NCBI RefSeq assembly: GCF_004214895.1
Contig: NZ_CP035952.1
Span: forward strand, 3,792,501-3,856,500
DNA length: 64,000 nucleotides
Direction: 5' to 3'
DNA from: Pseudomonas tructae
GTDB lineage: Bacteria > Pseudomonadota > Gammaproteobacteria > Pseudomonadales > Pseudomonadaceae
The translations under genes and the position numbers were made by a program. This document shows positions 1 through 64,000 of the stretch, one piece after another. Under the pieces are notes generated by a model. That model was not told where the DNA came from. It saw only the letters and a program-made list of their open reading frames with translations, and ran no database searches. Each line of letters starts with the position of its first letter. The stretch's first letter is position 1.

Positions 1-382
1 AATCGGTCTGCAAACGCTTGAGGCTGCCGTCCAGGGCGGCAACGATATTGCCCCGGTCATGGCGGGTGCGGCCCTCGCGAATATGCGCCCCGGCCCCCGG
101 CTGGCGAGCCGGGCCGATGATCTTGCTGGCCAGCACCACCTCAGCACGCCGCCCGCTTTTCGCCAGCCAACTGCCGATAAAGCGCTCGGTGCTGCCCCAG
201 GTTTCGGCGTGGGTGGGCGTTGGGTACATCTCGGCGCTGTCGATCAGGTTGATGCCGGCGGCCAGGGCCGCGTCGAGCTGACGGTGGGCATCGCTTTCGC
301 TGTTTTGGTGGCCCCAGGTCATGCTGCCCAATCCCAGCACGCTGACCTGGATGTCGCTGTGGCCCAAGTTGCGTTTGATCAT
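1..382 (-). CDS. Aldo/keto reductase, NADP-dependent (3' part lost at window edge)
   Basis: Reading the minus strand from ATG at 382 gives MIKRNLGHSDIQVSVLGLGS, then a WG motif and INLIDSAEMYP. This is the N-terminal half of an aldo/keto reductase TIM barrel of the Tas type, with the catalytic Asp and Tyr in DSAEMY. GGAGGGAGCA lies just upstream of the ATG. The frame stays open to base 1, so roughly the C-terminal two thirds lies outside the window. It is the last visible gene of the sulfur-scavenging cluster, 28 bp after the FMN monooxygenase. The family reduces carbonyls with NADPH; the substrate here is unknown. A role in processing the carbonyl product released by desulfonation is inference from position. 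Confidence 0.85.
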   Translation of the reverse strand, partial: MIKRNLGHSDIQVSVLGLGSMTWGHQNSESDAHRQLDAALAAGINLIDSAEMYPTPTHAETWGSTERFIGSWLAKSGRRAEVVLASKIIGPARQPGAGAHIREGRTRHDRGNIVAALDGSLKRLQTD

Positions 383-410
383 GCTTGCTCCCTCCGGAAA
401 GTGAAACGCG

Positions 411-1754
411 TCAAACCGCTTCAGCGGCGCGCTGGTATTGGCTGGCCGGGTATGGCAGGCCGAGGTGGTCGCGCAGGGTGCTGCCCCGGTATTCGTGGCG
501 GAACACCCCGCGCTGTTGCAGCAGCGGCACCACCTCGTCGACGAACACCTCGACGCCTGAGGGGAACATGTCCGGCATGATGTTGAAGCCGTCGGCGGCA
601 CCGGCGCGGAACCAGTGTTCGAGGGTGTCGGCGACCTGCTCCGGGGTGCCGACGATCAGCCGGTGGCCGACCAGGATCCGTCGCGACAGCTCACGGATGG
701 TCAGGTTCTCGCGCCGCGCCAGGTTCAGCTGGGCTTCGAGAAAGCCGTGGGAGCCGCGCTCGAACTCCGCCACCGGGCCGATCCGCTCCCAGGGCAAGGG
801 TGCATCCAGTTCCAGTTCGCTGACCGCCAGGCCCACCCGCGCTGCGACCTGGTTGATCAACCCTTCTTCACCGTAATAGGCGTTGAGCTGATCAAAGCGC
901 GCCTGGGCCTCGGCCTCGCTGCTGCCGATCACCGTCGACAGCCCCGGCATGATTTTCAGGTGCTCGGGGTTGCGCCCCCACTGGCGAGCACGCTGCTTCA
1001 TCTCCTGGTAGAAGGCCTGGCCGTCGACCAGGGTGGTCTGGGTGGTAAAGATCGCATCGGCATAGCGCGAGCCGAGGGCCTTGCCGCCTTCGGAAGACCC
1101 GGCCTGGACCAGCACCGGCCGGCCCTGGGGCGAGCGCGGCAGGTTGAGCGGGCCCTTGACCGAGAAATGCGCGCCGACAAAGTCGATGGCGTGAACCTTG
1201 GCCGGGTCGGCAAAGCGCCCGCGCTGGGCGTCGCCAATCACCGCGTCATCTTCCCAGCTGTCCCAGAGTTTGAGGGTGACGTCGATGAACTCATCGGCGC
1301 GAGCATACCGGTCGACATGCCGTGGCGCCCCGGCCAGACCGAAGTTCTGCGCCGCGGCATCGCCGGCATTGGTCACTACGTTCCAGGCCGCCCGGCCGCC
1401 GCTGATATGGTCCAGCGAGCTGAAGCGCCGGGCCAGGTTGTAGGGGTCGTTGTAACTGCTCGACGCGGTGGCGATCACGCCGATATGGCGGGTCGCCAAG
1501 GCCACGGCGGTGAGCAGCACAGTCGGCTCCAGGCGCCCGGCCGGGTGCTCGGCGATATCGCCGAACAGCGCCGGGCCGTCGGCGAGGAAGATCGCATCGA
1601 GCTTGCCGCGCTCGGCAATGCGCGCGATGTTGCTGTAGTACGCGGGGTCCAGGTAGGCATCGGCCGGCACCTCGGCCTGGCGCCAGGCGCCGGAATGGGC
1701 GCCGAAGCCGAGGATGTTCATGCCGATGCTCATGTGTTGTGCAGGCTGGCTCAT
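411..1754 (-). CDS. LLM-class FMN-dependent monooxygenase (NtaA/SnaA/DszA-like)
   Basis: 447 residues, full length for the NtaA/SnaA/SoxA(DszA) branch of the bacterial luciferase-like fold. Visible family signatures are the N-terminal MNILGFGAHSGAWR segment, FLADGPALF, the SSYNDPYNLARRFSSLDHISGGRAAWN substrate/FMN region, and a C-terminal GTPEQVADTLEHW. Such enzymes take FMNH2 from a separate reductase and oxygenate organosulfur or amine substrates. The gene follows the SfnB-like gene by 21 bp in the same operon as a TonB receptor and ABC binding protein, so C-S bond cleavage in sulfur acquisition is the most likely role. No flavin reductase is visible in the cluster. Substrate identity is not decidable from sequence. 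Confidence 0.88.
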   Translation of the reverse strand: MSQPAQHMSIGMNILGFGAHSGAWRQAEVPADAYLDPAYYSNIARIAERGKLDAIFLADGPALFGDIAEHPAGRLEPTVLLTAVALATRHIGVIATASSSYNDPYNLARRFSSLDHISGGRAAWNVVTNAGDAAAQNFGLAGAPRHVDRYARADEFIDVTLKLWDSWEDDAVIGDAQRGRFADPAKVHAIDFVGAHFSVKGPLNLPRSPQGRPVLVQAGSSEGGKALGSRYADAIFTTQTTLVDGQAFYQEMKQRARQWGRNPEHLKIMPGLSTVIGSSEAEAQARFDQLNAYYGEEGLINQVAARVGLAVSELELDAPLPWERIGPVAEFERGSHGFLEAQLNLARRENLTIRELSRRILVGHRLIVGTPEQVADTLEHWFRAGAADGFNIMPDMFPSGVEVFVDEVVPLLQQRGVFRHEYRGSTLRDHLGLPYPASQYQRAAEAV

Positions 1755-1775
1755 GGCAACTCCTTGAAGTGAGGG

Positions 1776-3059
1776 TCAGACCGCGCTGGCTTCGTCGCGG
1801 GCGCTGTTGTCCTGAGCGTGCAGCTGGCGCCAGGCGGCACCGGGGCTGACGCCGTTGAGGTAGTAATTGCCCAGCGCCTGTTCGCGGTAAATCGCCGGGT
1901 TGTGCGAGGCCAGGGTGCGGGCATTGCGCCAATGCCGGTCAAGGCGCCGGGCCTGGCTGGTGGCCGAGGCGCCACCGACTTCAAACAGCAAGCTGGTGGC
2001 TTGGAGCACCTGCTCCAGGATGATCTGCTGGGCCTGGTAGGTGCGGATGTCGGCCTCGACGTAGTGGTCTTCAGCGACCGTGCCATCGAGCTCGGCCTCA
2101 TGCACCCTCTGCAGCACCTGGGCGACGTCGAGCACCAGGGCCTGGGCGGCATAGGCCAGGCTCGACAGGCGGCCGATCACCCGCTGCACCAGCACATCGT
2201 CCTTGGGGCTGGACTGGCCCGGCACGCCAAAGGCGCGGGTGCGGCCCTGGACGAAGGCGACCGCATCGCGCTGTACTGCACGGGCGATGCCGGCCAGGGT
2301 TGCCAGGTGATACAGCTGGTAGAACGCCGACAGGTAGGATTCGGCGCGCAGCTCGCCAGGCTTGAAGCGCCGCAGCACCTGCTCCGGCGGCACCGCGACG
2401 TCGGCAAAACGGGTGGTGCCGCTGCCGCTCAGGCGCTGGCCGAAGCCGTCCCAGTCATCCTCCAGGCTGACCCCGGGCGCGGTGGTCGGCACCACGACGC
2501 TGACAAAGTCCTCGTCGAGCATGGCCACCGCCGCCACCCAATCGGCGTAGATGGCGCCGGTGCAGTAGTACTTCTCGCCTTGCAGCAGCCAGCCGGCCTC
2601 CGGCGCCTGCGGGTCGGCCGGGCTGAGGCGTACCGAGTTGCCGGTGGTGTCGGTGCGTTCGGCCATGGCCGCGCCCCACAACTGCCCCGCCACCACTTTG
2701 CCCAGCCAATGGCGCTGGGACGCGGCATCGCCACTGGACAAGCGCCCTTCGACAAAACCGAAGTGGGCGCGGAAGATCTGCGGCAGGTTGGAGTCGGCTT
2801 CGGCCAGGTCGATCAGCAGGCGAAACAGCACCGGCAGGCTGACCTGGGCACCATCCAACGCCTGAGGTACACGCAAGGCGCCGAAGCCTGCCTCGCGCAG
2901 CCAGTTCACCGGCTCATGGGCCAGCTCGCGGTGTAGCTCACGGCGGATCGCACCGTCGGCAATGCGGGCAAAGAGTGGGGCAAAACGCGCCTGCAAGTGC
3001 GCGTAGTCCTGGCCTGCGCTGCTGGCGGCCAGAGGGGTTGGCAGATCATGGGCACTCAT
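1776..3059 (-). CDS. SfnB-like acyl-CoA dehydrogenase-fold flavoenzyme, sulfur acquisition
   Basis: 427 residues with the three-domain acyl-CoA dehydrogenase layout. There is an N-terminal helical domain, a middle beta domain (LLQGEKYYCTGAIYADWVAAVA, DDWDGFGQRLSGSGTTRF) and a C-terminal four-helix domain ending in a dehydrogenase-type helix (AIYREQALGNYYLNG). This subfamily (SfnB/DszC-like) uses reduced flavin to oxygenate sulfur compounds rather than dehydrogenate CoA esters. The start ATG at 3059 overlaps the stop of a nine-codon reading frame (3056-3085), so translation is probably coupled. Context with an FMN monooxygenase, ABC/TonB uptake genes and a sigma-54 promoter matches the SfnR-controlled sulfone/sulfonate regulon of Pseudomonas. 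The family call is firm; the substrate is not. Confidence 0.85.
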   Translation of the reverse strand: MSAHDLPTPLAASSAGQDYAHLQARFAPLFARIADGAIRRELHRELAHEPVNWLREAGFGALRVPQALDGAQVSLPVLFRLLIDLAEADSNLPQIFRAHFGFVEGRLSSGDAASQRHWLGKVVAGQLWGAAMAERTDTTGNSVRLSPADPQAPEAGWLLQGEKYYCTGAIYADWVAAVAMLDEDFVSVVVPTTAPGVSLEDDWDGFGQRLSGSGTTRFADVAVPPEQVLRRFKPGELRAESYLSAFYQLYHLATLAGIARAVQRDAVAFVQGRTRAFGVPGQSSPKDDVLVQRVIGRLSSLAYAAQALVLDVAQVLQRVHEAELDGTVAEDHYVEADIRTYQAQQIILEQVLQATSLLFEVGGASATSQARRLDRHWRNARTLASHNPAIYREQALGNYYLNGVSPGAAWRQLHAQDNSARDEASAV

Positions 3060-3085
3060 GGCTTGTCCTTGAAAAACGGGTTCAT
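3056..3085 (-). pseudogene. Nine-codon reading frame, probable stump of a deleted second ABC permease gene
   Basis: The frame reads MNPFFKDKP then stop. Its ATG overlaps the stop codon of the DppB-like permease (GTATGA), and its TGA overlaps the ATG of the SfnB-like gene (CCATGA). DppC-type permeases usually follow DppB with exactly such an overlap and begin with a short basic, Phe-rich leader. The simplest reading is that dppC and the ATPase genes were deleted in frame with the operon, leaving only the initiating codons. It could instead be a coupling peptide or chance. Inference from architecture only. Confidence 0.45.
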
Positions 3086-4014
3086 ACGCTGGTGCTGCGT
3101 GGGTCGACCCAGTGGTTGATCAGGTCGACGAGAAAGTTGACGACCACATAAATCGCCGCCGCCAGCAGGGTGATGCCCAGCAGCAAGGGCATGTCCTTGG
3201 TCACGGCGGCGTCGAGCATCAAGCGGCCAATGCCCTGGCGGGCGAACAGCATCTCGATGATCACCGCCCCGCCCAGCAGGCTGGCGAAGACAAAACCCGA
3301 CAGCGTCACCAGCGGCACCAGGGCGTGACGCAAGGCATGCTTGAGGCGCACACCGGTTTCCGACATGCCGCGGGCCCGGGCCATGGCGATAAAGGGCTGT
3401 TCGAGAATCTCCTCCAGCGCCTGGCGCAGCACCTGGCTGAGCACTGCGGCAATCGGCAGGGCCAGGGCCAGGCTCGGCAAGATCAGCGCCTGCCAGCTGC
3501 TGGAACCGGACGGCGGCAGCAGGTGCCAGCCGAACGAGAACAGCAGCAACAGGACAATGCCGATCACGAACGACGGCGCCGACGACAGCACCAGTTCGCT
3601 GCCCGACACCAGCGAGCGGACCCAGCGCGCACGGTTGGCGGTGAGCACGGCGCAGGCAACCGCCAGCAGGATCGCCAGCAAGGCGGCGGCCAGCGACAGC
3701 TGCACCGTGGCCCCCAGTTGGCTGCTGATCACCTGCAGCACCGGAATGCGCAAGCGGTACGACTCGCCCAGATCGCCCTGGGCCAGGCGCGCTAGGTACT
3801 GGCCGTATTGCACCCACAACGGCTGGTCGAGGCCGTATTGGGCGCGCACCTGGGCGATCAGCTCGGCGCTGGGCATGGCATCCGGGCCGCCGAGGATCGC
3901 CAGGGCCGGGTCGCCGGCACTGAGGTTGATGGCCAGAAAGGTCAGGGTCGCCGCGCCCCAGAGCACGCCGATGCCTGCCAGCAGGCGCCAGGCCAATCGC
4001 TGCAAAGTCCTCAT
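3082..4014 (-). CDS. ABC transporter permease, DppB/OppB type
   Basis: 310 residues. The N-terminal membrane helix GIGVLWGAATLTFLAINL is followed by the periplasmic GDPA segment typical of DppB/GsiC proteins, then five further hydrophobic segments. The cytoplasmic coupling loop has the EAA-like stretch (EQPFIAMARARGMSETGVRLKHALRHAL). It overlaps the binding-protein gene by 4 bp (ATGA). Importers of this class need a second permease (DppC) and two ATPases, none of which is present before the next enzyme gene, so the transporter is either completed by genes elsewhere or inactive. Family identification is secure. Confidence 0.9.
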   Translation of the reverse strand: MRTLQRLAWRLLAGIGVLWGAATLTFLAINLSAGDPALAILGGPDAMPSAELIAQVRAQYGLDQPLWVQYGQYLARLAQGDLGESYRLRIPVLQVISSQLGATVQLSLAAALLAILLAVACAVLTANRARWVRSLVSGSELVLSSAPSFVIGIVLLLLFSFGWHLLPPSGSSSWQALILPSLALALPIAAVLSQVLRQALEEILEQPFIAMARARGMSETGVRLKHALRHALVPLVTLSGFVFASLLGGAVIIEMLFARQGIGRLMLDAAVTKDMPLLLGITLLAAAIYVVVNFLVDLINHWVDPRSTSV

Positions 4015-5726
4015 GTGCCCTCCGGGTCAAGCCAGACGCTGGTGAAGAACGGGGTGTTGTGCGAGGTGTCGAAAATCAGCCCCTTGACCTGCTTGCGGTA
4101 CGCCAGCAACACATGGCTTTCGAACACCGGCACCGCTGGAATGGTTTGCGCCAGGCGCTGCTGGGCGATGCGGTAGAGGCCGGTCAGTGCCTGCGGGTCG
4201 GTGGTCTGCCGGGCAGCGCTGAGCACCCGGTCGAGCTCGGCATCGCGAAAGCGCCCGGCGTTCTGGCCGATCAGCTTGGCGGTACTGATCGCCTGGCTGT
4301 GGTAGAGGATGAACAGGCCATCGGGGGTGTTGGTGTGCCAGTAACCGCCGCCGATCACCTGAAAATCGCTGGCGTAGCGGCGCTGGGTGACCTGGGCCAG
4401 GGGCAGCAGGTCGATGTCGAGCTGCAGACCGATCTTCTTCAGGTCCGCCTGGATGGCCACGGCAATGCTGCTCGGGTAGGCGGCGGTTTCGTAAGTCAGC
4501 AGGTGCGCGGCCAGGCGCTGGCCGTTCTTCACCCGGTAGCCCTGGGCGTCGCGTTCGCTCCAGCCGGCCTGGTCGAGAATGCGGTTGGCCTCGGCCACAT
4601 CAAACGCCAGCTCGTCCTTGAACGCCGGGTCGTAGTAGCGGGTGTTGGCGGCCAGGAAATCGCCCTTGGCCAGGTACTCGCCAAAGCCGGTGATCCAGGC
4701 TAGGCCGTCACGGTCAACGGCCTTGGCCACGGCGCGGCGCACCTGCACATCATCGAAGGGAAAACGCTCGACATTGAAGGTCAGGCTGCGAAACGGGTTG
4801 GCCTTGCGGATGCGGCTGTGCATCTGCAAGTCCGGATTGGCGCGGATGGCTCGGGCATTCTGGGTCGGCGCATCGACGGTGAAGTCCGACTGGCCGGATT
4901 CCAGGGTACTGAAGCGGATCATCGGCTCGGGGACGATGCTCAGTTCCAGGCGGTCGAGGTAGGCCTCGCCCTGGTGCCGGGTGACCGCAGGTGCCCAGTT
5001 GTAGCCCTTGCGCTTGACGAAGTTGGCGCCCTGGTCGCGGGTGTAGCTTTCCAGCACGAAGGGCCCGGAGCCGATCGGGTGTTCGGCGATGGATTTCGGC
5101 GCTTCGAGGATCTGCCGTGGCGAGATCATGCTCAACCAGGACTGCGCCAGCACATCGAGGAATGGCGAATAAGGCTCGCGCAGGTGCGCTTGGAAGGTGT
5201 ACTCATCAACGATGCGCCCGTCCACATAGGGGGCGATGTAGGCGGCGGCCAACGGCGACTTGGTCGCCGGGTCGCGCATGTGTTCAAGGTTGACCTGCAC
5301 GGCGCGGGCGTTGAATTTCTCGCCATCGCTGAAGGTCACGTCATCGCGCAGATGAAAGGTGTAGGTCTTGCCGTCCTCGGAAATCTCCCAGGACTTGGCC
5401 AGCCACGGCGAGATATTGCCCTGCTCGTCCTGGTACAGCAGGCAGTCGAACAGAATGCGGCCCAGCCACTGCACGTTGCCGTGGGAAATCGAATGCACGT
5501 CGAGGGTGGTGGTGTCCGACGCCGTGGACACCCGCAAGGTGCCGCCGGGCTTGCCCGGGACGGCCTCGTAATAATCTTGCGCGGCGTAACTCAAGGTGCC
5601 GTTGGCCAGCGTGCCGTCGATGCCGCTGCTGCCCTGCCCCGCGGCCGGCTCCACCGGCTTGCAGGCGCCCAGGACCAGCAACGCACCCAGCATGGCGGGC
5701 GGGCCCAGCCTTGCGATTAGTCTCAT
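4011..5726 (-). CDS. ABC transporter substrate-binding lipoprotein, SBP_bac_5 family
   Basis: From ATG 5726 the product is 571 residues, preceded by AGGAGAACTGC. It starts MRLIARLGPP and has a lipobox LVLGAC, so it is predicted to be anchored in the inner membrane by a lipidated Cys near residue 21. The ORF is open upstream, but the ribosome site and signal peptide fix this start. The body shows the extracellular solute-binding family 5 hallmarks: FDCLLYQDEQGNISPWLAKSWE, TYTFHLRDDVTFSDG, and a C-terminal IPAVPVFESHVLLA. The family binds peptides, opines or other organic solutes. In this sulfur cluster a sulfonate, sulfate ester or sulfur-containing peptide is the likely ligand (inference). 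Confidence 0.9.
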   Translation of the reverse strand: MRLIARLGPPAMLGALLVLGACKPVEPAAGQGSSGIDGTLANGTLSYAAQDYYEAVPGKPGGTLRVSTASDTTTLDVHSISHGNVQWLGRILFDCLLYQDEQGNISPWLAKSWEISEDGKTYTFHLRDDVTFSDGEKFNARAVQVNLEHMRDPATKSPLAAAYIAPYVDGRIVDEYTFQAHLREPYSPFLDVLAQSWLSMISPRQILEAPKSIAEHPIGSGPFVLESYTRDQGANFVKRKGYNWAPAVTRHQGEAYLDRLELSIVPEPMIRFSTLESGQSDFTVDAPTQNARAIRANPDLQMHSRIRKANPFRSLTFNVERFPFDDVQVRRAVAKAVDRDGLAWITGFGEYLAKGDFLAANTRYYDPAFKDELAFDVAEANRILDQAGWSERDAQGYRVKNGQRLAAHLLTYETAAYPSSIAVAIQADLKKIGLQLDIDLLPLAQVTQRRYASDFQVIGGGYWHTNTPDGLFILYHSQAISTAKLIGQNAGRFRDAELDRVLSAARQTTDPQALTGLYRIAQQRLAQTIPAVPVFESHVLLAYRKQVKGLIFDTSHNTPFFTSVWLDPEGT

Positions 5727-5770
5727 GCAGTTCTCCTGCAGGTGCCGCGCGAACGGCACCCGCCCCTGGC

Positions 5771-7930
5771 TCAGAAGTTGTAGGCAATACCGGTGTAGGC
5801 ACCAAAGCCGTCACCCGGGTACAGCGACGCGGTGTCCTGGCCCTTGGCGTCGTAGCTGGGCGCCAGGGCGGTGACGTAGTCCTTGTCGGTGAGGTTCTTC
5901 AGGTCCAGGTACACCTGCCAGGTCTTGTTCGGCGCGTCGTAGCCCAGGCGTGCCCCCCACAAGGTGTAGGACGGGGCGTAGAAGCTGTTGGCGTAGTCCA
6001 CTGCTGTGCTCGACGCCGAGCGCACGTTGACCCCGGCGTAGAAGCCATTCGCGTACTGGTAGAACAGCTCGCCCTGGTAGATGTGCTTGGGCAGGCCCGG
6101 CAGCTCGTTCTTGGCGAACAGCGGGTCGTTGCGGTAATGGAAGTCGTTGAGGGTGTAGGCCTGGCGCCAGCTCAGCACATCGCCGTTATCGCGCTGCCAG
6201 AGCTTGGTGGTCAGCCCCGCCTCGATGCCCTGGTGAATGGTCGGGCTGGCGTTGGAGGTCGAGACCACCGCGGCCGAGGTGGCGGTGGCCGGGAGGATTT
6301 CGACGTTGAGCAGCTCATCCTTGATCCAGGATTTGTACAGGGTCAGGCTGCCATCGAAGATCTCCGAGCGCCCGCGAATGCCCAGCTCGACGGTGTTGGC
6401 GCTTTGCGGCACCAGGGTCTTGGCGAAGTTGGTGGTGACCCCGGAGCCTGAACTCGACCAGGAGCTGGGCGGGTCGATGGAGCGGCTGACGTTACCGAAC
6501 ACTTGCACGTCCGGGGTCAGGTAGTAACGCAGGCCGACCCGTGGCGCCAGCTTCCACTCGTCATAGCGATAGTGGCTGGGGATGCCGCTGGTGTTAGGCC
6601 GGTCGCTGAAGCTGACGTCGACGTTGCGCTTGACCTCGATGGCCGACAGGCCGGTGGACAGGTACAGGTTGTCGGTCAGGCCCAGGTCGTTGCCCAGCGA
6701 CAACACGTGGTCGAAGGAGCCGTCGTACTCGACCTGTTTCTGCAACCGGCCCAGGTCCTTGTCACCGTTGTAGGTGCGCACCCCGGAGCGGATGTGCTGG
6801 GTGCTGTTCCAACCCAGGGTGGTGGTGCTCGGCAGGCCGAACAGTTGGTCGCTGCGGGTGTACTTGAGCGAGTAGTTGATGTCGCGCCAGTCCCAGTAGT
6901 TGGGGTTGACCGTGCTCTTCTTGCTGAGGATCTGCGGGTAGTTGTGATAGACCAGGCCGGCCACCAGGGTCGAGTCGTCGTCAAAGGTGTAGGTGGTCTT
7001 GCTGCCGACCCAGGTCGAGCCTTCCTTGGTCGAGTCGCCACGGGTGGCGCGGGTGCTGGGGTTGGTCTGCGACGAGTTCTTCTTCAGTTGCGCCAGGGTC
7101 AGGGCCCCGGAGTTCTCGTGGTACTCCTCGCGGTAGCGGATGTACAGGCGGGTTTCCAGCTTGGGGTTGAAGCGGTAGCCGAAGTTGGTCACCACGCCCT
7201 TGGCCTTGGTGAAGGTAAAATCCTGGTAACCGTCGCGCTTGGCGTTGTCGACGCTGACGAAATAATCAGCGTTACCGGCCACGCCACCGGTGCTCAGGGT
7301 CTGCTTCTGCCAGCCAAAGCTGCCGCCTTCGAGCTTGATGCGATTGCCCGGCGCAGTCAGCCCGGAGTTGGTCACGAAATTGATCGCCCCGCCCAGGGAC
7401 AAGGCGCCGTACTCGAAGGCGTTGGCTCCGCGCAGCACTTCGGTGTAGTTCAGGCCCTGGGTGTCGAGCAGTTCATAGGGCGTGCCGCCAGCGCCGGTCA
7501 GGGCCAGGCCGTCGAAGAGGAACTTGGTGCCTTCGCGAAAGTAACCCGGCGAGGTGTTGGCGCCCGAACCTCGGATGGAAATCTTGATGGCATCGTTGCC
7601 ACCGGCGGCCTGGGCATACACCCCCGGCTGATAGGCCAGAGTGTCTTCCAGGGTGGCCGAACGGCCCTTCTCCACCTCGGCCTGCTGGACCAGCCCGGTA
7701 CCGCCGGGGATTTCGTCCAGTTGCGCCTGCGCATTTTCTACCGGGGTGGTTTTGGCGGCCTGGACGGTAACCGTCTCCAGGCGTTGTTCAGTCTGTGTGG
7801 CATCGTCGGCCTGGGCCAGCGGTGCCAGGCTCAACAGGGCTGCGCCGACGCTGGCCAGCTTCCAGTCCCTGCCTACTACTTTGGTCGAATAATTGGATAA
7901 AACGGCTGTTTCCCGAGGCACGAAATTCAA
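5771..7930 (-). CDS. TonB-dependent outer-membrane receptor
   Basis: About 719 residues from a TTG at 7930 that has GGGGAG eight bases upstream. The N-terminus gives a signal peptide (KVVGRDWK then a hydrophobic run to LAPLAQA). A plug domain follows (TLEDTLAYQPGVYAQAAGGNDAIKISIRGSG, ...GGAINFVT), then a 22-strand barrel ending in the terminal aromatic ...GIAYNF. The reading frame is open to 8017, but a sigma-54 promoter at 8000-8017 would start transcription near 7990, making the upstream TTG untranslatable and supporting 7930. First gene of the operon, 44 bp before the binding lipoprotein. Probable role is energised uptake of an organosulfur compound; the ligand is unknown. Confidence 0.88.
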   Translation of the reverse strand: MNFVPRETAVLSNYSTKVVGRDWKLASVGAALLSLAPLAQADDATQTEQRLETVTVQAAKTTPVENAQAQLDEIPGGTGLVQQAEVEKGRSATLEDTLAYQPGVYAQAAGGNDAIKISIRGSGANTSPGYFREGTKFLFDGLALTGAGGTPYELLDTQGLNYTEVLRGANAFEYGALSLGGAINFVTNSGLTAPGNRIKLEGGSFGWQKQTLSTGGVAGNADYFVSVDNAKRDGYQDFTFTKAKGVVTNFGYRFNPKLETRLYIRYREEYHENSGALTLAQLKKNSSQTNPSTRATRGDSTKEGSTWVGSKTTYTFDDDSTLVAGLVYHNYPQILSKKSTVNPNYWDWRDINYSLKYTRSDQLFGLPSTTTLGWNSTQHIRSGVRTYNGDKDLGRLQKQVEYDGSFDHVLSLGNDLGLTDNLYLSTGLSAIEVKRNVDVSFSDRPNTSGIPSHYRYDEWKLAPRVGLRYYLTPDVQVFGNVSRSIDPPSSWSSSGSGVTTNFAKTLVPQSANTVELGIRGRSEIFDGSLTLYKSWIKDELLNVEILPATATSAAVVSTSNASPTIHQGIEAGLTTKLWQRDNGDVLSWRQAYTLNDFHYRNDPLFAKNELPGLPKHIYQGELFYQYANGFYAGVNVRSASSTAVDYANSFYAPSYTLWGARLGYDAPNKTWQVYLDLKNLTDKDYVTALAPSYDAKGQDTASLYPGDGFGAYTGIAYNF

Positions 7931-7999
7931 GGTCTTGCTCCCCACCTGATTGAAAAATAGGCGAGTTTCTATTGGTATAGTCAATCTCGGGGGAAGCTG

Positions 8000-8017
8000 T
8001 TGCAGCCTCCGTGCCAA
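8000..8017 (-). promoter_or_regulatory. Sigma-54 (-24/-12) promoter of the organosulfur operon
   Basis: On the minus strand the sequence is TTGGCACGGAGGCTGCAA. It matches the RpoN consensus YTGGCACG-N4-TTGCW with the invariant GG and GC exactly ten bases apart. Transcription would begin near 7990, about 60 bp before the TonB receptor start. SfnR, an RpoN-dependent enhancer-binding protein, activates sfn genes in Pseudomonas, and an SfnB-like gene lies in this operon. The activator binding site is expected further upstream (8020-8200), but I could not define one. The 7931-8356 gap is otherwise a divergent intergenic region shared with the formate dehydrogenase operon. Confidence 0.75.
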
Positions 8018-8356
8018 CCTGCAAAACCCCTGTATATCCTGTGCTTGACGCCTCGCCGAGGTTTAAACAATTGTTCGAAATCCAGGCATCTGTGGAACTG
8101 CTGTTGCCTGGCAAACAGTTGATCATGCACCCGCCTCTGATAGATACGCTCGATAGACCTATCAACAAGGTCGATTAGTCCCACATTCCGTACGGGAATA
8201 CACTAGCGCGCATAACGTGCGCTTAGAGCCCTGCCTCAGACAGGAGCCTGCGACACACCGTGCTTACCCACCCAGCCAACTGCGCTTGCGACGCCTTGTT
8301 GCCGGGCATGCCTATGCCTGCAGCTTTGTGCGGCCGACAAGAATGAGGAGATACCC

Positions 8357-11300
8357 ATGGGACTTGGCAGACGACAGTTCTTCAAGCTCTGTACCGCCGG
8401 CGTCGCCACCGCCACCTGTGCAAGCCTGGGCTTTGCCCCCGGCGTGGCCCAGGCGACCCAGTCGCGCCAGTACAAGCTGCTGCGCGCCAAGGAAACCCGC
8501 AACAACTGCACCTATTGCTCGGTCGGTTGCGGGATTCTCATGTACAGCCTGGGCGACGGTGCCAAGAACGCCAAGGCGCGCATCTTCCATATCGAAGGCG
8601 ACCCCGATCACCCGGTCAGCCGCGGCTCGCTGTGCCCCAAGGGCGCCGGCCTGGTCGACTACGTGCACAGTGAACAGCGCCTGCTCTACCCCGAGTACCG
8701 CGCGCCGGGCTCGGACACATGGCAGCGCATCAGTTGGGACCACGCCATCGAGCGCATCGCCCGCTTGATGAAGGATGACCGCGACGCCAACTTCATCGAG
8801 AAGAACGCCAAGGGCACCACGGTCAACCGCTGGCTCAGCACCGGCATGCTCTGCTCCTCGGCGGCCAGCAGCGAAACCGGCTCGCTCGACCAGCGCTTCA
8901 CCCGCGCCCTGGGCATCCTCGGTACCGACAGCCAGGCGCGGGTCTGCCATGCGCCGACGGTTGCCGCGCTGGCGCCGACCTTTGGCCGTGGCGCCATGAC
9001 CAACAACTGGGTCGACATCAAGAACGCCAACGTCGTGCTGATCATGGGCGGCAATCCCGCCGAAGCGCACCCGGTGGGCTTCAAGTGGGTGATCGAGGCG
9101 AAGATCCGCAACGGTGCCAAGGTCATCGTCGTCGACCCGCGCTTCAACCGCAGCGCCGCGGTGGCCGACATCTACTCGCCGATCCGCGCCGGCTCCGATG
9201 TGACCTTCCTGTTGGGCGTGGTCAACTACCTGATCAGCCACGACAAGATCCAGCACGAGTACGTGCGCCACTACACCAACGCCAGCCTGATCGTGCGCGA
9301 GGACTACCACTTCGACGACGGCCTGTTCAGCGGCTACGACGCGAAAAAACGCAGCTACGACCGCAGCTCCTGGAGCTACGAGCTCGACAGCAAGGGCTAC
9401 GCCAAACGCGACCTGACGTTGCAGCACCCGCGCTGCGTGTGGAACCTGCTCAAGGCCCACGTCAGCCGCTACACCCCGGAGATGGTCACCAACGTCTGCG
9501 GCACGCCCAAGGATGACTTCCTCAATATTTGCGCGATCCTTGGCGAAACCAGCGCCCCGGACAAGACCGCGACCTTCCTCTACGCCCTGGGCTGGACCCA
9601 CCACACCAACGGCGCACAGATGATCCGCGGCTCGGGGATGATCCAGCTGCTGCTGGGCAACATCGGCATGGCCGGTGGCGGGGTCAACGCCCTGCGCGGC
9701 CACTCCAACATCCAGGGCTACACCGACCTGGGCCTGTTGTCGCTGCGCCTGCCCGGCTACATGAACCTGCCGTCCGACGAGCAGACCACCCTGGCCAGCT
9801 ACCTCAAGCAGACCACGCCGACAGCGCTGCTCGAAGATCAGGTCAACTACTACAAGCACACGCCAAAATTCTTCGTCAGCCTGATGAAAAGCCTGTGGGG
9901 CGACAAGGCCACCAAGGACAACGACTGGGGCTTCGACTGGCTGCCCAAGTGGGACGACAGCTACGACGTGCTCAACTACAGCAACCGCATGTACGAGGGC
10001 AAGGTCAACGGCTACATCGCCCAGGGCTTCAACCCGGTGGCGGCCTTCCCCGACAAGAACAAGGCCCAGGCGGCGCTGGCCAAACTCAAGTTCCTGGTGA
10101 TCATCGACCCGCTGGCCACCGAGACCTCGAGCTTCTGGCAGAACCACGGCGAGCAGCACGATGTCGACACCGCCGCGATCCAGACCGAAGTGTTCCGCCT
10201 GCCCTCCTCGTGCTTTGCCGAAGAAGACGGCTCGATCGTCAACTCCGGGCGCTGGCTGCAATGGCACTGGGCCGGTGCCGCGCCGCCCGGCGAGGCCTGG
10301 CACGACGGCAAGATCCTCGGCCACCTGTTCCTGAAAATCCGCGAGCTGTACGAAAAGGAAGGCGGCGCCAACCCGGCACCGATCCTCAACATGGCCTGGG
10401 ACTATGCCGACCCGCTGGACCCCAAGCCCGAAGAAGTGGCCAAGGAATCCAACGGCCGCGCCCTCGCCGACCTGCACGACGAACAAGGCAAACTGATCCT
10501 GCGCAAGGGCCAGTTGCTCAACGACTTCTCGCAACTGCGCGACGACGGCAGCACCCAGTGCTTCAACTGGATCTTCGCCGGTTCCTGGACCGAACAAGGC
10601 AACCAGATGGCCCGTCGCGACAACGCCGACAGCGGCCTGGGCTGCACCCCGGGCTGGGCCTGGGCCTGGCCGCAGAACCGGCGCATCCTCTACAACCGCG
10701 CATCAGCCGACCCGCAGGGCCAGCCGTGGGACCCCAAACGCAAGCTGATCGGCTGGGACGGCGAACGCTGGAGCGGCGTCGATGTGCCCGACTTTGCCGT
10801 CAGCGCCGCCCCCGGCGGCAAGGTCAACCCGTTCATCATGCTGCCTGAAGGCCTGGGCCGGCTGTTCTCGGTGGGCGCGATGAACGACGGGCCGTTCCCC
10901 GAGCACTACGAGCCGACCGAAAGCCCGCTGACAAGCAACCCGCTGCACCCGAACGTGACCTACAGCCCGACCGCACGGCTGTACGAAAACGACCGCCAGC
11001 GCATGGGTAAACGCGAAGAGTTCCCCTACGTGGCGACCACCTACTCGATCACCGAACTATTCCGCCACTGGACCAAGCACGCGCGCCTGAACGCCATCGT
11101 CCAGCCCGAGCAGTTCGTCGAGGTCGGCGAGAAGCTGGCGGCCGACAAGGGCATCGTCCAGGGCGATATGGTCAAGGTCAGCACCAAGCGTGGCTACATC
11201 AAGGCCAAGGCCGTGGTGACCAAGCGCATCCGTCGCCTGGCGGTCGATGGCCAGGACGTCGACACCATCGGTATCCCCTGCCACTGGGGTTATGAAGGCA

Positions 11301-11407
11301 GCACGCGCAAGGGCTTTCTGGCCAACACCCTGACCCCGGGCATCGGCGAGTCGAACACCCATACGCCGGAGTACAAGGCGTTTCTCGTGAACATTGAAAA
11401 GGTCTGA
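8357..11407 (+). CDS. fdnG: Formate dehydrogenase-N/O alpha subunit, cysteine form
   Basis: 1016 residues, normal family length, preceded by GAGGAGATACCC. It has a Tat signal (GRRQFFK) and a 4Fe-4S cluster site at Cys51, Cys54, Cys58 and Cys93. The molybdopterin-binding regions are typical, for example [16 protein letters not shown] and the C-terminal dinucleotide-binding domain. The active-site position, which is selenocysteine 196 in E. coli FdnG, is Cys197 here ([17 protein letters not shown]), encoded by TGC at 8945-8947 with no in-frame TGA. It oxidises formate to CO2 on the periplasmic side, passing electrons to the beta and gamma subunits and quinone. First gene of fdnGHI-fdhE. Confidence 0.95.
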
Positions 11408-11418
11408 GGGCGAACACC

Positions 11419-12315
11419 ATGTCCATGCAATCCCAAGACATCGTCCGCCGCTCGGCCACCAACGTGCTGACCCCGGCGCCACACACCCGCGATCACCAGG
11501 CCGAAGTGGCCAAGCTGATCGACGTGAGCATCTGCATCGGCTGCAAGGCCTGCCAGGTGGCCTGCAACGAATGGAACGACCTGCGCGATGAAGTCGGCCA
11601 CAACGTCGGCGTGTACGACAACCCGGCCGACCTGTCGGCCGAAACCTGGACGCTGATGCGTTTTGATGAAGTCGAAGACGAAAGCGGCAAGCTCCAATGG
11701 CTGATCCGCAAGGACGGCTGCATGCACTGCGCCGACCCCGGCTGCCTGAAAGCCTGCCCGCAACCGGGGGCGATCATCCAGTACGCCAACGGTATCGTCG
11801 ACTTTCAGTCCGAGCACTGCATCGGTTGCGGCTACTGCATCGCCGGCTGCCCGTTCGATGTGCCGCGCATCAGCCAGAAAGACAACAAGGCCTACAAGTG
11901 CACGCTGTGCGTCGACCGGGTTTCGGTCGGCCAGGAGCCGGCCTGCGTCAAGACCTGCCCGACCGGAGCGATCAACTTCGGCAGCAAAGAGGACATGCTG
12001 CACCAGGCCGGCGAACGGGTCAGCGAACTGCAGGGCCGCGGCTTTGCCGGTGCCGGCATCTATGACCCGCAAGGCGTGGGCGGTACCCACGTGGTCTACG
12101 TGCTGCAGCACGCCGACAAGCCGCAGCTGTACCACAAGCTGCCCACCGACCCGCGCATCAGCAACGCCATCCAGGGCTGGAAAGGCTGGATGAAACCGGT
12201 GGCCGCGGCGGCGTTCTTCGCCACCCTGGCCGGCACCCTGTTCCACTACATCGGCGTCGGCCCCAACGAGGTCGACGAACAGGATGAGAAGCTCGAAGAG
12301 GATACCCACGCATGA
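11419..12315 (+). CDS. fdnH: Formate dehydrogenase beta subunit (four 4Fe-4S clusters)
   Basis: 298 residues. Cysteine motifs appear in order: [11 protein letters not shown] near residue 37, [13 protein letters not shown] near 100, [13 protein letters not shown] near 134 and [21 protein letters not shown] near 155. These form the ferredoxin-like electron wire of FdnH/FdoH. A single C-terminal membrane helix ([18 protein letters not shown]) anchors the subunit, as in the E. coli crystal structure family. It starts 11 bp after fdnG and overlaps fdnI by ATGA, so the subunits are co-translated. Confidence 0.95.
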
Positions 12316-12959
12316 ACAAGGACAAACTGATCCTGCGCACGCGTTTCATCGAACGCGCCAGCCACTGGTTCATGGTGATCTGCTTCTTCGCCGTGGCGCT
12401 GTCGGGGCTGTCGTGGTTCTTCCCCTCGCTCAACGGCCTTAACGCGGTGTTCGGCACCCCGCAGCTGGCGCGCATCCTTCATCCGTTTTTCGGTGTGCTG
12501 GTGTTTTTGCTGCTGATGTTCCTGTTCGTGCGCTTCGTGCGCTACAACCTGCCCGAGCGCGAAGACCTGCAGTGGTTCAAGAACCTCAAACAGGTGCTGG
12601 CCGGCGAGCATGAACCGGCGCTGAACATCGGCAAGTACAACGCCGGTCAGAAGATCCTGTTCTGGGGCATCATGGGCCTGATCAGCCTGCTGCTGCTCAG
12701 CGGCGTGGTGATCTGGCGGCCGTACTTCGCCCCGCTGTTCAGCATCCCGACCATCCGTATCGGCCTGCTGGTACACGCGCTGGCCGGCATCAGCCTGATC
12801 CTGCTGATCATCGGCCATGCGTACCTGGCGTTCTGGGTCAAAGGCTCGATTCGCGGCATGGTCACCGGCTACGTCAGCCGCCGTTGGGCCAAGACCCACC
12901 ACGACCGCTGGTACCGCCAACTCAACAGCAAGCAAAGCAAAGCCGGGAGCGACAAATGA
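12312..12959 (+). CDS. fdnI: Formate dehydrogenase gamma subunit, cytochrome b556
   Basis: 215 residues with four predicted membrane helices (for example [71 protein letters not shown]). His residues near helices 1 and 4 are positioned to ligate the two haems. It transfers electrons from the beta subunit to quinone. The start overlaps the fdnH stop (ATGA) and the stop overlaps the fdhE start. Confidence 0.94.
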
Positions 12960-13867
12960 GCAGCATCCAGATGACCCCGGTGCAGACGCCCAGCGGCGGC
13001 GTCAACGAGATCGTCGCGGTGCTGCTGCCGTCGCTCAAGGACCGCTACCGCAAACGTGCGACGCGTCTGCGCCAGCTGGCCGATGGGCATGCCATGGGCG
13101 ATTACCTGGGCTTTTGTGCCAGCATCGCTGATGCCCAGCAGCAACTGCTGGCCACGCTGCCGCTGCCTGAGGCACTGGCAGCCGGACTGGCCGCGCGCCT
13201 GAACGAAGGCCGGCCACCGCTGGCGAGCGCCGAGTACCCGCGCGACGGTTACTGGCAGCAGCTGCTGAGCGCCTTGATCGATGCGCTTTACAGCAACGCC
13301 AACCCGACCGTGCGCAGCACCCTGGACACCTTGCGCGGCTACTCGGCGGCGCAGCTGGAAGTACTGGCCAGTGCCCTGCTCGCCGCTGACTATGAGCAGG
13401 TCGACAGCGGCCAGGCGCTATTCCTCTGGAGCGCGCTGGCGTTGTATTTCACCCAACTGGCCAATGCCCTGCCCGCCTCGGCCAGGGCCGGCCTGGGCGA
13501 GCAACGCCAGCATTGCCCGGTGTGCGCCAGCGCGCCGGTGGCCAGCGTGATCATGACCGGCGCCCAGGCCGGGCTGCGTTACCTGCATTGCGGCCTGTGC
13601 GAAAGCCGCTGGCACATGGTTCGGGTAAAATGCAGCAACTGCGAAGCCACCGGCGCCCTGGACTACTGGTCGCTGGAACGGCAGGATGCGCCGATAAAGG
13701 CCGAGAGCTGCAACGACTGTCACAGCTACCTGAAAGTGTTGTACCCGGAAAAGGACCGCGACCAGGACGTACTGGCCGATGACCTGGCTTCCCTGGCGCT
13801 GGACGCCGAGGTGGAGCGCGAGGGGTATGGGCGCAGTGCTGTCAGTCCGTTTCTGTTTCCTGGCTGA
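12956..13867 (+). CDS. fdhE: Formate dehydrogenase accessory protein FdhE
   Basis: From ATG 12956 (GGGAGC upstream, overlapping the fdnI stop) the product is 303 residues, normal for FdhE. Two rubredoxin-like zinc/iron motifs are visible: CPVCASAPVAS with CGLCESRWH, and CSNCEATG with CNDCHSYLK. FdhE is a cytoplasmic chaperone required for activity of respiratory formate dehydrogenases. In P. putida-type loci selA and selB commonly follow fdhE; here a REP pair and an unrelated small gene follow, consistent with the cysteine-type FdnG. Confidence 0.93.
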   Translation: MSSIQMTPVQTPSGGVNEIVAVLLPSLKDRYRKRATRLRQLADGHAMGDYLGFCASIADAQQQLLATLPLPEALAAGLAARLNEGRPPLASAEYPRDGYWQQLLSALIDALYSNANPTVRSTLDTLRGYSAAQLEVLASALLAADYEQVDSGQALFLWSALALYFTQLANALPASARAGLGEQRQHCPVCASAPVASVIMTGAQAGLRYLHCGLCESRWHMVRVKCSNCEATGALDYWSLERQDAPIKAESCNDCHSYLKVLYPEKDRDQDVLADDLASLALDAEVEREGYGRSAVSPFLFPG

Positions 13868-13874
13868 TAAACCT

Positions 13875-13946
13875 GATCGCGGGGCAAGCCTGCTCCCACA
13901 GGATCTGCACAATCCCTGTAGGAGCGGGCTTGCCCCGCGATAAAGC
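13875..13946 (+). repeat. REP pair (inverted) after fdhE
   Basis: Two Pseudomonas REP units in opposite orientation, 13875-13901 and 13916-13946, with cores ATCGCGGGGCAAGCC and GGGCTTGCCCCGCGAT around a 14-bp spacer. It lies immediately after the formate dehydrogenase operon and can fold into a long hairpin, likely stabilising or terminating the transcript. Confidence 0.9.
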
Positions 13947-13969
13947 CCCCATACCAATACGGAACCCCC

Positions 13970-14197
13970 ATGGGCATCAAGAAATCCTCCGCCGAACTCA
14001 AACGCGACCTGAAAAGCGTCGCCAGCAACCTGGAACGCACCGCCGGTGAAATCAGCAAACTGGCCGAACGCATCGACGGCGTCGACGTGGTCGCCGTGTT
14101 GCACCTGATGAATCGCCTGTACAAGGACTCCGACAAACTCAAAGCCTACGCCGACGAGATCAAGGGCGGGCGCATCGTGCGCGGCAAAGCCGAGTAA
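13970..14197 (+). CDS. Conserved small hypothetical protein, helical
   Basis: 75 residues, highly charged (Lys/Glu/Asp rich) with no signal peptide or membrane segment. The sequence starts MGIKKSSAELKRDLKSVASN and looks like two or three amphipathic helices, possibly a coiled coil. Ribosome binding is weak (GGAA). It ends tail-to-tail with the RES toxin gene, the stops abutting. I do not recognise a functional family; codon use matches the surrounding core genes. Confidence 0.6.
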   Translation: MGIKKSSAELKRDLKSVASNLERTAGEISKLAERIDGVDVVAVLHLMNRLYKDSDKLKAYADEIKGGRIVRGKAE

Positions 14198-14848
14198 TCA
14201 GCCCATGCGCCCGGCAACCAGCAGCACCCCGATCTGCTCGGCCAGGTGCAGCAGCTCGGCATAAGCGCCGCTGTCGTGCAGCACGCTGCGCGACTGGCCC
14301 TGGGGCCTGAACATTGTGCCCGTCAGTCGATCGCCAAACAGCATCATTGCCCGTGCGCTGTCATCCTGTCGTGACGTCCAGCACAGGCCCTGTACCTCAG
14401 GGTTCTGCCGGTAAATCGCCTCGGCCCACAGGCGGGTCTGCGGGTACTGGTCCTTCTCGGTATCGATCAACTGGTTGCGCGGCACCCCGAGCTTGCGCAA
14501 CGCCTTGCTGCCCAGGTCCACCAGCAGCAGGTCCTGTGCACTGAGCAGCACCGAGTGCAACTGCCCGTGCAATTTGAGCGTGTCGTAGGTCTTGAGGCCA
14601 GCGGCAAAAGGCACGTCGTGGAACACTGTTTCCAGCGCCGCACAGTCAAAGCTGGTGCCACCGTACAAGGTCGGGATCGGCTGGCCGCGGGCATCCCTGA
14701 TCGGGCTGAAACGGGCATTGCCCTTGAGCCCGGGGTTGAACTGGCCGGGGCCGTACTGATCCAGGTGAACACGGTGGATCGGCGTAGCCCTGGCCCAGCT
14801 CAGGGTCGATAACTGCAGCACACCGGCAGGCGCCGGTGTATCAACCAT
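14198..14848 (-). CDS. RES-domain toxin of a RES/Xre-type toxin-antitoxin pair
   Basis: 216 residues from ATG 14848 (GGGC upstream, overlapping the antitoxin gene by 8 bp). RES signatures are HRVH near the N-terminus, GNARFSPI, YGGTSFDCAALETVFHDV (the R-x-E/S core region) and a C-terminal DDSARAMMLFGDRL. RES toxins are NAD-binding enzymes: MbcT-like members degrade NAD+, and ParT-like members ADP-ribosylate phosphoribosyl pyrophosphate synthetase. Which reaction applies here is not decidable. It is coupled to the upstream gene that carries the matching toxin-binding domain. Confidence 0.85.
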   Translation of the reverse strand: MVDTPAPAGVLQLSTLSWARATPIHRVHLDQYGPGQFNPGLKGNARFSPIRDARGQPIPTLYGGTSFDCAALETVFHDVPFAAGLKTYDTLKLHGQLHSVLLSAQDLLLVDLGSKALRKLGVPRNQLIDTEKDQYPQTRLWAEAIYRQNPEVQGLCWTSRQDDSARAMMLFGDRLTGTMFRPQGQSRSVLHDSGAYAELLHLAEQIGVLLVAGRMG

Positions 14849-15500
14849 GGGCGACGCCCTGCAGTTCGTCTTCGGCGGCGGCCAGCACCTGCTCCGGCGC
14901 GCTGCCGAGCAGATCGAGCGGGCGCTTGCCGCCCAGCAAACCATTGGCCGACATGAACCAGTAAGCCAGGCCCCAGCTGTCCTTGGCCTCGGCAAAGCGC
15001 GCCAGCACCGGCGCCATGGCCTTGAGCGGCCGGTAACCGGCATCCAGGCCGTACGCCGGGAAGTAATCGACACCATGGTGACGCAGGGCGAAGATCGCCC
15101 CTTCGCGCTTCCACTTGTTCGGTTGGGCGCTGGGGTTGCTTGGGCTGAAGCCTGCCAGCCCGGCAATCTGTGCGGCGGTCAACCAGTCGCCGCTCTGCAG
15201 CACCGCCGTACGCGCCTGGGCCAGCATCGCTGCCTCCTTGAGCGCATTGGGTGTTGGCGGCGCCTTGGGTACCAGGGCTTCGACGATGGACTCAAGGGCT
15301 TGCTGCTGTTGCCGGCCCATCAGGCTTTTGACGAAACCGGCAACGCTGGCGAAGGTTGCGGCAATGGCATCGACCTCACCCGGGCTGGCATCGGCCAGGG
15401 CAACCGCCACCACCTGCTCGGCCTGTTGGCGGCTCTGGCGCTTGCGCACATCCTTGGGCGAACCGGCCAGGGCCAGACGCGGATCGGAAGCACGGCGCAT
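14841..15500 (-). CDS. Antitoxin with MbcA/ParS/Xre C-terminal toxin-binding domain
   Basis: 219 residues, longer than the usual ~120-150. The C-terminus (SWGLAYWFMSANGLLGGKRP then LDLLGS...VLAAAEDELQG) fits the DUF2384-type MbcA/ParS/Xre toxin-binding domain. The middle (GDWLTAAQIAGLAGFSPSNP) resembles a DNA-binding helix-turn-helix. The N-terminal 90 residues are Ala/Gln-rich helix. AAGGGGGTTGT precedes ATG 15500. First gene of the pair, presumably neutralising the RES enzyme and repressing the operon through the palindrome upstream. Confidence 0.78.
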   Translation of the reverse strand: MRRASDPRLALAGSPKDVRKRQSRQQAEQVVAVALADASPGEVDAIAATFASVAGFVKSLMGRQQQQALESIVEALVPKAPPTPNALKEAAMLAQARTAVLQSGDWLTAAQIAGLAGFSPSNPSAQPNKWKREGAIFALRHHGVDYFPAYGLDAGYRPLKAMAPVLARFAEAKDSWGLAYWFMSANGLLGGKRPLDLLGSAPEQVLAAAEDELQGVAHG

Positions 15501-15522
15501 ACAACCCCCTTTCGATTAGATC

Positions 15523-15547
15523 GGATATCTATAATTTATAGTAATCC
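15523..15547. promoter_or_regulatory. Near-perfect 25-bp palindrome, candidate operator of the RES TA operon
   Basis: The halves GGAT-nn-CTATAA and TTATAG-nn-ATCC are arranged around a single central base. It is strongly AT-rich within 65% GC surroundings and sits 23-47 bp upstream of the antitoxin ATG, where a -10 element would be. An autorepressing antitoxin dimer is the obvious ligand (inference). Confidence 0.6.
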
Positions 15548-15642
15548 AGATAATCCATGAGCACCAGCCACGTGCCGACGACTGACTAGCAAAACCTGCC
15601 AGTGCTCTTACACTTGCCTTGAGTGGCTGAGGAGCACCTGCG

Positions 15643-17166
15643 ATGAACCGCTGTGACGTGCTGATTATCGGCGCCGGCCCCACCGGGCTGGTACTGGCCC
15701 TGTGGTTGAGCAAGCTGGGCATCAAGGTACGTATCGTCGACAAGACCGCCGCCCCCGGCACTACCTCGCGGGCCCTGGCGGTGCAGGCGCGAACCCTGGA
15801 GCTGTATCGCCAGCTGGACCTGACCGAGGCGATTCTCGAGCAGGGCCACCAAGTGCCGGCGGCCAATTTGTGGGTCAAGGGCGAAGCCGCCGCGCGCCTG
15901 CCGTTCAGCGCCATTGGCAGCGACCTTACGCCCTATCCGTTTTTACACATCTACCCGCAGGACCAGCACGAGCAACTGCTGATCGAACGTCTGCAGCGCT
16001 TTGGCGTTGAGGTCGAACGGCAAACCGAGCTGCTGGGTCTGAGCCAGGACGCCGAAGGTGTCACGGCCCGCCTGCGCGATGCCGATGGTGTCGAACAAGT
16101 GTGCGAAGCCGACTACCTGGGCGGTTGCGACGGCGCCCGTTCGACGGTGCGCAAGGCCCTGGGCATTGGCTTTCCGGGCGGCACCTACGAGCAGGTGTTC
16201 TATGTCGCCGATGTCGACGGCGCGGGGCCGGCGTTCAATGGCGAATTGCATGTGGACCTCGACGAGGCGGACTTTCTCGCCGTGTTCCCGCTGGCGGGCA
16301 ATGGCCGCGCGCGGTTGATCGGAACCGTGCGCGACGAACGGGCCGAACACCCGGAGCATTTGAGTTTCGAGGATGTCAGCCGCCGCGCCATGGAGCACCT
16401 GAAGGTCGAGGTCACCCGGGTCAATTGGTTCTCCACCTACCGCGTCCACCACCGCGTGGCCGAGCAGTTCAGCCGCGGCCGCGTCTTGCTGCTGGGTGAC
16501 GCCGCCCACGTGCACAGCCCGGCCGGTGGCCAGGGCATGAACACCGGCATCGGCGACGCCATCAACCTGGCCTGGAAACTGGCGGCGGTGTTGCAGGGGG
16601 CGGCCACCCAGACCTTGCTCGACACCTATGAAATCGAGCGTAGCGCCTTCGCCCGGCGCCTGGTGTCGACCACCGACCAGGTGTTCAACTTCGTCACCGC
16701 CGATGGCCGCCTGGCGACCCTGGTGCGCACACGGGTAGCGCCGCTGTTGATCCCGCGGGTGGCCGCGTTCAAGGCCGCGCGCGAGTTACTGTTTCGCACC
16801 GTCTCGCAAATCACCCTGAACTACCGCGACATGCCCTTGAGCGTCGGCTGCGCCGGCCAGGTGCACGGTGGCGAGCGCATGCCCTGGGTCAGCGACGGCG
16901 GCCACGACAACTACGCGGGGCTGGCGCGCCTGTGCTGGCAGGTACAGGTCTACGGCGCGGCCAGCGGCAGCCTGGTGGCCTGGTGTGCCGAACGCGGCAT
17001 GCCGCTGGAAGTCTTCGAATGGTGCGACGCCCATGCAAGGTCAGGCCTGCAACTCGACGGCGTGTACTTGTTGCGGCCGGACAGCTACGTCGCCCTGGCC
17101 CAGGTCGGTGCCGGGCCGCAGGTGCTGGAAGACTACTTCAGCGCACGCGGGATGCGCGGGTACTAG
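15643..17166 (+). CDS. FAD-dependent aromatic monooxygenase (PHBH/PheA-TfdB family)
   Basis: 507 residues. It shows the N-terminal Rossmann motif GAGPTGL, the ATG-type motif region GGCDGARSTVRKALG near residue 160, and the third FAD motif GDAAHVHSPAGGQGMNTGIG near residue 285. A C-terminal thioredoxin-like tail is present, as in phenol/pentachlorophenol hydroxylases. It would hydroxylate an aromatic or polyketide-like substrate with NAD(P)H and O2. It stands alone, divergent from the TA operon, with no aromatic ring-cleavage genes nearby, so the substrate is open. Confidence 0.85.
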   Translation: MNRCDVLIIGAGPTGLVLALWLSKLGIKVRIVDKTAAPGTTSRALAVQARTLELYRQLDLTEAILEQGHQVPAANLWVKGEAAARLPFSAIGSDLTPYPFLHIYPQDQHEQLLIERLQRFGVEVERQTELLGLSQDAEGVTARLRDADGVEQVCEADYLGGCDGARSTVRKALGIGFPGGTYEQVFYVADVDGAGPAFNGELHVDLDEADFLAVFPLAGNGRARLIGTVRDERAEHPEHLSFEDVSRRAMEHLKVEVTRVNWFSTYRVHHRVAEQFSRGRVLLLGDAAHVHSPAGGQGMNTGIGDAINLAWKLAAVLQGAATQTLLDTYEIERSAFARRLVSTTDQVFNFVTADGRLATLVRTRVAPLLIPRVAAFKAARELLFRTVSQITLNYRDMPLSVGCAGQVHGGERMPWVSDGGHDNYAGLARLCWQVQVYGAASGSLVAWCAERGMPLEVFEWCDAHARSGLQLDGVYLLRPDSYVALAQVGAGPQVLEDYFSARGMRGY

Positions 17167-17184
17167 CCTGATTGTGCGAGAATT

Positions 17185-17580
17185 GTGCCTGGAATGTCTG
17201 GTCTGCCAAGGAATAGCATCATCACTACCCCTGCCCCTGTATCTGCCCCACAACTCGAGTACCGCCGCGTGGCGTTCCTCAATATCTACATCAATGACTT
17301 GAGCATCTATGTCGGCGCGCCCCTGATGGCGCTGACGGTGTTCGACTGGATGCCCAAAAGCATTACCGCCACCTGCATACTGGTGATTCTCGGCCTGTGC
17401 TTTCTGAGCTTCCCATTGGCGATGCTGGTGCGCTGCCCGCTGTGCAACGCGGCGATGCTGCACCTGTACAAGGACGAACCCGGCACCGCACTGTCACGCC
17501 GGGTCGGCTTCAGTGAAGTGCGCAGGCTCAAGAAGGTGCGTTGCCTGAAGTGCGACGGGCTGTTGAAGATTCGCGATTGA
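17185..17580 (+). CDS. Small membrane protein with C-terminal zinc ribbon
   Basis: Up to 131 residues (GTG 17185, or ATG 17194; neither has a strong ribosome site). Two hydrophobic helices (IYVGAPLMALTVF and ATCILVILGLCFLSFPLAML) precede a cytoplasmic domain with CPLC and CLKC pairs, probably binding one zinc. No family function is known to me. It follows the monooxygenase by 18 bp, but the two need not be related. Confidence 0.65.
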   Translation: MPGMSGLPRNSIITTPAPVSAPQLEYRRVAFLNIYINDLSIYVGAPLMALTVFDWMPKSITATCILVILGLCFLSFPLAMLVRCPLCNAAMLHLYKDEPGTALSRRVGFSEVRRLKKVRCLKCDGLLKIRD

Positions 17581-17592
17581 TCGTAGGGCCTC

Positions 17593-17657
17593 ATCGCGGG
17601 GCAAGCCCGCTCCCACAGGGCTGGTGAAAAACTGTGAGAGCGGGCTTGCCCCGCGAT
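17593..17657 (+). repeat. REP pair between convergent genes
   Basis: Inverted REP units at 17593-17618 and 17632-17657 around a 13-bp spacer. It fills the gap between two convergent genes and touches the stop codon of the MFS gene, so it probably serves as a bidirectional transcript end. Confidence 0.9.
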
Positions 17658-18838
17658 CACGCCACCTCGGCCCGGGCGAAACGGTAGCTGGTCACCGCGC
17701 ACAGCAGCAACCCGGCCAGGGCCAGCGAGCCACCGACAAAGCCGATGTTGCCCAGGCCCATGTGCACACTGACCAGGCTGCCGATCAACGCCCCGGCGCC
17801 AATGCCGATGTTGTAGATGCCGGAAAACATGGCCATGGCCACGTCGGTGGCATCCGAGGCCAGGATCAGCACTCTGGATTGCAGCGCCAGGCTGAAGCAC
17901 ATGATCGCAACGCCCCAGAACACGCTCAAGCTGCCGAGCAGGCGGAAGTCGCCGGACAACGGCAGCAACAGCAGCAGACAGGCCGCCAGCATGGCGATCG
18001 CACCCATCAGAAAACCCTGGGGGAAGCGCTCGCTGTAACGGCTGAACAGCACCGAACCAAAAACTCCGGCACCGCCAAACAGCAACAGCAGCACCGTGGT
18101 CATCTGACCGCCGATCTGCGCCACATTCAGCGCGAACGGCTCGATGTAGCTGTAGGCGGTAAACTGCGCGGCAATCACCAGCGCCACCAGCACGTACACG
18201 GTCACCAGCGCCGGACGCTTGAACAATACCGGCACGCTGCGCAGCGAGCCGGAGTTCTGGCTGGGCAACAGCGGCAAGGATTTGACCAGGCACAGCAAGG
18301 TCGCCAACGCCACCCCGGCAATCGCCAGGAAGGTGGTGCGCCAGCCCAGGGCCTCGCCGACCACCCGCCCCAGGGGAATGCCCATGACCATCGCCAGGGT
18401 GGTGCCGGTCGCCAGCAAGCCCAGGGCCTTGGCCTGTTGCCCCGGCGGCGCCACGCGTACCGCCAGCGAGGCAGTGATGGCCCAGAACACCGCATGGGCC
18501 AGGGCGATGCCGATACGGCTGACCAACAGCATGGCGAAGCTCTGCGCCACCCACGAGAGCAGATGGCTGAGGATGAACAGGGCAAAGACGATGATCAGCA
18601 ACTTGCGCCGCTCGATATTGCGCGTCAGCAACATCATCGGCAGCGAGGCCAGGGCCACCACCCAGGCATAGATGGTCAGCATCAGCCCGACCTGGGCGGT
18701 GGACATCTCGAAACTGCGGCCGATGTCGCTGAGCAGCGCCACCGGGACGAATTCAGTGGTGTTGAAAATGAACGCCGCCAGGGCCAGGGCGATGACACTC
18801 AGCCAACTGCCGGTTCGCGCATCCACGGATGTATTCAT
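17657..18838 (-). CDS. MFS transporter, sugar/drug efflux (SotB/YdeA type)
   Basis: 393 residues from ATG 18838 (GGAGCAAGG upstream). Twelve hydrophobic segments are seen. Signatures of the DHA1/SotB branch are [15 protein letters not shown] in helix 1 and [20 protein letters not shown] in the loop 2-3 region. Family members export arabinose/IPTG-like sugars, nucleosides or drugs by proton antiport. The frame is open upstream but the conserved N-terminus fixes the start. No regulator adjoins it. Confidence 0.85.
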
Positions 18839-19064
18839 GAGTAAAGCCTTGCTCCGAGTCGTTTGCGGTTGCCGGGAACGAAAAACGCGCCCAGCGCCAG
18901 GCACTCCTGCCGGTCGGGCCTGAGTGAAGCGTGTGCGCTGAGGAAGAGTTATAAGTCTGCGGGGTATCGCTTGCTGGCAAGGATAGTACGTCAGCACCGA
19001 GGCTGTCACAACCGCGCAGGCCTGGAGTACCATGGCGCGATTCGTTCATGGAAGATTCCCCGCT

Positions 19065-19637
19065 ATGTCTCTACCTTCCCAGGCTTTGGCCAATATCCTC
19101 GACAACGCCAGCCTGATCGCCGCTATCGAGCAGGGCCATGCGCCCGCCTACCTGTACTTCTGGGGCCATCGGCAAAAGGTCGACGGCACGCCGGATAAAA
19201 GCTGCTTCAGCCAATGGTTCGAAGCCGGCTTCACCGAACAGGGCAGCCACTACCCCAGCGCCGAGCACTACATGATGGCCGGCAAGGCGCGGCTGTTCGA
19301 CGACCAGGCAACCCTTGCGAAGATCCTCGCCGCCGCCACGCCCGCCGAGGCCAAGAAGCTTGGCCGCGAAGTCGCCGGTTACGATGACGCGGCCTGGGTG
19401 GCCGAGCGCTCGGCCATTGTCGAGCAGGCCAACCTGCTCAAGTTCGAGCAGAACCCGGGGCTGCGCAAGTTTCTGCTGTCCACCGAGGGCCAGGTGCTGG
19501 TCGAAGCCAGCCCGGTGGACCGCATCTGGGGCATCGGCCTGGACGCCAAGGCGCCGCAGGCGGCCGACCCGCGCCAGTGGCAGGGCCTGAACCTGCTGGG
19601 CTACGCCCTGATGTGCGTGCGCGAGCGCCTGGCCTGA
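19065..19637 (+). CDS. NADAR/YbiA family N-glycosidase-like protein
   Basis: 190 residues from ATG 19065; an in-frame ATG at 19032 with GGAG upstream is an alternative. NADAR hallmarks are YLYFWGH near the N-terminus, FSQWFEAGF, YPSAEHYMMAGKARLF, WVAERSAIVEQANLLKFEQN and IWGIGLD. YbiA hydrolyses the N-glycosidic bond of early riboflavin pathway intermediates, removing toxic by-products; other NADAR proteins act in NAD/ADP-ribose metabolism. It is monocistronic, divergent from the MFS gene. Confidence 0.85.
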   Translation: MSLPSQALANILDNASLIAAIEQGHAPAYLYFWGHRQKVDGTPDKSCFSQWFEAGFTEQGSHYPSAEHYMMAGKARLFDDQATLAKILAAATPAEAKKLGREVAGYDDAAWVAERSAIVEQANLLKFEQNPGLRKFLLSTEGQVLVEASPVDRIWGIGLDAKAPQAADPRQWQGLNLLGYALMCVRERLA

Positions 19638-19700
19638 GGCGCCCGCGCAGGAATTTCCTGCGCTGCTACACTCTTATTCGCGCAGATGGAGGATTCCCTC

Positions 19701-19925
19701 ATGTCCGATAAAGAGATCACCACAGCCCTTAACCTGATCAACCAGCGTCAGGCCCGCCTCGCTTCGGCGTGCAAGGAGATTGCCGACTGGATCGATCGCC
19801 AGGGTGACGTGCCGGTGGCCGGCAAGATCCGCGACACGCTCAAGGCGGTCGAGGCCGACGATCAGCTGGTCAGAAAGACGCTCACCTCCCTGAGCATCGA
19901 ACGCCCTCTGCCGCGCTTCCGCTAA
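19701..19925 (+). CDS. Conserved small hypothetical protein
   Basis: 74 residues from ATG 19701, chosen because GGAGG lies eight bases upstream; the frame is open 15 bp further. All-helical and soluble (MSDKEITTALNLINQRQ...), no cysteine cluster or signal. It is 19 bp upstream of glcD and could be co-transcribed, but it has no recognisable link to glycolate oxidation. Confidence 0.65.
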   Translation: MSDKEITTALNLINQRQARLASACKEIADWIDRQGDVPVAGKIRDTLKAVEADDQLVRKTLTSLSIERPLPRFR

Positions 19926-19944
19926 GCCGGCGGCCTGGGGCGGG

Positions 19945-21444
19945 ATGAGTATCCTCTACGACGAACGCGTCGACGGCGCCCTGCCCCCGGTGCAAAAGCA
20001 GGCACTGTTGCAAGCCTTGCAGGCTCAGTTGCCAGGCCTGGACATCCTTCACAGCGAAGAAGACCTCAAGCCCTACGAATGCGACGGCCTCTCGGCCTAC
20101 CGTTCAACGCCCATGCTGGTGCTGTTGCCGCACACCCTCGAGCAGGTCCAGGGCATCCTCGCCCTGTGTCATGCCCGCCAGGTGCCGGTAGTGGCCCGCG
20201 GCGCCGGCACCGGCCTCTCGGGTGGCGCCTTGCCACTGGAGCAAGGCGTGCTGCTGGTGATGGCGCGCTTCAACAAGATCCTCGCGATTGACCCGGCGGC
20301 CCGCACCGCCCGGGTCCAGCCGGGGGTGCGCAACCTGGCGATTTCCCAGGCCGCCGCAGCCTACGGCCTGTACTACGCACCCGACCCATCGTCACAGATC
20401 GCCTGCTCGATTGGGGGCAACGTCGCCGAAAACGCCGGTGGCGTGCATTGCCTGAAGTACGGCCTGACCGTGCACAACCTGCTCAAGGTCGAGGTGCTTA
20501 CCATCGAAGGTGAATCCCTGACCCTCGGCGCCGACAGCCTCGATGCCCCGGGTTTCGACTTGCTGGCGCTGTTCACCGGCTCCGAGGGCCTGCTTGGGAT
20601 CATCACTGAAGTCACGGTCAAACTGCTGCCCAAGCCCCAGGTGGCCAAGGTCCTGCTGGCGGCCTTCGACTCGGTAACCAAGGCCGGCCGTGCGGTGGGC
20701 GATATCATCGCGGCCGGGATCATCCCCGGCGGCCTGGAGATGATGGACAACCTGGCGATCCGCGCCGCCGAAGACTTCATCCATGCCGGCTACCCGGTGG
20801 AAGCCGAAGCGATCCTTTTGTGTGAACTCGATGGTGTCGAAGCCGACGTGCACGACGACTGCCAGCGGGTCCGCGCCCTGCTCGAACAGGCCGGCGCCAC
20901 GCAAGTGCGCGAGGCCCGTGACGAGGTGGAGCGGGTGAAGTTCTGGGCCGGGCGCAAGAACGCCTTCCCGGCGGTGGGACGGATTTCTGCCGACTATTAC
21001 TGCATGGACGGCACCATCCCGCGTCGCGAACTGCCGCGGGTGTTGCAGCACATCGCCGCGCTGTCGCGCAAGTATGACCTGCGGGTGGCCAATGTCTTTC
21101 ATGCCGGCGACGGCAATATGCACCCGCTGATCCTCTTCGACGCCAACCAGCCCGGTGAGCTTGCGCGGGCCGAAGCCTTTGGCGGCGAAATCCTCGAACT
21201 GTGCGTGAGCGTCGGCGGCAGCATCACTGGCGAGCATGGCGTGGGCCGGGAGAAAATCAACCAGATGTGCGTGCAGTTCAACAGCGACGAGCTGACCCTG
21301 TTCCACGCCGTCAAGGCGGCCTTCGACCCCCAAGGCCTGCTCAATCCCGGCAAGAACATCCCGACCCTGCACCGCTGCGCCGAGTTCGGCGCCATGCATG
21401 TGCACGCAGGGCAACTGCCCTTCCCTGAACTGGAGCGTTTCTGA
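19945..21444 (+). CDS. glcD: Glycolate oxidase FAD subunit
   Basis: 499 residues. There is an N-terminal PCMH-type FAD domain (VVARGAGTGLSGGALP near residue 90; CSIGGNVAENAGGVHCLKYG near 155). The C-terminal FAD-oxidase domain has HAGDGNMHP and GEHGVGREKI, with the active-site His residues. With GlcE and GlcF it oxidises glycolate to glyoxylate and feeds electrons to the membrane quinone pool. It overlaps glcE by one base. No glcC regulator or glcG is next to it. Confidence 0.95.
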   Translation: MSILYDERVDGALPPVQKQALLQALQAQLPGLDILHSEEDLKPYECDGLSAYRSTPMLVLLPHTLEQVQGILALCHARQVPVVARGAGTGLSGGALPLEQGVLLVMARFNKILAIDPAARTARVQPGVRNLAISQAAAAYGLYYAPDPSSQIACSIGGNVAENAGGVHCLKYGLTVHNLLKVEVLTIEGESLTLGADSLDAPGFDLLALFTGSEGLLGIITEVTVKLLPKPQVAKVLLAAFDSVTKAGRAVGDIIAAGIIPGGLEMMDNLAIRAAEDFIHAGYPVEAEAILLCELDGVEADVHDDCQRVRALLEQAGATQVREARDEVERVKFWAGRKNAFPAVGRISADYYCMDGTIPRRELPRVLQHIAALSRKYDLRVANVFHAGDGNMHPLILFDANQPGELARAEAFGGEILELCVSVGGSITGEHGVGREKINQMCVQFNSDELTLFHAVKAAFDPQGLLNPGKNIPTLHRCAEFGAMHVHAGQLPFPELERF

Positions 21445-22502
21445 TGTCCGCTGGCCACGATCACGATGCCAGCCAGGCGCTGCTCGAACAGGTCAACCAG
21501 GCCCGCGCCGAAGGCAGTCCGGTGCAGATTCGTGGTGGCGCCAGCAAGGCCTTTCTCGGCCGCCCGGTAGTAGGAGCCGAGCTCGATACCCGGGCGCACC
21601 GGGGCATCGTCAACTATGACCCGAGCGAACTGGTCATCACCGCCCGCGCCGGTACGCCACTGAGCGAACTGTCGGCAGCCCTTGAGGCCGCCGGGCAGAT
21701 GCTGCCCTGCGAGCCGCCGCACAGCGACGACGGCGCCACCCTCGGCGGCATGGTCGCTGCCGGTTTGTCCGGGCCACGCCGGCCCTGGGCCGGCTCGGTG
21801 CGCGACTATGTGCTCGGCACCCGGGTGATCAGCGGCCTGGGCCTGCACCTGCGCTTTGGCGGCGAGGTGATGAAGAACGTCGCCGGCTACGACCTGTCGC
21901 GCTTGATGGCCGGCAGTTTCGGTTGCCTGGGGCTGATCACCGAGGTGTCGCTCAAAGTGCTGCCCATACCGCGCTGCGCAGCACACCTGGCCCTGCACAT
22001 CGACCCGCAACAAGCGTTGCAGAGACTGGCGCAATGGGGCCAGCAAGGGCTGCCGATCAGCGCCGCCTGCCATGACGGCAGCGCATTGCGCCTGCGCCTG
22101 GAGGGCGGTGAAGGTTCGGTCAAGGCCGCCCGCGAGCGACTTGGCGGGGAGCCCTTCCAGGCCAGCTGGTGGCAAGACTTGAACGACCGCCGCTTGGCTT
22201 TTTTCGCAGGCGCCACCCCGCTTTGGCGCTTGTCGCTGCCCAACCACCGGCCGCTGCTGGAGCTGCCCGGCGAGCAGCTGCTGGACTGGGCCGGTGCCCA
22301 GCGCTGGCTCAGGTCCCAGGCCCCGGCTGAAACCATTCGCGCCGCCGTCAAGCACCTGGGCGGCCATGCCACCTGCTACAGCGCCAACGACACGCCGTTC
22401 CAGGCGCTGCCTGCGGCCTTGCTGCGCTATCACCAGCAACTCAAGCAGCGCCTTGACCCGCAACGGATCTTCAACCCCGGGCGGATGTACGCGGAGATTT
22501 GA
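21444..22502 (+). CDS. glcE: Glycolate oxidase FAD-binding subunit
   Basis: 352 residues with a single PCMH FAD-binding domain: IRGGASKAFLG, YDPSELVITARAGTPLSEL, GGMVAAGLSGPRRPWAG and a short C-terminus ending FNPGRMYAEI, as in GlcE. It is catalytically subordinate to GlcD but required for activity. The ATG overlaps the glcD stop; glcF follows 3 bp later. Confidence 0.94.
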   Translation: MSAGHDHDASQALLEQVNQARAEGSPVQIRGGASKAFLGRPVVGAELDTRAHRGIVNYDPSELVITARAGTPLSELSAALEAAGQMLPCEPPHSDDGATLGGMVAAGLSGPRRPWAGSVRDYVLGTRVISGLGLHLRFGGEVMKNVAGYDLSRLMAGSFGCLGLITEVSLKVLPIPRCAAHLALHIDPQQALQRLAQWGQQGLPISAACHDGSALRLRLEGGEGSVKAARERLGGEPFQASWWQDLNDRRLAFFAGATPLWRLSLPNHRPLLELPGEQLLDWAGAQRWLRSQAPAETIRAAVKHLGGHATCYSANDTPFQALPAALLRYHQQLKQRLDPQRIFNPGRMYAEI

Positions 22503-22505
22503 GCC

Positions 22506-23741
22506 ATGCAGACCACCCTCAGCGATGCCGCCAAACGCCTGCCCCGCGCCGAAGAGGCCGAAAGCATCCTGCGCAGTTGCGTGCACTGTGGCTTTTGCAA
22601 TGCCACCTGCCCGACCTACCAATTGCTCGGCGATGAGCTGGACGGCCCGCGCGGGCGCATCTACCTGATCAAGCAGGTGCTCGAAGGCCAGCCGGCCAGC
22701 GCCAAGACCCAGCTGCACCTGGACCGCTGCCTGGCCTGCCGCAACTGCGAAACCACCTGCCCGTCCGGGGTCGATTACCACAACCTGCTGGACATCGGCC
22801 GCGCCGTGGTCGACCAGGCCGTGCCCCGCCCGCCCCTGCAACAGGCCTTGCGCAGCGGCCTGCGCCAACTGGCCGGGCATCCGGCGACCTTCAAGCGCCT
22901 GGTACAACTGGGGCGCCGCGTCGACAACCTGATGCCAGCACCACTCAAGGCCAAGCTGCCGCGTGGCACGGTTGAGGCACAACCACGCCCGCCCGTGCGC
23001 CATGCACGACGCGTGCTGCTGCTCGAAGGCTGCGTGCAGCCAGGCTTGTCGCCCAACACCAACGCCGCCACGGCGCGGGTCCTCGATCGCCTGGGCATCA
23101 GCGTCACCCCGGCGCCCCGGGCGGGCTGCTGTGGCGCGCTCGATTACCACCTGGATGCCCAAGCCACCGGCCTTGAGCGCGCCCGGCGCACTATCGACGC
23201 CTGGTGGCCCGCCATCGAGGCCGGTGCCGAAGCGGTGGTGCAGACCGCCAGCGGCTGCGGCGCCTTCGTCAAGGAATACGCCAAACTGCTGCAGAGCGAT
23301 GCACAGTACGCCGCCAAAGCCCGGCGGGTCAGCGAGCTGGCCAGGGACCTGGTCGAGGTCATCGGCGCCGAGCCCCTGGAGCCGTTGGCCTGTCACAGCA
23401 GCCAGGTGCTGGCGGTGCATTGCCCCTGTAGCTTGCAGCACGCACAGAAGCTGGGCGGCAGCCTTGAAGCCCTGCTCCGGCGCCTGGGCTTCAACCTCAG
23501 CCAGGTGCCCGATGGCCACCTGTGCTGCGGCTCGGCGGGCACCTATTCACTGACCCAGCCGGCGCTGGCCCGGCAGTTGCGCGACAACAAGCTCGACGCC
23601 CTGGAAAGCGGCCAGCCGGACCTGATCGTCACCGCCAACATCGGCTGCCAGGCCCACCTCGACGGCGCCGGGCGCACGCCCGTGCGGCACTGGATCGAGC
23701 TGCTGGACCAGGCGCTAGCGAAGTCGCCAAGCCTGGCATAA
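22506..23741 (+). CDS. glcF: Glycolate oxidase iron-sulfur subunit
   Basis: 411 residues. Two 4Fe-4S sites, CVHCGFCNATCP near residue 23 and CLACRNCETTCP near 74, precede two CCG (heterodisulfide reductase-like) domains with GCCGAL and CCGSAGTY motifs. It carries electrons from the flavin subunits to the membrane. Last gene of the three-gene operon. Confidence 0.95.
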   Translation: MQTTLSDAAKRLPRAEEAESILRSCVHCGFCNATCPTYQLLGDELDGPRGRIYLIKQVLEGQPASAKTQLHLDRCLACRNCETTCPSGVDYHNLLDIGRAVVDQAVPRPPLQQALRSGLRQLAGHPATFKRLVQLGRRVDNLMPAPLKAKLPRGTVEAQPRPPVRHARRVLLLEGCVQPGLSPNTNAATARVLDRLGISVTPAPRAGCCGALDYHLDAQATGLERARRTIDAWWPAIEAGAEAVVQTASGCGAFVKEYAKLLQSDAQYAAKARRVSELARDLVEVIGAEPLEPLACHSSQVLAVHCPCSLQHAQKLGGSLEALLRRLGFNLSQVPDGHLCCGSAGTYSLTQPALARQLRDNKLDALESGQPDLIVTANIGCQAHLDGAGRTPVRHWIELLDQALAKSPSLA

Positions 23742-23783
23742 GCTCAATCGGCCAGACCCTGTTCGACAACCCGAGGACTCGTC

Positions 23784-24047
23784 ATGCGCACTCTTGTGCT
23801 TGTCTCACTGCTCGTCATCAGCCCCGCCGTGCTGGCCAAGACTGAATGCAGCACCGCCGAAAAGAACCAATGGCAGGACCAGAACAACTTTCAGGAAGAA
23901 CTGAAAAAGCAGGGCTATGAAATCAAGAAGTTCAAGGTCACCGATGGCAACTGCTACGAGATCTATGGCAAGAACAAGGAAGGCAAGAAGGTCGAGATCT
24001 ACTTCGATCCGGTCACCGGCAAAAAGGTGAAAGAAGAGATCGACTAA
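23784..24047 (+). CDS. Secreted PepSY-like small protein
   Basis: 87 residues: a signal peptide (MRTLVLVSLLVISPAVLA) then a PepSY-type domain with the typical LKKQGYEIKKFKVTDGNCYE and IYFDPVTGKKVKEE strands. Such domains bind ligands or inhibit proteases in the periplasm and often sit with cytochrome b561-like genes, as here: the next gene starts one base after its stop. Confidence 0.75.
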   Translation: MRTLVLVSLLVISPAVLAKTECSTAEKNQWQDQNNFQEELKKQGYEIKKFKVTDGNCYEIYGKNKEGKKVEIYFDPVTGKKVKEEID

Positions 24048-24048
24048 G

Positions 24049-24576
24049 GTGCGCAGCGAGAGCCTGCGCCTGTGGGACCCAGTGGTGCGCTGGTGCCACT
24101 GGTCGCTGGTGGTGGCCTTTGTCGGCGGCTATTTTTTCACTGAAGAAGGCGATGGCTGGCACCGCTGGCTGGGCTACTACGGCCTGGCCATCGTACTGCT
24201 GCGTAGCCTGTGGGGGTTTATCGGTACCGGCGCGGCGCGCTGGGCGCACTTCTGGCCGACGCCAACGCGGCTGAAGTGGCACCTGCAGGCGTTACTCAAG
24301 GGTGAAGACTATCACCGCCTGGGGCACTCGCCGTTGGGTGCGCTGGTGATGGTGCTGATGTTGCTGCTCATGGCCGGCCTTGGGGTCAGCGGCTTCATGA
24401 TGGAAGAGATCTACTACTTCTGGGGTGAGGACGGGCTGCGCGATGTCCATGAATTCATGGCCGATGCACTGTTTGCCCTGGTGTGCCTGCACCTTGGTGC
24501 GGCGCTGTTCGAGAGCTGGCGGCTGAAGGAGAATTTGCCGCTGTCGATGGTCACTGGCAGGCGGCGTCGGCGGTGA
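24049..24576 (+). CDS. Cytochrome b561-type membrane haem protein
   Basis: 175 residues from a GTG start. Four membrane helices are seen; the first begins LWDPVVRWCHWSLVVAFVGG, with the haem-ligand His in RWCHW, and further His residues lie in HRWLGYYGLAIVLLR and near the last two helices. This is the Ni-Fe hydrogenase/prokaryotic cytochrome b561 fold, transferring electrons between periplasmic partners and quinone. Cotranscribed with the PepSY-like gene. Confidence 0.85.
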   Translation: MRSESLRLWDPVVRWCHWSLVVAFVGGYFFTEEGDGWHRWLGYYGLAIVLLRSLWGFIGTGAARWAHFWPTPTRLKWHLQALLKGEDYHRLGHSPLGALVMVLMLLLMAGLGVSGFMMEEIYYFWGEDGLRDVHEFMADALFALVCLHLGAALFESWRLKENLPLSMVTGRRRRR

Positions 24577-24580
24577 GGCT

Positions 24581-24624
24581 ATCGCGGGGCAAGCCCGCTC
24601 CTACAGTGGGCTTGTCCCGCGATA
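24581..24624 (+). repeat. REP pair between convergent genes
   Basis: REP core 24581-24606 and an inverted, slightly degenerate copy 24607-24624 (GGGCTTGTCCCGCGAT) with almost no spacer, lying between the cytochrome gene and the convergent PCu(A)C gene. Hairpin; likely shared transcript end. Confidence 0.85.
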
Positions 24625-24628
24625 CCGA

Positions 24629-25105
24629 TCAATGCATATGCTGGTGATCATGCCCCTGGGCTTGAGCATTCAGCGCCCGCACCGGTGCGCTCACTTCGAT
24701 GGTCTGCTTGAGGCCCTTGGCATCCTCGACCACCAGGGTCAGCGGCACTTGCTCGCCTTCCTTGAGCTGCTGGTTCAACCCCATGAGCATCACGTGATAG
24801 CCATTGGGATCAAGGCTGACGGCCTTGCCGGCAGGCAGCGCAACGCTGTCGACTTCGCCCATTTTCATCACGTCGTTTTCCATGGACATCTCGTGCAACT
24901 GCACAGTCTTGGCCACCGGCGAGGCGACGCTGAGCAGCTTGCTGTCGGTGCTGGCGGTGAGTGTCATGAAGGCACCGCTGGACTGCTGCTGTGGCACAGT
25001 GGCGCGCGCCCAGGCGTCGCTCACGGTGGTTTCGGCTACGGCCGGCAAGGCCAGGCCGATCAGGGCCAGCGCGGCCAGGGTACGTTTGACAGGGTTGCGA
25101 AGCAT
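24629..25105 (-). CDS. Periplasmic copper chaperone PCu(A)C
   Basis: 158 residues from ATG 25105 with GGAGG at -12. Signal peptide ending ALPAVA. The mature part has the H-M...M...H-x-M copper site (LHEMSMENDVMKMGEV and YHVMLMGL) and a His/Met-rich C-terminus (GHDHQHMH). It delivers Cu(I) to cytochrome oxidase CuA/CuB sites in concert with SCO. Its ATG overlaps the stop of the SCO gene (TAATG). Confidence 0.92.
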   Translation of the reverse strand: MLRNPVKRTLAALALIGLALPAVAETTVSDAWARATVPQQQSSGAFMTLTASTDSKLLSVASPVAKTVQLHEMSMENDVMKMGEVDSVALPAGKAVSLDPNGYHVMLMGLNQQLKEGEQVPLTLVVEDAKGLKQTIEVSAPVRALNAQAQGHDHQHMH

Positions 25106-25716
25106 TAACACACCTCCATGACAGTGAGCAGGTCTTCTGCGCACTCTTTTGCATTGAGCGAATGGGACAGGCCCAGGCGCAACTGGCCGCGGGAATCGAA
25201 GACGTAGCTGGTCGAGGTGTGCGAGATGGTATAGGTATCGCCGGCTGGCACCTTCTCGTAGAACACCCCGAACTCCCGGGCGGCTGCCGCGGTTTCTTCA
25301 AGGGTACCGGACAACGCCACGAACGACGGGTCGAAGGCCTTGACGTAGGCGTCGAGCACCTCGGGGGTATCGCGCTCGGGGTCGAGGCTGATGAACACCA
25401 CCTGCAAGAAGCCTGCGTCGCGGCCCATCAGCTTCTTGATCTGCGCCGCACGCGCCAGGGCAGTCGGGCACACCGCCGGGCACTGGGTGAAACCGAAGAA
25501 CACCATCGGCATCGAACCCCAGAAACTCGACAGGGTACGGACGTTGCCTTGAGGGTCCTTGAGCTTGAATGAACGGCCGAGGATCTTGTTGCTCATGTCC
25601 TTGCCGTACTTGAAGTCCAGCGCGCCACCGGAACGGGGGTCGCAACCTGCAAGGGCGCCGAGGCCCAGCAGGCTGATCCCGGCAACAACCTGGCGCCGGG
25701 TCAGTAAATCAGTCAT
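25105..25716 (-). CDS. SCO1/SenC family copper chaperone lipoprotein
   Basis: 203 residues from ATG 25716 (AAGGATGG upstream). It has a Tat-like RR and lipobox (LGALAGC), a thioredoxin fold with the metal site FTQCPAVCP and the distal His in ISHTSTSYVFD. It functions in cytochrome c oxidase copper insertion and disulfide reduction of the CuA site. It forms a two-gene operon with PCu(A)C. The 25717-26054 gap upstream holds a REP unit and presumably the promoters of both flanking genes. Confidence 0.92.
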   Translation of the reverse strand: MTDLLTRRQVVAGISLLGLGALAGCDPRSGGALDFKYGKDMSNKILGRSFKLKDPQGNVRTLSSFWGSMPMVFFGFTQCPAVCPTALARAAQIKKLMGRDAGFLQVVFISLDPERDTPEVLDAYVKAFDPSFVALSGTLEETAAAAREFGVFYEKVPAGDTYTISHTSTSYVFDSRGQLRLGLSHSLNAKECAEDLLTVMEVC

Positions 25717-25906
25717 GTAACCATCCTTTTGGGAAGGTGCCAGCCCCTGGAAAGAGGGCATGTCGAGAAACCTTCGCATTTTGTCACGGCGGTGGACGCA
25801 GGTTCCAGCGCCCAGCGCCCCGTACGTCTGTATCCCAGTGTTTACGGGGTGCGGCCTGTTGTCGCAGGTGATGACAGGAAACCATTCTCACAGAGGCAAT
25901 ACAAAA

Positions 25907-25939
25907 CCTGTGGGAGCGGGCTTGCCCCGCGATGAGGCC
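25907..25939 (-). repeat. Single REP unit
   Basis: CCTGTGGGAGCGGGCTTGCC followed by CCGCGATGAGGCC, one REP element in the gap between the SCO and aminopeptidase genes. No partner copy is adjacent. Confidence 0.88.
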
Positions 25940-26054
25940 CGTCCAGCCCTACACTAATTTCCGACATAATCCACAAAACGGTACACATCCTGCTTGCTGC
26001 GAGCCGGCGCATCCCGTGATGCGCTTTTCGTAACGACACATAAGGAAAAGTGCC

Positions 26055-27998
26055 GTGTTCAAACCGTTAGCAGTCGCTGTAAGCCTGGGTTGTGCAATGT
26101 TGTCATCCGGCGCCAGCGCCTATGAATATGGGGAGTATGCCGGGCAAACCCTGGACCGGCTGATCAACGACTACCCCGGGCGTTACCGTGGTACCGCAAG
26201 CTTCGAAGGTGCTACCGCCCTGATGCAATCGCAGCTGGGCTTTGGCTACCAGACCCGCCGCCAGGACTTCACCTGGGCCGGCAACCGCAGTTCGCAAAAC
26301 GTCATCGCATCAGCCCCCGGCCAGAACAGCAGCTATGTGGTGCTCGGCGCCCACTACGACACCTACTTCGGGCGCCCGACCCTGCAAGGCCTGGACGACA
26401 ACGCCTCGGGCGCGGCGGTACTCACCGAGATCGCCCGCAACCTGGGCGGCGTGGCCCTGGAGAACGGCCTGGAAGTGGTCGGTTTTGGTGCCGAAGAAGA
26501 AGGCCTGCGCGGTTCGCGTGCCTATGTCGCGGCCTTGAGCGACAGCCAGCGCGCCAACCTGCTGGGCATGATCAACCTCGACAGCCTGATCACCGGCGAC
26601 AAGATGTACGCCCACGCCGCCAGCACCAGCGTCGCCAACCCGGCCCTGGGTGCCTACCGCGACCAGCTGCTGCGCATCGCCAGCGAGATGAACATCGCGC
26701 TGTTCACCAACCCCGGCCTCAATGCCGAGTACCCGGCCGGCACCGGCTGCTGCAGCGACGGCGACAGCTTCAAGAACCTCAACGTGCCAGTGCTGTTCAT
26801 CGAGGCGACCAACTGGGAGCTGGGCGATCTGGACGGCTACGAGCAGACCGCCAACCCGGCGATCCCCGGCGGCTCGACCTGGCACGACCCGGCCGAAGAC
26901 AACCAGCAGGTACTGACCAACGCCCTGGGCCAGGAACGCATCGACCAGCGCCTGCGCGATTTCTCGCGGCTGCTGACCCGCCTGGTACTGGAGCTGACCA
27001 ACGCCGACCTGCTCGCCTCCACCGCCTCCGGCGGGGCCATGGCGCGGCAGATGGAAGACCAGCTGCAACGCCAGCACCAGGCCCTGACCCGCCTGCATGA
27101 TCGCCGCTGGCTGAGCCTGCTGGATGCTTCACGGGCAGTGGGCAGCGTTGAGGGTGAAGTGGCAGTGGAAGGCGAAGTTTCGCCGGACAGCGGCTTCGAT
27201 GCCCCGGGCAACCCGGAGTCGAAACGCGTGGGTGTCTATGGCGTCGCCGATTACCGCCTCAATGAGGCCCTGAGCCTTGGCGCCAGCTTGAGCTTTCAAC
27301 GCAGCCGCGACAGCCTCGACCACGGCGGACGCATCGAAGGCGATGCCTGGCAGGCCGGCCTGTTTGCCCTGCTCAACGACGGCGGCCCGCAATGGCTGGC
27401 CGGCGAGCTGAGTGCCGGGCATACCCGCTTCGACACCCAGCGTTCGGTGTACATCCAGGCCAGCAATGGCCCGGTGCTGCTCGACCAACGCCTGTCCGGC
27501 GACACCTCGGCGTGGTTCTGGGGCGCCCGGGTCGACGGCGGTTACGACTTCAGCTTCGGCGCCTTGAAGACCGGCCCGGTGGCGGGCCTGGACTACATGC
27601 ACTACCGCATCGACGACTTCGACGAAGACGCCAACCTGCGCACCGCCCTGGGCTATGAGCAACAGAACTACGACGCCCTCGAAGCCAGCCTGGGCTGGCG
27701 CTTGCACGGCACTGTCGGCCTGGGTGCGAAGATGGCCCTGCAACCCTACGCCAGCGTGCGCTGGGTCCGCGAACTGGCCGATGGCCGCCTGGATGAGATC
27801 GACCTGACCAGCCAGGCCGACGGCCGCGTGCGGGTGGCGGACATGGGCAGTGTCGACAAGGACTTTGGCCGGGCGCAACTGGGCGCGCAGTTGATGTTCA
27901 CCGAGCAGTTGGGCGTGTTTGCCGAGGTCAACAGCCGCTTCGCCCACAGCGAGGGCAACCAGGCCGGCTACTCGCTGGGCGTGCAGTGGCAGTTCTGA
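26055..27998 (+). CDS. M28 zinc aminopeptidase fused to an autotransporter beta-barrel
   Basis: 647 residues from GTG 26055 (AAGGAAAAG upstream). A signal peptide ends near residue 22 (SSGASA). The M28 peptidase domain spans about 30-310, with candidate zinc/catalytic residues His100 (GAHYDTY), Asp114/115 (LDDNASG), Glu148-149 (GAEEEG) and Asp176 (INLDS); CCSDGDSF is a likely disulfide loop. After a linker rich in Glu and Val, residues ~390-647 form an autotransporter barrel ending in the classic terminal Phe (VQWQF). The peptidase should be displayed on or released from the cell surface. Confidence 0.88.
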   Translation: MFKPLAVAVSLGCAMLSSGASAYEYGEYAGQTLDRLINDYPGRYRGTASFEGATALMQSQLGFGYQTRRQDFTWAGNRSSQNVIASAPGQNSSYVVLGAHYDTYFGRPTLQGLDDNASGAAVLTEIARNLGGVALENGLEVVGFGAEEEGLRGSRAYVAALSDSQRANLLGMINLDSLITGDKMYAHAASTSVANPALGAYRDQLLRIASEMNIALFTNPGLNAEYPAGTGCCSDGDSFKNLNVPVLFIEATNWELGDLDGYEQTANPAIPGGSTWHDPAEDNQQVLTNALGQERIDQRLRDFSRLLTRLVLELTNADLLASTASGGAMARQMEDQLQRQHQALTRLHDRRWLSLLDASRAVGSVEGEVAVEGEVSPDSGFDAPGNPESKRVGVYGVADYRLNEALSLGASLSFQRSRDSLDHGGRIEGDAWQAGLFALLNDGGPQWLAGELSAGHTRFDTQRSVYIQASNGPVLLDQRLSGDTSAWFWGARVDGGYDFSFGALKTGPVAGLDYMHYRIDDFDEDANLRTALGYEQQNYDALEASLGWRLHGTVGLGAKMALQPYASVRWVRELADGRLDEIDLTSQADGRVRVADMGSVDKDFGRAQLGAQLMFTEQLGVFAEVNSRFAHSEGNQAGYSLGVQWQF

Positions 27999-28085
27999 CC
28001 TGCTAGGCGCAAGCGCCCAGGGCCAGTCCAGGTGTGAAACCAGGCACTATGCTTCTGAACATTGCCCACCCGCTGGAGCCTGTTC

Positions 28086-28700
28086 ATGAGCTTTCGCCTT
28101 GTTTTGTGCCTGTGGCTGGCCATCGCCACCTGCGCCAGCGCGGCCGAACCGTGGCACCTGGCCCAGGATGAAGACGGCATCAAGGTCTACCTCAGCGCGG
28201 TGCCGGGTTCACCCTACCAGCAGTTTCGCGGCGTCGCCCTGATCAAGGCCAGCGTCTCCACCTTGAGCGACCTGCAGGAAAACCTGCGGGTCGCCTGCAA
28301 ATGGCTGTATGGCTGCGCCGACATGCGCCTGCTCAAGGTCGAGGGCGAGCGCACCTGGGTCTACCTGACCACCGCCCTGCCCTGGCCGGCCAGCACCCGC
28401 GACATGGTGATCCTGGTACACAGCGAACGCCGCGACGACGGCAGCCTGGTGCGCCGGCTCAAGGCGGTGCCGGGCATGGTCGAGCACGTGCCGGGGCAGA
28501 TCCGCGTGCGCCAGCTCAAGGGCCTGTGGACCTTTGTGCCCAAGGGCGAACAACTCACCGAAGTGACCTACGAACTGCAGGCCGACCCTGCCGGCGATAT
28601 TCCCTCGTGGCTGGCCAACCAGTTCGTCCTTGATGCGCCCACCGTGTCGTTGCGCACCTTGCGTGCGGTGGCTGAGCGCCAGGGTGGGGCGGGGCCCTGA
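28086..28700 (+). CDS. START-domain lipid-binding protein, exported
   Basis: 204 residues from ATG 28086 (GGAG eight bases upstream). A signal peptide (LVLCLWLAIATCASA) precedes a START-like fold: WHLAQDEDGIKVYLSAVPGS, LRVACKWLYGCADMRLLKVEGER, YLTTALPWPASTRDMV. The family binds hydrophobic ligands; bacterial members are mostly uncharacterised. Monocistronic. Confidence 0.8.
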   Translation: MSFRLVLCLWLAIATCASAAEPWHLAQDEDGIKVYLSAVPGSPYQQFRGVALIKASVSTLSDLQENLRVACKWLYGCADMRLLKVEGERTWVYLTTALPWPASTRDMVILVHSERRDDGSLVRRLKAVPGMVEHVPGQIRVRQLKGLWTFVPKGEQLTEVTYELQADPAGDIPSWLANQFVLDAPTVSLRTLRAVAERQGGAGP

Positions 28701-29031
28701 AACAGGATAAACAGGGGCGACGAGAGGTTTTTAACATCCAGAGACGATGGGGGTGAACACCCTGCTATTAGCCCATAACCAGTGGAGTCTATTGTGAGTA
28801 TTTCCGCGTTACACCATGCACAGTCAATTACGAAGAGTTCTTAAAGCCTCTTTACCAACAGAAATTACCCGGCACATATTTCCGAGCATAACCTCAAGAA
28901 ACCTAACCCTTCCATGTCAACGCCAGCGAAAAACCCTGACAACAATAAACACTTGAACCAAATTTATCTACACAGATACTTATGGCACTTGTCTTTGCTG
29001 CACAAAAGCAATTTATTGCACGGAGCGCCTT

Positions 29032-30795
29032 ATGCCAGAACCCACTACCCGTCCAGCCATCCCTGTAAAATCTGACTCTCCACCTATACCTCCCAGAGAG
29101 ACTTCAGCCTACACATTCAGTATCGAAGACATACTTTTCTGGGAGGACACTATTCCACCGATAAATCTGCCATACAATATCGACAATATAAAAGCCTCGC
29201 CCAACGCCTATAACGAACTGGTAACCATCGCTATTTCGGCAAGAATCCAACTGGAAGAATTTTTTTCAAACGCCATACCCAACATCCGGCTAGAACTAGA
29301 AAAATATATAGCCTCAGCCACTTCCAACATGCAGCCTGGTACGTTGCAAGGCGCACTAGAAATAAAATCAGCTATCAATGAAATTTGGCTAAAGGCAAGA
29401 CTGAGCAAAAGCTGGAGTGAATCAGGTAATTTCTACGGCGTAGATGCCCTATCACTGGACACGGTTGAAGGTGCGCATCTTTTCGCAGCCTATGTGGATG
29501 CATTGGATGGGCCACATACCGGCATGACAAAAATTTACTATGCGAATTTCATCAGGTCGTTGACTGCCGACCATGTCAAACGACTGCTTATCGAAGCAAT
29601 GACTATTCTGGAAGAGGCCTCAGCGATCACAGATATTTCAATCTTCATCGCCCAAGCCACTACACCAGGTTGGGGCAGTACTTTCAAAGTACCCATTGAA
29701 CGCGACATACGGCTGGGAAGTATCGCAGGTGCGATCAGTATAGCACCCGCGAACAACCTGACAATTTATAGTGCAATCCAAAATGGCATAGCGCTTTTAA
29801 AAGGGTTAGGGGAATCAATTTTAAGTCGCGCTACTGCGGTTGGCATCGGTGCCTTGATCTATTCGCCCGCTCTTGGTAACGGTGAGCGCTACCCTCAAAC
29901 GCTGCTGAGCATGCCTGCTGGAGCTCTACTTCCACAGCTACCACCCAATCTTCATGAAGCTGCGGTGACGGCAGGAACCGTTGAGCTTCCCTACCGTATC
30001 TACGGAGACCACAATGAGTACAAAATCACAGCCACTCCGACAGCGGGAGTCGTTTCGGCCAAGGTACCGGTGAGGATGCTGGTGCTGGATTCGAAAACCA
30101 ACAGTTACAACTTTACTTCCAGCGACACACTGCCCATTAATCTTAGTTTTCCCATTACCCGTCCGACAAACAACTCGACGGCCTTTCCCGCCCAGCCCGC
30201 TGAAGTTCCGAGGTACACGGGCATCACCCTCACCCCGTTACTCATACAGCCTGAAACTTTACCCGCCGCTGAGTTACCAGATTTTAGAGATTGCATTTAC
30301 TGTTTCCCCGTCGAAAGCGGACTACCACCGATCTACGTTGTGTTCAACACCCCCTACAAAGGAGCGAACACCAAGGGAAAATACAGTGGTCGACTCTATG
30401 ACCCTGCTAACGCTGGCGGCCCCACGTTAAGCCTAGATTGGACCCGCGCGCAGATCACACAAGGCGGCATTGAATTGGTCAAATTGCACACAGGACGTTT
30501 TGGTGCTTCAGATGCGAACACAACTATGGTAAAACGTCTAGAACGCATCTTGCGGGGCGAGTTGAAAACTACACCTATCGACCAACGCTTTTACACACAC
30601 GAGATCAGAGAGCTTGAACGATACAGAGCCCTAGGCATTGCAGATGGCGCCACTCCAGAAGACAAGGATACCGTATGGAATAACGCTCATACCGCAACCT
30701 TGGAAGACTTCAAACTTAAGGATGCCTTCGACTTATTTTACACACCTGAAGCCATCGAAGCCGACGACAAGCAGACACAGCGAGAAACACTATGA
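29032..30795 (+). CDS. S-type pyocin-like bacteriocin / polymorphic toxin
   Basis: 587 residues, clearly AT-richer than its neighbours, with GGAG seven bases before the ATG. The N-terminal ~280 residues are helical and unfamiliar. Residues ~325-400 contain a Pyocin_S-type module (VPVRMLVLDSKTNSYNF, FPITRP), and a C-terminal toxin domain of ~150 residues follows. That domain carries THEIRELERYRALG and a WNNAHTATLEDF motif near the end, a pattern I associate with pyocin/Rhs-type cytotoxic tips but cannot assign to an activity. Stop and immunity start overlap (ATGA). The 28701-29031 leader is AT-rich with no further gene. Confidence 0.72.
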   Translation: MPEPTTRPAIPVKSDSPPIPPRETSAYTFSIEDILFWEDTIPPINLPYNIDNIKASPNAYNELVTIAISARIQLEEFFSNAIPNIRLELEKYIASATSNMQPGTLQGALEIKSAINEIWLKARLSKSWSESGNFYGVDALSLDTVEGAHLFAAYVDALDGPHTGMTKIYYANFIRSLTADHVKRLLIEAMTILEEASAITDISIFIAQATTPGWGSTFKVPIERDIRLGSIAGAISIAPANNLTIYSAIQNGIALLKGLGESILSRATAVGIGALIYSPALGNGERYPQTLLSMPAGALLPQLPPNLHEAAVTAGTVELPYRIYGDHNEYKITATPTAGVVSAKVPVRMLVLDSKTNSYNFTSSDTLPINLSFPITRPTNNSTAFPAQPAEVPRYTGITLTPLLIQPETLPAAELPDFRDCIYCFPVESGLPPIYVVFNTPYKGANTKGKYSGRLYDPANAGGPTLSLDWTRAQITQGGIELVKLHTGRFGASDANTTMVKRLERILRGELKTTPIDQRFYTHEIRELERYRALGIADGATPEDKDTVWNNAHTATLEDFKLKDAFDLFYTPEAIEADDKQTQRETL

Positions 30796-31064
30796 CTACT
30801 ATTAATGACATCATCAAAAATGAGTCCCCAACAGACGTCATACTCTTTTTAACTCGAAACAACACAGGCATTTCCTTCCAACGACTTGATGGGCTCTACA
30901 ACAGAAGCAACTGGCCCCATATCTCCAACAACCTCAACTTGCTTATGCTCATCAAGGAAATGAAAGAAAAGAAACTAATCAAGGATGCCGGACCATTACT
31001 GGTTCAAGGGCCGCAGTGGTACGAACCTGATTTCGTGTCAAAAAACAAATACACCTTCGACTGA
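30792..31064 (+). CDS. Probable cognate immunity protein
   Basis: 90 residues, small, soluble and AT-rich. Its ATG overlaps the stop of the toxin gene (ATGA), the standard arrangement for bacteriocin immunity genes that must be made with the toxin. The sequence is not similar to any family I recognise. Call by position and composition. Confidence 0.65.
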   Translation: MTTINDIIKNESPTDVILFLTRNNTGISFQRLDGLYNRSNWPHISNNLNLLMLIKEMKEKKLIKDAGPLLVQGPQWYEPDFVSKNKYTFD

Positions 31065-31395
31065 GCCATCATAACAAATCAGTTGTGAGCCAGGTGATGG
31101 CCTGCAAGTAAACATCATCACCCACACTTCAAAACCTACAATTTTTCAACTGCGAAATATCGCTACTTTAGGCGAAATCGACACCTCAGTTGAAGGATGC
31201 ACAACTTATCGTGTGAGGATCAAGATCGCGCATACATCATCCGCAGGCTGGATAGTCGAGGAAAGTGCGTGTTGACTCGGCACGGACAGGCCCCAGCCTG
31301 CCTGCTCCTTCACCTGGCCAAAGCTATCTCTGGTGTGTCCCAGCCCTCGCCTTTATCGATAAAAATCGGCTATCTGATCAAGCACCGACCAATCT

Positions 31396-31411
31396 GTCTA
31401 TTTTAATAGAC
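31396..31411. promoter_or_regulatory. 16-bp inverted repeat in the permease leader
   Basis: GTCTATTTTAATAGAC: 7-bp arms GTCTATT/AATAGAC around TT, in the 516-bp AT-rich gap (31065-31580) between the immunity gene and the permease. It could be an operator for the permease. I see no gene in that gap. Confidence 0.4.
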
Positions 31412-31580
31412 ACTCAACATCAGACATAGAATCATAAAATACGGATTTTTCGATAAAAAACGGAATTATTGAAACAATTTGTGAAAAATTTAATTGACAC
31501 ACACCTGCCACTCTTCTTATTTTCCCTCCCTGCCTCACCTTCCATAAAAATAATTTCAAACCTACGGGCAAGCGCCATCC

Positions 31581-32969
31581 ATGCCAGTCTCTTCGCGTGC
31601 ACCTCACCAGCAGAACACAGGATCGGTTCTCGACTCAGCAGCGGACGCACAGTTCAAAAAGACCCTGAAACTCTGGCAGGTGGTCATCATCGGCCTGGCC
31701 TACATCGCGCCCATGACCGTGTTCGACACCTTCGGCATCGTCTCTGGCATCACCGAGGGGCATGTGCCCAGCGCCTATGTGCTGGCCTTGTTGGGCATCC
31801 TCTTTACCGCCGTCAGTTATGGCGTGCTGGTGCGGCGTTTTCCCGAATCCGGCTCGGCCTATACCTACACCCGCCGGGCGATCAACCCGCACGTGGGCTT
31901 CCTGGTTGGCTGGTCGTCGTTGCTCGACTACCTACTGCTGCCGATGGTCAACGCGCTGCTGGCCAAGCTCTACCTGTCGGTGATGTTCCCCGAAGTGCCG
32001 GCCTGGGCCTGGGTGGTGGGTTTTGTCACGGTGATGAGCCTGATCAACATGCGCAGCATCAACCTGGTGGCCAACTTCAACACCCTGTTCGTGGCCATTC
32101 AGGCGGTGATCATCGGCGTGTTCATCTACCTCACCGTGCGCGGCCTGCACAGTGGCGAAGGCCTGGGCACCTCGTGGAGCCTGCTGCCGTTTGCCGACCA
32201 GGGCACCCACTTCAACGCCCTGGTCGCCGGCGCGACCATCCTGTGCTTTTCGTTCCTGGGCTTCGATGCGGTGACGACCCTGTCGGAAGAAACCGAGAAC
32301 GCACAGAAAGTCATCCCACGGGCGATCTTGCTGATTGCCCTGATCGGCGGCCTGGTGTTTATCACCGTGTCCTACTACATCCAGGCCTTCTTCCCGAACA
32401 TGGAACGCTTCCAGGACCAGGAAGCGGCCCTGCCGGAAATCGCTCTGTATGTCGGCGGCAAGCTGTTCCAGTCGATCTTCATCTGCTGCACTTTCATCAA
32501 CACCCTGGCCTCGGGCCTGGCGTCGCAAGCCAGCGTGTCGCGCCTGTTGTACGTCATGGGCCGCGACAACGTCATCCCGCGGCGCTATTTCGGCCGCCTG
32601 CACGGCACCTGGAAAACCCCGGTGATCAACATCGCCATCGTCGGCCTGATCTCGCTGTCGGCGATCTTCTTCGATCTGGTGACCGCCACCTCGGTGATCA
32701 ATTTCGGCGCGCTGGTGGCGTTCAGCTTCGTCAACCTGGCGGTGATCGTGCACTGCTACCTGCGCGAAGGCTGCAACAAGACCCTGGGCGACAAATTCAA
32801 GTATCTGGTGCTGCCGACGATAGGCTTTTGCATCACCGCCATTCTCTGGCTGGACCTGGACAGCCACTCGCTATTGTTTGGCGGCGTGTGGGCGACGCTT
32901 GGGGTGTTGTACCTGGCGTACCTGACCAAGGCCTTCAGGGTTGCCCCGCCCAGTTTCATCGCCGAGTAA
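31581..32969 (+). CDS. APC-superfamily amino acid/polyamine permease
   Basis: 462 residues with 12 hydrophobic segments. The first helix carries [20 protein letters not shown], the APC substrate motif region with the unwound helix-1 Gly. Helix 6 has [20 protein letters not shown], the conserved loop of PuuP/YjeH-like carriers. Likely importer of an amine or amino acid. It precedes a chemoreceptor gene by 75 bp in the same orientation; shared ligand class is possible but unproven. Confidence 0.85.
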
Positions 32970-33044
32970 ATGCCCGTAGGACCCAGCCCGTCGACACCGA
33001 CGGGCTTTGTCTATTGCAAACCCCGACACCACAAGGACGCCCCC

Positions 33045-35171
33045 ATGCTGCTGCGCCGCCTGCTCATTCAATGGAAGATCACCCTGCTCGCCGGCCTGTG
33101 CCTGCTGGCCATCGTGGTGGTGCTGATGGCGGCCACGCTGATGCAGTCGAGCCGCAGCGCCGCCCTGGTCAACAGCGCCAGCACGCAGATGCTCGACCAC
33201 AACGCCCGGCTGCGCCTGCACACCTCGGCGCAACTGCAAGCGGCGAACATTCAGCGCTACTTTCGCGATGCCTACCTGTATGGCGATGGCATCGCCCAAC
33301 TGGTGATGTTCCTCAGAGGCCAGGGCCGCGACAACCTGCGCCAGGACCTGACCCAGCAAACCCGCCAGGCCCTGGGCAAAAAACCCGACCTGCTCGGCCT
33401 GTACCTGGTGTTCCTGCCCAACGCCCTGGACGGCAAGGACGCAGGCTTCGTCGACCAGGCCGCAGTGGGCAGCAACGACAGCGGGCGCTTCTCGCTGTAC
33501 TGGTCGCAGCCCAACCCCGGGGAACTTGAGTCCGAGGCCATGCCCGAGTCGATGCTGGCCGACACCAGCCTGTCGGCCAACGGCTCAGCCTACAACCGCT
33601 GGCTCACCTGCCCGCTGGAAACCGGCGCAGCTTGTGTAGTCGATCCCTACTTCGACAGCGTCGGCGAGCGCAATCCACTGATGACCAGCATCGCCTTCCC
33701 GCTCAAGCAGGATGGCAAGATCATTGGCGTGATAGGCCTGGACATCGCCCTCGACAACCTCCAGCAACTGAGCCTGGACGGGCGCAAAGAGCTGTTCGAC
33801 GGCAACGGCCAGGTCAGCATCGTCAGCCCTGCCGGCTTGCTGGCCGGGCATAGCCGCGACGCCACGCAACTGAGCAAGACCTTCGAGCAGGTATTCGGCC
33901 AGCAGGCCAGCGCCGTGGCCGAGCAGATGCGTGCCGGCAAGGCCGCCGAGTTCAGCAGCAACGGCGTGCTGCAGGTCAGCCAGGCGTTCGCCCCGGTACC
34001 TGGCGCGCTGCCGTGGAGCGTGCTGCTGGAAGTGCCCGAACAGGTCCTGCAGGCCCCGGCCATCGAACTCAATGCACGCCTGGATGCACACAACAGCAGC
34101 GCCAACCTCAACAGCTTGTTGATGGCCCTGGCGGCTGCCGTGGTGGGCCTGGTGGTGATCTGGCTGACAGCCCGTGGCGTGACCCGGCCGATCCTTGGCG
34201 TGGCAGCGATGCTCAAGGACATCGCCAGCGGCGAAGGCGACCTGACCCGGCGCCTGGACTACGCCAACCAGGACGAACTTGGCGAGCTGACCAACTGGTT
34301 CAACCGCTTCCTCGACAAACTGCAACCGGTGATCGCCGACGTCAAAGCCTCGGTGCAGGACGCCCGCAGCACCGCCGACCAATCGGCGGCGATTGCCAGC
34401 CAGACCAGCGCCGGCATGCAGCAGCAATACCGCGAAGTCGACCAGGTGGCCACCGCCTCCCAGGAAATGAGCGCCACCGCCCAGGACGTCGCCCGCAACG
34501 CCGCCCAAGCCGCCGAAGCGGCCCGTGGCGCGGACCTTGCCAGCCGCGAAGGCCTGAGCATGATCCGCCACACCACCCAGGCCATCGAACAGCTGGCCAG
34601 TGAAATGACTGCCGGCATGGCAGAAGTCCAGCACCTGGCCAGCCGCAGCGAACAGATTGGCTCGGTGCTCGAAGTGATCCGCGCCATCGCCGAGCAGACC
34701 AACCTGCTGGCCCTCAACGCCGCCATCGAAGCGGCGCGTGCCGGTGAAGCCGGGCGCGGCTTTGCCGTGGTGGCCGATGAAGTGCGCAACCTGGCCAAGC
34801 GTACCCAGGACTCGGTGGACGAAATCCGCGTGGTGATCGAAGGCCTGCAACAAGGCACCCGCGAAGTGGTGGATGCCATGCACAGCAGCCACCGCCAGGC
34901 CCAGGACAGCGTCGCCCAGGCCGAACAGGCGCTGCCGGCGTTGCAGCGTATTGGTGAAGCGGTGACAGTGATCACCGACATGAACCTGCAGATCGCCTCA
35001 GCGGCCGAAGAACAAAGCGCGGTGGCCGAAGAAGTGAACCGCAACGTCGCGGGGATTCGGGATGTGACCGAGTCGCTGTCGGGGCAGGCACAGGAATCGG
35101 CGCAGATCAGCCAGGCACTGAACCGGCTGGCCAATCATCAGCAGGGGTTGATGCAGATGTTCAGGGTGTAG
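33045..35171 (+). CDS. Methyl-accepting chemotaxis protein with periplasmic Cache domain
   Basis: 708 residues from ATG 33045 (AAGGA seven bases upstream). TM1 lies at about 13-31 and a large periplasmic dCache-like sensor follows to ~360 (GIIGLDIAL-type strand visible as [13 protein letters not shown]). TM2 follows ([19 protein letters not shown]), then HAMP ([20 protein letters not shown]) and the MA signalling hairpin ([36 protein letters not shown]). No C-terminal CheR-binding pentapeptide. Ligand unknown; the adjacent permease suggests an amino acid or amine. Confidence 0.93.
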
Positions 35172-35194
35172 GGACCGGCAGACACAGATCCACA

Positions 35195-35220
35195 CTGTGG
35201 GAGCGGGCTTGCCCCGCGAT
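35195..35220 (-). repeat. Single REP unit after the chemoreceptor gene
   Basis: CTGTGGGAGCGGGCTTGCCC then CGCGAT, 23 bp after the receptor stop and 12 bp before the convergent small gene's stop. Confidence 0.88.
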
Positions 35221-35232
35221 AAAATCCCCGCT

Positions 35233-35565
35233 TCACCGCCGCCGATAACTCTTCTTGCCACTGGGCGTCAGGCAATAAACCCCGCCCCGCGGCCCAGTGC
35301 AGAAGTTCCCCGACCCGCAACCACAGCCCTCGCTGGCCCCGCGCAACGGCTGCACCGCAGGCTGCGCGGCTCTGCCGTACATAGACGCCGAGCAGCTTTT
35401 TTTCGAAGCACTGATCGACCCGTCATTACACAAAAACAGATCGCCATCACAGCCGGCAATCCCGCCCTTGCGCCCGGAGCAAGGCTTATTGGCCGCCAAC
35501 GCCGAAGACGTCGCCAACACCAGTACCAGGGCCAACCCTACCCGCCCGGAAAAACAACGCGCCAC
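35233..35565 (-). CDS. Small secreted cysteine-rich protein
   Basis: 110 residues from GTG 35565, with GGGAGGGA seven bases upstream. Signal peptide [16 protein letters not shown], mature part with eight Cys in motifs such as [12 protein letters not shown] and CGCGSGNFC, then a basic tail (GKKSYRRR). Probably disulfide-stabilised in the periplasm or outside. Several Pseudomonas carry homologues of unknown function. Confidence 0.7.
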
Positions 35566-35622
35566 AGCATTCCCTCCCTAGAATATGGCTCAATGCTATC
35601 AGCGTTGATCGAATCGAGGAAA

Positions 35623-35760
35623 GTAGGAGCGGGCTTGCCCCGCGATGTGCATGTCTTTAGATGGGGTAAAACCTGGGAGGTGTACGCCGCAAGGCTTGTG
35701 GCGCTTTTGAGATCGAGCGCCGCCCGCGCGGCGCATCGCGGGGCAAGGCCCGCTCCCACA
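35623..35760 (+). repeat. REP pair flanking a GC-rich spacer
   Basis: REP units 35623-35646 and 35734-35760 (inverted), with an 87-bp spacer containing GCGCCGCCCGCGCGGCGC. No gene within 35566-35841; this gap holds only these repeats. Confidence 0.85.
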
Positions 35761-35841
35761 TTTGTTGCAACGTGCCATGGCCTGTGAGAATGGAGTTGTC
35801 AGCCTTGGTGCATGGCGTAAGTGCGTGTCGAGCCCTTTAGG

Positions 35842-36714
35842 TCACCTGCCAGCCTTACGCAACCGCAACCGCCGAACCACCGCAAAGCGCTTACAAAACT
35901 GCCGATGGTGATGACTGTTCAGCAAAACCAGCACCACCGATGGCAGAGCAACGGACGAAACTGAAAACAGCAGATTGATCCCCGCGCCAAGACTTGCAAT
36001 CGCCATCAGCAAACTCGTCGCCGCAACCGCCACGAGACACCATACCCCCCAGGCAAAACCGTTGGCGATCAGGCCAGCGCCAATGCTACACACCGCCGCC
36101 CCGAGCAACATCACAATCAGCACATAACCCATGTTCTCGAGATGCTGGGCAAAATAGGCGTACTCCACCTGCACCACTGCCAACGAAATGGAGGCCATGG
36201 CCAAGAAAAATGCGGCGCAGAAGCGGCCCACATAACGCCTCAAGAACGCCGCCATCCCTGGATAGCGCAGCACATCCACAGGCTCACCCGGCAAACGCTT
36301 GGCTCGCGGAGCCTTGCTGATCTCAACGAACCTTGCATACATCCGCCGATAGCCTCGACCGTTGAGCACCAGCAGGCCAACCAGGGGACAGAAAAGCGCC
36401 AGGTAGTAAATCAGCCCAGGTGGACGCTGGGTATACAGCCCCACAGTGACCAGCAAGCAACACACCAGCAATGTCACCAGCCACCAGATCAACCGAGTGC
36501 TCCCCCACACGAGCAACAGGTGCAGCATGGTCGGGATAACCACGCCGCTTTTCAAACTGTTCAGGATGTCGGATGAACTTATGACACTCGGTGAGTGTGT
36601 GCCGTTAATCACGAGTATCAGGCTCATGAGGGAAGCAACGGCCAGCAACCAGCTCAAGGTCAGGAGCGGGAAATTGCGGCGGAGGCAGGCGTTGATTTCG
36701 GCTTGGTGATTCAT
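35842..36714 (-). CDS. Membrane protein made of two fused copies of the neighbouring 145-residue module
   Basis: 290 residues. The first half has about four hydrophobic helices and ends GRGYRRMYARFVEISKAPRA; the second half repeats the pattern, starting LRRYVGRFCAAFFLAM and ending HHHRQFCKRFAVVRRLRLR. Both match the single-module proteins at 36744-37181 and 37662-38105 (start RRxYP/RRFYP, end RRYRxM...IRRxR). It appears to be a tandem fusion. Third in a minus-strand array behind the 302-residue protein; candidate inner-membrane immunity protein by analogy with immunity arrays. Confidence 0.6.
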   Translation of the reverse strand: MNHQAEINACLRRNFPLLTLSWLLAVASLMSLILVINGTHSPSVISSSDILNSLKSGVVIPTMLHLLLVWGSTRLIWWLVTLLVCCLLVTVGLYTQRPPGLIYYLALFCPLVGLLVLNGRGYRRMYARFVEISKAPRAKRLPGEPVDVLRYPGMAAFLRRYVGRFCAAFFLAMASISLAVVQVEYAYFAQHLENMGYVLIVMLLGAAVCSIGAGLIANGFAWGVWCLVAVAATSLLMAIASLGAGINLLFSVSSVALPSVVLVLLNSHHHRQFCKRFAVVRRLRLRKAGR

Positions 36715-36743
36715 CCGTGAACCTTTGGGGGTGGTGGACTCTT

Positions 36744-37181
36744 TTATCGTTTGCCAGACACTGGCTTGAAGCGCTTGCGCCGGATATCGGACAGGGTTTT
36801 GCTCATCTCCCGATAGCGGCGGCTGTTATACGCCAGTAACGCCAACAAGGGGGCGATTATTGAAACTACGGCCAGGAGTGCATCGCGCGAAAAGGGATAG
36901 GTCACCACGCCGGCAATCAGGCAAACGAGCAAAAGGCCAACCACTGCACGGTTCCCGGCTGAGTAGCCACGGATTACGACGAATTGGCCGATGCCGAGGG
37001 TGAATGAACCCAACATGATAAAAGCAACGATGTATCCCGGCTCGGCAGGGTTGCCTGCGAAGATGGTCTCACCTGCGCGTATGGATGCGCAGGTGAGGGA
37101 GATAACTGCGAGGAAAAATCCTGTCCACAGTGTGGGGTAATAGCGACGTATGAAAGCCGGCAATTGCACTGGTTCTAGCAC
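36744..37181 (-). CDS. Four-helix membrane protein, candidate immunity paralog
   Basis: 145 residues, four hydrophobic segments, N-terminus FIRRYYPTLWTGFFLAVISL and cytoplasmic basic tail NSRRYREMSKTLSDIRRKRF. Clear paralog of the 147-residue protein upstream and of each half of the 290-residue protein downstream. 29 bp before the latter. Function inferred only from array organisation. Confidence 0.6.
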   Translation of the reverse strand: MLEPVQLPAFIRRYYPTLWTGFFLAVISLTCASIRAGETIFAGNPAEPGYIVAFIMLGSFTLGIGQFVVIRGYSAGNRAVVGLLLVCLIAGVVTYPFSRDALLAVVSIIAPLLALLAYNSRRYREMSKTLSDIRRKRFKPVSGKR

Positions 37182-37322
37182 GGGCTCGCTCTCCGTACCC
37201 GTCTGCCCACATTGATCCGTACCTTCATCGACCCACCCTCTGCCGCAACCTCATCATTCACCGTCGCATCTCGCAGTGTCGTTCGCTGTTGAAGAAAGCA
37301 GAGCCAGCGACGACAAGCCAAA

Positions 37323-37352
37323 TCACAGACCTACCTCATATTTATCCAGAAT
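37323..37352 (-). pseudogene. Possible stump of a fic gene after yhfG
   Basis: Directly at the yhfG stop, the minus strand reads ATT CTG GAT AAA TAT GAG GTA GGT CTG TGA, that is (M)LDKYEVGL-stop. Fic proteins paired with YhfG typically begin MLDKYGVG... at exactly this place. The start codon would be ATT and the frame stops after nine codons, with nothing Fic-like afterwards. The match is short, so treat as a hint. Confidence 0.35.
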
Positions 37353-37549
37353 TAGCCCTTGGCTTGTTGCCGATAGGCTTCGAGGATAGTTTCACGGGCA
37401 GGCAGCTTGCGTTCAGCATCATCCGGCGTGACATCAAAGCCTGCGAGACGCAGGCTGGCCGAATAGTTGGACTGACGTGTCTTGGCGCAGTGGACTTTCT
37501 TGGCTTGCAAGCTTGGCGTTTTCAAAGGACCGACCTCATGGTTGGGCAA
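37352..37549 (-). CDS. YhfG-family protein (Fic antitoxin type), orphan
   Basis: 65 residues. The core SLQAKKVHCAKTRQSNYSAS followed by LRLAGF matches YhfG proteins, the small partners that inhibit Fic AMP-transferases. The partner fic gene should follow but is reduced to a few codons. The gene lies within the array of membrane paralogs and splits it. It may be a decaying remnant or a solitary antitoxin. The rest of 37182-37661 is non-coding. Confidence 0.6.
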   Translation of the reverse strand: MPNHEVGPLKTPSLQAKKVHCAKTRQSNYSASLRLAGFDVTPDDAERKLPARETILEAYRQQAKG

Positions 37550-37611
37550 TGGCGCCAGACAACAACTGTAAGAACGACCATTCTCTCCCCATCTGACCTC
37601 TGTCGGCCAGA

Positions 37612-37638
37612 GTGGGAGCGGGCTTGCCCCGCGATGCG
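37612..37638 (-). repeat. Single REP unit
   Basis: GTGGGAGCGGGCTTGCCCCG then CGATGCGG, between yhfG and the 147-residue membrane protein gene. Confidence 0.88.
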
Positions 37639-37661
37639 GCCAGCAGCGCTTGCCTCATCAT

Positions 37662-38105
37662 TCATGCTTTACCGCCACTGGCTATCCATCGATTTCGCAT
37701 TCGGCGTATCACTACCAAGCGTCGGCACATTTGGCGATAGCGACGGCTATTGATGACAAGCAAGCCCAGCAAGGGAGCGGCCAGCGAGATGCCAAGCAGC
37801 AATTGGTGGCTCGATCGGTTATAGGTTAAAAGCGACGAAAATAAACAACCAACAAGCAGGACCACAATCAACCAAGCACCCCAAGTACGGCCACCGACCA
37901 GTATGAAGGTCCCCAATGTGATGACCAGCGTACCCAGCGCGATCAAGCCCATCGCAAACTCTAACTCGTAAGCATGCCTCAAGAAATATGCATCAATTAT
38001 GTTTCCCGTCATCATCGCCGTGGAGAAAAGAGCAAGCAGATACACCGAGATAAGCCTTGGGTAAAACCGACGAATGAACCTTCGCATATACCAATAGGAA
38101 ATCAT
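37662..38105 (-). CDS. Four-helix membrane protein, candidate immunity protein
   Basis: 147 residues, starting MISYWYMRRFIRRFYPRLIS, four hydrophobic helices, tail NSRRYRQMCRRLVVIRRMRN. The ATG overlaps the stop of the upstream 302-residue gene (38102-38105, ATGA), the coupling typical of effector-immunity pairs. Two further paralogs follow downstream. An inner-membrane immunity protein fits best; no experimental family is known to me. Confidence 0.62.
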   Translation of the reverse strand: MISYWYMRRFIRRFYPRLISVYLLALFSTAMMTGNIIDAYFLRHAYELEFAMGLIALGTLVITLGTFILVGGRTWGAWLIVVLLVGCLFSSLLTYNRSSHQLLLGISLAAPLLGLLVINSRRYRQMCRRLVVIRRMRNRWIASGGKA

Positions 38106-39010
38106 GAGTCATCCCCTTCGAATACACCGAATGCTATAGACTGAACAGTCTCGCTACCCCCTACGCCCAGAACGCCCCCCAGTGATTCTTGAATCAGTGA
38201 AGTGGTTGCCTGCTTGATTTGTGTGGGGGTATAGCGCTTCGGTATGGTTCCAAGCCGCTGAGAAAGCTTGAGCTGTTTGGCAGTCAAAGAAGGATGCTTG
38301 ATTGACAAGAGCTCAGCCGTCAACGCCTTACGCTGCTGCCGGCTCAATGTTCTAGTGAGCTCATACCAACTCTTACCCGTCGAGGCTTTGCGCACCGCGA
38401 GGAATCTGACAGCATTCGCGGCACCGCTCGCCGTGCCCAGCAACGACACTGAATCTAGAAGGGACGTGGCATCACGATACCAAGCCTCCTCATCCCAGCG
38501 ATCAAGCCCCTCCGGATCAGTCAGTTCTTTTCGCAACCTAAAGATCCCGTTTACACACAGAGCCCCAGATGCGGCAGCACCTGCATATCCAGCATAAGCG
38601 ATCACCAGTCCGACAGGCCCCGTGAACAGGGTTAACAGTTTGCCAGTAACTATCGCAACAACATTAAAAACAACACTTGCACAAGTAATCCCCATGGCAG
38701 CTGCTTCTGTAAGTGCCCGTGACTCACGAGGTGTCCGCATCGCCTGATCAACATACTGCTCAGGCGTCAAATACCGCTTCACCTCCTGCAACACCACCCG
38801 CTTGGGCAACACACTGCAAATCGGCCGAAACTCCCGCAACGTCACCACGTTGTAGTCCGCATCGATATACACCACCCCTGCCCCGACAATCCCGGGGTCG
38901 GCATCAATCGCTGCAAACAACCGCGGCACATTGACCAGGCTTTCAATCCGCTGGCGCGCAAAGTACTGCGAGGGGCTTGCGCCAAGCCCGCTCATCCTTG
39001 AGTCGTTCAT
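38102..39010 (-). CDS. Putative membrane-active effector with internal hydrophobic domain
   Basis: 302 residues. The soluble N-terminus (SPSQYFARQRIESLVNVPRL, then VGAGVVYIDADYNVVTLREF) is followed by two strongly hydrophobic stretches around residues 100-140 (ASVVFNVVAIVTG, GPVGLVIAYAGYAGAAASGA). A charged C-terminal half carries EEAWYRDATSLLDSVSLLGT. I recognise this as a widespread Pseudomonas family of poorly supported annotation. Hydrophobic core plus coupled membrane partners suggest a pore-forming toxin delivered by a secretion system, but no secretion genes are in view. Unusual spacing of its promoter: a 13-bp perfect hairpin lies upstream. Confidence 0.55.
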   Translation of the reverse strand: MNDSRMSGLGASPSQYFARQRIESLVNVPRLFAAIDADPGIVGAGVVYIDADYNVVTLREFRPICSVLPKRVVLQEVKRYLTPEQYVDQAMRTPRESRALTEAAAMGITCASVVFNVVAIVTGKLLTLFTGPVGLVIAYAGYAGAAASGALCVNGIFRLRKELTDPEGLDRWDEEAWYRDATSLLDSVSLLGTASGAANAVRFLAVRKASTGKSWYELTRTLSRQQRKALTAELLSIKHPSLTAKQLKLSQRLGTIPKRYTPTQIKQATTSLIQESLGGVLGVGGSETVQSIAFGVFEGDDS

Positions 39011-39122
39011 GGAGTCTCCTGAAACGTGAAAGCGCCCGCAAACCCGGGGGATGCAGCCGCCTGAGCTGCCCAGTTTTAGCAGCTAAAAATCAACGTTTCA
39101 GAAGGGTATTTTTGCTAGCTAT

Positions 39123-39161
39123 GTCGTCCTACAGGCTAAAAACAACAACCTGTAGGACGAC
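39123..39161. repeat. Perfect 13-bp inverted repeat with 13-nt loop
   Basis: Arms GTCGTCCTACAGG and CCTGTAGGACGAC around CTAAAAACAACAA, in the 175-bp gap between the PLD-like gene's stop and the effector gene's start (both minus strand). No T-tract follows on either strand, so it is not a classical terminator; regulatory or mobile-element relic possible. Confidence 0.6.
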
Positions 39162-39185
39162 ACCGTTGAGGTGCTGATGAAATCT

Positions 39186-40451
39186 CTACTCAACAGCTGT
39201 TTCCACCGGATCAAGCACCCGCAACGCAACATTGGAACGCAGTTTGACCAGGCACAACCTGTGCGAAGTCCCCTCCGCGCCAAAGAACTTGTCCGCCCGC
39301 TCGCCCGTCAGGTTTTCCTCGAATTTGAACGGCGTGGTGATCAGCCGTTTGATGTCCCTCTTGAAGCTCTCGCTATTGGCATCGATCCAATCGGCGGCCT
39401 TGCGCCGCAAGGCGGCAGGCGCCTTGGGTTTGCCTGAGTTGCGGAGCATCACGGCGGGATAAACATCCAGGTCTTCGGTGTTGTAACGCATAAACACATG
39501 GCACAGCTCTTTATCCTCGTGATCGATCACGGCCACGCGCAAGTTGTAATCGCCCTTCCTGGCCTTGCAGGCTGTATCGCTCGCATCAATTGCCACTCCC
39601 CACTGGGCCTGGCCCTTGATTTGACCTCTGTCGATACCGATCCGATTTTCGATGAACGAATACACGGTCTTGTTCACCCTGACCCAGCCAAGTTTCCCGG
39701 CACCGGATATACACAAATAGCGGTGCTGGGGTTTGAAGTCGTGGGTTTTCTTGCCGATGGGCCAGGTCAGCAACTCTTCGCCTTTCAATGAGTGTTGAAG
39801 CCGTGCGTACTTCTCATCAAAGCGAGAAACGATGCTGCACGTGCGAGGATTGGACTGCGGCCGCTTGGCCAACGCCGAACGAACCTCGGCATCGATTACT
39901 CGCTCGCCGCGCAGCACGCGAGCGCGCAATTTTTCGGCGGCAATCAAGTCGCGGTCCAGTTTATCGGCCTGCTCACGCAAAGCCTCATACTGGTTAGCCA
40001 GCGCCTGCGCAGCTTTATTCACCGACTCCAGAAAGCCTGGCGTCAGCAACGTTGCCTGGCGCTCCATCTTCGCCACCAACGCCTGAACGCCCTTGCTGAC
40101 CCCGCGAACGCGAATGTTGCTTTCAAGGTTCGCAGTTGCCCCCCGCTCGGTAAAATTCTGGCTGCCCAAGGTCACGAAGCGGTCTTTGGCGACGATCATC
40201 TTCGCGTGCAGATTGGGCAGCACATAGACCGGTATCTTTTTATCCAGCAGGGCTTTGATGGCAGTGAAACTAGAAGCGCCAGACGCAAGCACCTGTACAT
40301 TGACAAGCGTATAAACCTTGGCGCTTTTACCCAGCAGGGCAATGTCCAACGCTGCCAAGCCGGTCAAATAAGGCGAGAAAATCTTCAGATCAACCTTGTC
40401 GTTTTGCAGCTGCGCTTTTACCAGCGGCACGATATTGCTCGTGAACTTCAA
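39186..40451 (-). CDS. Phospholipase D-like (HKD) domain protein
   Basis: 421 residues. One HKD motif is present near residue 82: LHAKMIVAKDRFVTLGSQNF, that is H-x-K-x4-D followed by GSxNF. Single-HKD proteins dimerise to form an active site and are often nucleases (Nuc, BfiI-type) rather than lipases. A coiled-coil segment (residues ~140-175) and a ~200-residue C-terminal domain of unknown type follow. Divergent from the unknown 435-residue gene with 112 bp between starts. Nuclease or DNA-damage/defence role is plausible, not proven. Confidence 0.7.
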   Translation of the reverse strand: MKFTSNIVPLVKAQLQNDKVDLKIFSPYLTGLAALDIALLGKSAKVYTLVNVQVLASGASSFTAIKALLDKKIPVYVLPNLHAKMIVAKDRFVTLGSQNFTERGATANLESNIRVRGVSKGVQALVAKMERQATLLTPGFLESVNKAAQALANQYEALREQADKLDRDLIAAEKLRARVLRGERVIDAEVRSALAKRPQSNPRTCSIVSRFDEKYARLQHSLKGEELLTWPIGKKTHDFKPQHRYLCISGAGKLGWVRVNKTVYSFIENRIGIDRGQIKGQAQWGVAIDASDTACKARKGDYNLRVAVIDHEDKELCHVFMRYNTEDLDVYPAVMLRNSGKPKAPAALRRKAADWIDANSESFKRDIKRLITTPFKFEENLTGERADKFFGAEGTSHRLCLVKLRSNVALRVLDPVETAVE

Positions 40452-40563
40452 GCGTCGGCATCCTTGTTCGAAACCCCGCCAATAATACTACATTGCCACT
40501 ACCGACCGATTGACTCAGAATCCCGCCCCCTGCACGCCCAAGCCGCCCCACAAGGAAACCGCC

Positions 40564-41871
40564 ATGGCCCAGCTCGATGCCTTCATTGCATGGATGAGCG
40601 CCAACCTGGACAACGCCACCTTCGCCCATCAGTATCTGGACCGCAAAAATCGCAAGCCCTGGCACTGCAGCAGCCTGTTCAATGCCTATGAAACATACGA
40701 CTGGCCGCACCCGGCGATAGAGCATCTAGACATCGACAAAGGTCGCAACATCACCAGCAACGCCCGCGCACTGACAGCACTCCAGCAACAACTGCAACGC
40801 GCCCTGGCACCCGCGCCTGAAGACCACGCAGCCAGCCGTGCAGCCATTGATGTGATGATCTGGGGTGGCGTTCGCAAGGGCAATATCAACTGGCTGATCG
40901 ACCACCGCAAAAATCTGGCCAACCTGCTGATCGACACCCGCAACGCAATCGACAGCGGCGAACTGAATCACCCGCTACTGCTTGATCCCAACCTGCGCTT
41001 CAATGCCGGCATGACCAAGGTCTACTCGCTAATCTGCAAGCAACTGGTGATCTACGACAGCCGCGTTGCCGCCGCGCTGGGTTGGGCGGTGGTGAAGTTC
41101 TGCCAGCAAGCTGAGCCTGCACTCACCCAGGTACCGCCTGAGCTGGCCTTCCCCTGGGCGGCGGCCAGGCCGACCAGACAACCCAAGCAGCGCAATCCGT
41201 CCCAAGGCAACCTGCAGTTCCCGCCGCTGCAGGCCGGTACCGTGCATGCGCAATGGAATATCCAGGCCAGCCAGATACTGGCGGCGGTGCTCGCCCATGC
41301 CAATGCCAAGGACAGCGGCTTCAACCAGGACGGCGGTTCGGGTAGCAGCCCGTTGCGGCGCTTGGAGGCGGCGCTGTTCATGATCGGCTATGACCTGGGC
41401 GGCGCGAGTACAACGATCGCCAACCAGGACGTGATATCCGACTGGATCGAATGCTGGACGCCTACCAAACACAATCCTTTTCACTACCGCTTGACTGAAC
41501 AGGGCTTTGAGACTCGAACCACGCGCATCACCCGCTTCCCGCTGCAAGTGGTCAACGACACCCTCAACTACCTGTGGCGCCAGTTCGGCCGCGGACAATT
41601 CCCCCTGGCCAACAGTGCCGACCGTGTTCCAGCCGGCCTCAGCGAAGAAGGCATCGGTACCGCTTACTACCATGCAATCAACCGCCAACAACGGGTTCCG
41701 GAGTCGAGCCAACTCACTGCCATCCTTGAAGACCTCGGGGTGTTTCAGCTAATGAGCCTCAGGAAAAAACACTGGGTATTGAATCTGCAGCTGCTGGACA
41801 CTCCCGACAAAGGCAGCCTGGATATCGAACCACTGTTGCTGCGCCTGCTCGATGACGAGGCCCAGGACTGA
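40564..41871 (+). CDS. Hypothetical protein, 435 residues
   Basis: Start ATG 40564 has AAGGAAACCGCC directly upstream; the open frame begins 54 bp earlier. Soluble, no signal or membrane segment; motifs such as MIWGGVRKGNINWLIDHRKN, KVYSLICKQLVIYDSRVAAA and HWVLNLQLL are visible but do not point me to a family. The stretch KVYSLICKQLVIYDSRVAAALGW loosely resembles helical repair-type folds. Divergent from the PLD-like gene, so a functional pair is possible. Confidence 0.65.
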   Translation: MAQLDAFIAWMSANLDNATFAHQYLDRKNRKPWHCSSLFNAYETYDWPHPAIEHLDIDKGRNITSNARALTALQQQLQRALAPAPEDHAASRAAIDVMIWGGVRKGNINWLIDHRKNLANLLIDTRNAIDSGELNHPLLLDPNLRFNAGMTKVYSLICKQLVIYDSRVAAALGWAVVKFCQQAEPALTQVPPELAFPWAAARPTRQPKQRNPSQGNLQFPPLQAGTVHAQWNIQASQILAAVLAHANAKDSGFNQDGGSGSSPLRRLEAALFMIGYDLGGASTTIANQDVISDWIECWTPTKHNPFHYRLTEQGFETRTTRITRFPLQVVNDTLNYLWRQFGRGQFPLANSADRVPAGLSEEGIGTAYYHAINRQQRVPESSQLTAILEDLGVFQLMSLRKKHWVLNLQLLDTPDKGSLDIEPLLLRLLDDEAQD

Positions 41872-41900
41872 CATCCCTCGCTAAGCCTGCTGCCATACTT

Positions 41901-41931
41901 TGTGGGAGCGGGCTTGCCCCGCGATGCCGCC
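41901..41931 (-). repeat. Single REP unit, the rightmost in the window
   Basis: TGTGGGAGCGGGCTTGCCCC then GCGATGCCGCC, 29 bp after the 435-residue gene. No REP unit is seen from here to 64000. Confidence 0.88.
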
Positions 41932-42091
41932 AGCACATTAAACCCAAGCACATTGCCATCACCCCCTGATTCACTCACACTCCCCACCGCTCGCTGCTCA
42001 AGGATGACCGCGACGCAAGGCCGCCGCGCCCTGCCTGCGCCCCCTCGACCGGGCTTACTCACCTGTCGATCACCGCACCCAAGGTTCAAGA

Positions 42092-42832
42092 ATGGAAGCT
42101 GCCCTCCCCCCCAAAAAGATCTCTGGCCTGATTACCCGCATCATGGGTGGCATCAGCGCCTTGCTGGCCACCATGTGGGGCCTGATCACCTACGTATTCC
42201 CCGACCCCAGCGTGTTTGGCCTGAGCTTTTTGAACTGGCAGAACCTCATCCTGTTCATGAGCGCCTTCGTGTTCTTGACGGTGATTTACCTGGGCTGGTA
42301 CGCCAATCGCCTGCCGCAGATGCTCAAGGGCGCCATGCTGGTGATCCTGGCGGCCGGCCTTGCGGTGATCTTCTTCGCCCTGGGCGGTGAATACGCCAAG
42401 CCCAGCTTCGACTTCGCCCGCGACCAACAGAAGTTCATCGAAAACGGCGGCGCCAACCTGCTGGGCAAACGCCTGGAAGTGATTGACGGCGTACGTATCG
42501 AACTGCTGGGCTGCGAAAAAATCGGCCGCCAGCCCAACTGCGCTTTCGAGCTGACCAACACCCGGCTGGACAGCGAATTCCGCTTCGAATCGCAAACCAC
42601 CCTGTTCGAAGAAAGCGGCGGCGCCCTGAGCATCGACAAAATGCAGGTCGGCTCCTCCAAATTCACTTACCGCGACGCCTTCCCCCTGGTACGCGGCGTA
42701 CCCACCCGCGTGACCCTGGCCTTCGAACAAGGCCGCGGCGACCTGCAGCAGGCGCCGGCGCTCAAACTCAAAGTGCGCGTAGGCCGTGGTGAAGAAAGCG
42801 TGGTGAAATTCAACGAAGTCGACATCAAGTAA
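42092..42832 (+). CDS. Hypothetical membrane protein with periplasmic beta domain
   Basis: 246 residues. Three hydrophobic helices in the first 105 residues (ISALLATMWGLITYVF, LILFMSAFVFLTVIYLGWY, GAMLVILAAGLAVIFFALGG), then a likely periplasmic ~140-residue domain. The pair of cysteines LLGCEKIGRQPNCAF could form a disulfide. No family recognised. Codon use is that of the core genome. Confidence 0.65.
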   Translation: MEAALPPKKISGLITRIMGGISALLATMWGLITYVFPDPSVFGLSFLNWQNLILFMSAFVFLTVIYLGWYANRLPQMLKGAMLVILAAGLAVIFFALGGEYAKPSFDFARDQQKFIENGGANLLGKRLEVIDGVRIELLGCEKIGRQPNCAFELTNTRLDSEFRFESQTTLFEESGGALSIDKMQVGSSKFTYRDAFPLVRGVPTRVTLAFEQGRGDLQQAPALKLKVRVGRGEESVVKFNEVDIK

Positions 42833-42887
42833 GCACAACGCCCCACGCCAGCCATCGCCGGCGTGGGCCGCTTACCTGCCCTACCGC

Positions 42888-43178
42888 TCAGCGCGCCTCA
42901 GCCGCCATGGCATGCGCCACATCCTCCACCAGCGCCTTGGCCATGCCGCTGAGGTAATGCGCCGCCCACACCAATGCAGCGTCCTGCTCGATCCCGGCCT
43001 GCAAAGTCAGCCGATGCACACAGCCCATCAACACCGCCGACTGCTCCAGGGCGAACGCCGCACTGTGGCCGGGCTCGACGCGAAACAGCCTGTGTGTGGA
43101 GCGCCCACTTTCACCTTCACCGAAGGCAGCGATGCCGGCTGTCTTGGCGGTGGTGGCGGGGTTCAAATCCTCATCCAT
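42888..43178 (-). CDS. DUF3077-type small protein
   Basis: 96 residues from ATG 43178 (AGGGGG at -14 to -9); a GTG at 43259 overlapping the preceding gene's stop (TGAGTG) is an alternative giving 123 residues. The pattern TAGIAAFGEGESG...LFRVEPGHSAAFALEQSAVL...LVWAAHYLSGMAKALVEDV fits the Pseudomonas DUF3077 family. Function unknown. It follows a DUF6124-type gene, a common pairing. Confidence 0.65.
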   Translation of the reverse strand: MDEDLNPATTAKTAGIAAFGEGESGRSTHRLFRVEPGHSAAFALEQSAVLMGCVHRLTLQAGIEQDAALVWAAHYLSGMAKALVEDVAHAMAAEAR

Positions 43179-43259
43179 TGCCAGGTCCCCCTGCTGAAAT
43201 CGCCAGCCCGCATTGCTGAGCGAAGTCGTCAGCAACGCGGGCATCTGCCGATTGGCCAC

Positions 43260-43487
43260 TCAGTGGCGTGACTGCACCTTGCTCAAGGCCACTTCGACCA
43301 GAGCACGGGCGTGTTCGATTTCATGCATGGTCGCCAGGGTGAGCACCTGGCCGGGAGGTGTGCGATGGAGCAGGACGGTTTGCTGGGCGATGGTCAGGGC
43401 GCAGATCAGGTATTCGGAGGTCTGGACCAGGAGGTCTTCGAGGGATTGGTTGGGGTGGTGCGGTGGGTCGGGGACGATTTTTAACAT
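43260..43487 (-). CDS. DUF6124-type small protein
   Basis: 75 residues from ATG 43487 with AAGGAG upstream. Sequence MLKIVPDPPHHPNQSLEDLL...SEYLICALTIAQQTVLLHR...ALVEVALSKVQ matches the short helical DUF6124 family of Pseudomonas, of unknown function. Likely co-expressed with the DUF3077-type gene. The 43488-43938 gap upstream (451 bp) contains no gene I can support; it marks the change from core to island composition. Confidence 0.65.
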   Translation of the reverse strand: MLKIVPDPPHHPNQSLEDLLVQTSEYLICALTIAQQTVLLHRTPPGQVLTLATMHEIEHARALVEVALSKVQSRH

Positions 43488-43938
43488 AGCGAACTCCTTT
43501 GCTTTAGGGAGCCGCCACACGACTGCTGTCAAACAAAAGGTGGCAGCTATACGCGGGTTGACAGACCGGCAAAGCAAAGGAAAACCCGGCGCACACGAAG
43601 GTGCCCCACGTACAGCCGCCATAACGCGTGCACATGCGGATTCACTTTGAATTCGGCCTGTCAAAACCGGTCGTTGAATTGGCAACGACTGGCGGAGACT
43701 AGAGCGCTGAAGGAATCACTGCAATGGCTTAGAGGCGACAGCAGTATGATTGGGAAATGGACTACAGGGAATCAGGAAATTCTGAAGATCTTGATGCTGC
43801 GGATTGCAAATCCGGGGCACGGACTCATCTTCTTTCCTGCCTGCCTCATTTGGTAATGATGAGTAAGATCAATCCTTCAATTTTGTAAGATCTCGCGCTA
43901 TCTTCGCTGGCGATATGCCACGCCTATAGGGACGCGCG

Positions 43939-44841
43939 ATGCAATTTTTCTGGGTAAACCTAGGTACGACTCACAAGGAAGCCAGAACCGGCAATTTTCT
44001 CTGGGCCCCGCTGAGCTCCCGCTCAGAATCCGGCAAGGTACAAACCCGTCGCCACTGGGACAACGTCGGCAAAGTGAAAGCCGGAGACGTGATCTTCTGT
44101 TACCACGACAACTACCTACGCGCCATTGCTAAAGCCGAACGCGATGCCTATCAAGCCGAGCGCCCACCAACGCGCTCGTTCAACGAGTGGAGCAACCAAG
44201 GGCACCGAGTCGATATCACCCTCACCGACCTCAAGCACCTCTTACGCAGCGACGACATTGCACCCACCTACCAAGCGCAATTCGACATCCACACAGAGCC
44301 ATCGTTGTTCAACAGCAAAGGCAATGTGAATCAGATCTACATGGCCAAATTGCCTGCTGATGCTGCGCTGTATTTGCTGGAACAAGCCGAGGTGATTGCC
44401 GACTACGAAGACCAGCTCGTTGATGCTGGGTCGCCAGAAGAAACCCCTTCCGTTACCACTCGAGAAGCGCTCGTCAAAGCTCGAATTGGCCAAGGCGCGT
44501 TTCGAACAGGATTGTTCAAACGCTGGGAGCAAAAGTGTGCTTTGACTGGGCTAAAAAATCCCAACCTGTTGGTCGCCTCGCACATTCAGGCATGGGCATT
44601 AGCCGACAACAAAGCCCGGCTGGACACAGACAACGGCTTGCTGCTGGCCACCCACATTGATCGGCTCTTCGACTGCGGGTTGATTTCTTTTGCTGAAGAT
44701 GGGCAACTGCTGATCAGCAATAATTTGGCGGCGGAGGAACACAAAATCCTAGGGCTGGACCAATACACATCGATTCCAACCTTGAGTAAGGGCAACCGAC
44801 GCTATCTTGAGAAGCACCGCAAGCGCTTTAGCTTTGCGTAG
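43939..44841 (+). CDS. PUA/EVE-like + HNH endonuclease, candidate modification-dependent restriction enzyme
   Basis: 300 residues. The N-terminal ~135 residues look like an EVE/PUA-type reader (FFWVNLGTTHKEARTGNFLW, the aromatic GDVIFCYHDNYLRAI). The C-terminal half is an HNH_2 nuclease: CALTGLKNPNLLVASHIQAW, RLDTDNGLLLATHIDRLFDCG, LISFAEDGQLLIS, with His and Asn of the beta-beta-alpha metal site. Such fusions cut DNA with modified bases (type IV restriction). First gene of the island, AT-richer than the core; the Mrr-like gene follows 98 bp later. Confidence 0.8.
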   Translation: MQFFWVNLGTTHKEARTGNFLWAPLSSRSESGKVQTRRHWDNVGKVKAGDVIFCYHDNYLRAIAKAERDAYQAERPPTRSFNEWSNQGHRVDITLTDLKHLLRSDDIAPTYQAQFDIHTEPSLFNSKGNVNQIYMAKLPADAALYLLEQAEVIADYEDQLVDAGSPEETPSVTTREALVKARIGQGAFRTGLFKRWEQKCALTGLKNPNLLVASHIQAWALADNKARLDTDNGLLLATHIDRLFDCGLISFAEDGQLLISNNLAAEEHKILGLDQYTSIPTLSKGNRRYLEKHRKRFSFA

Positions 44842-44939
44842 GGGGCACTTTCCAATTCGAGTAAACTCCGCCCCACAGACGTTCTGACCGACACGGCCCC
44901 CTTGGCCCGAAATCAAAATCAACTGACAAGGCAAATGAT

Positions 44940-45938
44940 ATGACACGGATGTGGATGGTTCGCGGCGAAGGGGGAAGCTTGTACGACGCTTTTCGCGAAA
45001 GAGAAGTAGCGGCCATCGGATGGGACCAGTTAGCGCCACATGCCAAACCAGGCGTCGGACGCAAACAGCTAATGTCCTTGTATCAGTCAATCGAACCGCA
45101 AACAAAACAAGGCACCATTGTCTCAGGCGCCTCTCAGGTGTGGCGTTTCGTGAACGAAATCCAGAATGGTGATTGGGTCATCACCTACTCTCCGGCAAAC
45201 CGCCTCTACCTGGTTGGCACAATCACCGGGATGACAGAACACCGTCCAGAGTGGGCAGCACAAGGCATGTCGCTTGCTCGAAAAGTACGGTGGCAAGCGC
45301 TAGAACTGTCACGCGAGAAGTTGGGTGTAAGCACCAAAAACAGCTTGGGCTCTACCCTGACCATTTTCGAAGTGCCAGCCCGAGCGGCAGCGGAAGTCTT
45401 GGCAGCATTACAAGGTGGACCCGCCCCAGAGGCAGAGCCAGATGACGTCACCGATGAAGCCATTGCCGACCCACTCGCGGACATCGAATCTCAAGCAATC
45501 GAGCGAATCAAAGACCGAGTGAGCGAGATTGATTGGGACGAAATGCAGCATCTGGTTGCGGGGATTCTTCGCGCGATGGGCTACAAAACTCAGGTTTCAC
45601 CACCGGGTTCAGACCGAGGGAAAGACATTGTTGCTTCACCAGATGGATTTGGGTTTGAGAACCCTCGTATCGTTGTCGAGGTGAAACACCGTAAGGGGCA
45701 GATGGGTAGCCAGGATATTCGTAGTTTCCTCGGTGGCCGCCATAAAGACGATCGTGGCTTATACGTCAGTACGGGTGGTTTCAGTAAGGATGCACTTTAC
45801 GAAGCGGATCGGGCTTCGATTCCGTTATCGTTGTGGACACTGGATCATGTAGTTAGGGCGTTGATTGAGCATTACGATGCTACGGATGCTGAGACGAAGA
45901 GGATTGTTCCTTTGAAGAGGCTTTATTGGCCTGCTTAG
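44940..45938 (+). CDS. Mrr-like type IV restriction endonuclease with N-terminal PUA/EVE-like domain
   Basis: 332 residues. Residues 1-150 form a small beta-rich domain starting MWMVRGEGGSLYDAFREREV, with GDWVITYSPANRLYLVGTI, resembling EVE/PUA readers. Residues ~195-310 are an Mrr catalytic domain, a PD-(D/E)xK fold: GSDRGKDIVASPDGFGFENP, then VVEVKHRKGQMGSQDIRSFLGG, with Asp and E-x-K in place. Expected to cleave methylated or otherwise modified foreign DNA. It ends 40 bp before the tmRNA-like attachment sequence. Confidence 0.85.
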   Translation: MTRMWMVRGEGGSLYDAFREREVAAIGWDQLAPHAKPGVGRKQLMSLYQSIEPQTKQGTIVSGASQVWRFVNEIQNGDWVITYSPANRLYLVGTITGMTEHRPEWAAQGMSLARKVRWQALELSREKLGVSTKNSLGSTLTIFEVPARAAAEVLAALQGGPAPEAEPDDVTDEAIADPLADIESQAIERIKDRVSEIDWDEMQHLVAGILRAMGYKTQVSPPGSDRGKDIVASPDGFGFENPRIVVEVKHRKGQMGSQDIRSFLGGRHKDDRGLYVSTGGFSKDALYEADRASIPLSLWTLDHVVRALIEHYDATDAETKRIVPLKRLYWPA

Positions 45939-45975
45939 CACTTTGTGTGCTCGAGCAGTACTTAATTGAAAAAGG

Positions 45976-46010
45976 ATGCGACGGGGGTTCAAATTCCCCC
46001 GGCTCCACCA
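45976..46010 (+). other. tmRNA/tRNA-like 3' end, probable integrase attachment site
   Basis: GCGACGGGGGTTC-AAATTCCCCCGGCTCCACCA reads as a T-arm plus acceptor strand with encoded CCA; GGCTCCACCA is the tmRNA (ssrA) 3' ending. No 5' acceptor strand or body is present, because the Mrr gene runs to 45938. The T loop (TTCAAATT) has one base more than the canonical seven, so it is unlikely to be functional. An integrase of the P4 class, which targets tmRNA/tRNA 3' ends, starts 188 bp downstream. The partner copy lies outside the window. Confidence 0.6.
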
Positions 46011-46024
46011 AATGATCAATCAAA

Positions 46025-46047
46025 GACGTCCACGGACGTCTTTTTTT
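46025..46047 (+). terminator. Rho-independent terminator
   Basis: GACGTC-CACG-GACGTC hairpin followed directly by seven T, 14 bp after the tmRNA-like 3' end. Probably the original ssrA terminator carried along, insulating the integrase from the Mrr transcript. Confidence 0.85.
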
Positions 46048-46124
46048 GTGCCTGGAAGCCAGTGAAATCAAGGATTTACTGCTCTTTTGAGGGCCACAAC
46101 GGTTTTTTGAGTTCCAGCCACCCC

Positions 46125-46174
46125 GGTATTCCCGGTGGTATTCCAGCCTACCTGGGGCTAATCTTGGGAATACC
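46125..46174. promoter_or_regulatory. GGTATTCC repeats before the integrase gene
   Basis: GGTATTCC at 46125-46132 and 46137-46144 (direct) and its inverse GGAATACC at 46167-46174, between the attachment sequence and the integrase start. Candidate integrase arm sites or repressor operator. Confidence 0.4.
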
Positions 46175-46197
46175 AAAAGGTGTCATGGAGCTCTCCC

Positions 46198-47454
46198 ATG
46201 TGCGCTCAAACAGCTCGCCTCTCCGACCGCCAGCTCAAGGCGGTCAAGCCCAAAGACAAGGACTACGTCCTCACGGATGGCGACGGGCTCCAGCTCCGAG
46301 TCCGGGTCAACCGCTCCATGCAGTGGAATTTCAACTACAGGCATCCGGTCACCAAAAATCGAATCAACATGGCGCTCGGCTCCTACCCTGAGGTCTCTCT
46401 GGCGCAAGCTCGGCGGAAAGCGGTTGAGGCTAGGGAAGTACTTGCGCAGGGGATCGACCCCAAAGCTCAGCGCAATGATCTCGCGCAGGCCAAGCTAGCC
46501 GAGACAGAACATACGTTCGAGAAAGTAGCTACCGCCTGGTTCGAGCTGAAAAAGGACTCGGTCACGCCGGCCTATGCCGAGGACATCTGGCGCTCACTCA
46601 CACTGCACGTTTTCCCCAGCATGAAATCGACTCCGATCACGGAAGTCAGCGCACCGATGGTGATCAAGATCCTTCGCCCCATCGAAGCCAAAGGCAGCTT
46701 GGAAACCGTGAAGCGGCTTAGCCAGCGCCTCAACGAGATCATGACTTACGGTGTCAATTCGGGAATGATCTTCGCGAACCCGCTAAGCGGGATTCGGGCG
46801 GTGTTCAAGAAACCGAAGAAAGAAAACATGGCGGCGCTTCCACCCGAGGAGCTTCCTGAACTCATGCTGGAAATAGCGAACGCCAGTATCAAGCGCACGA
46901 CACGTTGTCTGATCGAATGGCAGTTGCACACCATGACTCGCCCCGCCGAGGCGGCGACTACTCGCTGGGCAGACATCGACTTTGAAAGGCGTGTCTGGAC
47001 CATCCCGCCAGAGCGGATGAAGAAGCGCCGCCCGCACAGCATCCCGTTGAGCGATCAAGCCATGTCATTGCTGGAGATACTGAAGTCCCACAGTGGTCAT
47101 CGGGAATACGTCTTCCCGGCAGACCGAAACCCTCGTACTCATGCCAATAGCCAGACCGCCAACATGGCGTTGAAACGCATGGGCTTCCAGGACCGCTTGG
47201 TCAGCCACGGCATGCGCTCGATGGCCAGCACCATCTTGAATGAACATGGGTGGGACCCGGAGCTCATCGAAGTGGCGTTGGCGCACGTCGACAAGGATGA
47301 GGTGCGCAGTGCCTACAACCGAGCCGACTACATCGAGCGACGGCGGCCGATGATGGCCTGGTGGAGCGAGTACATTCTGAAGGCGTCGACGGGCAATCTC
47401 TCGGCCAGCGCGATGAATTTGTCCAGGGATCGGAACGTAGTGCCCATACGATAG
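46198..47454 (+). CDS. P4-type tyrosine integrase
   Basis: 418 residues from ATG 46198 (GGAG seven bases upstream; a GTG at 46180 is in frame). It has an N-terminal arm-binding DUF4102 domain (RLSDRQLKAVKPKDKDYVLT, DGDGLQLRV), a SAM-like core-binding region and a catalytic domain. Catalytic residues visible are the Arg of TMTRPAEA, HGMRS (H-x-x-R), the His of LAHVDKDEVRSAYNR and that segment's Tyr nucleophile. It inserts islands at tRNA or tmRNA 3' ends, matching the adjacent attachment sequence. Confidence 0.92.
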   Translation: MCAQTARLSDRQLKAVKPKDKDYVLTDGDGLQLRVRVNRSMQWNFNYRHPVTKNRINMALGSYPEVSLAQARRKAVEAREVLAQGIDPKAQRNDLAQAKLAETEHTFEKVATAWFELKKDSVTPAYAEDIWRSLTLHVFPSMKSTPITEVSAPMVIKILRPIEAKGSLETVKRLSQRLNEIMTYGVNSGMIFANPLSGIRAVFKKPKKENMAALPPEELPELMLEIANASIKRTTRCLIEWQLHTMTRPAEAATTRWADIDFERRVWTIPPERMKKRRPHSIPLSDQAMSLLEILKSHSGHREYVFPADRNPRTHANSQTANMALKRMGFQDRLVSHGMRSMASTILNEHGWDPELIEVALAHVDKDEVRSAYNRADYIERRRPMMAWWSEYILKASTGNLSASAMNLSRDRNVVPIR

Positions 47455-47457
47455 GGC

Positions 47458-47482
47458 GGCGACAACGGCGACACTGGCGACA
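47458..47482. repeat. GGCGACA repeat, arm 1
   Basis: GGCGACAACGGCGACACTGG then CGACA, immediately after the integrase stop. 24 of 25 bases match the inverted copy at 49925-49949. Confidence 0.6.
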
Positions 47483-47563
47483 GACTGCGTGCCATCTACA
47501 TCCTTGCCGTCTGAGCGGATGGCGACAGTCGCCAACTCGCCTCGATTTTGGCTTCTCCGGCTA

Positions 47564-47608
47564 AGCCCGTGAGCATGGGGAGGCTTCGCATCCCCATGCT
47601 CACGGGCT
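47564..47608. repeat. Perfect 18-bp hairpin
   Basis: Arms AGCCCGTGAGCATGGGGA and TCCCCATGCTCACGGGCT around a 9-nt loop (GGCTTCGCA). Lies in the 964-bp gene-free stretch 47455-48418; no T-tract. Confidence 0.75.
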
Positions 47609-47967
47609 AACACTAGAAAAGCGACAAACGGCCACTCTGCCACTGACACCCACCGACTTCCAAAGCACGCCAGAGGTGGAATCTGGCGCATTTCCATGTG
47701 CCCGTCACCAATTGACCCGTGCCGCGGCGACCGATAGAACGAAGATTCAAAGCGCTGCCTTAGGCAGCACCTCAGATGACCAGAGCCTTCAAGGTCATGC
47801 CGCTAACCCGGTGGTTCAACCCAAAGTGCGATTCGCGCCCGGAGGCTCGCACAGTCATTCGCCAGAATGATGGACGCCCTCTAAACAATCCGCCTAGTGC
47901 GGCTGCCCGCTAACCCTTTAGTCCTGCAGCAACGAACCTGCTCGGCCAATGTTTTGCGCCAACCCTT

Positions 47968-48000
47968 CGCCCGTCTCTTTTTCCAGAAAAGAGACGGGCG
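47968..48000. repeat. Perfect 14-bp hairpin
   Basis: Arms CGCCCGTCTCTTTT and AAAAGAGACGGGCG with a 5-nt loop, in the same gene-free stretch. Not followed by a T-tract on either strand. Confidence 0.72.
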
Positions 48001-48053
48001 CTCCTACCACTGCTGCAGCCCTCATCGTACATGGCTTTGCGGCAATTCCCCTC

Positions 48054-48085
48054 GTGACAATCGGCGTGACAAACGCCGATGTCAC
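48054..48085. repeat. Interrupted 13-bp hairpin
   Basis: GTGACA-A-TCGGCGT pairs with ACGCCGA-TGTCAC around GACAA; one bulged A. Third strong hairpin before the DUF3987 gene. I see no supportable coding sequence between 47455 and 48418. Confidence 0.65.
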
Positions 48086-48418
48086 TAGCAACAGCGCTGT
48101 AGATGATGGTGCCGCAGACCAGGGAATGGACTGCACCTGACTGACAGTCAGGCATGCCCCAGTCATCGCATTGCTGCGTTCTCCCGGCTCAGGATCTCGC
48201 GGCACTGGTCTCGTCAGCCAATGCAGCCTCCACCCGCCCACCGGTAACGGTGCTCAGGAGGCCAGATCATGAGATGCCCTTGCTCCTGGTCGTAAGGAGC
48301 CGCCAGTCCCGCGTCAGTGGGCACCCTCACAGGTCGCAGGGGCCTTGATCCCTGATAACACTCAGCATTCTTGGCGGGATGACGTGAGGGAGAGATCGGT
48401 AATTTATGGAGGACGGCT

Positions 48419-49816
48419 ATGCAACTGCGCGAAGTACAAGGGCCACCACGCCCCTTGTTGGAACAGCAGGTTACGCCCCTACCCTACCCGGTCGCGGAGC
48501 TGGGCGATCTATTGGGGCCTGCCGTGGAACGCATGGCCGATGTGATCGGCGTGCCCTGCGCCATGGCCGCGCAATCCATTCTGGCCACGGCAGCTTTAGC
48601 GAGCCAGGCGCACGCCAATGTTCACCTCGACGGCCGAATCTATCCGTTGTCGCTGTACTTGCTGACGGTGGCTTGCTCGGGTGATCGCAAAAGCGCGGTG
48701 GACCATATTGCACTGCAGGCCGCACGCGATTGGGAAAGACAGCAGTGGATCGCCTATGGCGAACAGCTCAAGGCGCACCGAGCTGCAATGAGCCTCACCG
48801 CGAAGTCACCGACCTCGAAAAAGTCAGCACAGCTAGCGCTGGACGCCCAACCTGAACCCATCCAACCGAGACTCCTCAGTGCTGAGCCGACCATTGAGGG
48901 CCTGGTCAAAAGCCTGTGCCACGGTTTGCCCAGCATGGGTCTGTTCAGCGATGAAGGCGGCCAGTTTTTGGGCGGCAGTACCATGAGCAGGGACAACATG
49001 ATCAAGGCGATCACTCACTTATCGACGCTGTGGGACGGCAGCCCGATTGATCGGTCGCGCGCGATGGCAGGGGAAAGTCTGCGTGCCTATGACCGCCGTC
49101 TCAGCATGCACTTGATGCTGCAACCCCGCCTGGCCGACCGCTTGCTTCAGGACGCAGATATCAAAGACCAAGGCATCCTGGGGCGCTGCCTAATCAGTTG
49201 GCCCGAGCGTCTAGTTGGAGAGCGGCTGTACAAGGCGGTCGATCTAACACGAGATCCGAAGGTGCAACTGTACCAGCAACGCATTGCCGCGCTGATGCAG
49301 AAACCTTGGTCACGCCATAAAGACGGTGGCCTCAACCCCGCAGTCCTGGAGTTGAGGCCCCGCGCCCGTGAGGCCTGGATTGCCATTCACGACACCATTG
49401 AATGCGAGTCCGGGGAATTTGGCGAGCTGGTCAACGTGCAAGCGGCCGCGGGCAAGGCCGCAGCGAACGTTCTACGCATGGCTGGTGTGATGGCGGTTGT
49501 TGAGGAGTCGACGGTCTTGGAAGAAACGCACATTCAGCGCGCCTCTACGCTGATGGACTACTACCTGGCCGAGACACAACGACTGACCGAACAGGAACCA
49601 CTGAACAAGCTTCGCGCAGAGGCAGATTGCTTGCTGCGCTGGTTAATTCAGAAGAATTGGCCGCCGTTCCGCCTCCGCGATCTCGCGCGCAACGGCCCTC
49701 GCTTTGCCCGAAAAAGCACTCGGCACACCTTCGCGTTATTGCTGGAGCTGATTGCCCATAACTGGCTGAACAATCACGGGGACATATTCGAGGTGCGTCA
49801 TGTTCCGCCTCAATGA
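48419..49816 (+). CDS. DUF3987 (YfjI-type) protein
   Basis: 465 residues, preceded by GGAGG. DUF3987 features are AQSILATAALASQAHANVHL, the degenerate P-loop-like CSGDRKSA and GLFSDEGGQFLGGSTMSRDN, a Walker-B-like acidic region. These proteins occur in prophages and small islands next to integrases and are thought to be replication/primase-helicase relatives. Here it is the central gene of a compact element bracketed by two recombinases. Confidence 0.82.
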   Translation: MQLREVQGPPRPLLEQQVTPLPYPVAELGDLLGPAVERMADVIGVPCAMAAQSILATAALASQAHANVHLDGRIYPLSLYLLTVACSGDRKSAVDHIALQAARDWERQQWIAYGEQLKAHRAAMSLTAKSPTSKKSAQLALDAQPEPIQPRLLSAEPTIEGLVKSLCHGLPSMGLFSDEGGQFLGGSTMSRDNMIKAITHLSTLWDGSPIDRSRAMAGESLRAYDRRLSMHLMLQPRLADRLLQDADIKDQGILGRCLISWPERLVGERLYKAVDLTRDPKVQLYQQRIAALMQKPWSRHKDGGLNPAVLELRPRAREAWIAIHDTIECESGEFGELVNVQAAAGKAAANVLRMAGVMAVVEESTVLEETHIQRASTLMDYYLAETQRLTEQEPLNKLRAEADCLLRWLIQKNWPPFRLRDLARNGPRFARKSTRHTFALLLELIAHNWLNNHGDIFEVRHVPPQ

Positions 49817-50159
49817 CGCCGTACGCCGCTATCGGGCGCAACATCGCTCGCCGACCGAGTTACGCTGTGTCGCCGCCACCGTCACCACTTTGTCGCCACG
49901 TGCCAATCCAGATACGGCGGGGGTTGTCGCCAGTGTCGCCGCTGTCGCCACTCCAACATCTGAGCGCATCAACCTCGCTCGGCTCATCGAGCAGTTGCAA
50001 GCAGAAGGAGCTTTGCTGCAACACAGCGAAACCGCACTTCTCATCCGTCCAACACACTGGGGGCAGTTGGATAGCATCACCCCCCACTGGAAAGCCCTGC
50101 TGCTGCACCTACAAACCAAAGATCAAGGTGAAGACAATGGCGCTGGTCGGTCGGCGTGA
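49800..50159 (+). CDS. Small element-encoded hypothetical protein
   Basis: 119 residues; ATG overlaps the DUF3987 stop by 17 bp, GAGGTGCGTC upstream. Low-complexity stretch VVASVAAVATP (encoded by the TGTCGCC repeats), then a winged-helix-like C-terminal half (INLARLIEQLQAEGALLQHS, HWGQLDSITPHWKALLLHL). Probably a DNA-binding accessory of the element. It overlaps the next recombinase gene by 23 bp. Confidence 0.65.
   Translation: MFRLNDAVRRYRAQHRSPTELRCVAATVTTLSPRANPDTAGVVASVAAVATPTSERINLARLIEQLQAEGALLQHSETALLIRPTHWGQLDSITPHWKALLLHLQTKDQGEDNGAGRSA
49925..49949. repeat. GGCGACA repeat, inverted arm 2
   Basis: TGTCGCCAGTGTCGCCGCTG then TCGCC; reverse complement of 47458-47482 with one mismatch. 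Located within the coding sequence of the 119-residue protein. Confidence 0.6.
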
Positions 50160-51117
50160 TGGTCGCAACTTTGGTTATGGCCGACAACTGAGCTACGCCG
50201 GTCGGCAGGCACTGAAAGATCTGTTTGCCGGCGGCCACTTCGCCACGGTCAAAGCGCATAGCGATCGCTGGCAAGCCTTCGTGCGCTGGTGCCGGTCAAA
50301 GGACGGCCCTGGCTACAACGATGCGCGCCAGATTGATCGACAGACGCTGCAGGACTACGCCACTCACCTACGAGAGCTGATCCAGCAAGGCGAACTGTGC
50401 ATCGCCACTGCGCAAAATCGCCTAAGCAGCGTTAACCGCACTCTCGCTGCACTGCGCGGTAATCAGGATGTGAAAATTGCCAACCCGAGGCAGGCGTTGG
50501 GACAACAGCGTTCCACAATCCGCATGCGTGCACCCGATGGCCAAAACTTGCAACAGGTGCAGCGTGTGCTTGAGGCGCTGCGCGCGCAACAATATGAAAG
50601 GGTGGCCGCCATTGTTCTGTTGACCCGAACAACTGGTATGCGCCTACGCGAAGCGATCCTGGCGGACCTGCCGCGCTTGCGCCGTGAAGCCGTACTCTTA
50701 GGCCGCATCAATATCCAGGACGGTACCAAAGGCGGCCGTTCAGGGGCGTCGGCGCCACGATGGGTAATGGTCAATGATGAGGTGAAGGCGGCGCTCGAGT
50801 TGGCGCGTAAAGCATCGCCGACCGCCAGTCGCAACCTATTGGCCCCGAGCGAAACCTACGCCATGCTCCTGCAACACACCGTGCTGCCTGCTCGCGAAAT
50901 TCTGCATGAATACGGACTAAAGGGGTTTCATGATCTGCGCGCGGCCTACGCTTGCGAACGTTATGAGTACCTCACGGGCTATGCTGCGCCGGTCAACGGT
51001 GGCTACGGCTATCGCATTGACCGCAACCTTGACCAGCAAGCGCGCCAACAAATCAGCCTTGAGCTCGGCCATTACCGGGTTGACATGGTTTCGGCCTACG
51101 TCGGAGGTCGCATATGA
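50137..51117 (+). CDS. Integrase_1-type tyrosine recombinase
   Basis: 326 residues from ATG 50137 (AAGGTGAAG upstream); the frame is open upstream through the neighbouring gene and is not coding there. SAM-like N-terminal domain (SDRWQAFVRWCRSKDGPGYN), catalytic domain with TGMRLREAI (Arg), KGFHDLRAAYACERY (H-x-x-R) and ELGHYRVDMVSAYVG (His, Tyr). This second recombinase family commonly accompanies DUF3987 genes in Pseudomonas islands. Confidence 0.85.
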   Translation: MALVGRRDGRNFGYGRQLSYAGRQALKDLFAGGHFATVKAHSDRWQAFVRWCRSKDGPGYNDARQIDRQTLQDYATHLRELIQQGELCIATAQNRLSSVNRTLAALRGNQDVKIANPRQALGQQRSTIRMRAPDGQNLQQVQRVLEALRAQQYERVAAIVLLTRTTGMRLREAILADLPRLRREAVLLGRINIQDGTKGGRSGASAPRWVMVNDEVKAALELARKASPTASRNLLAPSETYAMLLQHTVLPAREILHEYGLKGFHDLRAAYACERYEYLTGYAAPVNGGYGYRIDRNLDQQARQQISLELGHYRVDMVSAYVGGRI

Positions 51118-51383
51118 CTTATCCATTCGATATGACGCTGTTTTTAAGTGGAGTCCTGACAGGCTCGCAAGCAACGCAACATCGCCACCTCAGGCAAGCC
51201 CGGCTCATGCAAGCTGCCATTGCTCAACGATGGCAACGCGACAATCCATGGGCCTGGCGGCACAAGCATGTACGCTGGTTTTTCACCGAACACCTGAAAA
51301 CCCACTCGGAAGCCAGTCGCTATTATTATCGGCTCACGATTGCATTGGTCTTAAGACGAATGGGTACCGTCTGTATGCTCTGA
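51114..51383 (+). CDS. Small element-encoded hypothetical protein
   Basis: 89 residues, basic and Trp/His-rich (RWQRDNPWAWRHKHVRWFFT). The ATG overlaps the recombinase stop (ATGA), so the two are coupled; it may assist recombination. No family recognised. It converges on the OLD-family gene with 33 bp between stops. Confidence 0.6.
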   Translation: MTYPFDMTLFLSGVLTGSQATQHRHLRQARLMQAAIAQRWQRDNPWAWRHKHVRWFFTEHLKTHSEASRYYYRLTIALVLRRMGTVCML

Positions 51384-51416
51384 CACCATCAAATTTTTAT
51401 TTATATACACAGCTAC

Positions 51417-53333
51417 TCAGTCCCTAGTCTCAGCAGTACGCAATAGTCCGTCTGTCGACAGTACTGAGATACGTTCACCTAGGAATGTTAAAACTTTGTA
51501 AAGATTCTGCAGACCTTGGGCCGAAAATACCTCAACCGACGTATCAGCTCTGTACAAGTACTCTGCCAAGATCAGGCCGTACTGAGCCTTGGTAGGTACG
51601 GAGCTCAATCCCAGGCTCTCCTGAGCAGCCTCCATGCTGTCTTTCCCCAAGAGCGCTTCCAGCGCCATTCCTTCGAACGAGGCATCGATATCTGCCAGGG
51701 TGATCACCATCTGCTCGGGCAAGATCCATTCTTCTCGATAGCGATCTCGGGCTTTTCGACCTTCCTTATCGTCATCGAGCAGAACGATGAACTTCTCGCC
51801 GCGCCCCATGAGCAAGCTGATCAGGTTACCTGACGCACTTGAGCCGACGCCTGGAATCAGGTTGAAGCACAGCTTGCCTCCTGTCCGCAATGCTGCGGCC
51901 TTGAGCGCGTAGTAATCCGAGATTCCTTCCAGGATCACGCACGGTGAAGTCCCTACAATTTCAGGAACGACATACTGCAGGCGGTCAATCACTGGCTGGA
52001 AATAGTGTGTACGGGTAGGAAAGGAATTCAGGTATTGTTTGTACTTGATCGCGTTCACTTCAGCAGGTGTGAAGTCGAGATCATAGTCCTCATCATCGCC
52101 TTGCCCTGCCGGACGGTTCTCGATGATGTAAGCCCCAGACAACCACTTCGGGTTCACCATGTGGTGGCTATGGGTTGAGTAGATGATCTTGTCGCCGCTG
52201 GCCGCCATCTTCTCGAAGTAGCCCAGCAGCTCGGCCTGAGCGCGGGAGTGCAGGTTAGCAGCAGGTTCGTCAAAGACGTAGATTTTGTGTTGATTTTCAC
52301 GTTCGAGCTTAAAGCCCGTGAGCAGCAAGAATGTGAAAAACCATCTGAAGCCGATCGATCGCTCGGCGATCTTATAGGTCGTGTCGCGGTTACTCACGAC
52401 AAACGATACGATCACTGTGGGGTCATTTGCGCCGCCGACTACCCACTTGAGGTCGACCCGTTTCGCCGTGGCATTGCGCGACAGAACGCGCCGCCAACCG
52501 CCAATCACTTCAACAGAAAGCGCGTTGGAGACCTGTTGGAAGACATTATCAATCTGGTATTTTTCTGGGCTTCGCTGGAACTTCTCATACCAATCGGCAC
52601 CGTAATTAGCCCGATACGTCTCGATAGGTCTATTCACATCCCGGTCAATATCGAAGCCAGCGAATTTTATGATGCGCTCGACAATCTCCCGATAATGCCT
52701 CTTCTCGTAACCCTCATAACCATCGGATGCGAGCGAAATTTGCTCAGGCACATTGATCAAAAACGTCGGAAAATACGCGACCTTCGGTATCGACGCCTCG
52801 ATCAGATCAGCCGTACGCTTCCAAAGATTTTCGTCTTCATTATCCGGCTGGGCATAAACCTCAAACTCCCCTTCCCCGTGTGGCCTGACCCTGAAGTCGA
52901 ACCCAAGGCTAGCAATCCTGGACTTCGGCTTACTGTTTTCGAAGCTGAACTCTCTTGCGATCTTGAAGGGTTTCGCTAGCGCCTCGGTGTCTACGTCCAA
53001 CCCAGCACGACTCACCAGGGCCTTGATCGACTCCAGATCATGCGCCTCAAGCTCAACGGTCGCAGCAATCGACACGGTGCCAGTAAATGCGCCTTTCTTG
53101 CTGGCGGGGATGAAGGTGAACTGATCTTTGTTTTCTGTACTGAAGAAGTAGAGCCTTGAAACCGACCGGTCGCTGCTCACAAACTGCGAGATGGCTTCCA
53201 ATATCGTGGTTTTGCCACTTTCATTTAGTCCAATCAGTGTCACGACTGGGTTGTCCAATCGTCCTGCCAGCTCAATTCGTGTGCTAACAATCCCTTTGTA
53301 GTTCTTTATCTCAAAATCAAGGATTTTCGACAT
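51417..53333 (-). CDS. OLD-family ATP-dependent endonuclease (AAA + TOPRIM)
   Basis: 638 residues from ATG 53333 (MSKILDFEIKNYKGI). Walker A is GLNESGKTT near residue 40. After a long insert come the ABC-signature-like region and YVFDEPAANLHSRAQ (Walker B, D-loop), then STHSHH (H-switch). A C-terminal TOPRIM domain has CVILEGISDYYALK, NLIPGVGSSA and IVLLDDDKEGRKA. OLD nucleases act in phage defence, alone or with a UvrD-like helicase (GajAB); no helicase is next to it. It is divergent from the PfkB/QueC operon across 229 bp. Confidence 0.85.
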   Translation of the reverse strand: MSKILDFEIKNYKGIVSTRIELAGRLDNPVVTLIGLNESGKTTILEAISQFVSSDRSVSRLYFFSTENKDQFTFIPASKKGAFTGTVSIAATVELEAHDLESIKALVSRAGLDVDTEALAKPFKIAREFSFENSKPKSRIASLGFDFRVRPHGEGEFEVYAQPDNEDENLWKRTADLIEASIPKVAYFPTFLINVPEQISLASDGYEGYEKRHYREIVERIIKFAGFDIDRDVNRPIETYRANYGADWYEKFQRSPEKYQIDNVFQQVSNALSVEVIGGWRRVLSRNATAKRVDLKWVVGGANDPTVIVSFVVSNRDTTYKIAERSIGFRWFFTFLLLTGFKLERENQHKIYVFDEPAANLHSRAQAELLGYFEKMAASGDKIIYSTHSHHMVNPKWLSGAYIIENRPAGQGDDEDYDLDFTPAEVNAIKYKQYLNSFPTRTHYFQPVIDRLQYVVPEIVGTSPCVILEGISDYYALKAAALRTGGKLCFNLIPGVGSSASGNLISLLMGRGEKFIVLLDDDKEGRKARDRYREEWILPEQMVITLADIDASFEGMALEALLGKDSMEAAQESLGLSSVPTKAQYGLILAEYLYRADTSVEVFSAQGLQNLYKVLTFLGERISVLSTDGLLRTAETRD

Positions 53334-53460
53334 CAGCGCACACGACCTTGTGTTGGCACGAATCGGAGCACAGCCAGGGCTATGTCTGGCCGGTTTGAAC
53401 CCTGTAGACAGTGCCCCGCCACTCAGACGCGGCCTCTTGGCAAATTGGATCCGACAGGGG

Positions 53461-53478
53461 TAGAGTGCCGGCACTCTA
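53461..53478. promoter_or_regulatory. 18-bp perfect palindrome in the divergent promoter region
   Basis: TAGAGTGCCGGCACTCTA, perfectly self-complementary, 85 bp before the first gene of the four-gene operon and 128 bp before the OLD gene start. A repressor or autoregulator site controlling both directions is likely. No regulator gene is adjacent. Confidence 0.6.
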
Positions 53479-53562
53479 GCATCAAGTCGACCGCTGTCAA
53501 CTGGCCTTGATTTGACGCCGGCCACAGTTGCGTTGGTTCACATAGGGAAGATGGGGAACGTA

Positions 53563-53904
53563 ATGTCAGGTTCTGACGGAAGGCTTTTTAGAGATTACAC
53601 AGCCGGCGCTCCAACCGAGACCGCCTGCGATACGCTGTACCTGCAGACCCAGCTTGCTTCTCCGAAGCCTGAGGTCGTGAGCGAGATCGAAGTCGGCGAT
53701 ACGCTTGGAATTGCCCTTGGTGAAATCGAAGGCAACGTCGTCGCCTGCGCATATTGGAACAGGCATATTGCCGGCGGTATTGCATCTCCCAAGGTTATTC
53801 GACTGATCGCCTGCCTCCAAAGTGGTACGAACTATTCAGCAATAGTTACGGCAAAAATGGGTGCTCAGATCTCCATCAAAATCTCGCCGATCAAGGAGGA
53901 GTGA
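53563..53904 (+). CDS. Small unknown protein, first gene of the QueC/SagB operon
   Basis: 113 residues from ATG 53563 (GGGGA five bases upstream; ATG 53551 possible). Predicted mostly beta strand: EVVSEIEVGDTLGIALGEIE, VIRLIACLQSGTNYSAIVTA, ending ISIKISPIKEE. No catalytic motif is apparent. Its stop is two bases from the next start, after AAGGAGGAG. It could be a partner, substrate or sensor for the enzymes downstream. I do not recognise a family. Confidence 0.65.
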   Translation: MSGSDGRLFRDYTAGAPTETACDTLYLQTQLASPKPEVVSEIEVGDTLGIALGEIEGNVVACAYWNRHIAGGIASPKVIRLIACLQSGTNYSAIVTAKMGAQISIKISPIKEE

Positions 53905-53906
53905 TT

Positions 53907-55118
53907 TTGATCAGACTGACTGGCGGTGTGTATTACGAGCAGTGCATGTGCCCCATATGGCAAGAGCTGTTTGGCTCAGGTGGTCGAGCTGCCACAGCGA
54001 TAGCGCGCCTTGGCGGACACGTCGCCCTGGACACATACGCGGATCGCACCGCGGAGGCCATTCTTCGTCAGAGAGCGGTGCTGGAAGGCTTTTCTGTTGC
54101 AACCCATGCCATAAACCAAAGCCTGCACTTCCGGTACACCCATGGACTTGCCAAACCGTCGATCCATCCGGTACCAGAGACCTCTTCGACGACCCTTCAA
54201 ATCACTGCCGACAATGTGGTTCGGTTTGGACTGCTCGAAGGTGACTGCGTCGTCGATGCCCGTAATGTCGTTTACGACCCACAGAGCTCCCGGCACCCCG
54301 TCCCCTTCCATGAGAATGGTTCCAAGGCTGAGCGGCTTGCGCTTGTCCTAAACAGAAGTGAAGCCGAAGCGCTCCATGGCAGTGACGAGTTGAGCGCAGC
54401 CGATTTGGCCCGGGCACTTTCGAAGTCGCAGAACGCCGAGATCGTCATCATCAAGATGGGCCCTGCCGGCGCCCTGCTATTCCATGAAGGCCAAGCGCAC
54501 CACATCCCCTCCTTCGTGACGTCGCAGGTGTGGAAGATTGGTTCGGGTGATGTGTTCGTCGCGAGCTTCGCGCACTTCTGGCTCGAAGAAGGGCTTACCC
54601 CACTCAAGGCCGCCATGCAGGCCTCACGTGCCACGGCGTACTACTGCGAGACGAAGGGCTTTGCCTCTAAAACAGAGCTAGAGACCTATCACCCCGTCGC
54701 CGCCAGCCTGCCGAAGAAATCAAAAATGGGCAGGCCTCCCCTGGTATACCTCGCCGGCCCATTCTTTTCGCTGGGACAGCTTTGGCTCATCGAGGAGGCT
54801 CGCGCCCGGCTTTTGGAAATGGGATTGAACGTGTTTTCCCCCGTCCATGACGTTGGCCACGGGCCTGCGGATGAAGTCGTGCAGAAAGATCTCGATGCGA
54901 TCCACGAATGCGACATGATGCTCGCAATCGGGGACGGCCTCGACGCTGGGACGATCTATGAGATCGGCTACGCGCGTGCACTCAAGAAGCCCGTCATCAT
55001 GTACGTGGAGAATGAGTCGGAAGAGGATCAGAAGATGATGGCCGGCTCGGGCTGCACGCTGACAAAGGACTTCGTCACCGCCATTTACCAAACCGCATGG
55101 AAGGCAGCTGAGTTATGA
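53907..55118 (+). CDS. PfkB-family kinase fused to nucleoside 2-deoxyribosyltransferase
   Basis: 403 residues from TTG 53907 (GGAGGAG at the right distance; GTG 53901 is too close to it). Residues ~1-260 are a PfkB/ribokinase domain: GSGGRAATAIARLGGHVALD and the catalytic KIGSGDVFVASFAHFWLEEG (GSGD). Residues ~275-403 are an NDT domain: VYLAGPFFSLGQLWLIEEAR, DLDAIHECDMMLAIGDGLDA, GTIYEIGYARALKKPVI with the catalytic Glu. The fusion implies base exchange or cleavage on a deoxynucleoside coupled to phosphorylation of a sugar or nucleoside. The stop overlaps the next start (ATGA). Confidence 0.82.
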   Translation: MIRLTGGVYYEQCMCPIWQELFGSGGRAATAIARLGGHVALDTYADRTAEAILRQRAVLEGFSVATHAINQSLHFRYTHGLAKPSIHPVPETSSTTLQITADNVVRFGLLEGDCVVDARNVVYDPQSSRHPVPFHENGSKAERLALVLNRSEAEALHGSDELSAADLARALSKSQNAEIVIIKMGPAGALLFHEGQAHHIPSFVTSQVWKIGSGDVFVASFAHFWLEEGLTPLKAAMQASRATAYYCETKGFASKTELETYHPVAASLPKKSKMGRPPLVYLAGPFFSLGQLWLIEEARARLLEMGLNVFSPVHDVGHGPADEVVQKDLDAIHECDMMLAIGDGLDAGTIYEIGYARALKKPVIMYVENESEEDQKMMAGSGCTLTKDFVTAIYQTAWKAAEL

Positions 55119-55717
55119 AGCGCGCCCTCCTCTTATCAGGCGGCATGGATTCACTCGCGGTGGCCTGGTGGCTGCGCCCTGAAATCGGCATCACGCTGAA
55201 CTATGGCCAGCTCGCCGCTGAGGCAGAAATCTGTGCCTCGAAGGCCATCTGCGGACAGCTCCAGATTGAGCACCATGTCATTTCCATCGACTGCCGATCG
55301 GTCGGCTCCGGCGACATGGCAGGAGGCCAGGCGGATGCCCATGCGCCTGCCAGTGACTGGTGGCCGTACCGGAACCAGATGCTCGTCACCCTGGCGGCCA
55401 TGAAAGCCATCAGCCTGGGTGTTAAAAAGCTCTACCTGGGCACCGTGAAATCCGATGGTTCCCACCGCGACGGTACTCCGGAGTTCATCGCTGCCATCAA
55501 TCAGCTGATGGTCATCCAGGAGGGTGAGATGACCGTTGAGGCGCCTGCGATCAAGTTGAGCACCACCGAGCTTGTAAGAACTGCCGGCGTGCCGTCTTCT
55601 ATGCTGGCCTGGGCTCACAGCTGTCACAAATCGAGCGTGCCGTGCGGCAATTGCCGAGGCTGCAACAAGTACTTCGAGGTCTGGCAAGAGATTGAACATG
55701 GATTGGATCACGCTTAG
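55115..55717 (+). CDS. QueC-like PP-loop enzyme (7-cyano-7-deazaguanine synthase family)
   Basis: 200 residues. PP-loop SGGMDS at residues 8-13, YRNQMLVTLAAMKAISLGVK, LGTVKSDGSHRDGTPEFIAA (the substrate loop) and the complete zinc site CHKSSVPCGNCRGC. Housekeeping QueC turns 7-carboxy-7-deazaguanine into preQ0 with ATP and ammonia. No queD, queE or queF adjoins it, and QueC homologues are recurrent parts of defence systems (Qat, type IV CBASS), so a specialised activation or conjugation of a deazaguanine is more likely here (inference). Confidence 0.85.
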   Translation: MKRALLLSGGMDSLAVAWWLRPEIGITLNYGQLAAEAEICASKAICGQLQIEHHVISIDCRSVGSGDMAGGQADAHAPASDWWPYRNQMLVTLAAMKAISLGVKKLYLGTVKSDGSHRDGTPEFIAAINQLMVIQEGEMTVEAPAIKLSTTELVRTAGVPSSMLAWAHSCHKSSVPCGNCRGCNKYFEVWQEIEHGLDHA

Positions 55718-56381
55718 TAGCCCGACGGTACTAGCTGAGCCTGGCCACTATCAGCCCTTCACCTGGCCCGATGGCACATTCCATGCGCTGCCCGAAACAG
55801 AGGATGCCGGTGACGAAGGCATCCTCAATCTTCTCGATCACAGACGCACCAGGCGAACGTTCAATGCCTTGAGTGAAGGCCAGCTGGGCCAGCTGCTGTG
55901 GCGCTGCGCGCGTACGCAATCCATTGCCGAGTCGGACTATGGCTTCGACCTGGAATTGCGACCAACGCCATCTGCCGGCGCAATGCACCCCATCCATATC
56001 CTGGTTCACCTTCCGGGTGCGTCGAACTGGAGCCGCTACGATAGTCGCCGGAACGGTCTTGTCGAGCTACCAGGATCAGCTGAAGCCTTCGCTGGATTGG
56101 AAGAGCAGTGCCATGAAGCACTGCCCGCCGCGCATGCAACGCGGTTGCTCCTGGTGGCCGAACCCGGAAAAACGTGCGCCAAATACCAGCACGGAGAAAG
56201 CCTGATCTGGCGAGACGCTGGAGCACTCTTGGCGGTCATGGCCGTGATTGCTGAAGCCTTGGACTACTCGTTTTGCCCGCTGGGGATTACGGGTGAGCCG
56301 TGGGCTGGTCGACTCGCACCTGCCGGTGTGCTCACTGGTGTCGGTGTCGCACTCGTTGGTGGGCCGACACCGCAGCGCTAG
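55698..56381 (+). CDS. SagB/ThcOx-type nitroreductase-family oxidoreductase
   Basis: 227 residues from ATG 55698, overlapping the QueC-like gene by 20 bp. Nitroreductase-fold marks are LLDHRRTRRTFN near residue 47, ELRPTPSAGAMHPIHILVHL (the SagB-type SaGa-hP signature), and FCPLGITGEPWAGRL near the C-terminus. SagB-like enzymes use FMN to oxidise azolines in modified peptides; others reduce or oxidise small heterocycles. Here the substrate may be the deazaguanine or nucleoside product of the operon. It ends 4 bp inside the convergent OGG-like gene. Confidence 0.8.
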   Translation: MDWITLSSPTVLAEPGHYQPFTWPDGTFHALPETEDAGDEGILNLLDHRRTRRTFNALSEGQLGQLLWRCARTQSIAESDYGFDLELRPTPSAGAMHPIHILVHLPGASNWSRYDSRRNGLVELPGSAEAFAGLEEQCHEALPAAHATRLLLVAEPGKTCAKYQHGESLIWRDAGALLAVMAVIAEALDYSFCPLGITGEPWAGRLAPAGVLTGVGVALVGGPTPQR

Positions 56382-57148
56382 GCGGCTTTCAAACCAGCTT
56401 GGTTCAGCAGACCGTGGACGACGGTAGGCGCAGACATCATCTGGTACCACATCAGCGCGTCGAGCTTGGAGGGGCGAACCTTAATCGCTTTGCTCAGCGC
56501 AAGAAACTCCGCTTCGAGCTTCAGGTAGTGACGCTCCACGGTGAGACCGGGGGAGAAAAAGCCAGCCAATGCCCCTGCACGCAGGATGTGGATATCCAGG
56601 ATGGCGACGTCATCGGCATCAAGCCAGTTGCGAGCAATCCAAGAGGCGGTCTTGTAGCCAATGCCTGGCAGCTCCAGCAGCCAGTCCCGAAGAGCTCGGC
56701 CAGAATGAAGAGGAACACCCCCTAAGGCCAAGGCTGTGAGTGCTAAATGGAGGTAACGCGCCTTCTGTTTGGCAAAGCGGTAGCGCACTGAGCGGCTACC
56801 GATTTTCAGTGGGAGGGTCAGCCACTCTTGCAGCTGCTCCTCACTAGGTACCTTAGTGTCAAATGCACCGAGGTTTCTCAGGTGGGCGAAGGCCGCCAAT
56901 CCGACACTAGCCGGGATTCCGTGGCCACCCAGTAGGCACGCTCCGACCTCTTCAGCCAGGGTGGCGCCAAGCTTGTAGTTGAGAGGCTCAGGCTCTTGCT
57001 CGTTTGCCCACACCTGGTACGCCCAGTACGCCGGTGTCGGGAAAGCTTCGATCAAACCCCATGCAACACCCGGGAGCACTTCGCTCAGAGCGTCTGGGAA
57101 ATCGCGGCTGTAGATCTTAGAGTCTACGAACACAACACCGTTCTGCAT
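56378..57148 (-). CDS. OGG-fold HhH DNA glycosylase-like protein
   Basis: 256 residues from ATG 57148, whose ATG overlaps the stop of the methylase gene (TAATG) and has GGAGG upstream. Helix-hairpin-helix LLELPGIGYKTASWIARNWL with the catalytic-type Lys, then DDVAILDIHILRAGALAG with the conserved Asp. This resembles the OGG-fold proteins of type IV CBASS rather than housekeeping MutM/OGG. It would recognise or excise a modified purine. The convergent overlap with the SagB-like gene indicates tight packing of one locus. Confidence 0.8.
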   Translation of the reverse strand: MQNGVVFVDSKIYSRDFPDALSEVLPGVAWGLIEAFPTPAYWAYQVWANEQEPEPLNYKLGATLAEEVGACLLGGHGIPASVGLAAFAHLRNLGAFDTKVPSEEQLQEWLTLPLKIGSRSVRYRFAKQKARYLHLALTALALGGVPLHSGRALRDWLLELPGIGYKTASWIARNWLDADDVAILDIHILRAGALAGFFSPGLTVERHYLKLEAEFLALSKAIKVRPSKLDALMWYQMMSAPTVVHGLLNQAGLKAA

Positions 57149-57825
57149 TACAGTGCCTCCTGAGCGGAGCCATAGGTCTGCGTGATCCAGTGCAGGAAAT
57201 CGCTGCGCTCTACCGGATCCATGGCAGCAACACGATCGCGGAGCCGGGACTGACGTCGGGCAATGTTCTGCCGTTCGCGAAACGTGTCGCCTAAGTAACG
57301 ACTGTCGTGAAGTTCCACTGGGGCAGAGTAGTTCATCCAGACGCATTCCTCCCTGACATCTGTGTGCGTCTTCGCCGTAAACGTCACCTTCCTCCATCCT
57401 TGGAGGGTTTCGTTGTACAAGGCACTGTCGTAACCGGAGATCATAACCTTGCACGGGACGCCGCACAGCGTACGTAGCAGTTGCTCATGCTGGGACTGGT
57501 CATATTCGTAGCGGTAGATCTTGGCGCGACGCCGGGTCTGTGTGACATACGGTGGGTCAGAATAGATCAGCTCGCTACCGTCGTATGAAAAGCTGCTCAG
57601 GTAGTTTGAAGCATCATCCTGGATGAGCTCAAAGCTCTCAACCTGGTGCTCAGCCCAAGCGTCGTGAACAGCGGGATCTATATCGACACCGATGTTTCGG
57701 GCAGCAGGTTTTTTGTGGCGCAGGACAGCGCCCGCGCCCAAGTGCGTCTCGATGTAGGTCTGATGCGGAGGCATCAGGTTGATCAAGCGCTGGTAGCACT
57801 TGCCTTTCCCGCCTGGATATCTCAT
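57148..57825 (-). CDS. D12-class (Dam-like) DNA adenine methyltransferase
   Basis: 225 residues from ATG 57825 (GTG 57831 also in frame). Motif I region MRYPGGKGKCYQRLINLMPP, NIGVDIDPAVHDAW, and the catalytic SDPPYVTQT near residue 118. Short for a D12 methylase (Dam is ~270). It may mark self DNA or act with the glycosylase downstream. It lies 70 bp after hsdR in the same orientation, so it may be transcribed with the type I system. Confidence 0.85.
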   Translation of the reverse strand: MRYPGGKGKCYQRLINLMPPHQTYIETHLGAGAVLRHKKPAARNIGVDIDPAVHDAWAEHQVESFELIQDDASNYLSSFSYDGSELIYSDPPYVTQTRRRAKIYRYEYDQSQHEQLLRTLCGVPCKVMISGYDSALYNETLQGWRKVTFTAKTHTDVREECVWMNYSAPVELHDSRYLGDTFRERQNIARRQSRLRDRVAAMDPVERSDFLHWITQTYGSAQEAL

Positions 57826-57894
57826 GCACACATCATCGTCAAAAGTGACGATGATGTCAATGAAAGCATAGAACCCTCCCCCCGAAATTCTCTC

Positions 57895-60800
57895 TTAGAT
57901 CTGCCCACCTACACCTTTAAACTTCTCAACAAATGCAGCGATTTTCTGGAATACGCTCTGTTTTTTAGTCAAATACTGCGGGTTCAGCGGGCTCATCTTG
58001 GGCAGAACAGAATTCAGTTCCGTACCGCTATCGCTGGCGAATTCCCGCTTCAGCGATGTGGTGATATAGCGCCTAGCTGCCTCATCGTTAAGGTTCTCTG
58101 TGACAATCAACTCCTGCACTTCGTGGTGCTGCTTCTTTTGGGCAAAGGTGAAGAAGGCATCAACCACGCTGGCCTTGTCGCCAGTTTGATCGAGATCAGT
58201 CATATTGATGAAGTCGACCAGTAGGCTCTCTTTTGCGCGGTTGCCAAGGCTTGCCCGGATCACACGTCGCACCTCATCCACCAGCTCCGACTTACTTCTG
58301 ATTTTCTTGTTGTGCTCGAAGATCAGCTCCAGGATGTAGTCCAGATTGATTTCCTGAGACTTCAAAAGATCAATCTCAAAAACCACATCATCCCAGTCGA
58401 TAGTGGACTTTTCTTTCTCAGCCCCTGCTTTTTCACGGCGTAGCCAGTCGCGCACATCGTTGTAGGTTGAACGGTAGTCCTGAACCTTCCGCTCGGTTGG
58501 GAGCGTGATGGCCTGCAGTGAAATCAGATCATCATCGCTGAGGTAGTGTTTGGCCTTAAACGCCTCCACCGCAGCTGAGTCGGCCATATCGAGGGTTTGC
58601 AACTCTTTCAGGCTGGCGAACTCGTCATAGTTCTGCAGCACGTTTTCTACACGTAAGTACTCGCCAAACAACTTGGCGAAGGCCTTTTTGTCGGCCTCCG
58701 TCTCAATGGCGGAAGGGTTCGGGAAGCGTGCTTCCAATTCCTTTACCACATCCATGAACCCCCTACGCGATTCACCAGTGGCCGCATCCGTGAAACCTTC
58801 CATGTAATCTTTGTAGCTCTTCTCCAGCACCACGTTCTTGGTGTTCGTGTCACCGAAGATTGTGATGGCGTCGATGGTCGCCTGTTCCAAATCGCGGAAG
58901 GTGACGATATTGCCGAAGGTTTTAGTGGCGTCAAAGATGCGGTTGGTGCGTGAGTAGGCCTGCATCAACCCGTGGTAGCGCAGGTTCTTGTCGACAAAGA
59001 GAGTGTTGAGCGTAGGGGCATCAAAACCGGTCAGGAACATGCCCACAACGATGAGCAGGTCAATTTCCTTGGCTTTGACCTGCTTAGCCAAATCGCGGTA
59101 GTAGTTCTGAAAGCCTTGGCTGTCTACGCTGAAGTTGGTCTTGAAGAGCGTGTTGTAGTCGGTGATGGCCGAACTCAAGAACTCCTTGGCGCTGCTATTC
59201 ATGGCAGATACATCAAAGCTCTCGTCTTGGATGTCGCCTATCGCGTCCTGCTCCTCGTTGGCCGCGAACGAGAAGATGGTCGCCACCTTAAGCGGCTTGT
59301 CGCTGTTCTTTTGAAGCTCACAAAAACATTCGTAATACAGCTTGGCTGCATCCACGCTGCTGACGGCAAACATGGCATTGAAACCCTTGTTGCCTGCGTG
59401 GAGGCGGTGGGTTTTTTGTCGGAAGTTGTTCAGAATGTACTGGGTAATCTCGCGAATGCGAACCGGGTGCAGCAGGGCTTGCTTGTTCTCCGCTGCACTG
59501 AGTTTCTTCTCGTCCTGCTCGGTCTCGATGACCTTGAACTGCGGACGCACATCGTTGTAGTCCACCTTGAACTTCAATACCTTCTCGTCGCGGATCGCAT
59601 CGGTGATCACGTACGAGTGCAGCTGACGGCCAAATACGTCGGCGGTGGTCTCGGCACCCAAGGCATTATCAGGGAAGATAGGCGTGCCGGTGAAGCCGAA
59701 CTGGTAGAACCTTTTGAATTTTTTCTTCAGATTCCTCTGGGCTTCGCCAAACTGACTGCGGTGGCATTCATCAAAAATGAACACTACCTGCTTGCAGTAG
59801 ATGGGTAAATCAGCCTCGCTCTTCATCAGGTTGTTGAGCTTCTGGATTGTGGTAACGACGATCTTGTTGTCGTCCTTCTCCAGGTTACGCTTCAGGCCTG
59901 CCGTGCTGTCCGAGCCATTCACGCTGTCCGGTGAAAAGCGTTGGTATTCCTTCATGGTCTGGTAGTCCAGATCCTTGCGGTCCACCACGAAGAACACCTT
60001 GTCGATAAAGTCCAGCTCGGTAGTCAGGCGCGCTGCCTTGAAACTGGTCAGTGTCTTGCCGCTGCCGGTGGTATGCCAGATGAAGCCGCCGCTTTCCGTG
60101 CTGCTCCAGTTTTTGGCCTGGTAGCTGCCTTTGATCTTCCACAGAATACGTTCCGTAGCGGCGATCTGGTAAGGCCGCATCACCAGCAGCGTGTTGTTGA
60201 CGTCGAAGACCGAGTAGTGCAGCAGAACATTGAGCAGCGTATGCTTTTGAAAGAAGGTTGCCGTAAAGTCCTTCAGATCCTTGATTAACGTATTGTCCGC
60301 CCCCGCCCAGTTCATGGTGAAGTCGAAGCTGTTCTTATTGCGATGTGTGGTGTTGGCAAAGTAGCGGCTGTCGGTGCCGTTGGAGATCACGAACAGCTGC
60401 AGATACTTGAATAAGGATTGCTCGCCATTGAAGCTTTCCTTGCTGTAGCGGTGCACCTGATTGAAGGCCTCACGGATTGCTACACCCCGCTTCTTCAGCT
60501 CCACCTGTACCAGCGGCAGGCCATTGACCAGAATCGTGACGTCATAGCGGTTGGCGTGACTACCTATCTGCTCAAACTGCTTGATCACCTGTACCTTGTT
60601 GCGGGTAATATTTTTCTTGTCCAACAGATATATGTTCTGAATGCGCCCATCATCAAAAATAAAATCGTGAATGTAGTCGTCGTGAATCTTGCGAGTCTTC
60701 TCAACGATGCCATCGCTGGATTTGTCCAGCCAAGTCTCTACAAAGCGCAGCCACTCGCCGTCAGTGAACTGCATGTTATTCAGGCTTTGCAGTTGCAAGC

Positions 60801-60993
60801 GCACATTGGCCAGTAATAGTCCTGGTTTGTTTAGGTCTTCCAGGTATTCATAGCCTTGATTGACCAGATCCTGGACTAACTCGCGCTCAAGATCACCTTC
60901 GCTCTGGTAGCTGTCTGCGCCCTTCCAGTCCTGGACGTATTTATCCAAGACAATGTAGCTTTTCGACTCAGCAATTGGACTGTATTCGATCAT
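57895..60993 (-). CDS. hsdR: Type I restriction endonuclease subunit R
   Basis: 1032 residues. N-terminal PD-(D/E)xK nuclease with [19 protein letters not shown], then SF2 translocase motifs: [18 protein letters not shown] (Walker A), [13 protein letters not shown] (DECH), GFTGTPIF, and [21 protein letters not shown]-terminal helical region binds HsdM. Cleaves DNA at a distance after ATP-driven translocation. The ATG overlaps the stop of the AAA gene (60990-60993). Confidence 0.94.
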
Positions 60994-62252
60994 GTGACTT
61001 TTCCCTGCCCAAATCGATAATTCTCGACAACATATGTGACCAGCTTTTCCAAAACTTTCTTCTCTTCAGGCTTCAAGGGCGCCACCTCTTCGGCCGCGTG
61101 TTTCGAATGGCTTGAGAAGTTAACAATCCGCTTTGCATAAGAGTTGGATAGACCATCATCTGCTTCCGGCAAAAGATGCTCCCACCTTTTGTACCCAAGA
61201 AACGTTGCCGTTTTTTCTAAAATATTACGAAGCAAATTGAAGTGATACTTATCGACTTGCCCGCTTTTAATGGCTGCCTCAAGCTGTGACAACAAGTGCA
61301 GATGATATGCAAACGGAGAGTCATTTGGCTGCTCCACTAGATGAAGACTGCCGTCCTCATTCTTCTCCAAGCGAGATTTGCTGAACCACTTAGATTTCCA
61401 GCTGTAGCGCTCATTTTTTTCATCACTACCGAATTCATTACAAAGAACATTAAAGAATACTGGGCTATGAGTTGTAATTATGAAATTAACACTGGACTTG
61501 TTTAATTTAACAAGTTGAGCCAAGTCCACAGCCAGCTGAATTAAATGATTATCATCCAATGAACTGACAGGGTCATCAATGAATACGTACTCAAGGTTGT
61601 CAAATGGTGTAGGCTCAGGATAATCAGGCTGAACATCGTTTAGAGTAAAAATCGCTTGTTCAAGCAACGTATAAAAAACACTCCAGATAAAGTTACATTC
61701 CTCACCCTTGGAGATTTTTAGATTCCCTGTGCGCTCATCATTTCCTCCTTCAAGTGAAAAAGTCACCTCCGAAAACGCATTGACTGCCACCTCTTGGCCG
61801 CTCTTATTTCTGAGCACATACTCTTCGTTGAATCGAGGCGTGAGCTTGTCGTTGGTGTAACGCTGAAAGTTCGTAACAATATTCCGATCCTGGCCTTGAT
61901 CTTCCAGCACCCATTTAGTGAATGAGTTGGGTTGGATTTTCAGCTTTGGATCGGCGTCACCATTCAAATCGTTATCCCAATAGAATAAGTCTTCGGTAAA
62001 CGCGCTGTAATATAGAATCTTTTTCTTGCCTAATTCTGACTGCTGGCCATCATCACCCGCCATTTTGGGGGCAATCAAATCTTTCAGCGCCCGCGACAAG
62101 CGGGTCTTCCCCGTGCCATTGAAGGCGTAGATAAGTTGGACCTTTGGAAGGGGCCTAACTTCCTCTACAACTTTTATTGTTTCGGGAACAGTTTTTTTAA
62201 CCGTCTTCGGAGTACTCAGTTGCTTGGCGATGTCTCTGAGCGTCGTGCTCAT
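60990..62252 (-). CDS. PrrC-like AAA ATPase, candidate anticodon nuclease
   Basis: 420 residues (PrrC of E. coli is 396). Walker A AFNGTGKT at 43-50, ABC-type Walker B/D-loop [13 protein letters not shown] near 224-236, H-switch TTHSPV near 260. The C-terminal ~100 residues contain Arg342-x3-Glu346 (RNILE) and His382 (SSHSKH), the order and spacing of the PrrC catalytic triad Arg320-Glu324-His356. It lies between hsdS and hsdR, the EcoprrI arrangement in which PrrC is held silent by the type I complex and cleaves tRNA-Lys when phage inhibits restriction. Activity is inferred. Confidence 0.68.
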
Positions 62253-62253
62253 T

Positions 62254-63345
62254 TTATGCCTCTACTTCTTCCGGCTTGGGATAGGTCAACAGCAAATCTC
62301 GACAATACACGTATTGCTTATGGCGCAACTCGACTTCTCGCCGCAACCCTTCAATTAGCGAATTGGAGAGGGCATTAACCTTTTCGAGAATACTAATGAT
62401 GCGCTCTTGTTCGTCGATAGAGGGGACGGGGATCTTCAGTTCGTTCAAAACAGACTGAGTCTGACTTGGCACACCGCCAGCTTTATTCATCCCGCCCAGA
62501 CCTACTGTCATTAAGAAGTAGTAAAGGAATTTCGGGCGGATCTGCGCTTCGTCAATTTCCGTATAGAAGATGGTGTCAACGTTCCAGAACGGAACGTCCA
62601 CATAAAACAGATTGCCAAGCGAGCCTTTCCTCGGAATTAAGACTGAAGGTTTATTATAGGCATAAGTGTTGGCGTATCGCATGATACCACCAGATCCGTA
62701 AACTGGAAATTCTCCATCACCAAGACTCTTATGGTCCCTACCGTTCTTAATGCGCACAACATCGCCAAGACGCTTAAGCGCGACTTCCTTCCCTTCAAAG
62801 TTCAACAACCAGCCGAGGTAATAGTTGTACTGTTTTTTGCGTGCTTCAAGTTCACCAGTAAGCTCGTCGGTGAGTTCGTTTTTAAGCTCGGCGAAGGAGT
62901 CTAGTATCCTGACGACTTCGTCCTGCACTTCAAATGGTGGAATGGGGATTTCCAGTTCGTTCAATACAGACTGAGTCTGGCTTGGTACGCCACCTGCTTT
63001 GTTCATCTCGCCAAGGCCTACTGTCATTAAGAAGTAGTAAAGGAATTTCGGACGAATCTGCGCCTCGTCAATTTCCGTATAGAAGATGGTATCAACATTC
63101 CAGAACGGAACGTCCACGAAAAACAGATTGCCAAGCGAGCCTTTCCTCGGAATTAAGACAGAAGGCCTATTGTAGGCGTAAGTATCGGCGTAACGCATGA
63201 TACCACCGGACCCATAAACCGGAATTTCTCCATCGCCAAGGCTCTTGTGGTCCCTACCGTTCTTAATGCGCACAATGTCGCCAAGACGCTTGAACTTCAC
63301 CCCGTCCGAGCAGAGTTCTGCGATTAGGTCATTAACACGACTCAT
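62254..63345 (-). CDS. hsdS: Type I restriction specificity subunit with duplicated TRD
   Basis: 363 residues from ATG 63345, overlapping the hsdM stop (ATGA) with GAGGAG eight bases upstream. Two target recognition domains, each starting [20 protein letters not shown] and ending with a coiled-coil spacer ([19 protein letters not shown] and [20 protein letters not shown]). The two TRDs are nearly identical: 8 substitutions over 117 aligned residues by my count. Ordinary HsdS has two unrelated TRDs. The predicted target is therefore a symmetric bipartite site. Confidence 0.9.
62425..62775 (-). repeat. Direct repeat, copy 2 (C-terminal TRD coding)
   Basis: 351-bp block aligned without gaps to 62941-63291, offset 516 bp. 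Long stretches are identical, such as the 18-mer CTACTGTCATTAAGAAGT; differences are mostly third positions. Recent internal duplication or gene conversion within hsdS. Confidence 0.8.
62941..63291 (-). repeat. Direct repeat, copy 1 (N-terminal TRD coding)
   Basis: Partner of 62425-62775. Homologous recombination between the copies would delete one TRD plus the central spacer (516 bp, in frame), yielding a half-size HsdS. Confidence 0.8.
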
Positions 63346-64000
63346 GCCTCCTGCTCCTCGCATTCAATCTCCGCGACGAGGGCGTCGATATTCTTACGCA
63401 ACTGGTCGATTCTGGCGATGGTGGTTTTCAGCTCGGCATTGAGCTGGGCAATGTCCACTACTTCGCTACTGTCCTTGGGTTCCACGTAGCTGCTAACCGA
63501 TAGGTTATATTCGTTAGCGGCGACTTTTTCAAATGGTACGGATTGGGCAAAATGATCGACATTGGCCTTGCTGTCGAACGCGTCCATGATGTCCTTGACA
63601 TGCGAGTCCAGCAGGACGTTGTTATTGGTTTCTTTCTTGAACAGGCCGCTGGCGTCGATAAACTGGGTGGCGGTGTCGGTTTTGTGTTTGGATAGCACGA
63701 GAATATTTACGGCAATTGTGGTACCGAAGAATAGATTGGGTGCCAGCGAAATCACCGTCTCGACATAGTTGTTGTCCACCAGGTACTTGCGGATTTTTTG
63801 CTCGGCACCTCCACGGTAGAAGACGCCAGGAAAGCAGACGATAGCAGCGCGGCCTTTGCTCGATAAGTAACTGAGGGCGTGCAATACAAAAGCGAAGTCG
63901 GCCTTAGATTTAGGCGCAAGCACTCCGGCCGGAGCAAAGCGCTCATCGTTAATAAGCGTCGGGTCATCCGAGCCGATCCACTTCACTGAATACGGCGGGT
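63342..64000 (-). CDS. hsdM: Type I DNA methyltransferase subunit M (5' part beyond the window)
   Basis: C-terminal ~219 residues. The frame enters at base 64000 with [11 protein letters not shown], the tail of the catalytic NPPY motif IV, and continues with [40 protein letters not shown] and [15 protein letters not shown] typical of HsdM. The C-terminal coiled coil ([20 protein letters not shown]) contacts HsdS. First visible gene of the operon; the start lies to the right. Confidence 0.93.

Follow-up and report, generated by a model that had tools for sequence, protein, structure and literature searches.

A conserved gene module around a Cluster 4 QueC-family enzyme: probably a third anti-phage system using QueC tail conjugation

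A six-gene locus in Pseudomonas tructae (contig NZ_CP035952.1) is a conserved module in which, with a probability that we put at about 0.55, a QueC-family enzyme attaches a base of the 7-deazaguanine type to the N-terminal end of a small Gly-tailed, predicted-HIRAN-like protein; it is probably a third anti-phage system to use QueC tail conjugation, after type IV CBASS and Qat. The QueC/PfkB-NDT pair of the module is already in print as "Cluster 4" (Libby et al., 2026; PMC13329287). The initial annotation of the locus as uncharacterized therefore does not hold for this pair. The words "nitroreductase," "glycosylase," and "HIRAN" are absent from the main text of that paper.

Layout, setting, and spread of the module

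The window—that is, the whole stretch of DNA analyzed, 64,000 nucleotides in length—carries a plus-strand operon encoding, in order, a small protein of 113 aa beginning MSGSDGRL (53563..53904), in which a flexible tail is followed by a predicted HIRAN-like beta domain; a PfkB-type kinase fused to a nucleoside 2-deoxyribosyltransferase (PfkB-NDT; 53907..55118; PF00294, 5e-14, and PF05014, 2e-18); a QueC-family enzyme of the published Cluster 4 type (55115..55717; PF06508, 7e-25); and a relative of SagB-type FMN dehydrogenases (55698..56381). Genes for an OGG-type helix-hairpin-helix N-glycosylase (56378..57148; PF22175, 1.6e-12) and a D12-class adenine methylase (57148..57825; PF02086, 6e-8; PADLOC MTase_II, 2e-26) lie on the minus strand and converge on the operon, with the OGG and SagB genes overlapping by 4 bp. 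All six genes of the architecture first proposed are present with open frames, but the span of 53461..57825 given for them is too long at its left end: the small protein begins at the ATG at 53563, which has GGGGA five bases upstream, and not at 53461. The start codon of PfkB-NDT is TTG, preceded by AAGGAGGA, and the close database relatives of this protein (P0002–P0006) are 403 aa in length. No tRNA genes were found in the window, and no Rfam RNA between positions 51000 and 58500.

The locus was correctly placed between an OLD gene and a type I RM operon: upstream lies a gene for an OLD/AriA-like ATPase, which matches TOPRIM weakly, and downstream the type I RM operon. More generally, the neighbors of the module are rich in defense families. 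Counted as families matched rather than as proteins, PADLOC gave 132 families by 112 and 122 by 114 neighbor proteins (226 proteins, one representative per cluster, each of at least 230 aa), compared with 20 by 100 controls, the latter being 100 of 150 unclustered ORFs from 14 of 20 stretches placed at round coordinates. On the basis of this neighborhood, the module is probably an anti-phage system.

A neighborhood survey across unrelated genomes, as had been suggested for this DNA, bears out the association of the genes. A search with the QueC protein alone returned 53 loci, all of which also encode the small protein and PfkB-NDT, showing an association beyond chance, although a set of loci drawn with this single query leans toward the query's own relatives. 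OGG was found at 50 of these loci, SagB at 42, and the D12 methylase at 30; being absent from the remaining 23, the methylase looks like an accessory gene. The SagB slot is occupied by a dGTPase gene at one locus (L061) and by restriction-endonuclease-like genes at two others (L071 and L074). The module is common to many bacteria and some archaea, including Pseudomonas, Bacteroidota, Synechocystis, and haloarchaeal plasmids, and is carried by chromosomes, plasmids, and viral contigs; its distribution is patchy, with PfkB-NDT present in 11 of 199 genomes of the genus. The bootstrap of the phylogenetic tree had not settled. Viral contigs hold at least 80 QueC relatives, and among the matches listed 8 are close, 7 of them accompanied by the small protein and PfkB-NDT. 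In a phage collection, none of 14 records covered PfkB-NDT to 80%.

The QueC-like enzyme and its candidate substrate

As first read from the DNA, the window's QueC-like protein has an intact PP-loop (SGGMDS) and all four C-terminal cysteines. Across 40 aligned relatives, SGGxDS, Tyr30, Glu38, PxRN, Asp119, and the four cysteines are kept throughout (residue counts here and below are taken from 27–42 aligned rows per protein in alignments A1–A5, a subset of the loci), and profile matches in the PDB include QueC (2pg3) and Cap9 (9nto). Cluster 4 has been described by the zinc motif CH(x)5CxxCxGCxK and a PF00294–PF05014 neighbor (Libby et al., 2026; PMC13329287); the motif reads CHKSSVPCGNCRGCNK in the window protein, and the neighbor is found at the window locus as at all 53 loci. 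The published cluster motif YGQ(x)6E (PMC13329287) appears in our alignment as YGQ(x)5E (Tyr30, Gly31, and Glu38, 40/40; Gln32, 37/40), which is probably a difference in counting. The motifs of canonical QueC, the preQ0 synthase, are lacking: YGQ(x)5E is without the His of YxQxHxxE, and the Tyr position of YPDC is occupied by His in 37 of 40 proteins. The loop shares the spacing of Cap9, YxQ(x)5E, and the base-recognizing Asp is kept.

A GSG[DE]xxG stretch is also common to the QueC-like proteins and Cap9 9nto (Gly64, 40/40; Ser65, 32/40; Gly66, 38/40). This likeness was set aside as evidence, a single Cap9 having been compared; a search for further Cap9 proteins via PDLC00911 gave matches in 0 of 398 genomes at 1e-25.

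With respect to the base, CDG as a sure substrate is weakened by a profile search in which canonical QueC and full-length QueE were both absent from 6 of 32 module hosts, 3 of these 6 being MAGs. The QueE profile can miss some proteins, since a control host (L034/G620) has canonical QueC and no full-length QueE match. A VUT/YhhQ-type transporter gene occurs in all 6 hosts without canonical QueC and in 5 of 10 others, and adjoins the module on one plasmid; adjoining only this one locus (L065), it was rejected as a part of the module. The transporter fits the purine salvage that was guessed for Cluster 4 (Libby et al., 2026; PMC13329287), whereby PfkB-NDT would recover modified nucleosides, the QueC-like enzyme would edit the base, OGG and SagB would process it further, and the small protein would serve as a scaffold, and the domain functions suit nucleoside metabolism. 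We consider such salvage (of purines or deazapurines) unlikely, given the patchy spread over chromosomes, plasmids, and viral contigs, the defense-rich neighbors, the dGTPase and restriction-endonuclease-like genes in the SagB slot, and the lack of any role for a conserved Gly-rich N-terminal tail.

This tail is the feature of the small protein that points to conjugation. A Met-[Ser/Thr/Gly/Cys]-Gly start, usually followed by a Gly-rich stretch, was observed in 78 of 80 small-protein genes—near-copies included, with 50 groups by the first 12 residues—against about 9 of 80 expected from codon shuffles, and, with database annotations taken as they stand, in 36 of 43 homologues; these two counts are less biased than an earlier one with start codons chosen by the motif. 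The same start is found in all 8 viral-contig genes, and some tails are exactly MGGS. The M-S-G tail of the window protein is thus proposed as the candidate substrate of the QueC-like enzyme, which supports the initial suggestion of a protein as acceptor for the base. In the proposed reaction, Met would be removed, and the QueC-like enzyme with ATP would activate the carboxylate (or nitrile) of a deazapurine and join it to the N-terminal amine.

For the body of the small protein, a HIRAN-like (DNA-binding) fold is predicted. HIRAN was rejected as an assignment by sequence and is used here for the predicted fold only: PF08797 matched 0 of 33 members at E values up to 1, and no sequence relatives of known family were found that hold. 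In contrast with the HIRAN domains of HLTF and Rad5, with which it shares no detectable sequence-level similarity, the small protein is free-standing and has a Gly-rich tail.

The SagB-type, PfkB-NDT, and OGG proteins

The SagB-type protein matches TIGR03605 with 46 bits (4e-12), below the curated cut-off of 78.4, and Pfam nitroreductase with an E value of 0.03, also below the family cut-off. Its best sequence and structure matches are nonetheless azoline oxidases (ThcOx/CyaGox, BmdC, and McbC), with ThcOx as the top structural match. Work on McbC reportedly places a Lys-Tyr pair ahead of the last helix region in SagB-type azoline dehydrogenases; in the aligned SagB-type proteins, Tyr163 is kept in 27 of 27 and Lys162 in 17 of 27. 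Furthermore, residue 2 is Ser or Thr in all 36 distinct readable tails of SagB modules, whereas modules without SagB have 7 Ser and 6 Gly/Cys (Fisher p 1.2e-4, with L047 and L069, which lack M-x-G, left out and kinship by descent ignored). The protein is proposed to be an azoline oxidase acting on the small-protein tail: ring closure through the hydroxyl of Ser/Thr may give an azoline, and oxidation of this by SagB would yield an azole. Unlike the known enzymes, it has no YcaO partner, and its proposed substrate is the N-terminal Ser of a folded protein.

The similarity to azoline oxidases, and a small Gly/Ser-rich protein encoded next to the enzymes, would also suit biosynthesis of a secreted azole peptide, with the small protein as precursor and the QueC-like enzyme as cyclodehydratase. 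This is highly improbable: no YcaO or transporter family match was found among the window's module proteins, what follows the tail of the small protein is a predicted, conserved domain and not a peptide that could be cleaved off, and a TIR protein takes its place in a sister system.

PfkB Asp215 is kept in 42 of 42 aligned PfkB-NDT proteins and NDT Glu352 in 39 of 42. Under tail conjugation, NDT-PfkB would add deoxyribose to the base and then phosphorylate it, so that the tail ends in a nucleotide-like head, which the HIRAN-like body would bring to intermediates of phage replication or to ends of DNA. A hybrid of azole and nucleotide chemistry, which we regard as rather unlikely, would have the QueC-like enzyme place deazaguanine on Ser2 of the HIRAN-like DNA sensor, a second ATP-dependent step (as for the preQ0 nitrile) draw the Ser hydroxyl into an oxazoline ring, SagB convert this to an oxazole, and NDT-PfkB yield a protein-bound deoxynucleotide delivered to phage DNA ends. 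It would account for Gly2 modules without SagB, since no azoline can form in them.

OGG Lys166 and Asp185 are kept in 34 of 34 aligned proteins, and the PDB profile match is to the N-glycosylase/DNA lyase 3fhf (2e-21). OGG is also a component of type IV CBASS. Here it would remove the base again, or act on marked DNA. The conserved active-site Lys and Asp, together with the predicted DNA-binding-like fold of the small protein and an NDT and nucleoside-type kinase that could yield a modified deoxynucleotide, would fit a role in DNA modification as well, with QueC, NDT, and PfkB making a deazapurine deoxynucleotide for DNA, OGG removing it, the methylase marking self, and the small protein guiding the machinery to DNA. 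This seems decidedly unlikely for a module that has no TGT/DpdA or nucleotide diphosphate kinase and whose methylase is so often missing, and DNA modification does not account for SagB or for the invariant N-terminus.

Relation to known systems, and significance

Type IV CBASS comprises Cap9 (QueC), the TGT-family Cap10, and a CD-NTase with an MGGS tail (PMC11996544), and Cap9 attaches a base to Gly2 of MGGS tails (PMC13279940). The module likewise has a QueC-family enzyme and a partner with an N-terminal small-residue/Gly tail, the latter read as a motif; it differs in having a predicted HIRAN-like tailed protein and no CD-NTase, NDT-PfkB instead of TGT, and SagB in addition. In Qat, QatB requires Gly2 of a long, flexible tail with conserved MGTS, thought to be modified by a QueC-family enzyme (PMC13279940). 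The module resembles qatABCD in combining such an enzyme with a tailed partner, but this partner has a different fold, the QueC-like protein is short and keeps the base-recognizing Asp that is replaced in QatC, as described there, and the QatA ATPase and QatD TatD nuclease are without Pfam matches among the module proteins. Indeed, the seven proteins encoded at 51417–57831 gave no match to CD-NTase, TGT, QatA, or TatD families. Their absence, proposed at the outset, is therefore true of the window; a sister system in other genomes, however, combines an MGG-tailed TIR protein with a TIR-TGT fusion, for which CBASS Cap10 is the sole sequence match in the PDB.

If the proposed conjugation is true, attachment of a base to a protein N-terminus would be a general strategy rather than a quirk of CBASS and Qat, with a conjugation core—a QueC-family enzyme, a base-exchange enzyme, and OGG—paired with varied tailed proteins, namely a CD-NTase, QatB, the HIRAN-like protein here, and the TIR protein of the sister system. 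QueC-family Cluster 4 would gain a function, and protein modification in immunity would gain azole chemistry and a nucleoside transferase-kinase.

Gene composition and distribution of the module

All six genes assigned to the module by the initial annotation are present in the window, which lies on a Pseudomonas-type chromosome. On the plus strand, genes for the tail-bearing small protein (53563–53904), PfkB-NDT (53907–55118), the QueC-like enzyme (55115–55717), and the SagB-type protein (55698–56381) converge, with a 4-bp overlap, on a minus-strand pair composed of a D12 methylase gene (57825–57148) and, downstream of it, the OGG glycosylase gene (57148–56378). A DUF3987 gene, an integrase gene, and an OLD/AriA-like gene lie 5′ of the module, and a type I RM operon lies 3′, with a PrrC-like anticodon-nuclease gene (60990–62252; PADLOC PrrC, 4e-141) between HsdR and HsdS. 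The nearest locus, from Pseudomonas fulva (L006), shows 98% QueC identity.

Searching genome contigs with the window QueC protein alone yielded 53 loci, and the resulting neighborhood survey supported co-occurrence across unrelated genomes, with the small protein and PfkB-NDT found in 53/53, OGG in 50, SagB in 42, and the methylase in 30. Plasmid loci of the module type (n = 15) contained the small protein and PfkB-NDT in all cases, OGG in 10, SagB in eight, and the methylase in three; the module also occurs on viral contigs among the matches listed. Hosts include Pseudomonadota, Bacteroidota, a verrucomicrobial MAG, Synechocystis, and haloarchaea. The position of the OGG gene varies between downstream in the opposite orientation and upstream in the same orientation. 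Occurrence is patchy, with 11 of the 199 genomes from the window's genus and 7 of the 398 from its phylum carrying a PfkB-NDT gene of the module family (own genome counted in each); the sister type, namely related TIR-protein loci, accounts for three and one of these, respectively. The module is real, widespread, and mobile.

Individual loci vary. A second small-protein and PfkB-NDT pair follows QueC in L049, L050, L052, L053, L055, and L118, and partly in L051. Haloarchaeal L060, L070, and L072 encode a longer small protein (211–362 aa) starting with MGGG or MCGG, and neither SagB nor OGG was found in the stretches available around them. The Martelella alba and Yersinia vastinensis loci (L030, L031) are near-identical, reflecting recent transfer or a mislabelled record, and L033 is a broken copy with PfkB-NDT split over two frames.

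The QueC-like enzyme and the small-protein tail

The module QueC is not a housekeeping copy, because the host genome encodes a separate canonical QueC (271 bits) adjoining a QueE-like gene. Its PDB profile matches were QueC 2pg3 (3e-21), Cap9 9nto (1e-18), and QueC 3bl5 (6e-16), and the window protein matched the PADLOC QueC model at 5e-17. SGGxDS, Tyr30, Glu38, PxRN, Asp119, and four Cys residues are invariant in 40/40 QueC proteins, two of them sister-type. The module enzyme bears the motif CH(x)5CxxCxGCxK, as printed for Cluster 4, a QueC-family group with a PfkB-NDT neighbor (PMC13329287), and its loop, YGQ(x)5E, has the spacing printed there for Cap9 (Y/FxQ(x)5E) rather than YxQxHxxE. In 37/40 aligned QueC proteins, the Tyr of YPDC is replaced by His with the Asp retained, whereas in QatC, Thr is described as replacing both residues (PMC13279940).

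An alignment of 33 small proteins, with start codons picked by motif, showed M1, G3, C22, G71, C84, and A93 to be invariant. In a less biased check, 80 genes were scanned for a small residue plus Gly directly after a start codon of any type, and 78 had this arrangement (77 ATG and one TTG; L047 and L069 (MSSG) lack the motif), against a chance expectation of about 9 of 80 (mean 0.11 per gene) on shuffling the codons before the domain. In a second, likewise less biased check with database-given starts, 36 of 43 homologues begin [MV]-[SG]-G (28 MSG, seven MGG, and one VGG), the other seven comprising two MGNVMSG (starting four residues earlier), one extended upstream of MGGSGG, one MTQ, and three short sequences; 8/8 viral-contig genes among the matches listed also carry the motif. 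Six database tails start with MGGSGG. These tails are alike in kind to the MGGS N-termini of type IV CBASS CD-NTases, to whose Gly2 the QueC-family enzyme Cap9 is reported to attach a base (PMC13279940; PMC11996544), and to the MGTS tail of QatB, in which Gly2 is required (PMC13279940).

The putative attached base

In the aligned proteins, PfkB Asp215 is retained in 42/42 and the catalytic NDT Glu352 in 39/42, the three exceptions being sister-type L075 and, in L049 and L055, the second of the tandem copies; OGG Lys166 and Asp185 are retained in 34/34. The closest structures to OGG are of an N-glycosylase/DNA lyase (3fhf, 2e-21). The substrates assigned to NDT-PfkB and OGG are putative.

Of the 32 host genomes, 26 yielded a canonical QueC, and the remaining six (L032, L041, L045, L056, L057, and L058) include three MAGs. 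Neither a single QueE query nor a QueE profile detected full-length QueE in these six; control hosts gave matches in 10/10 (single query) and 12/13 (profile, full-length for the 12, L034 being the exception). Home-made CDG is unlikely to be the base in the six hosts. The base there is possibly a salvaged deazapurine such as preQ0, or else something different; an oxazoline is also obtainable from a nitrile and an N-terminal Ser. VUT-family (YhhQ-type) transporters are encoded in all six, versus 5/10 other hosts. On a Roseivivax plasmid, the module is followed by such a gene, which carries a queuosine-salvage annotation (L065:7311–7850), and none was found beside the other module loci searched.

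Defense neighborhood and a sister system

Neighborhood data support the defense setting proposed for the locus. At 1e-15, PADLOC analysis of 226 neighbor representatives gave 132 families matched by 112 proteins and 122 families matched by 114 proteins. A control set of 100 proteins, drawn from 14 arbitrarily placed stretches in related genomes, matched 20 families. The 25 most frequent families listed per set include Gabija, IetAS, DRT3, BrxL, ThsB, type I and IV restriction, cyclases, and dGTPase, and genes annotated near plasmid modules include multiubiquitin/ThiF, TIR, restriction-endonuclease, and dGTPase genes. In Moraxella (L061), the usual SagB slot holds a gene that overlaps QueC and has an anti-phage dGTPase annotation. 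At 0.01, PADLOC-DB 2.0.0 models are matched by the window QueC and methylase but not by the small protein, PfkB-NDT, SagB, or OGG.

dGTPase genes adjoin the module in nine loci: L014, L015, L016, L029, L030, L061, and L064 (one cluster), and L071 and L073 (by annotation). Restriction-endonuclease-like genes lie directly after QueC (L071:6588–7307; L074:6588–7310) or after SagB (L069:7306–8388), and multiubiquitin/ThiF/DUF6527 sets adjoin the module on two unrelated plasmids (L059:1273–4081; L073:7488–9785).

In the sister system (L062, L075, and L099–L102), a PfkB-NDT relative, a TIR-TGT protein, OGG, and QueC are encoded, with a TIR protein directly after QueC that starts MGGGGGGNW, MGGGSSGSW, or MGGSS[ST]GGW. 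Its QueC proteins form a single clade (support 100/99, five rows). The NDT motif residues Asp328 and Gly348–Thr349 are lost in L062 and L075, and Pfam detects only PfkB in the latter's PfkB-NDT relative. The L075 fusion matches TIR_2 and TGT (Pfam), its sole PDB sequence match being Cap10 9ntn (1.4e-5), and L101 matches the PADLOC TGT (6e-24) and QueC (6e-30) models, the latter comparing with 5e-17 for the window QueC. The sister system occurs on Rhizobiaceae plasmids, in three genomes from the window's genus, and in one further genome; the L102 TIR-TGT gene, judged by eye, is interrupted by an insertion element. NDT in the module and TGT in the sister system, both base-exchange enzyme folds, may replace each other.

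In the open PMC literature, which takes in few subscription papers, the Cluster 4 paper, a CBASS preprint, and the Qat paper were found, with no description of the module itself among the matches listed; the terms "nitroreductase," "glycosylase," and "HIRAN" are absent from the main text of the Cluster 4 paper (PMC13329287). The sister system bridges the window module and type IV CBASS. The module would most likely represent a third QueC-based tail-conjugation defense system.
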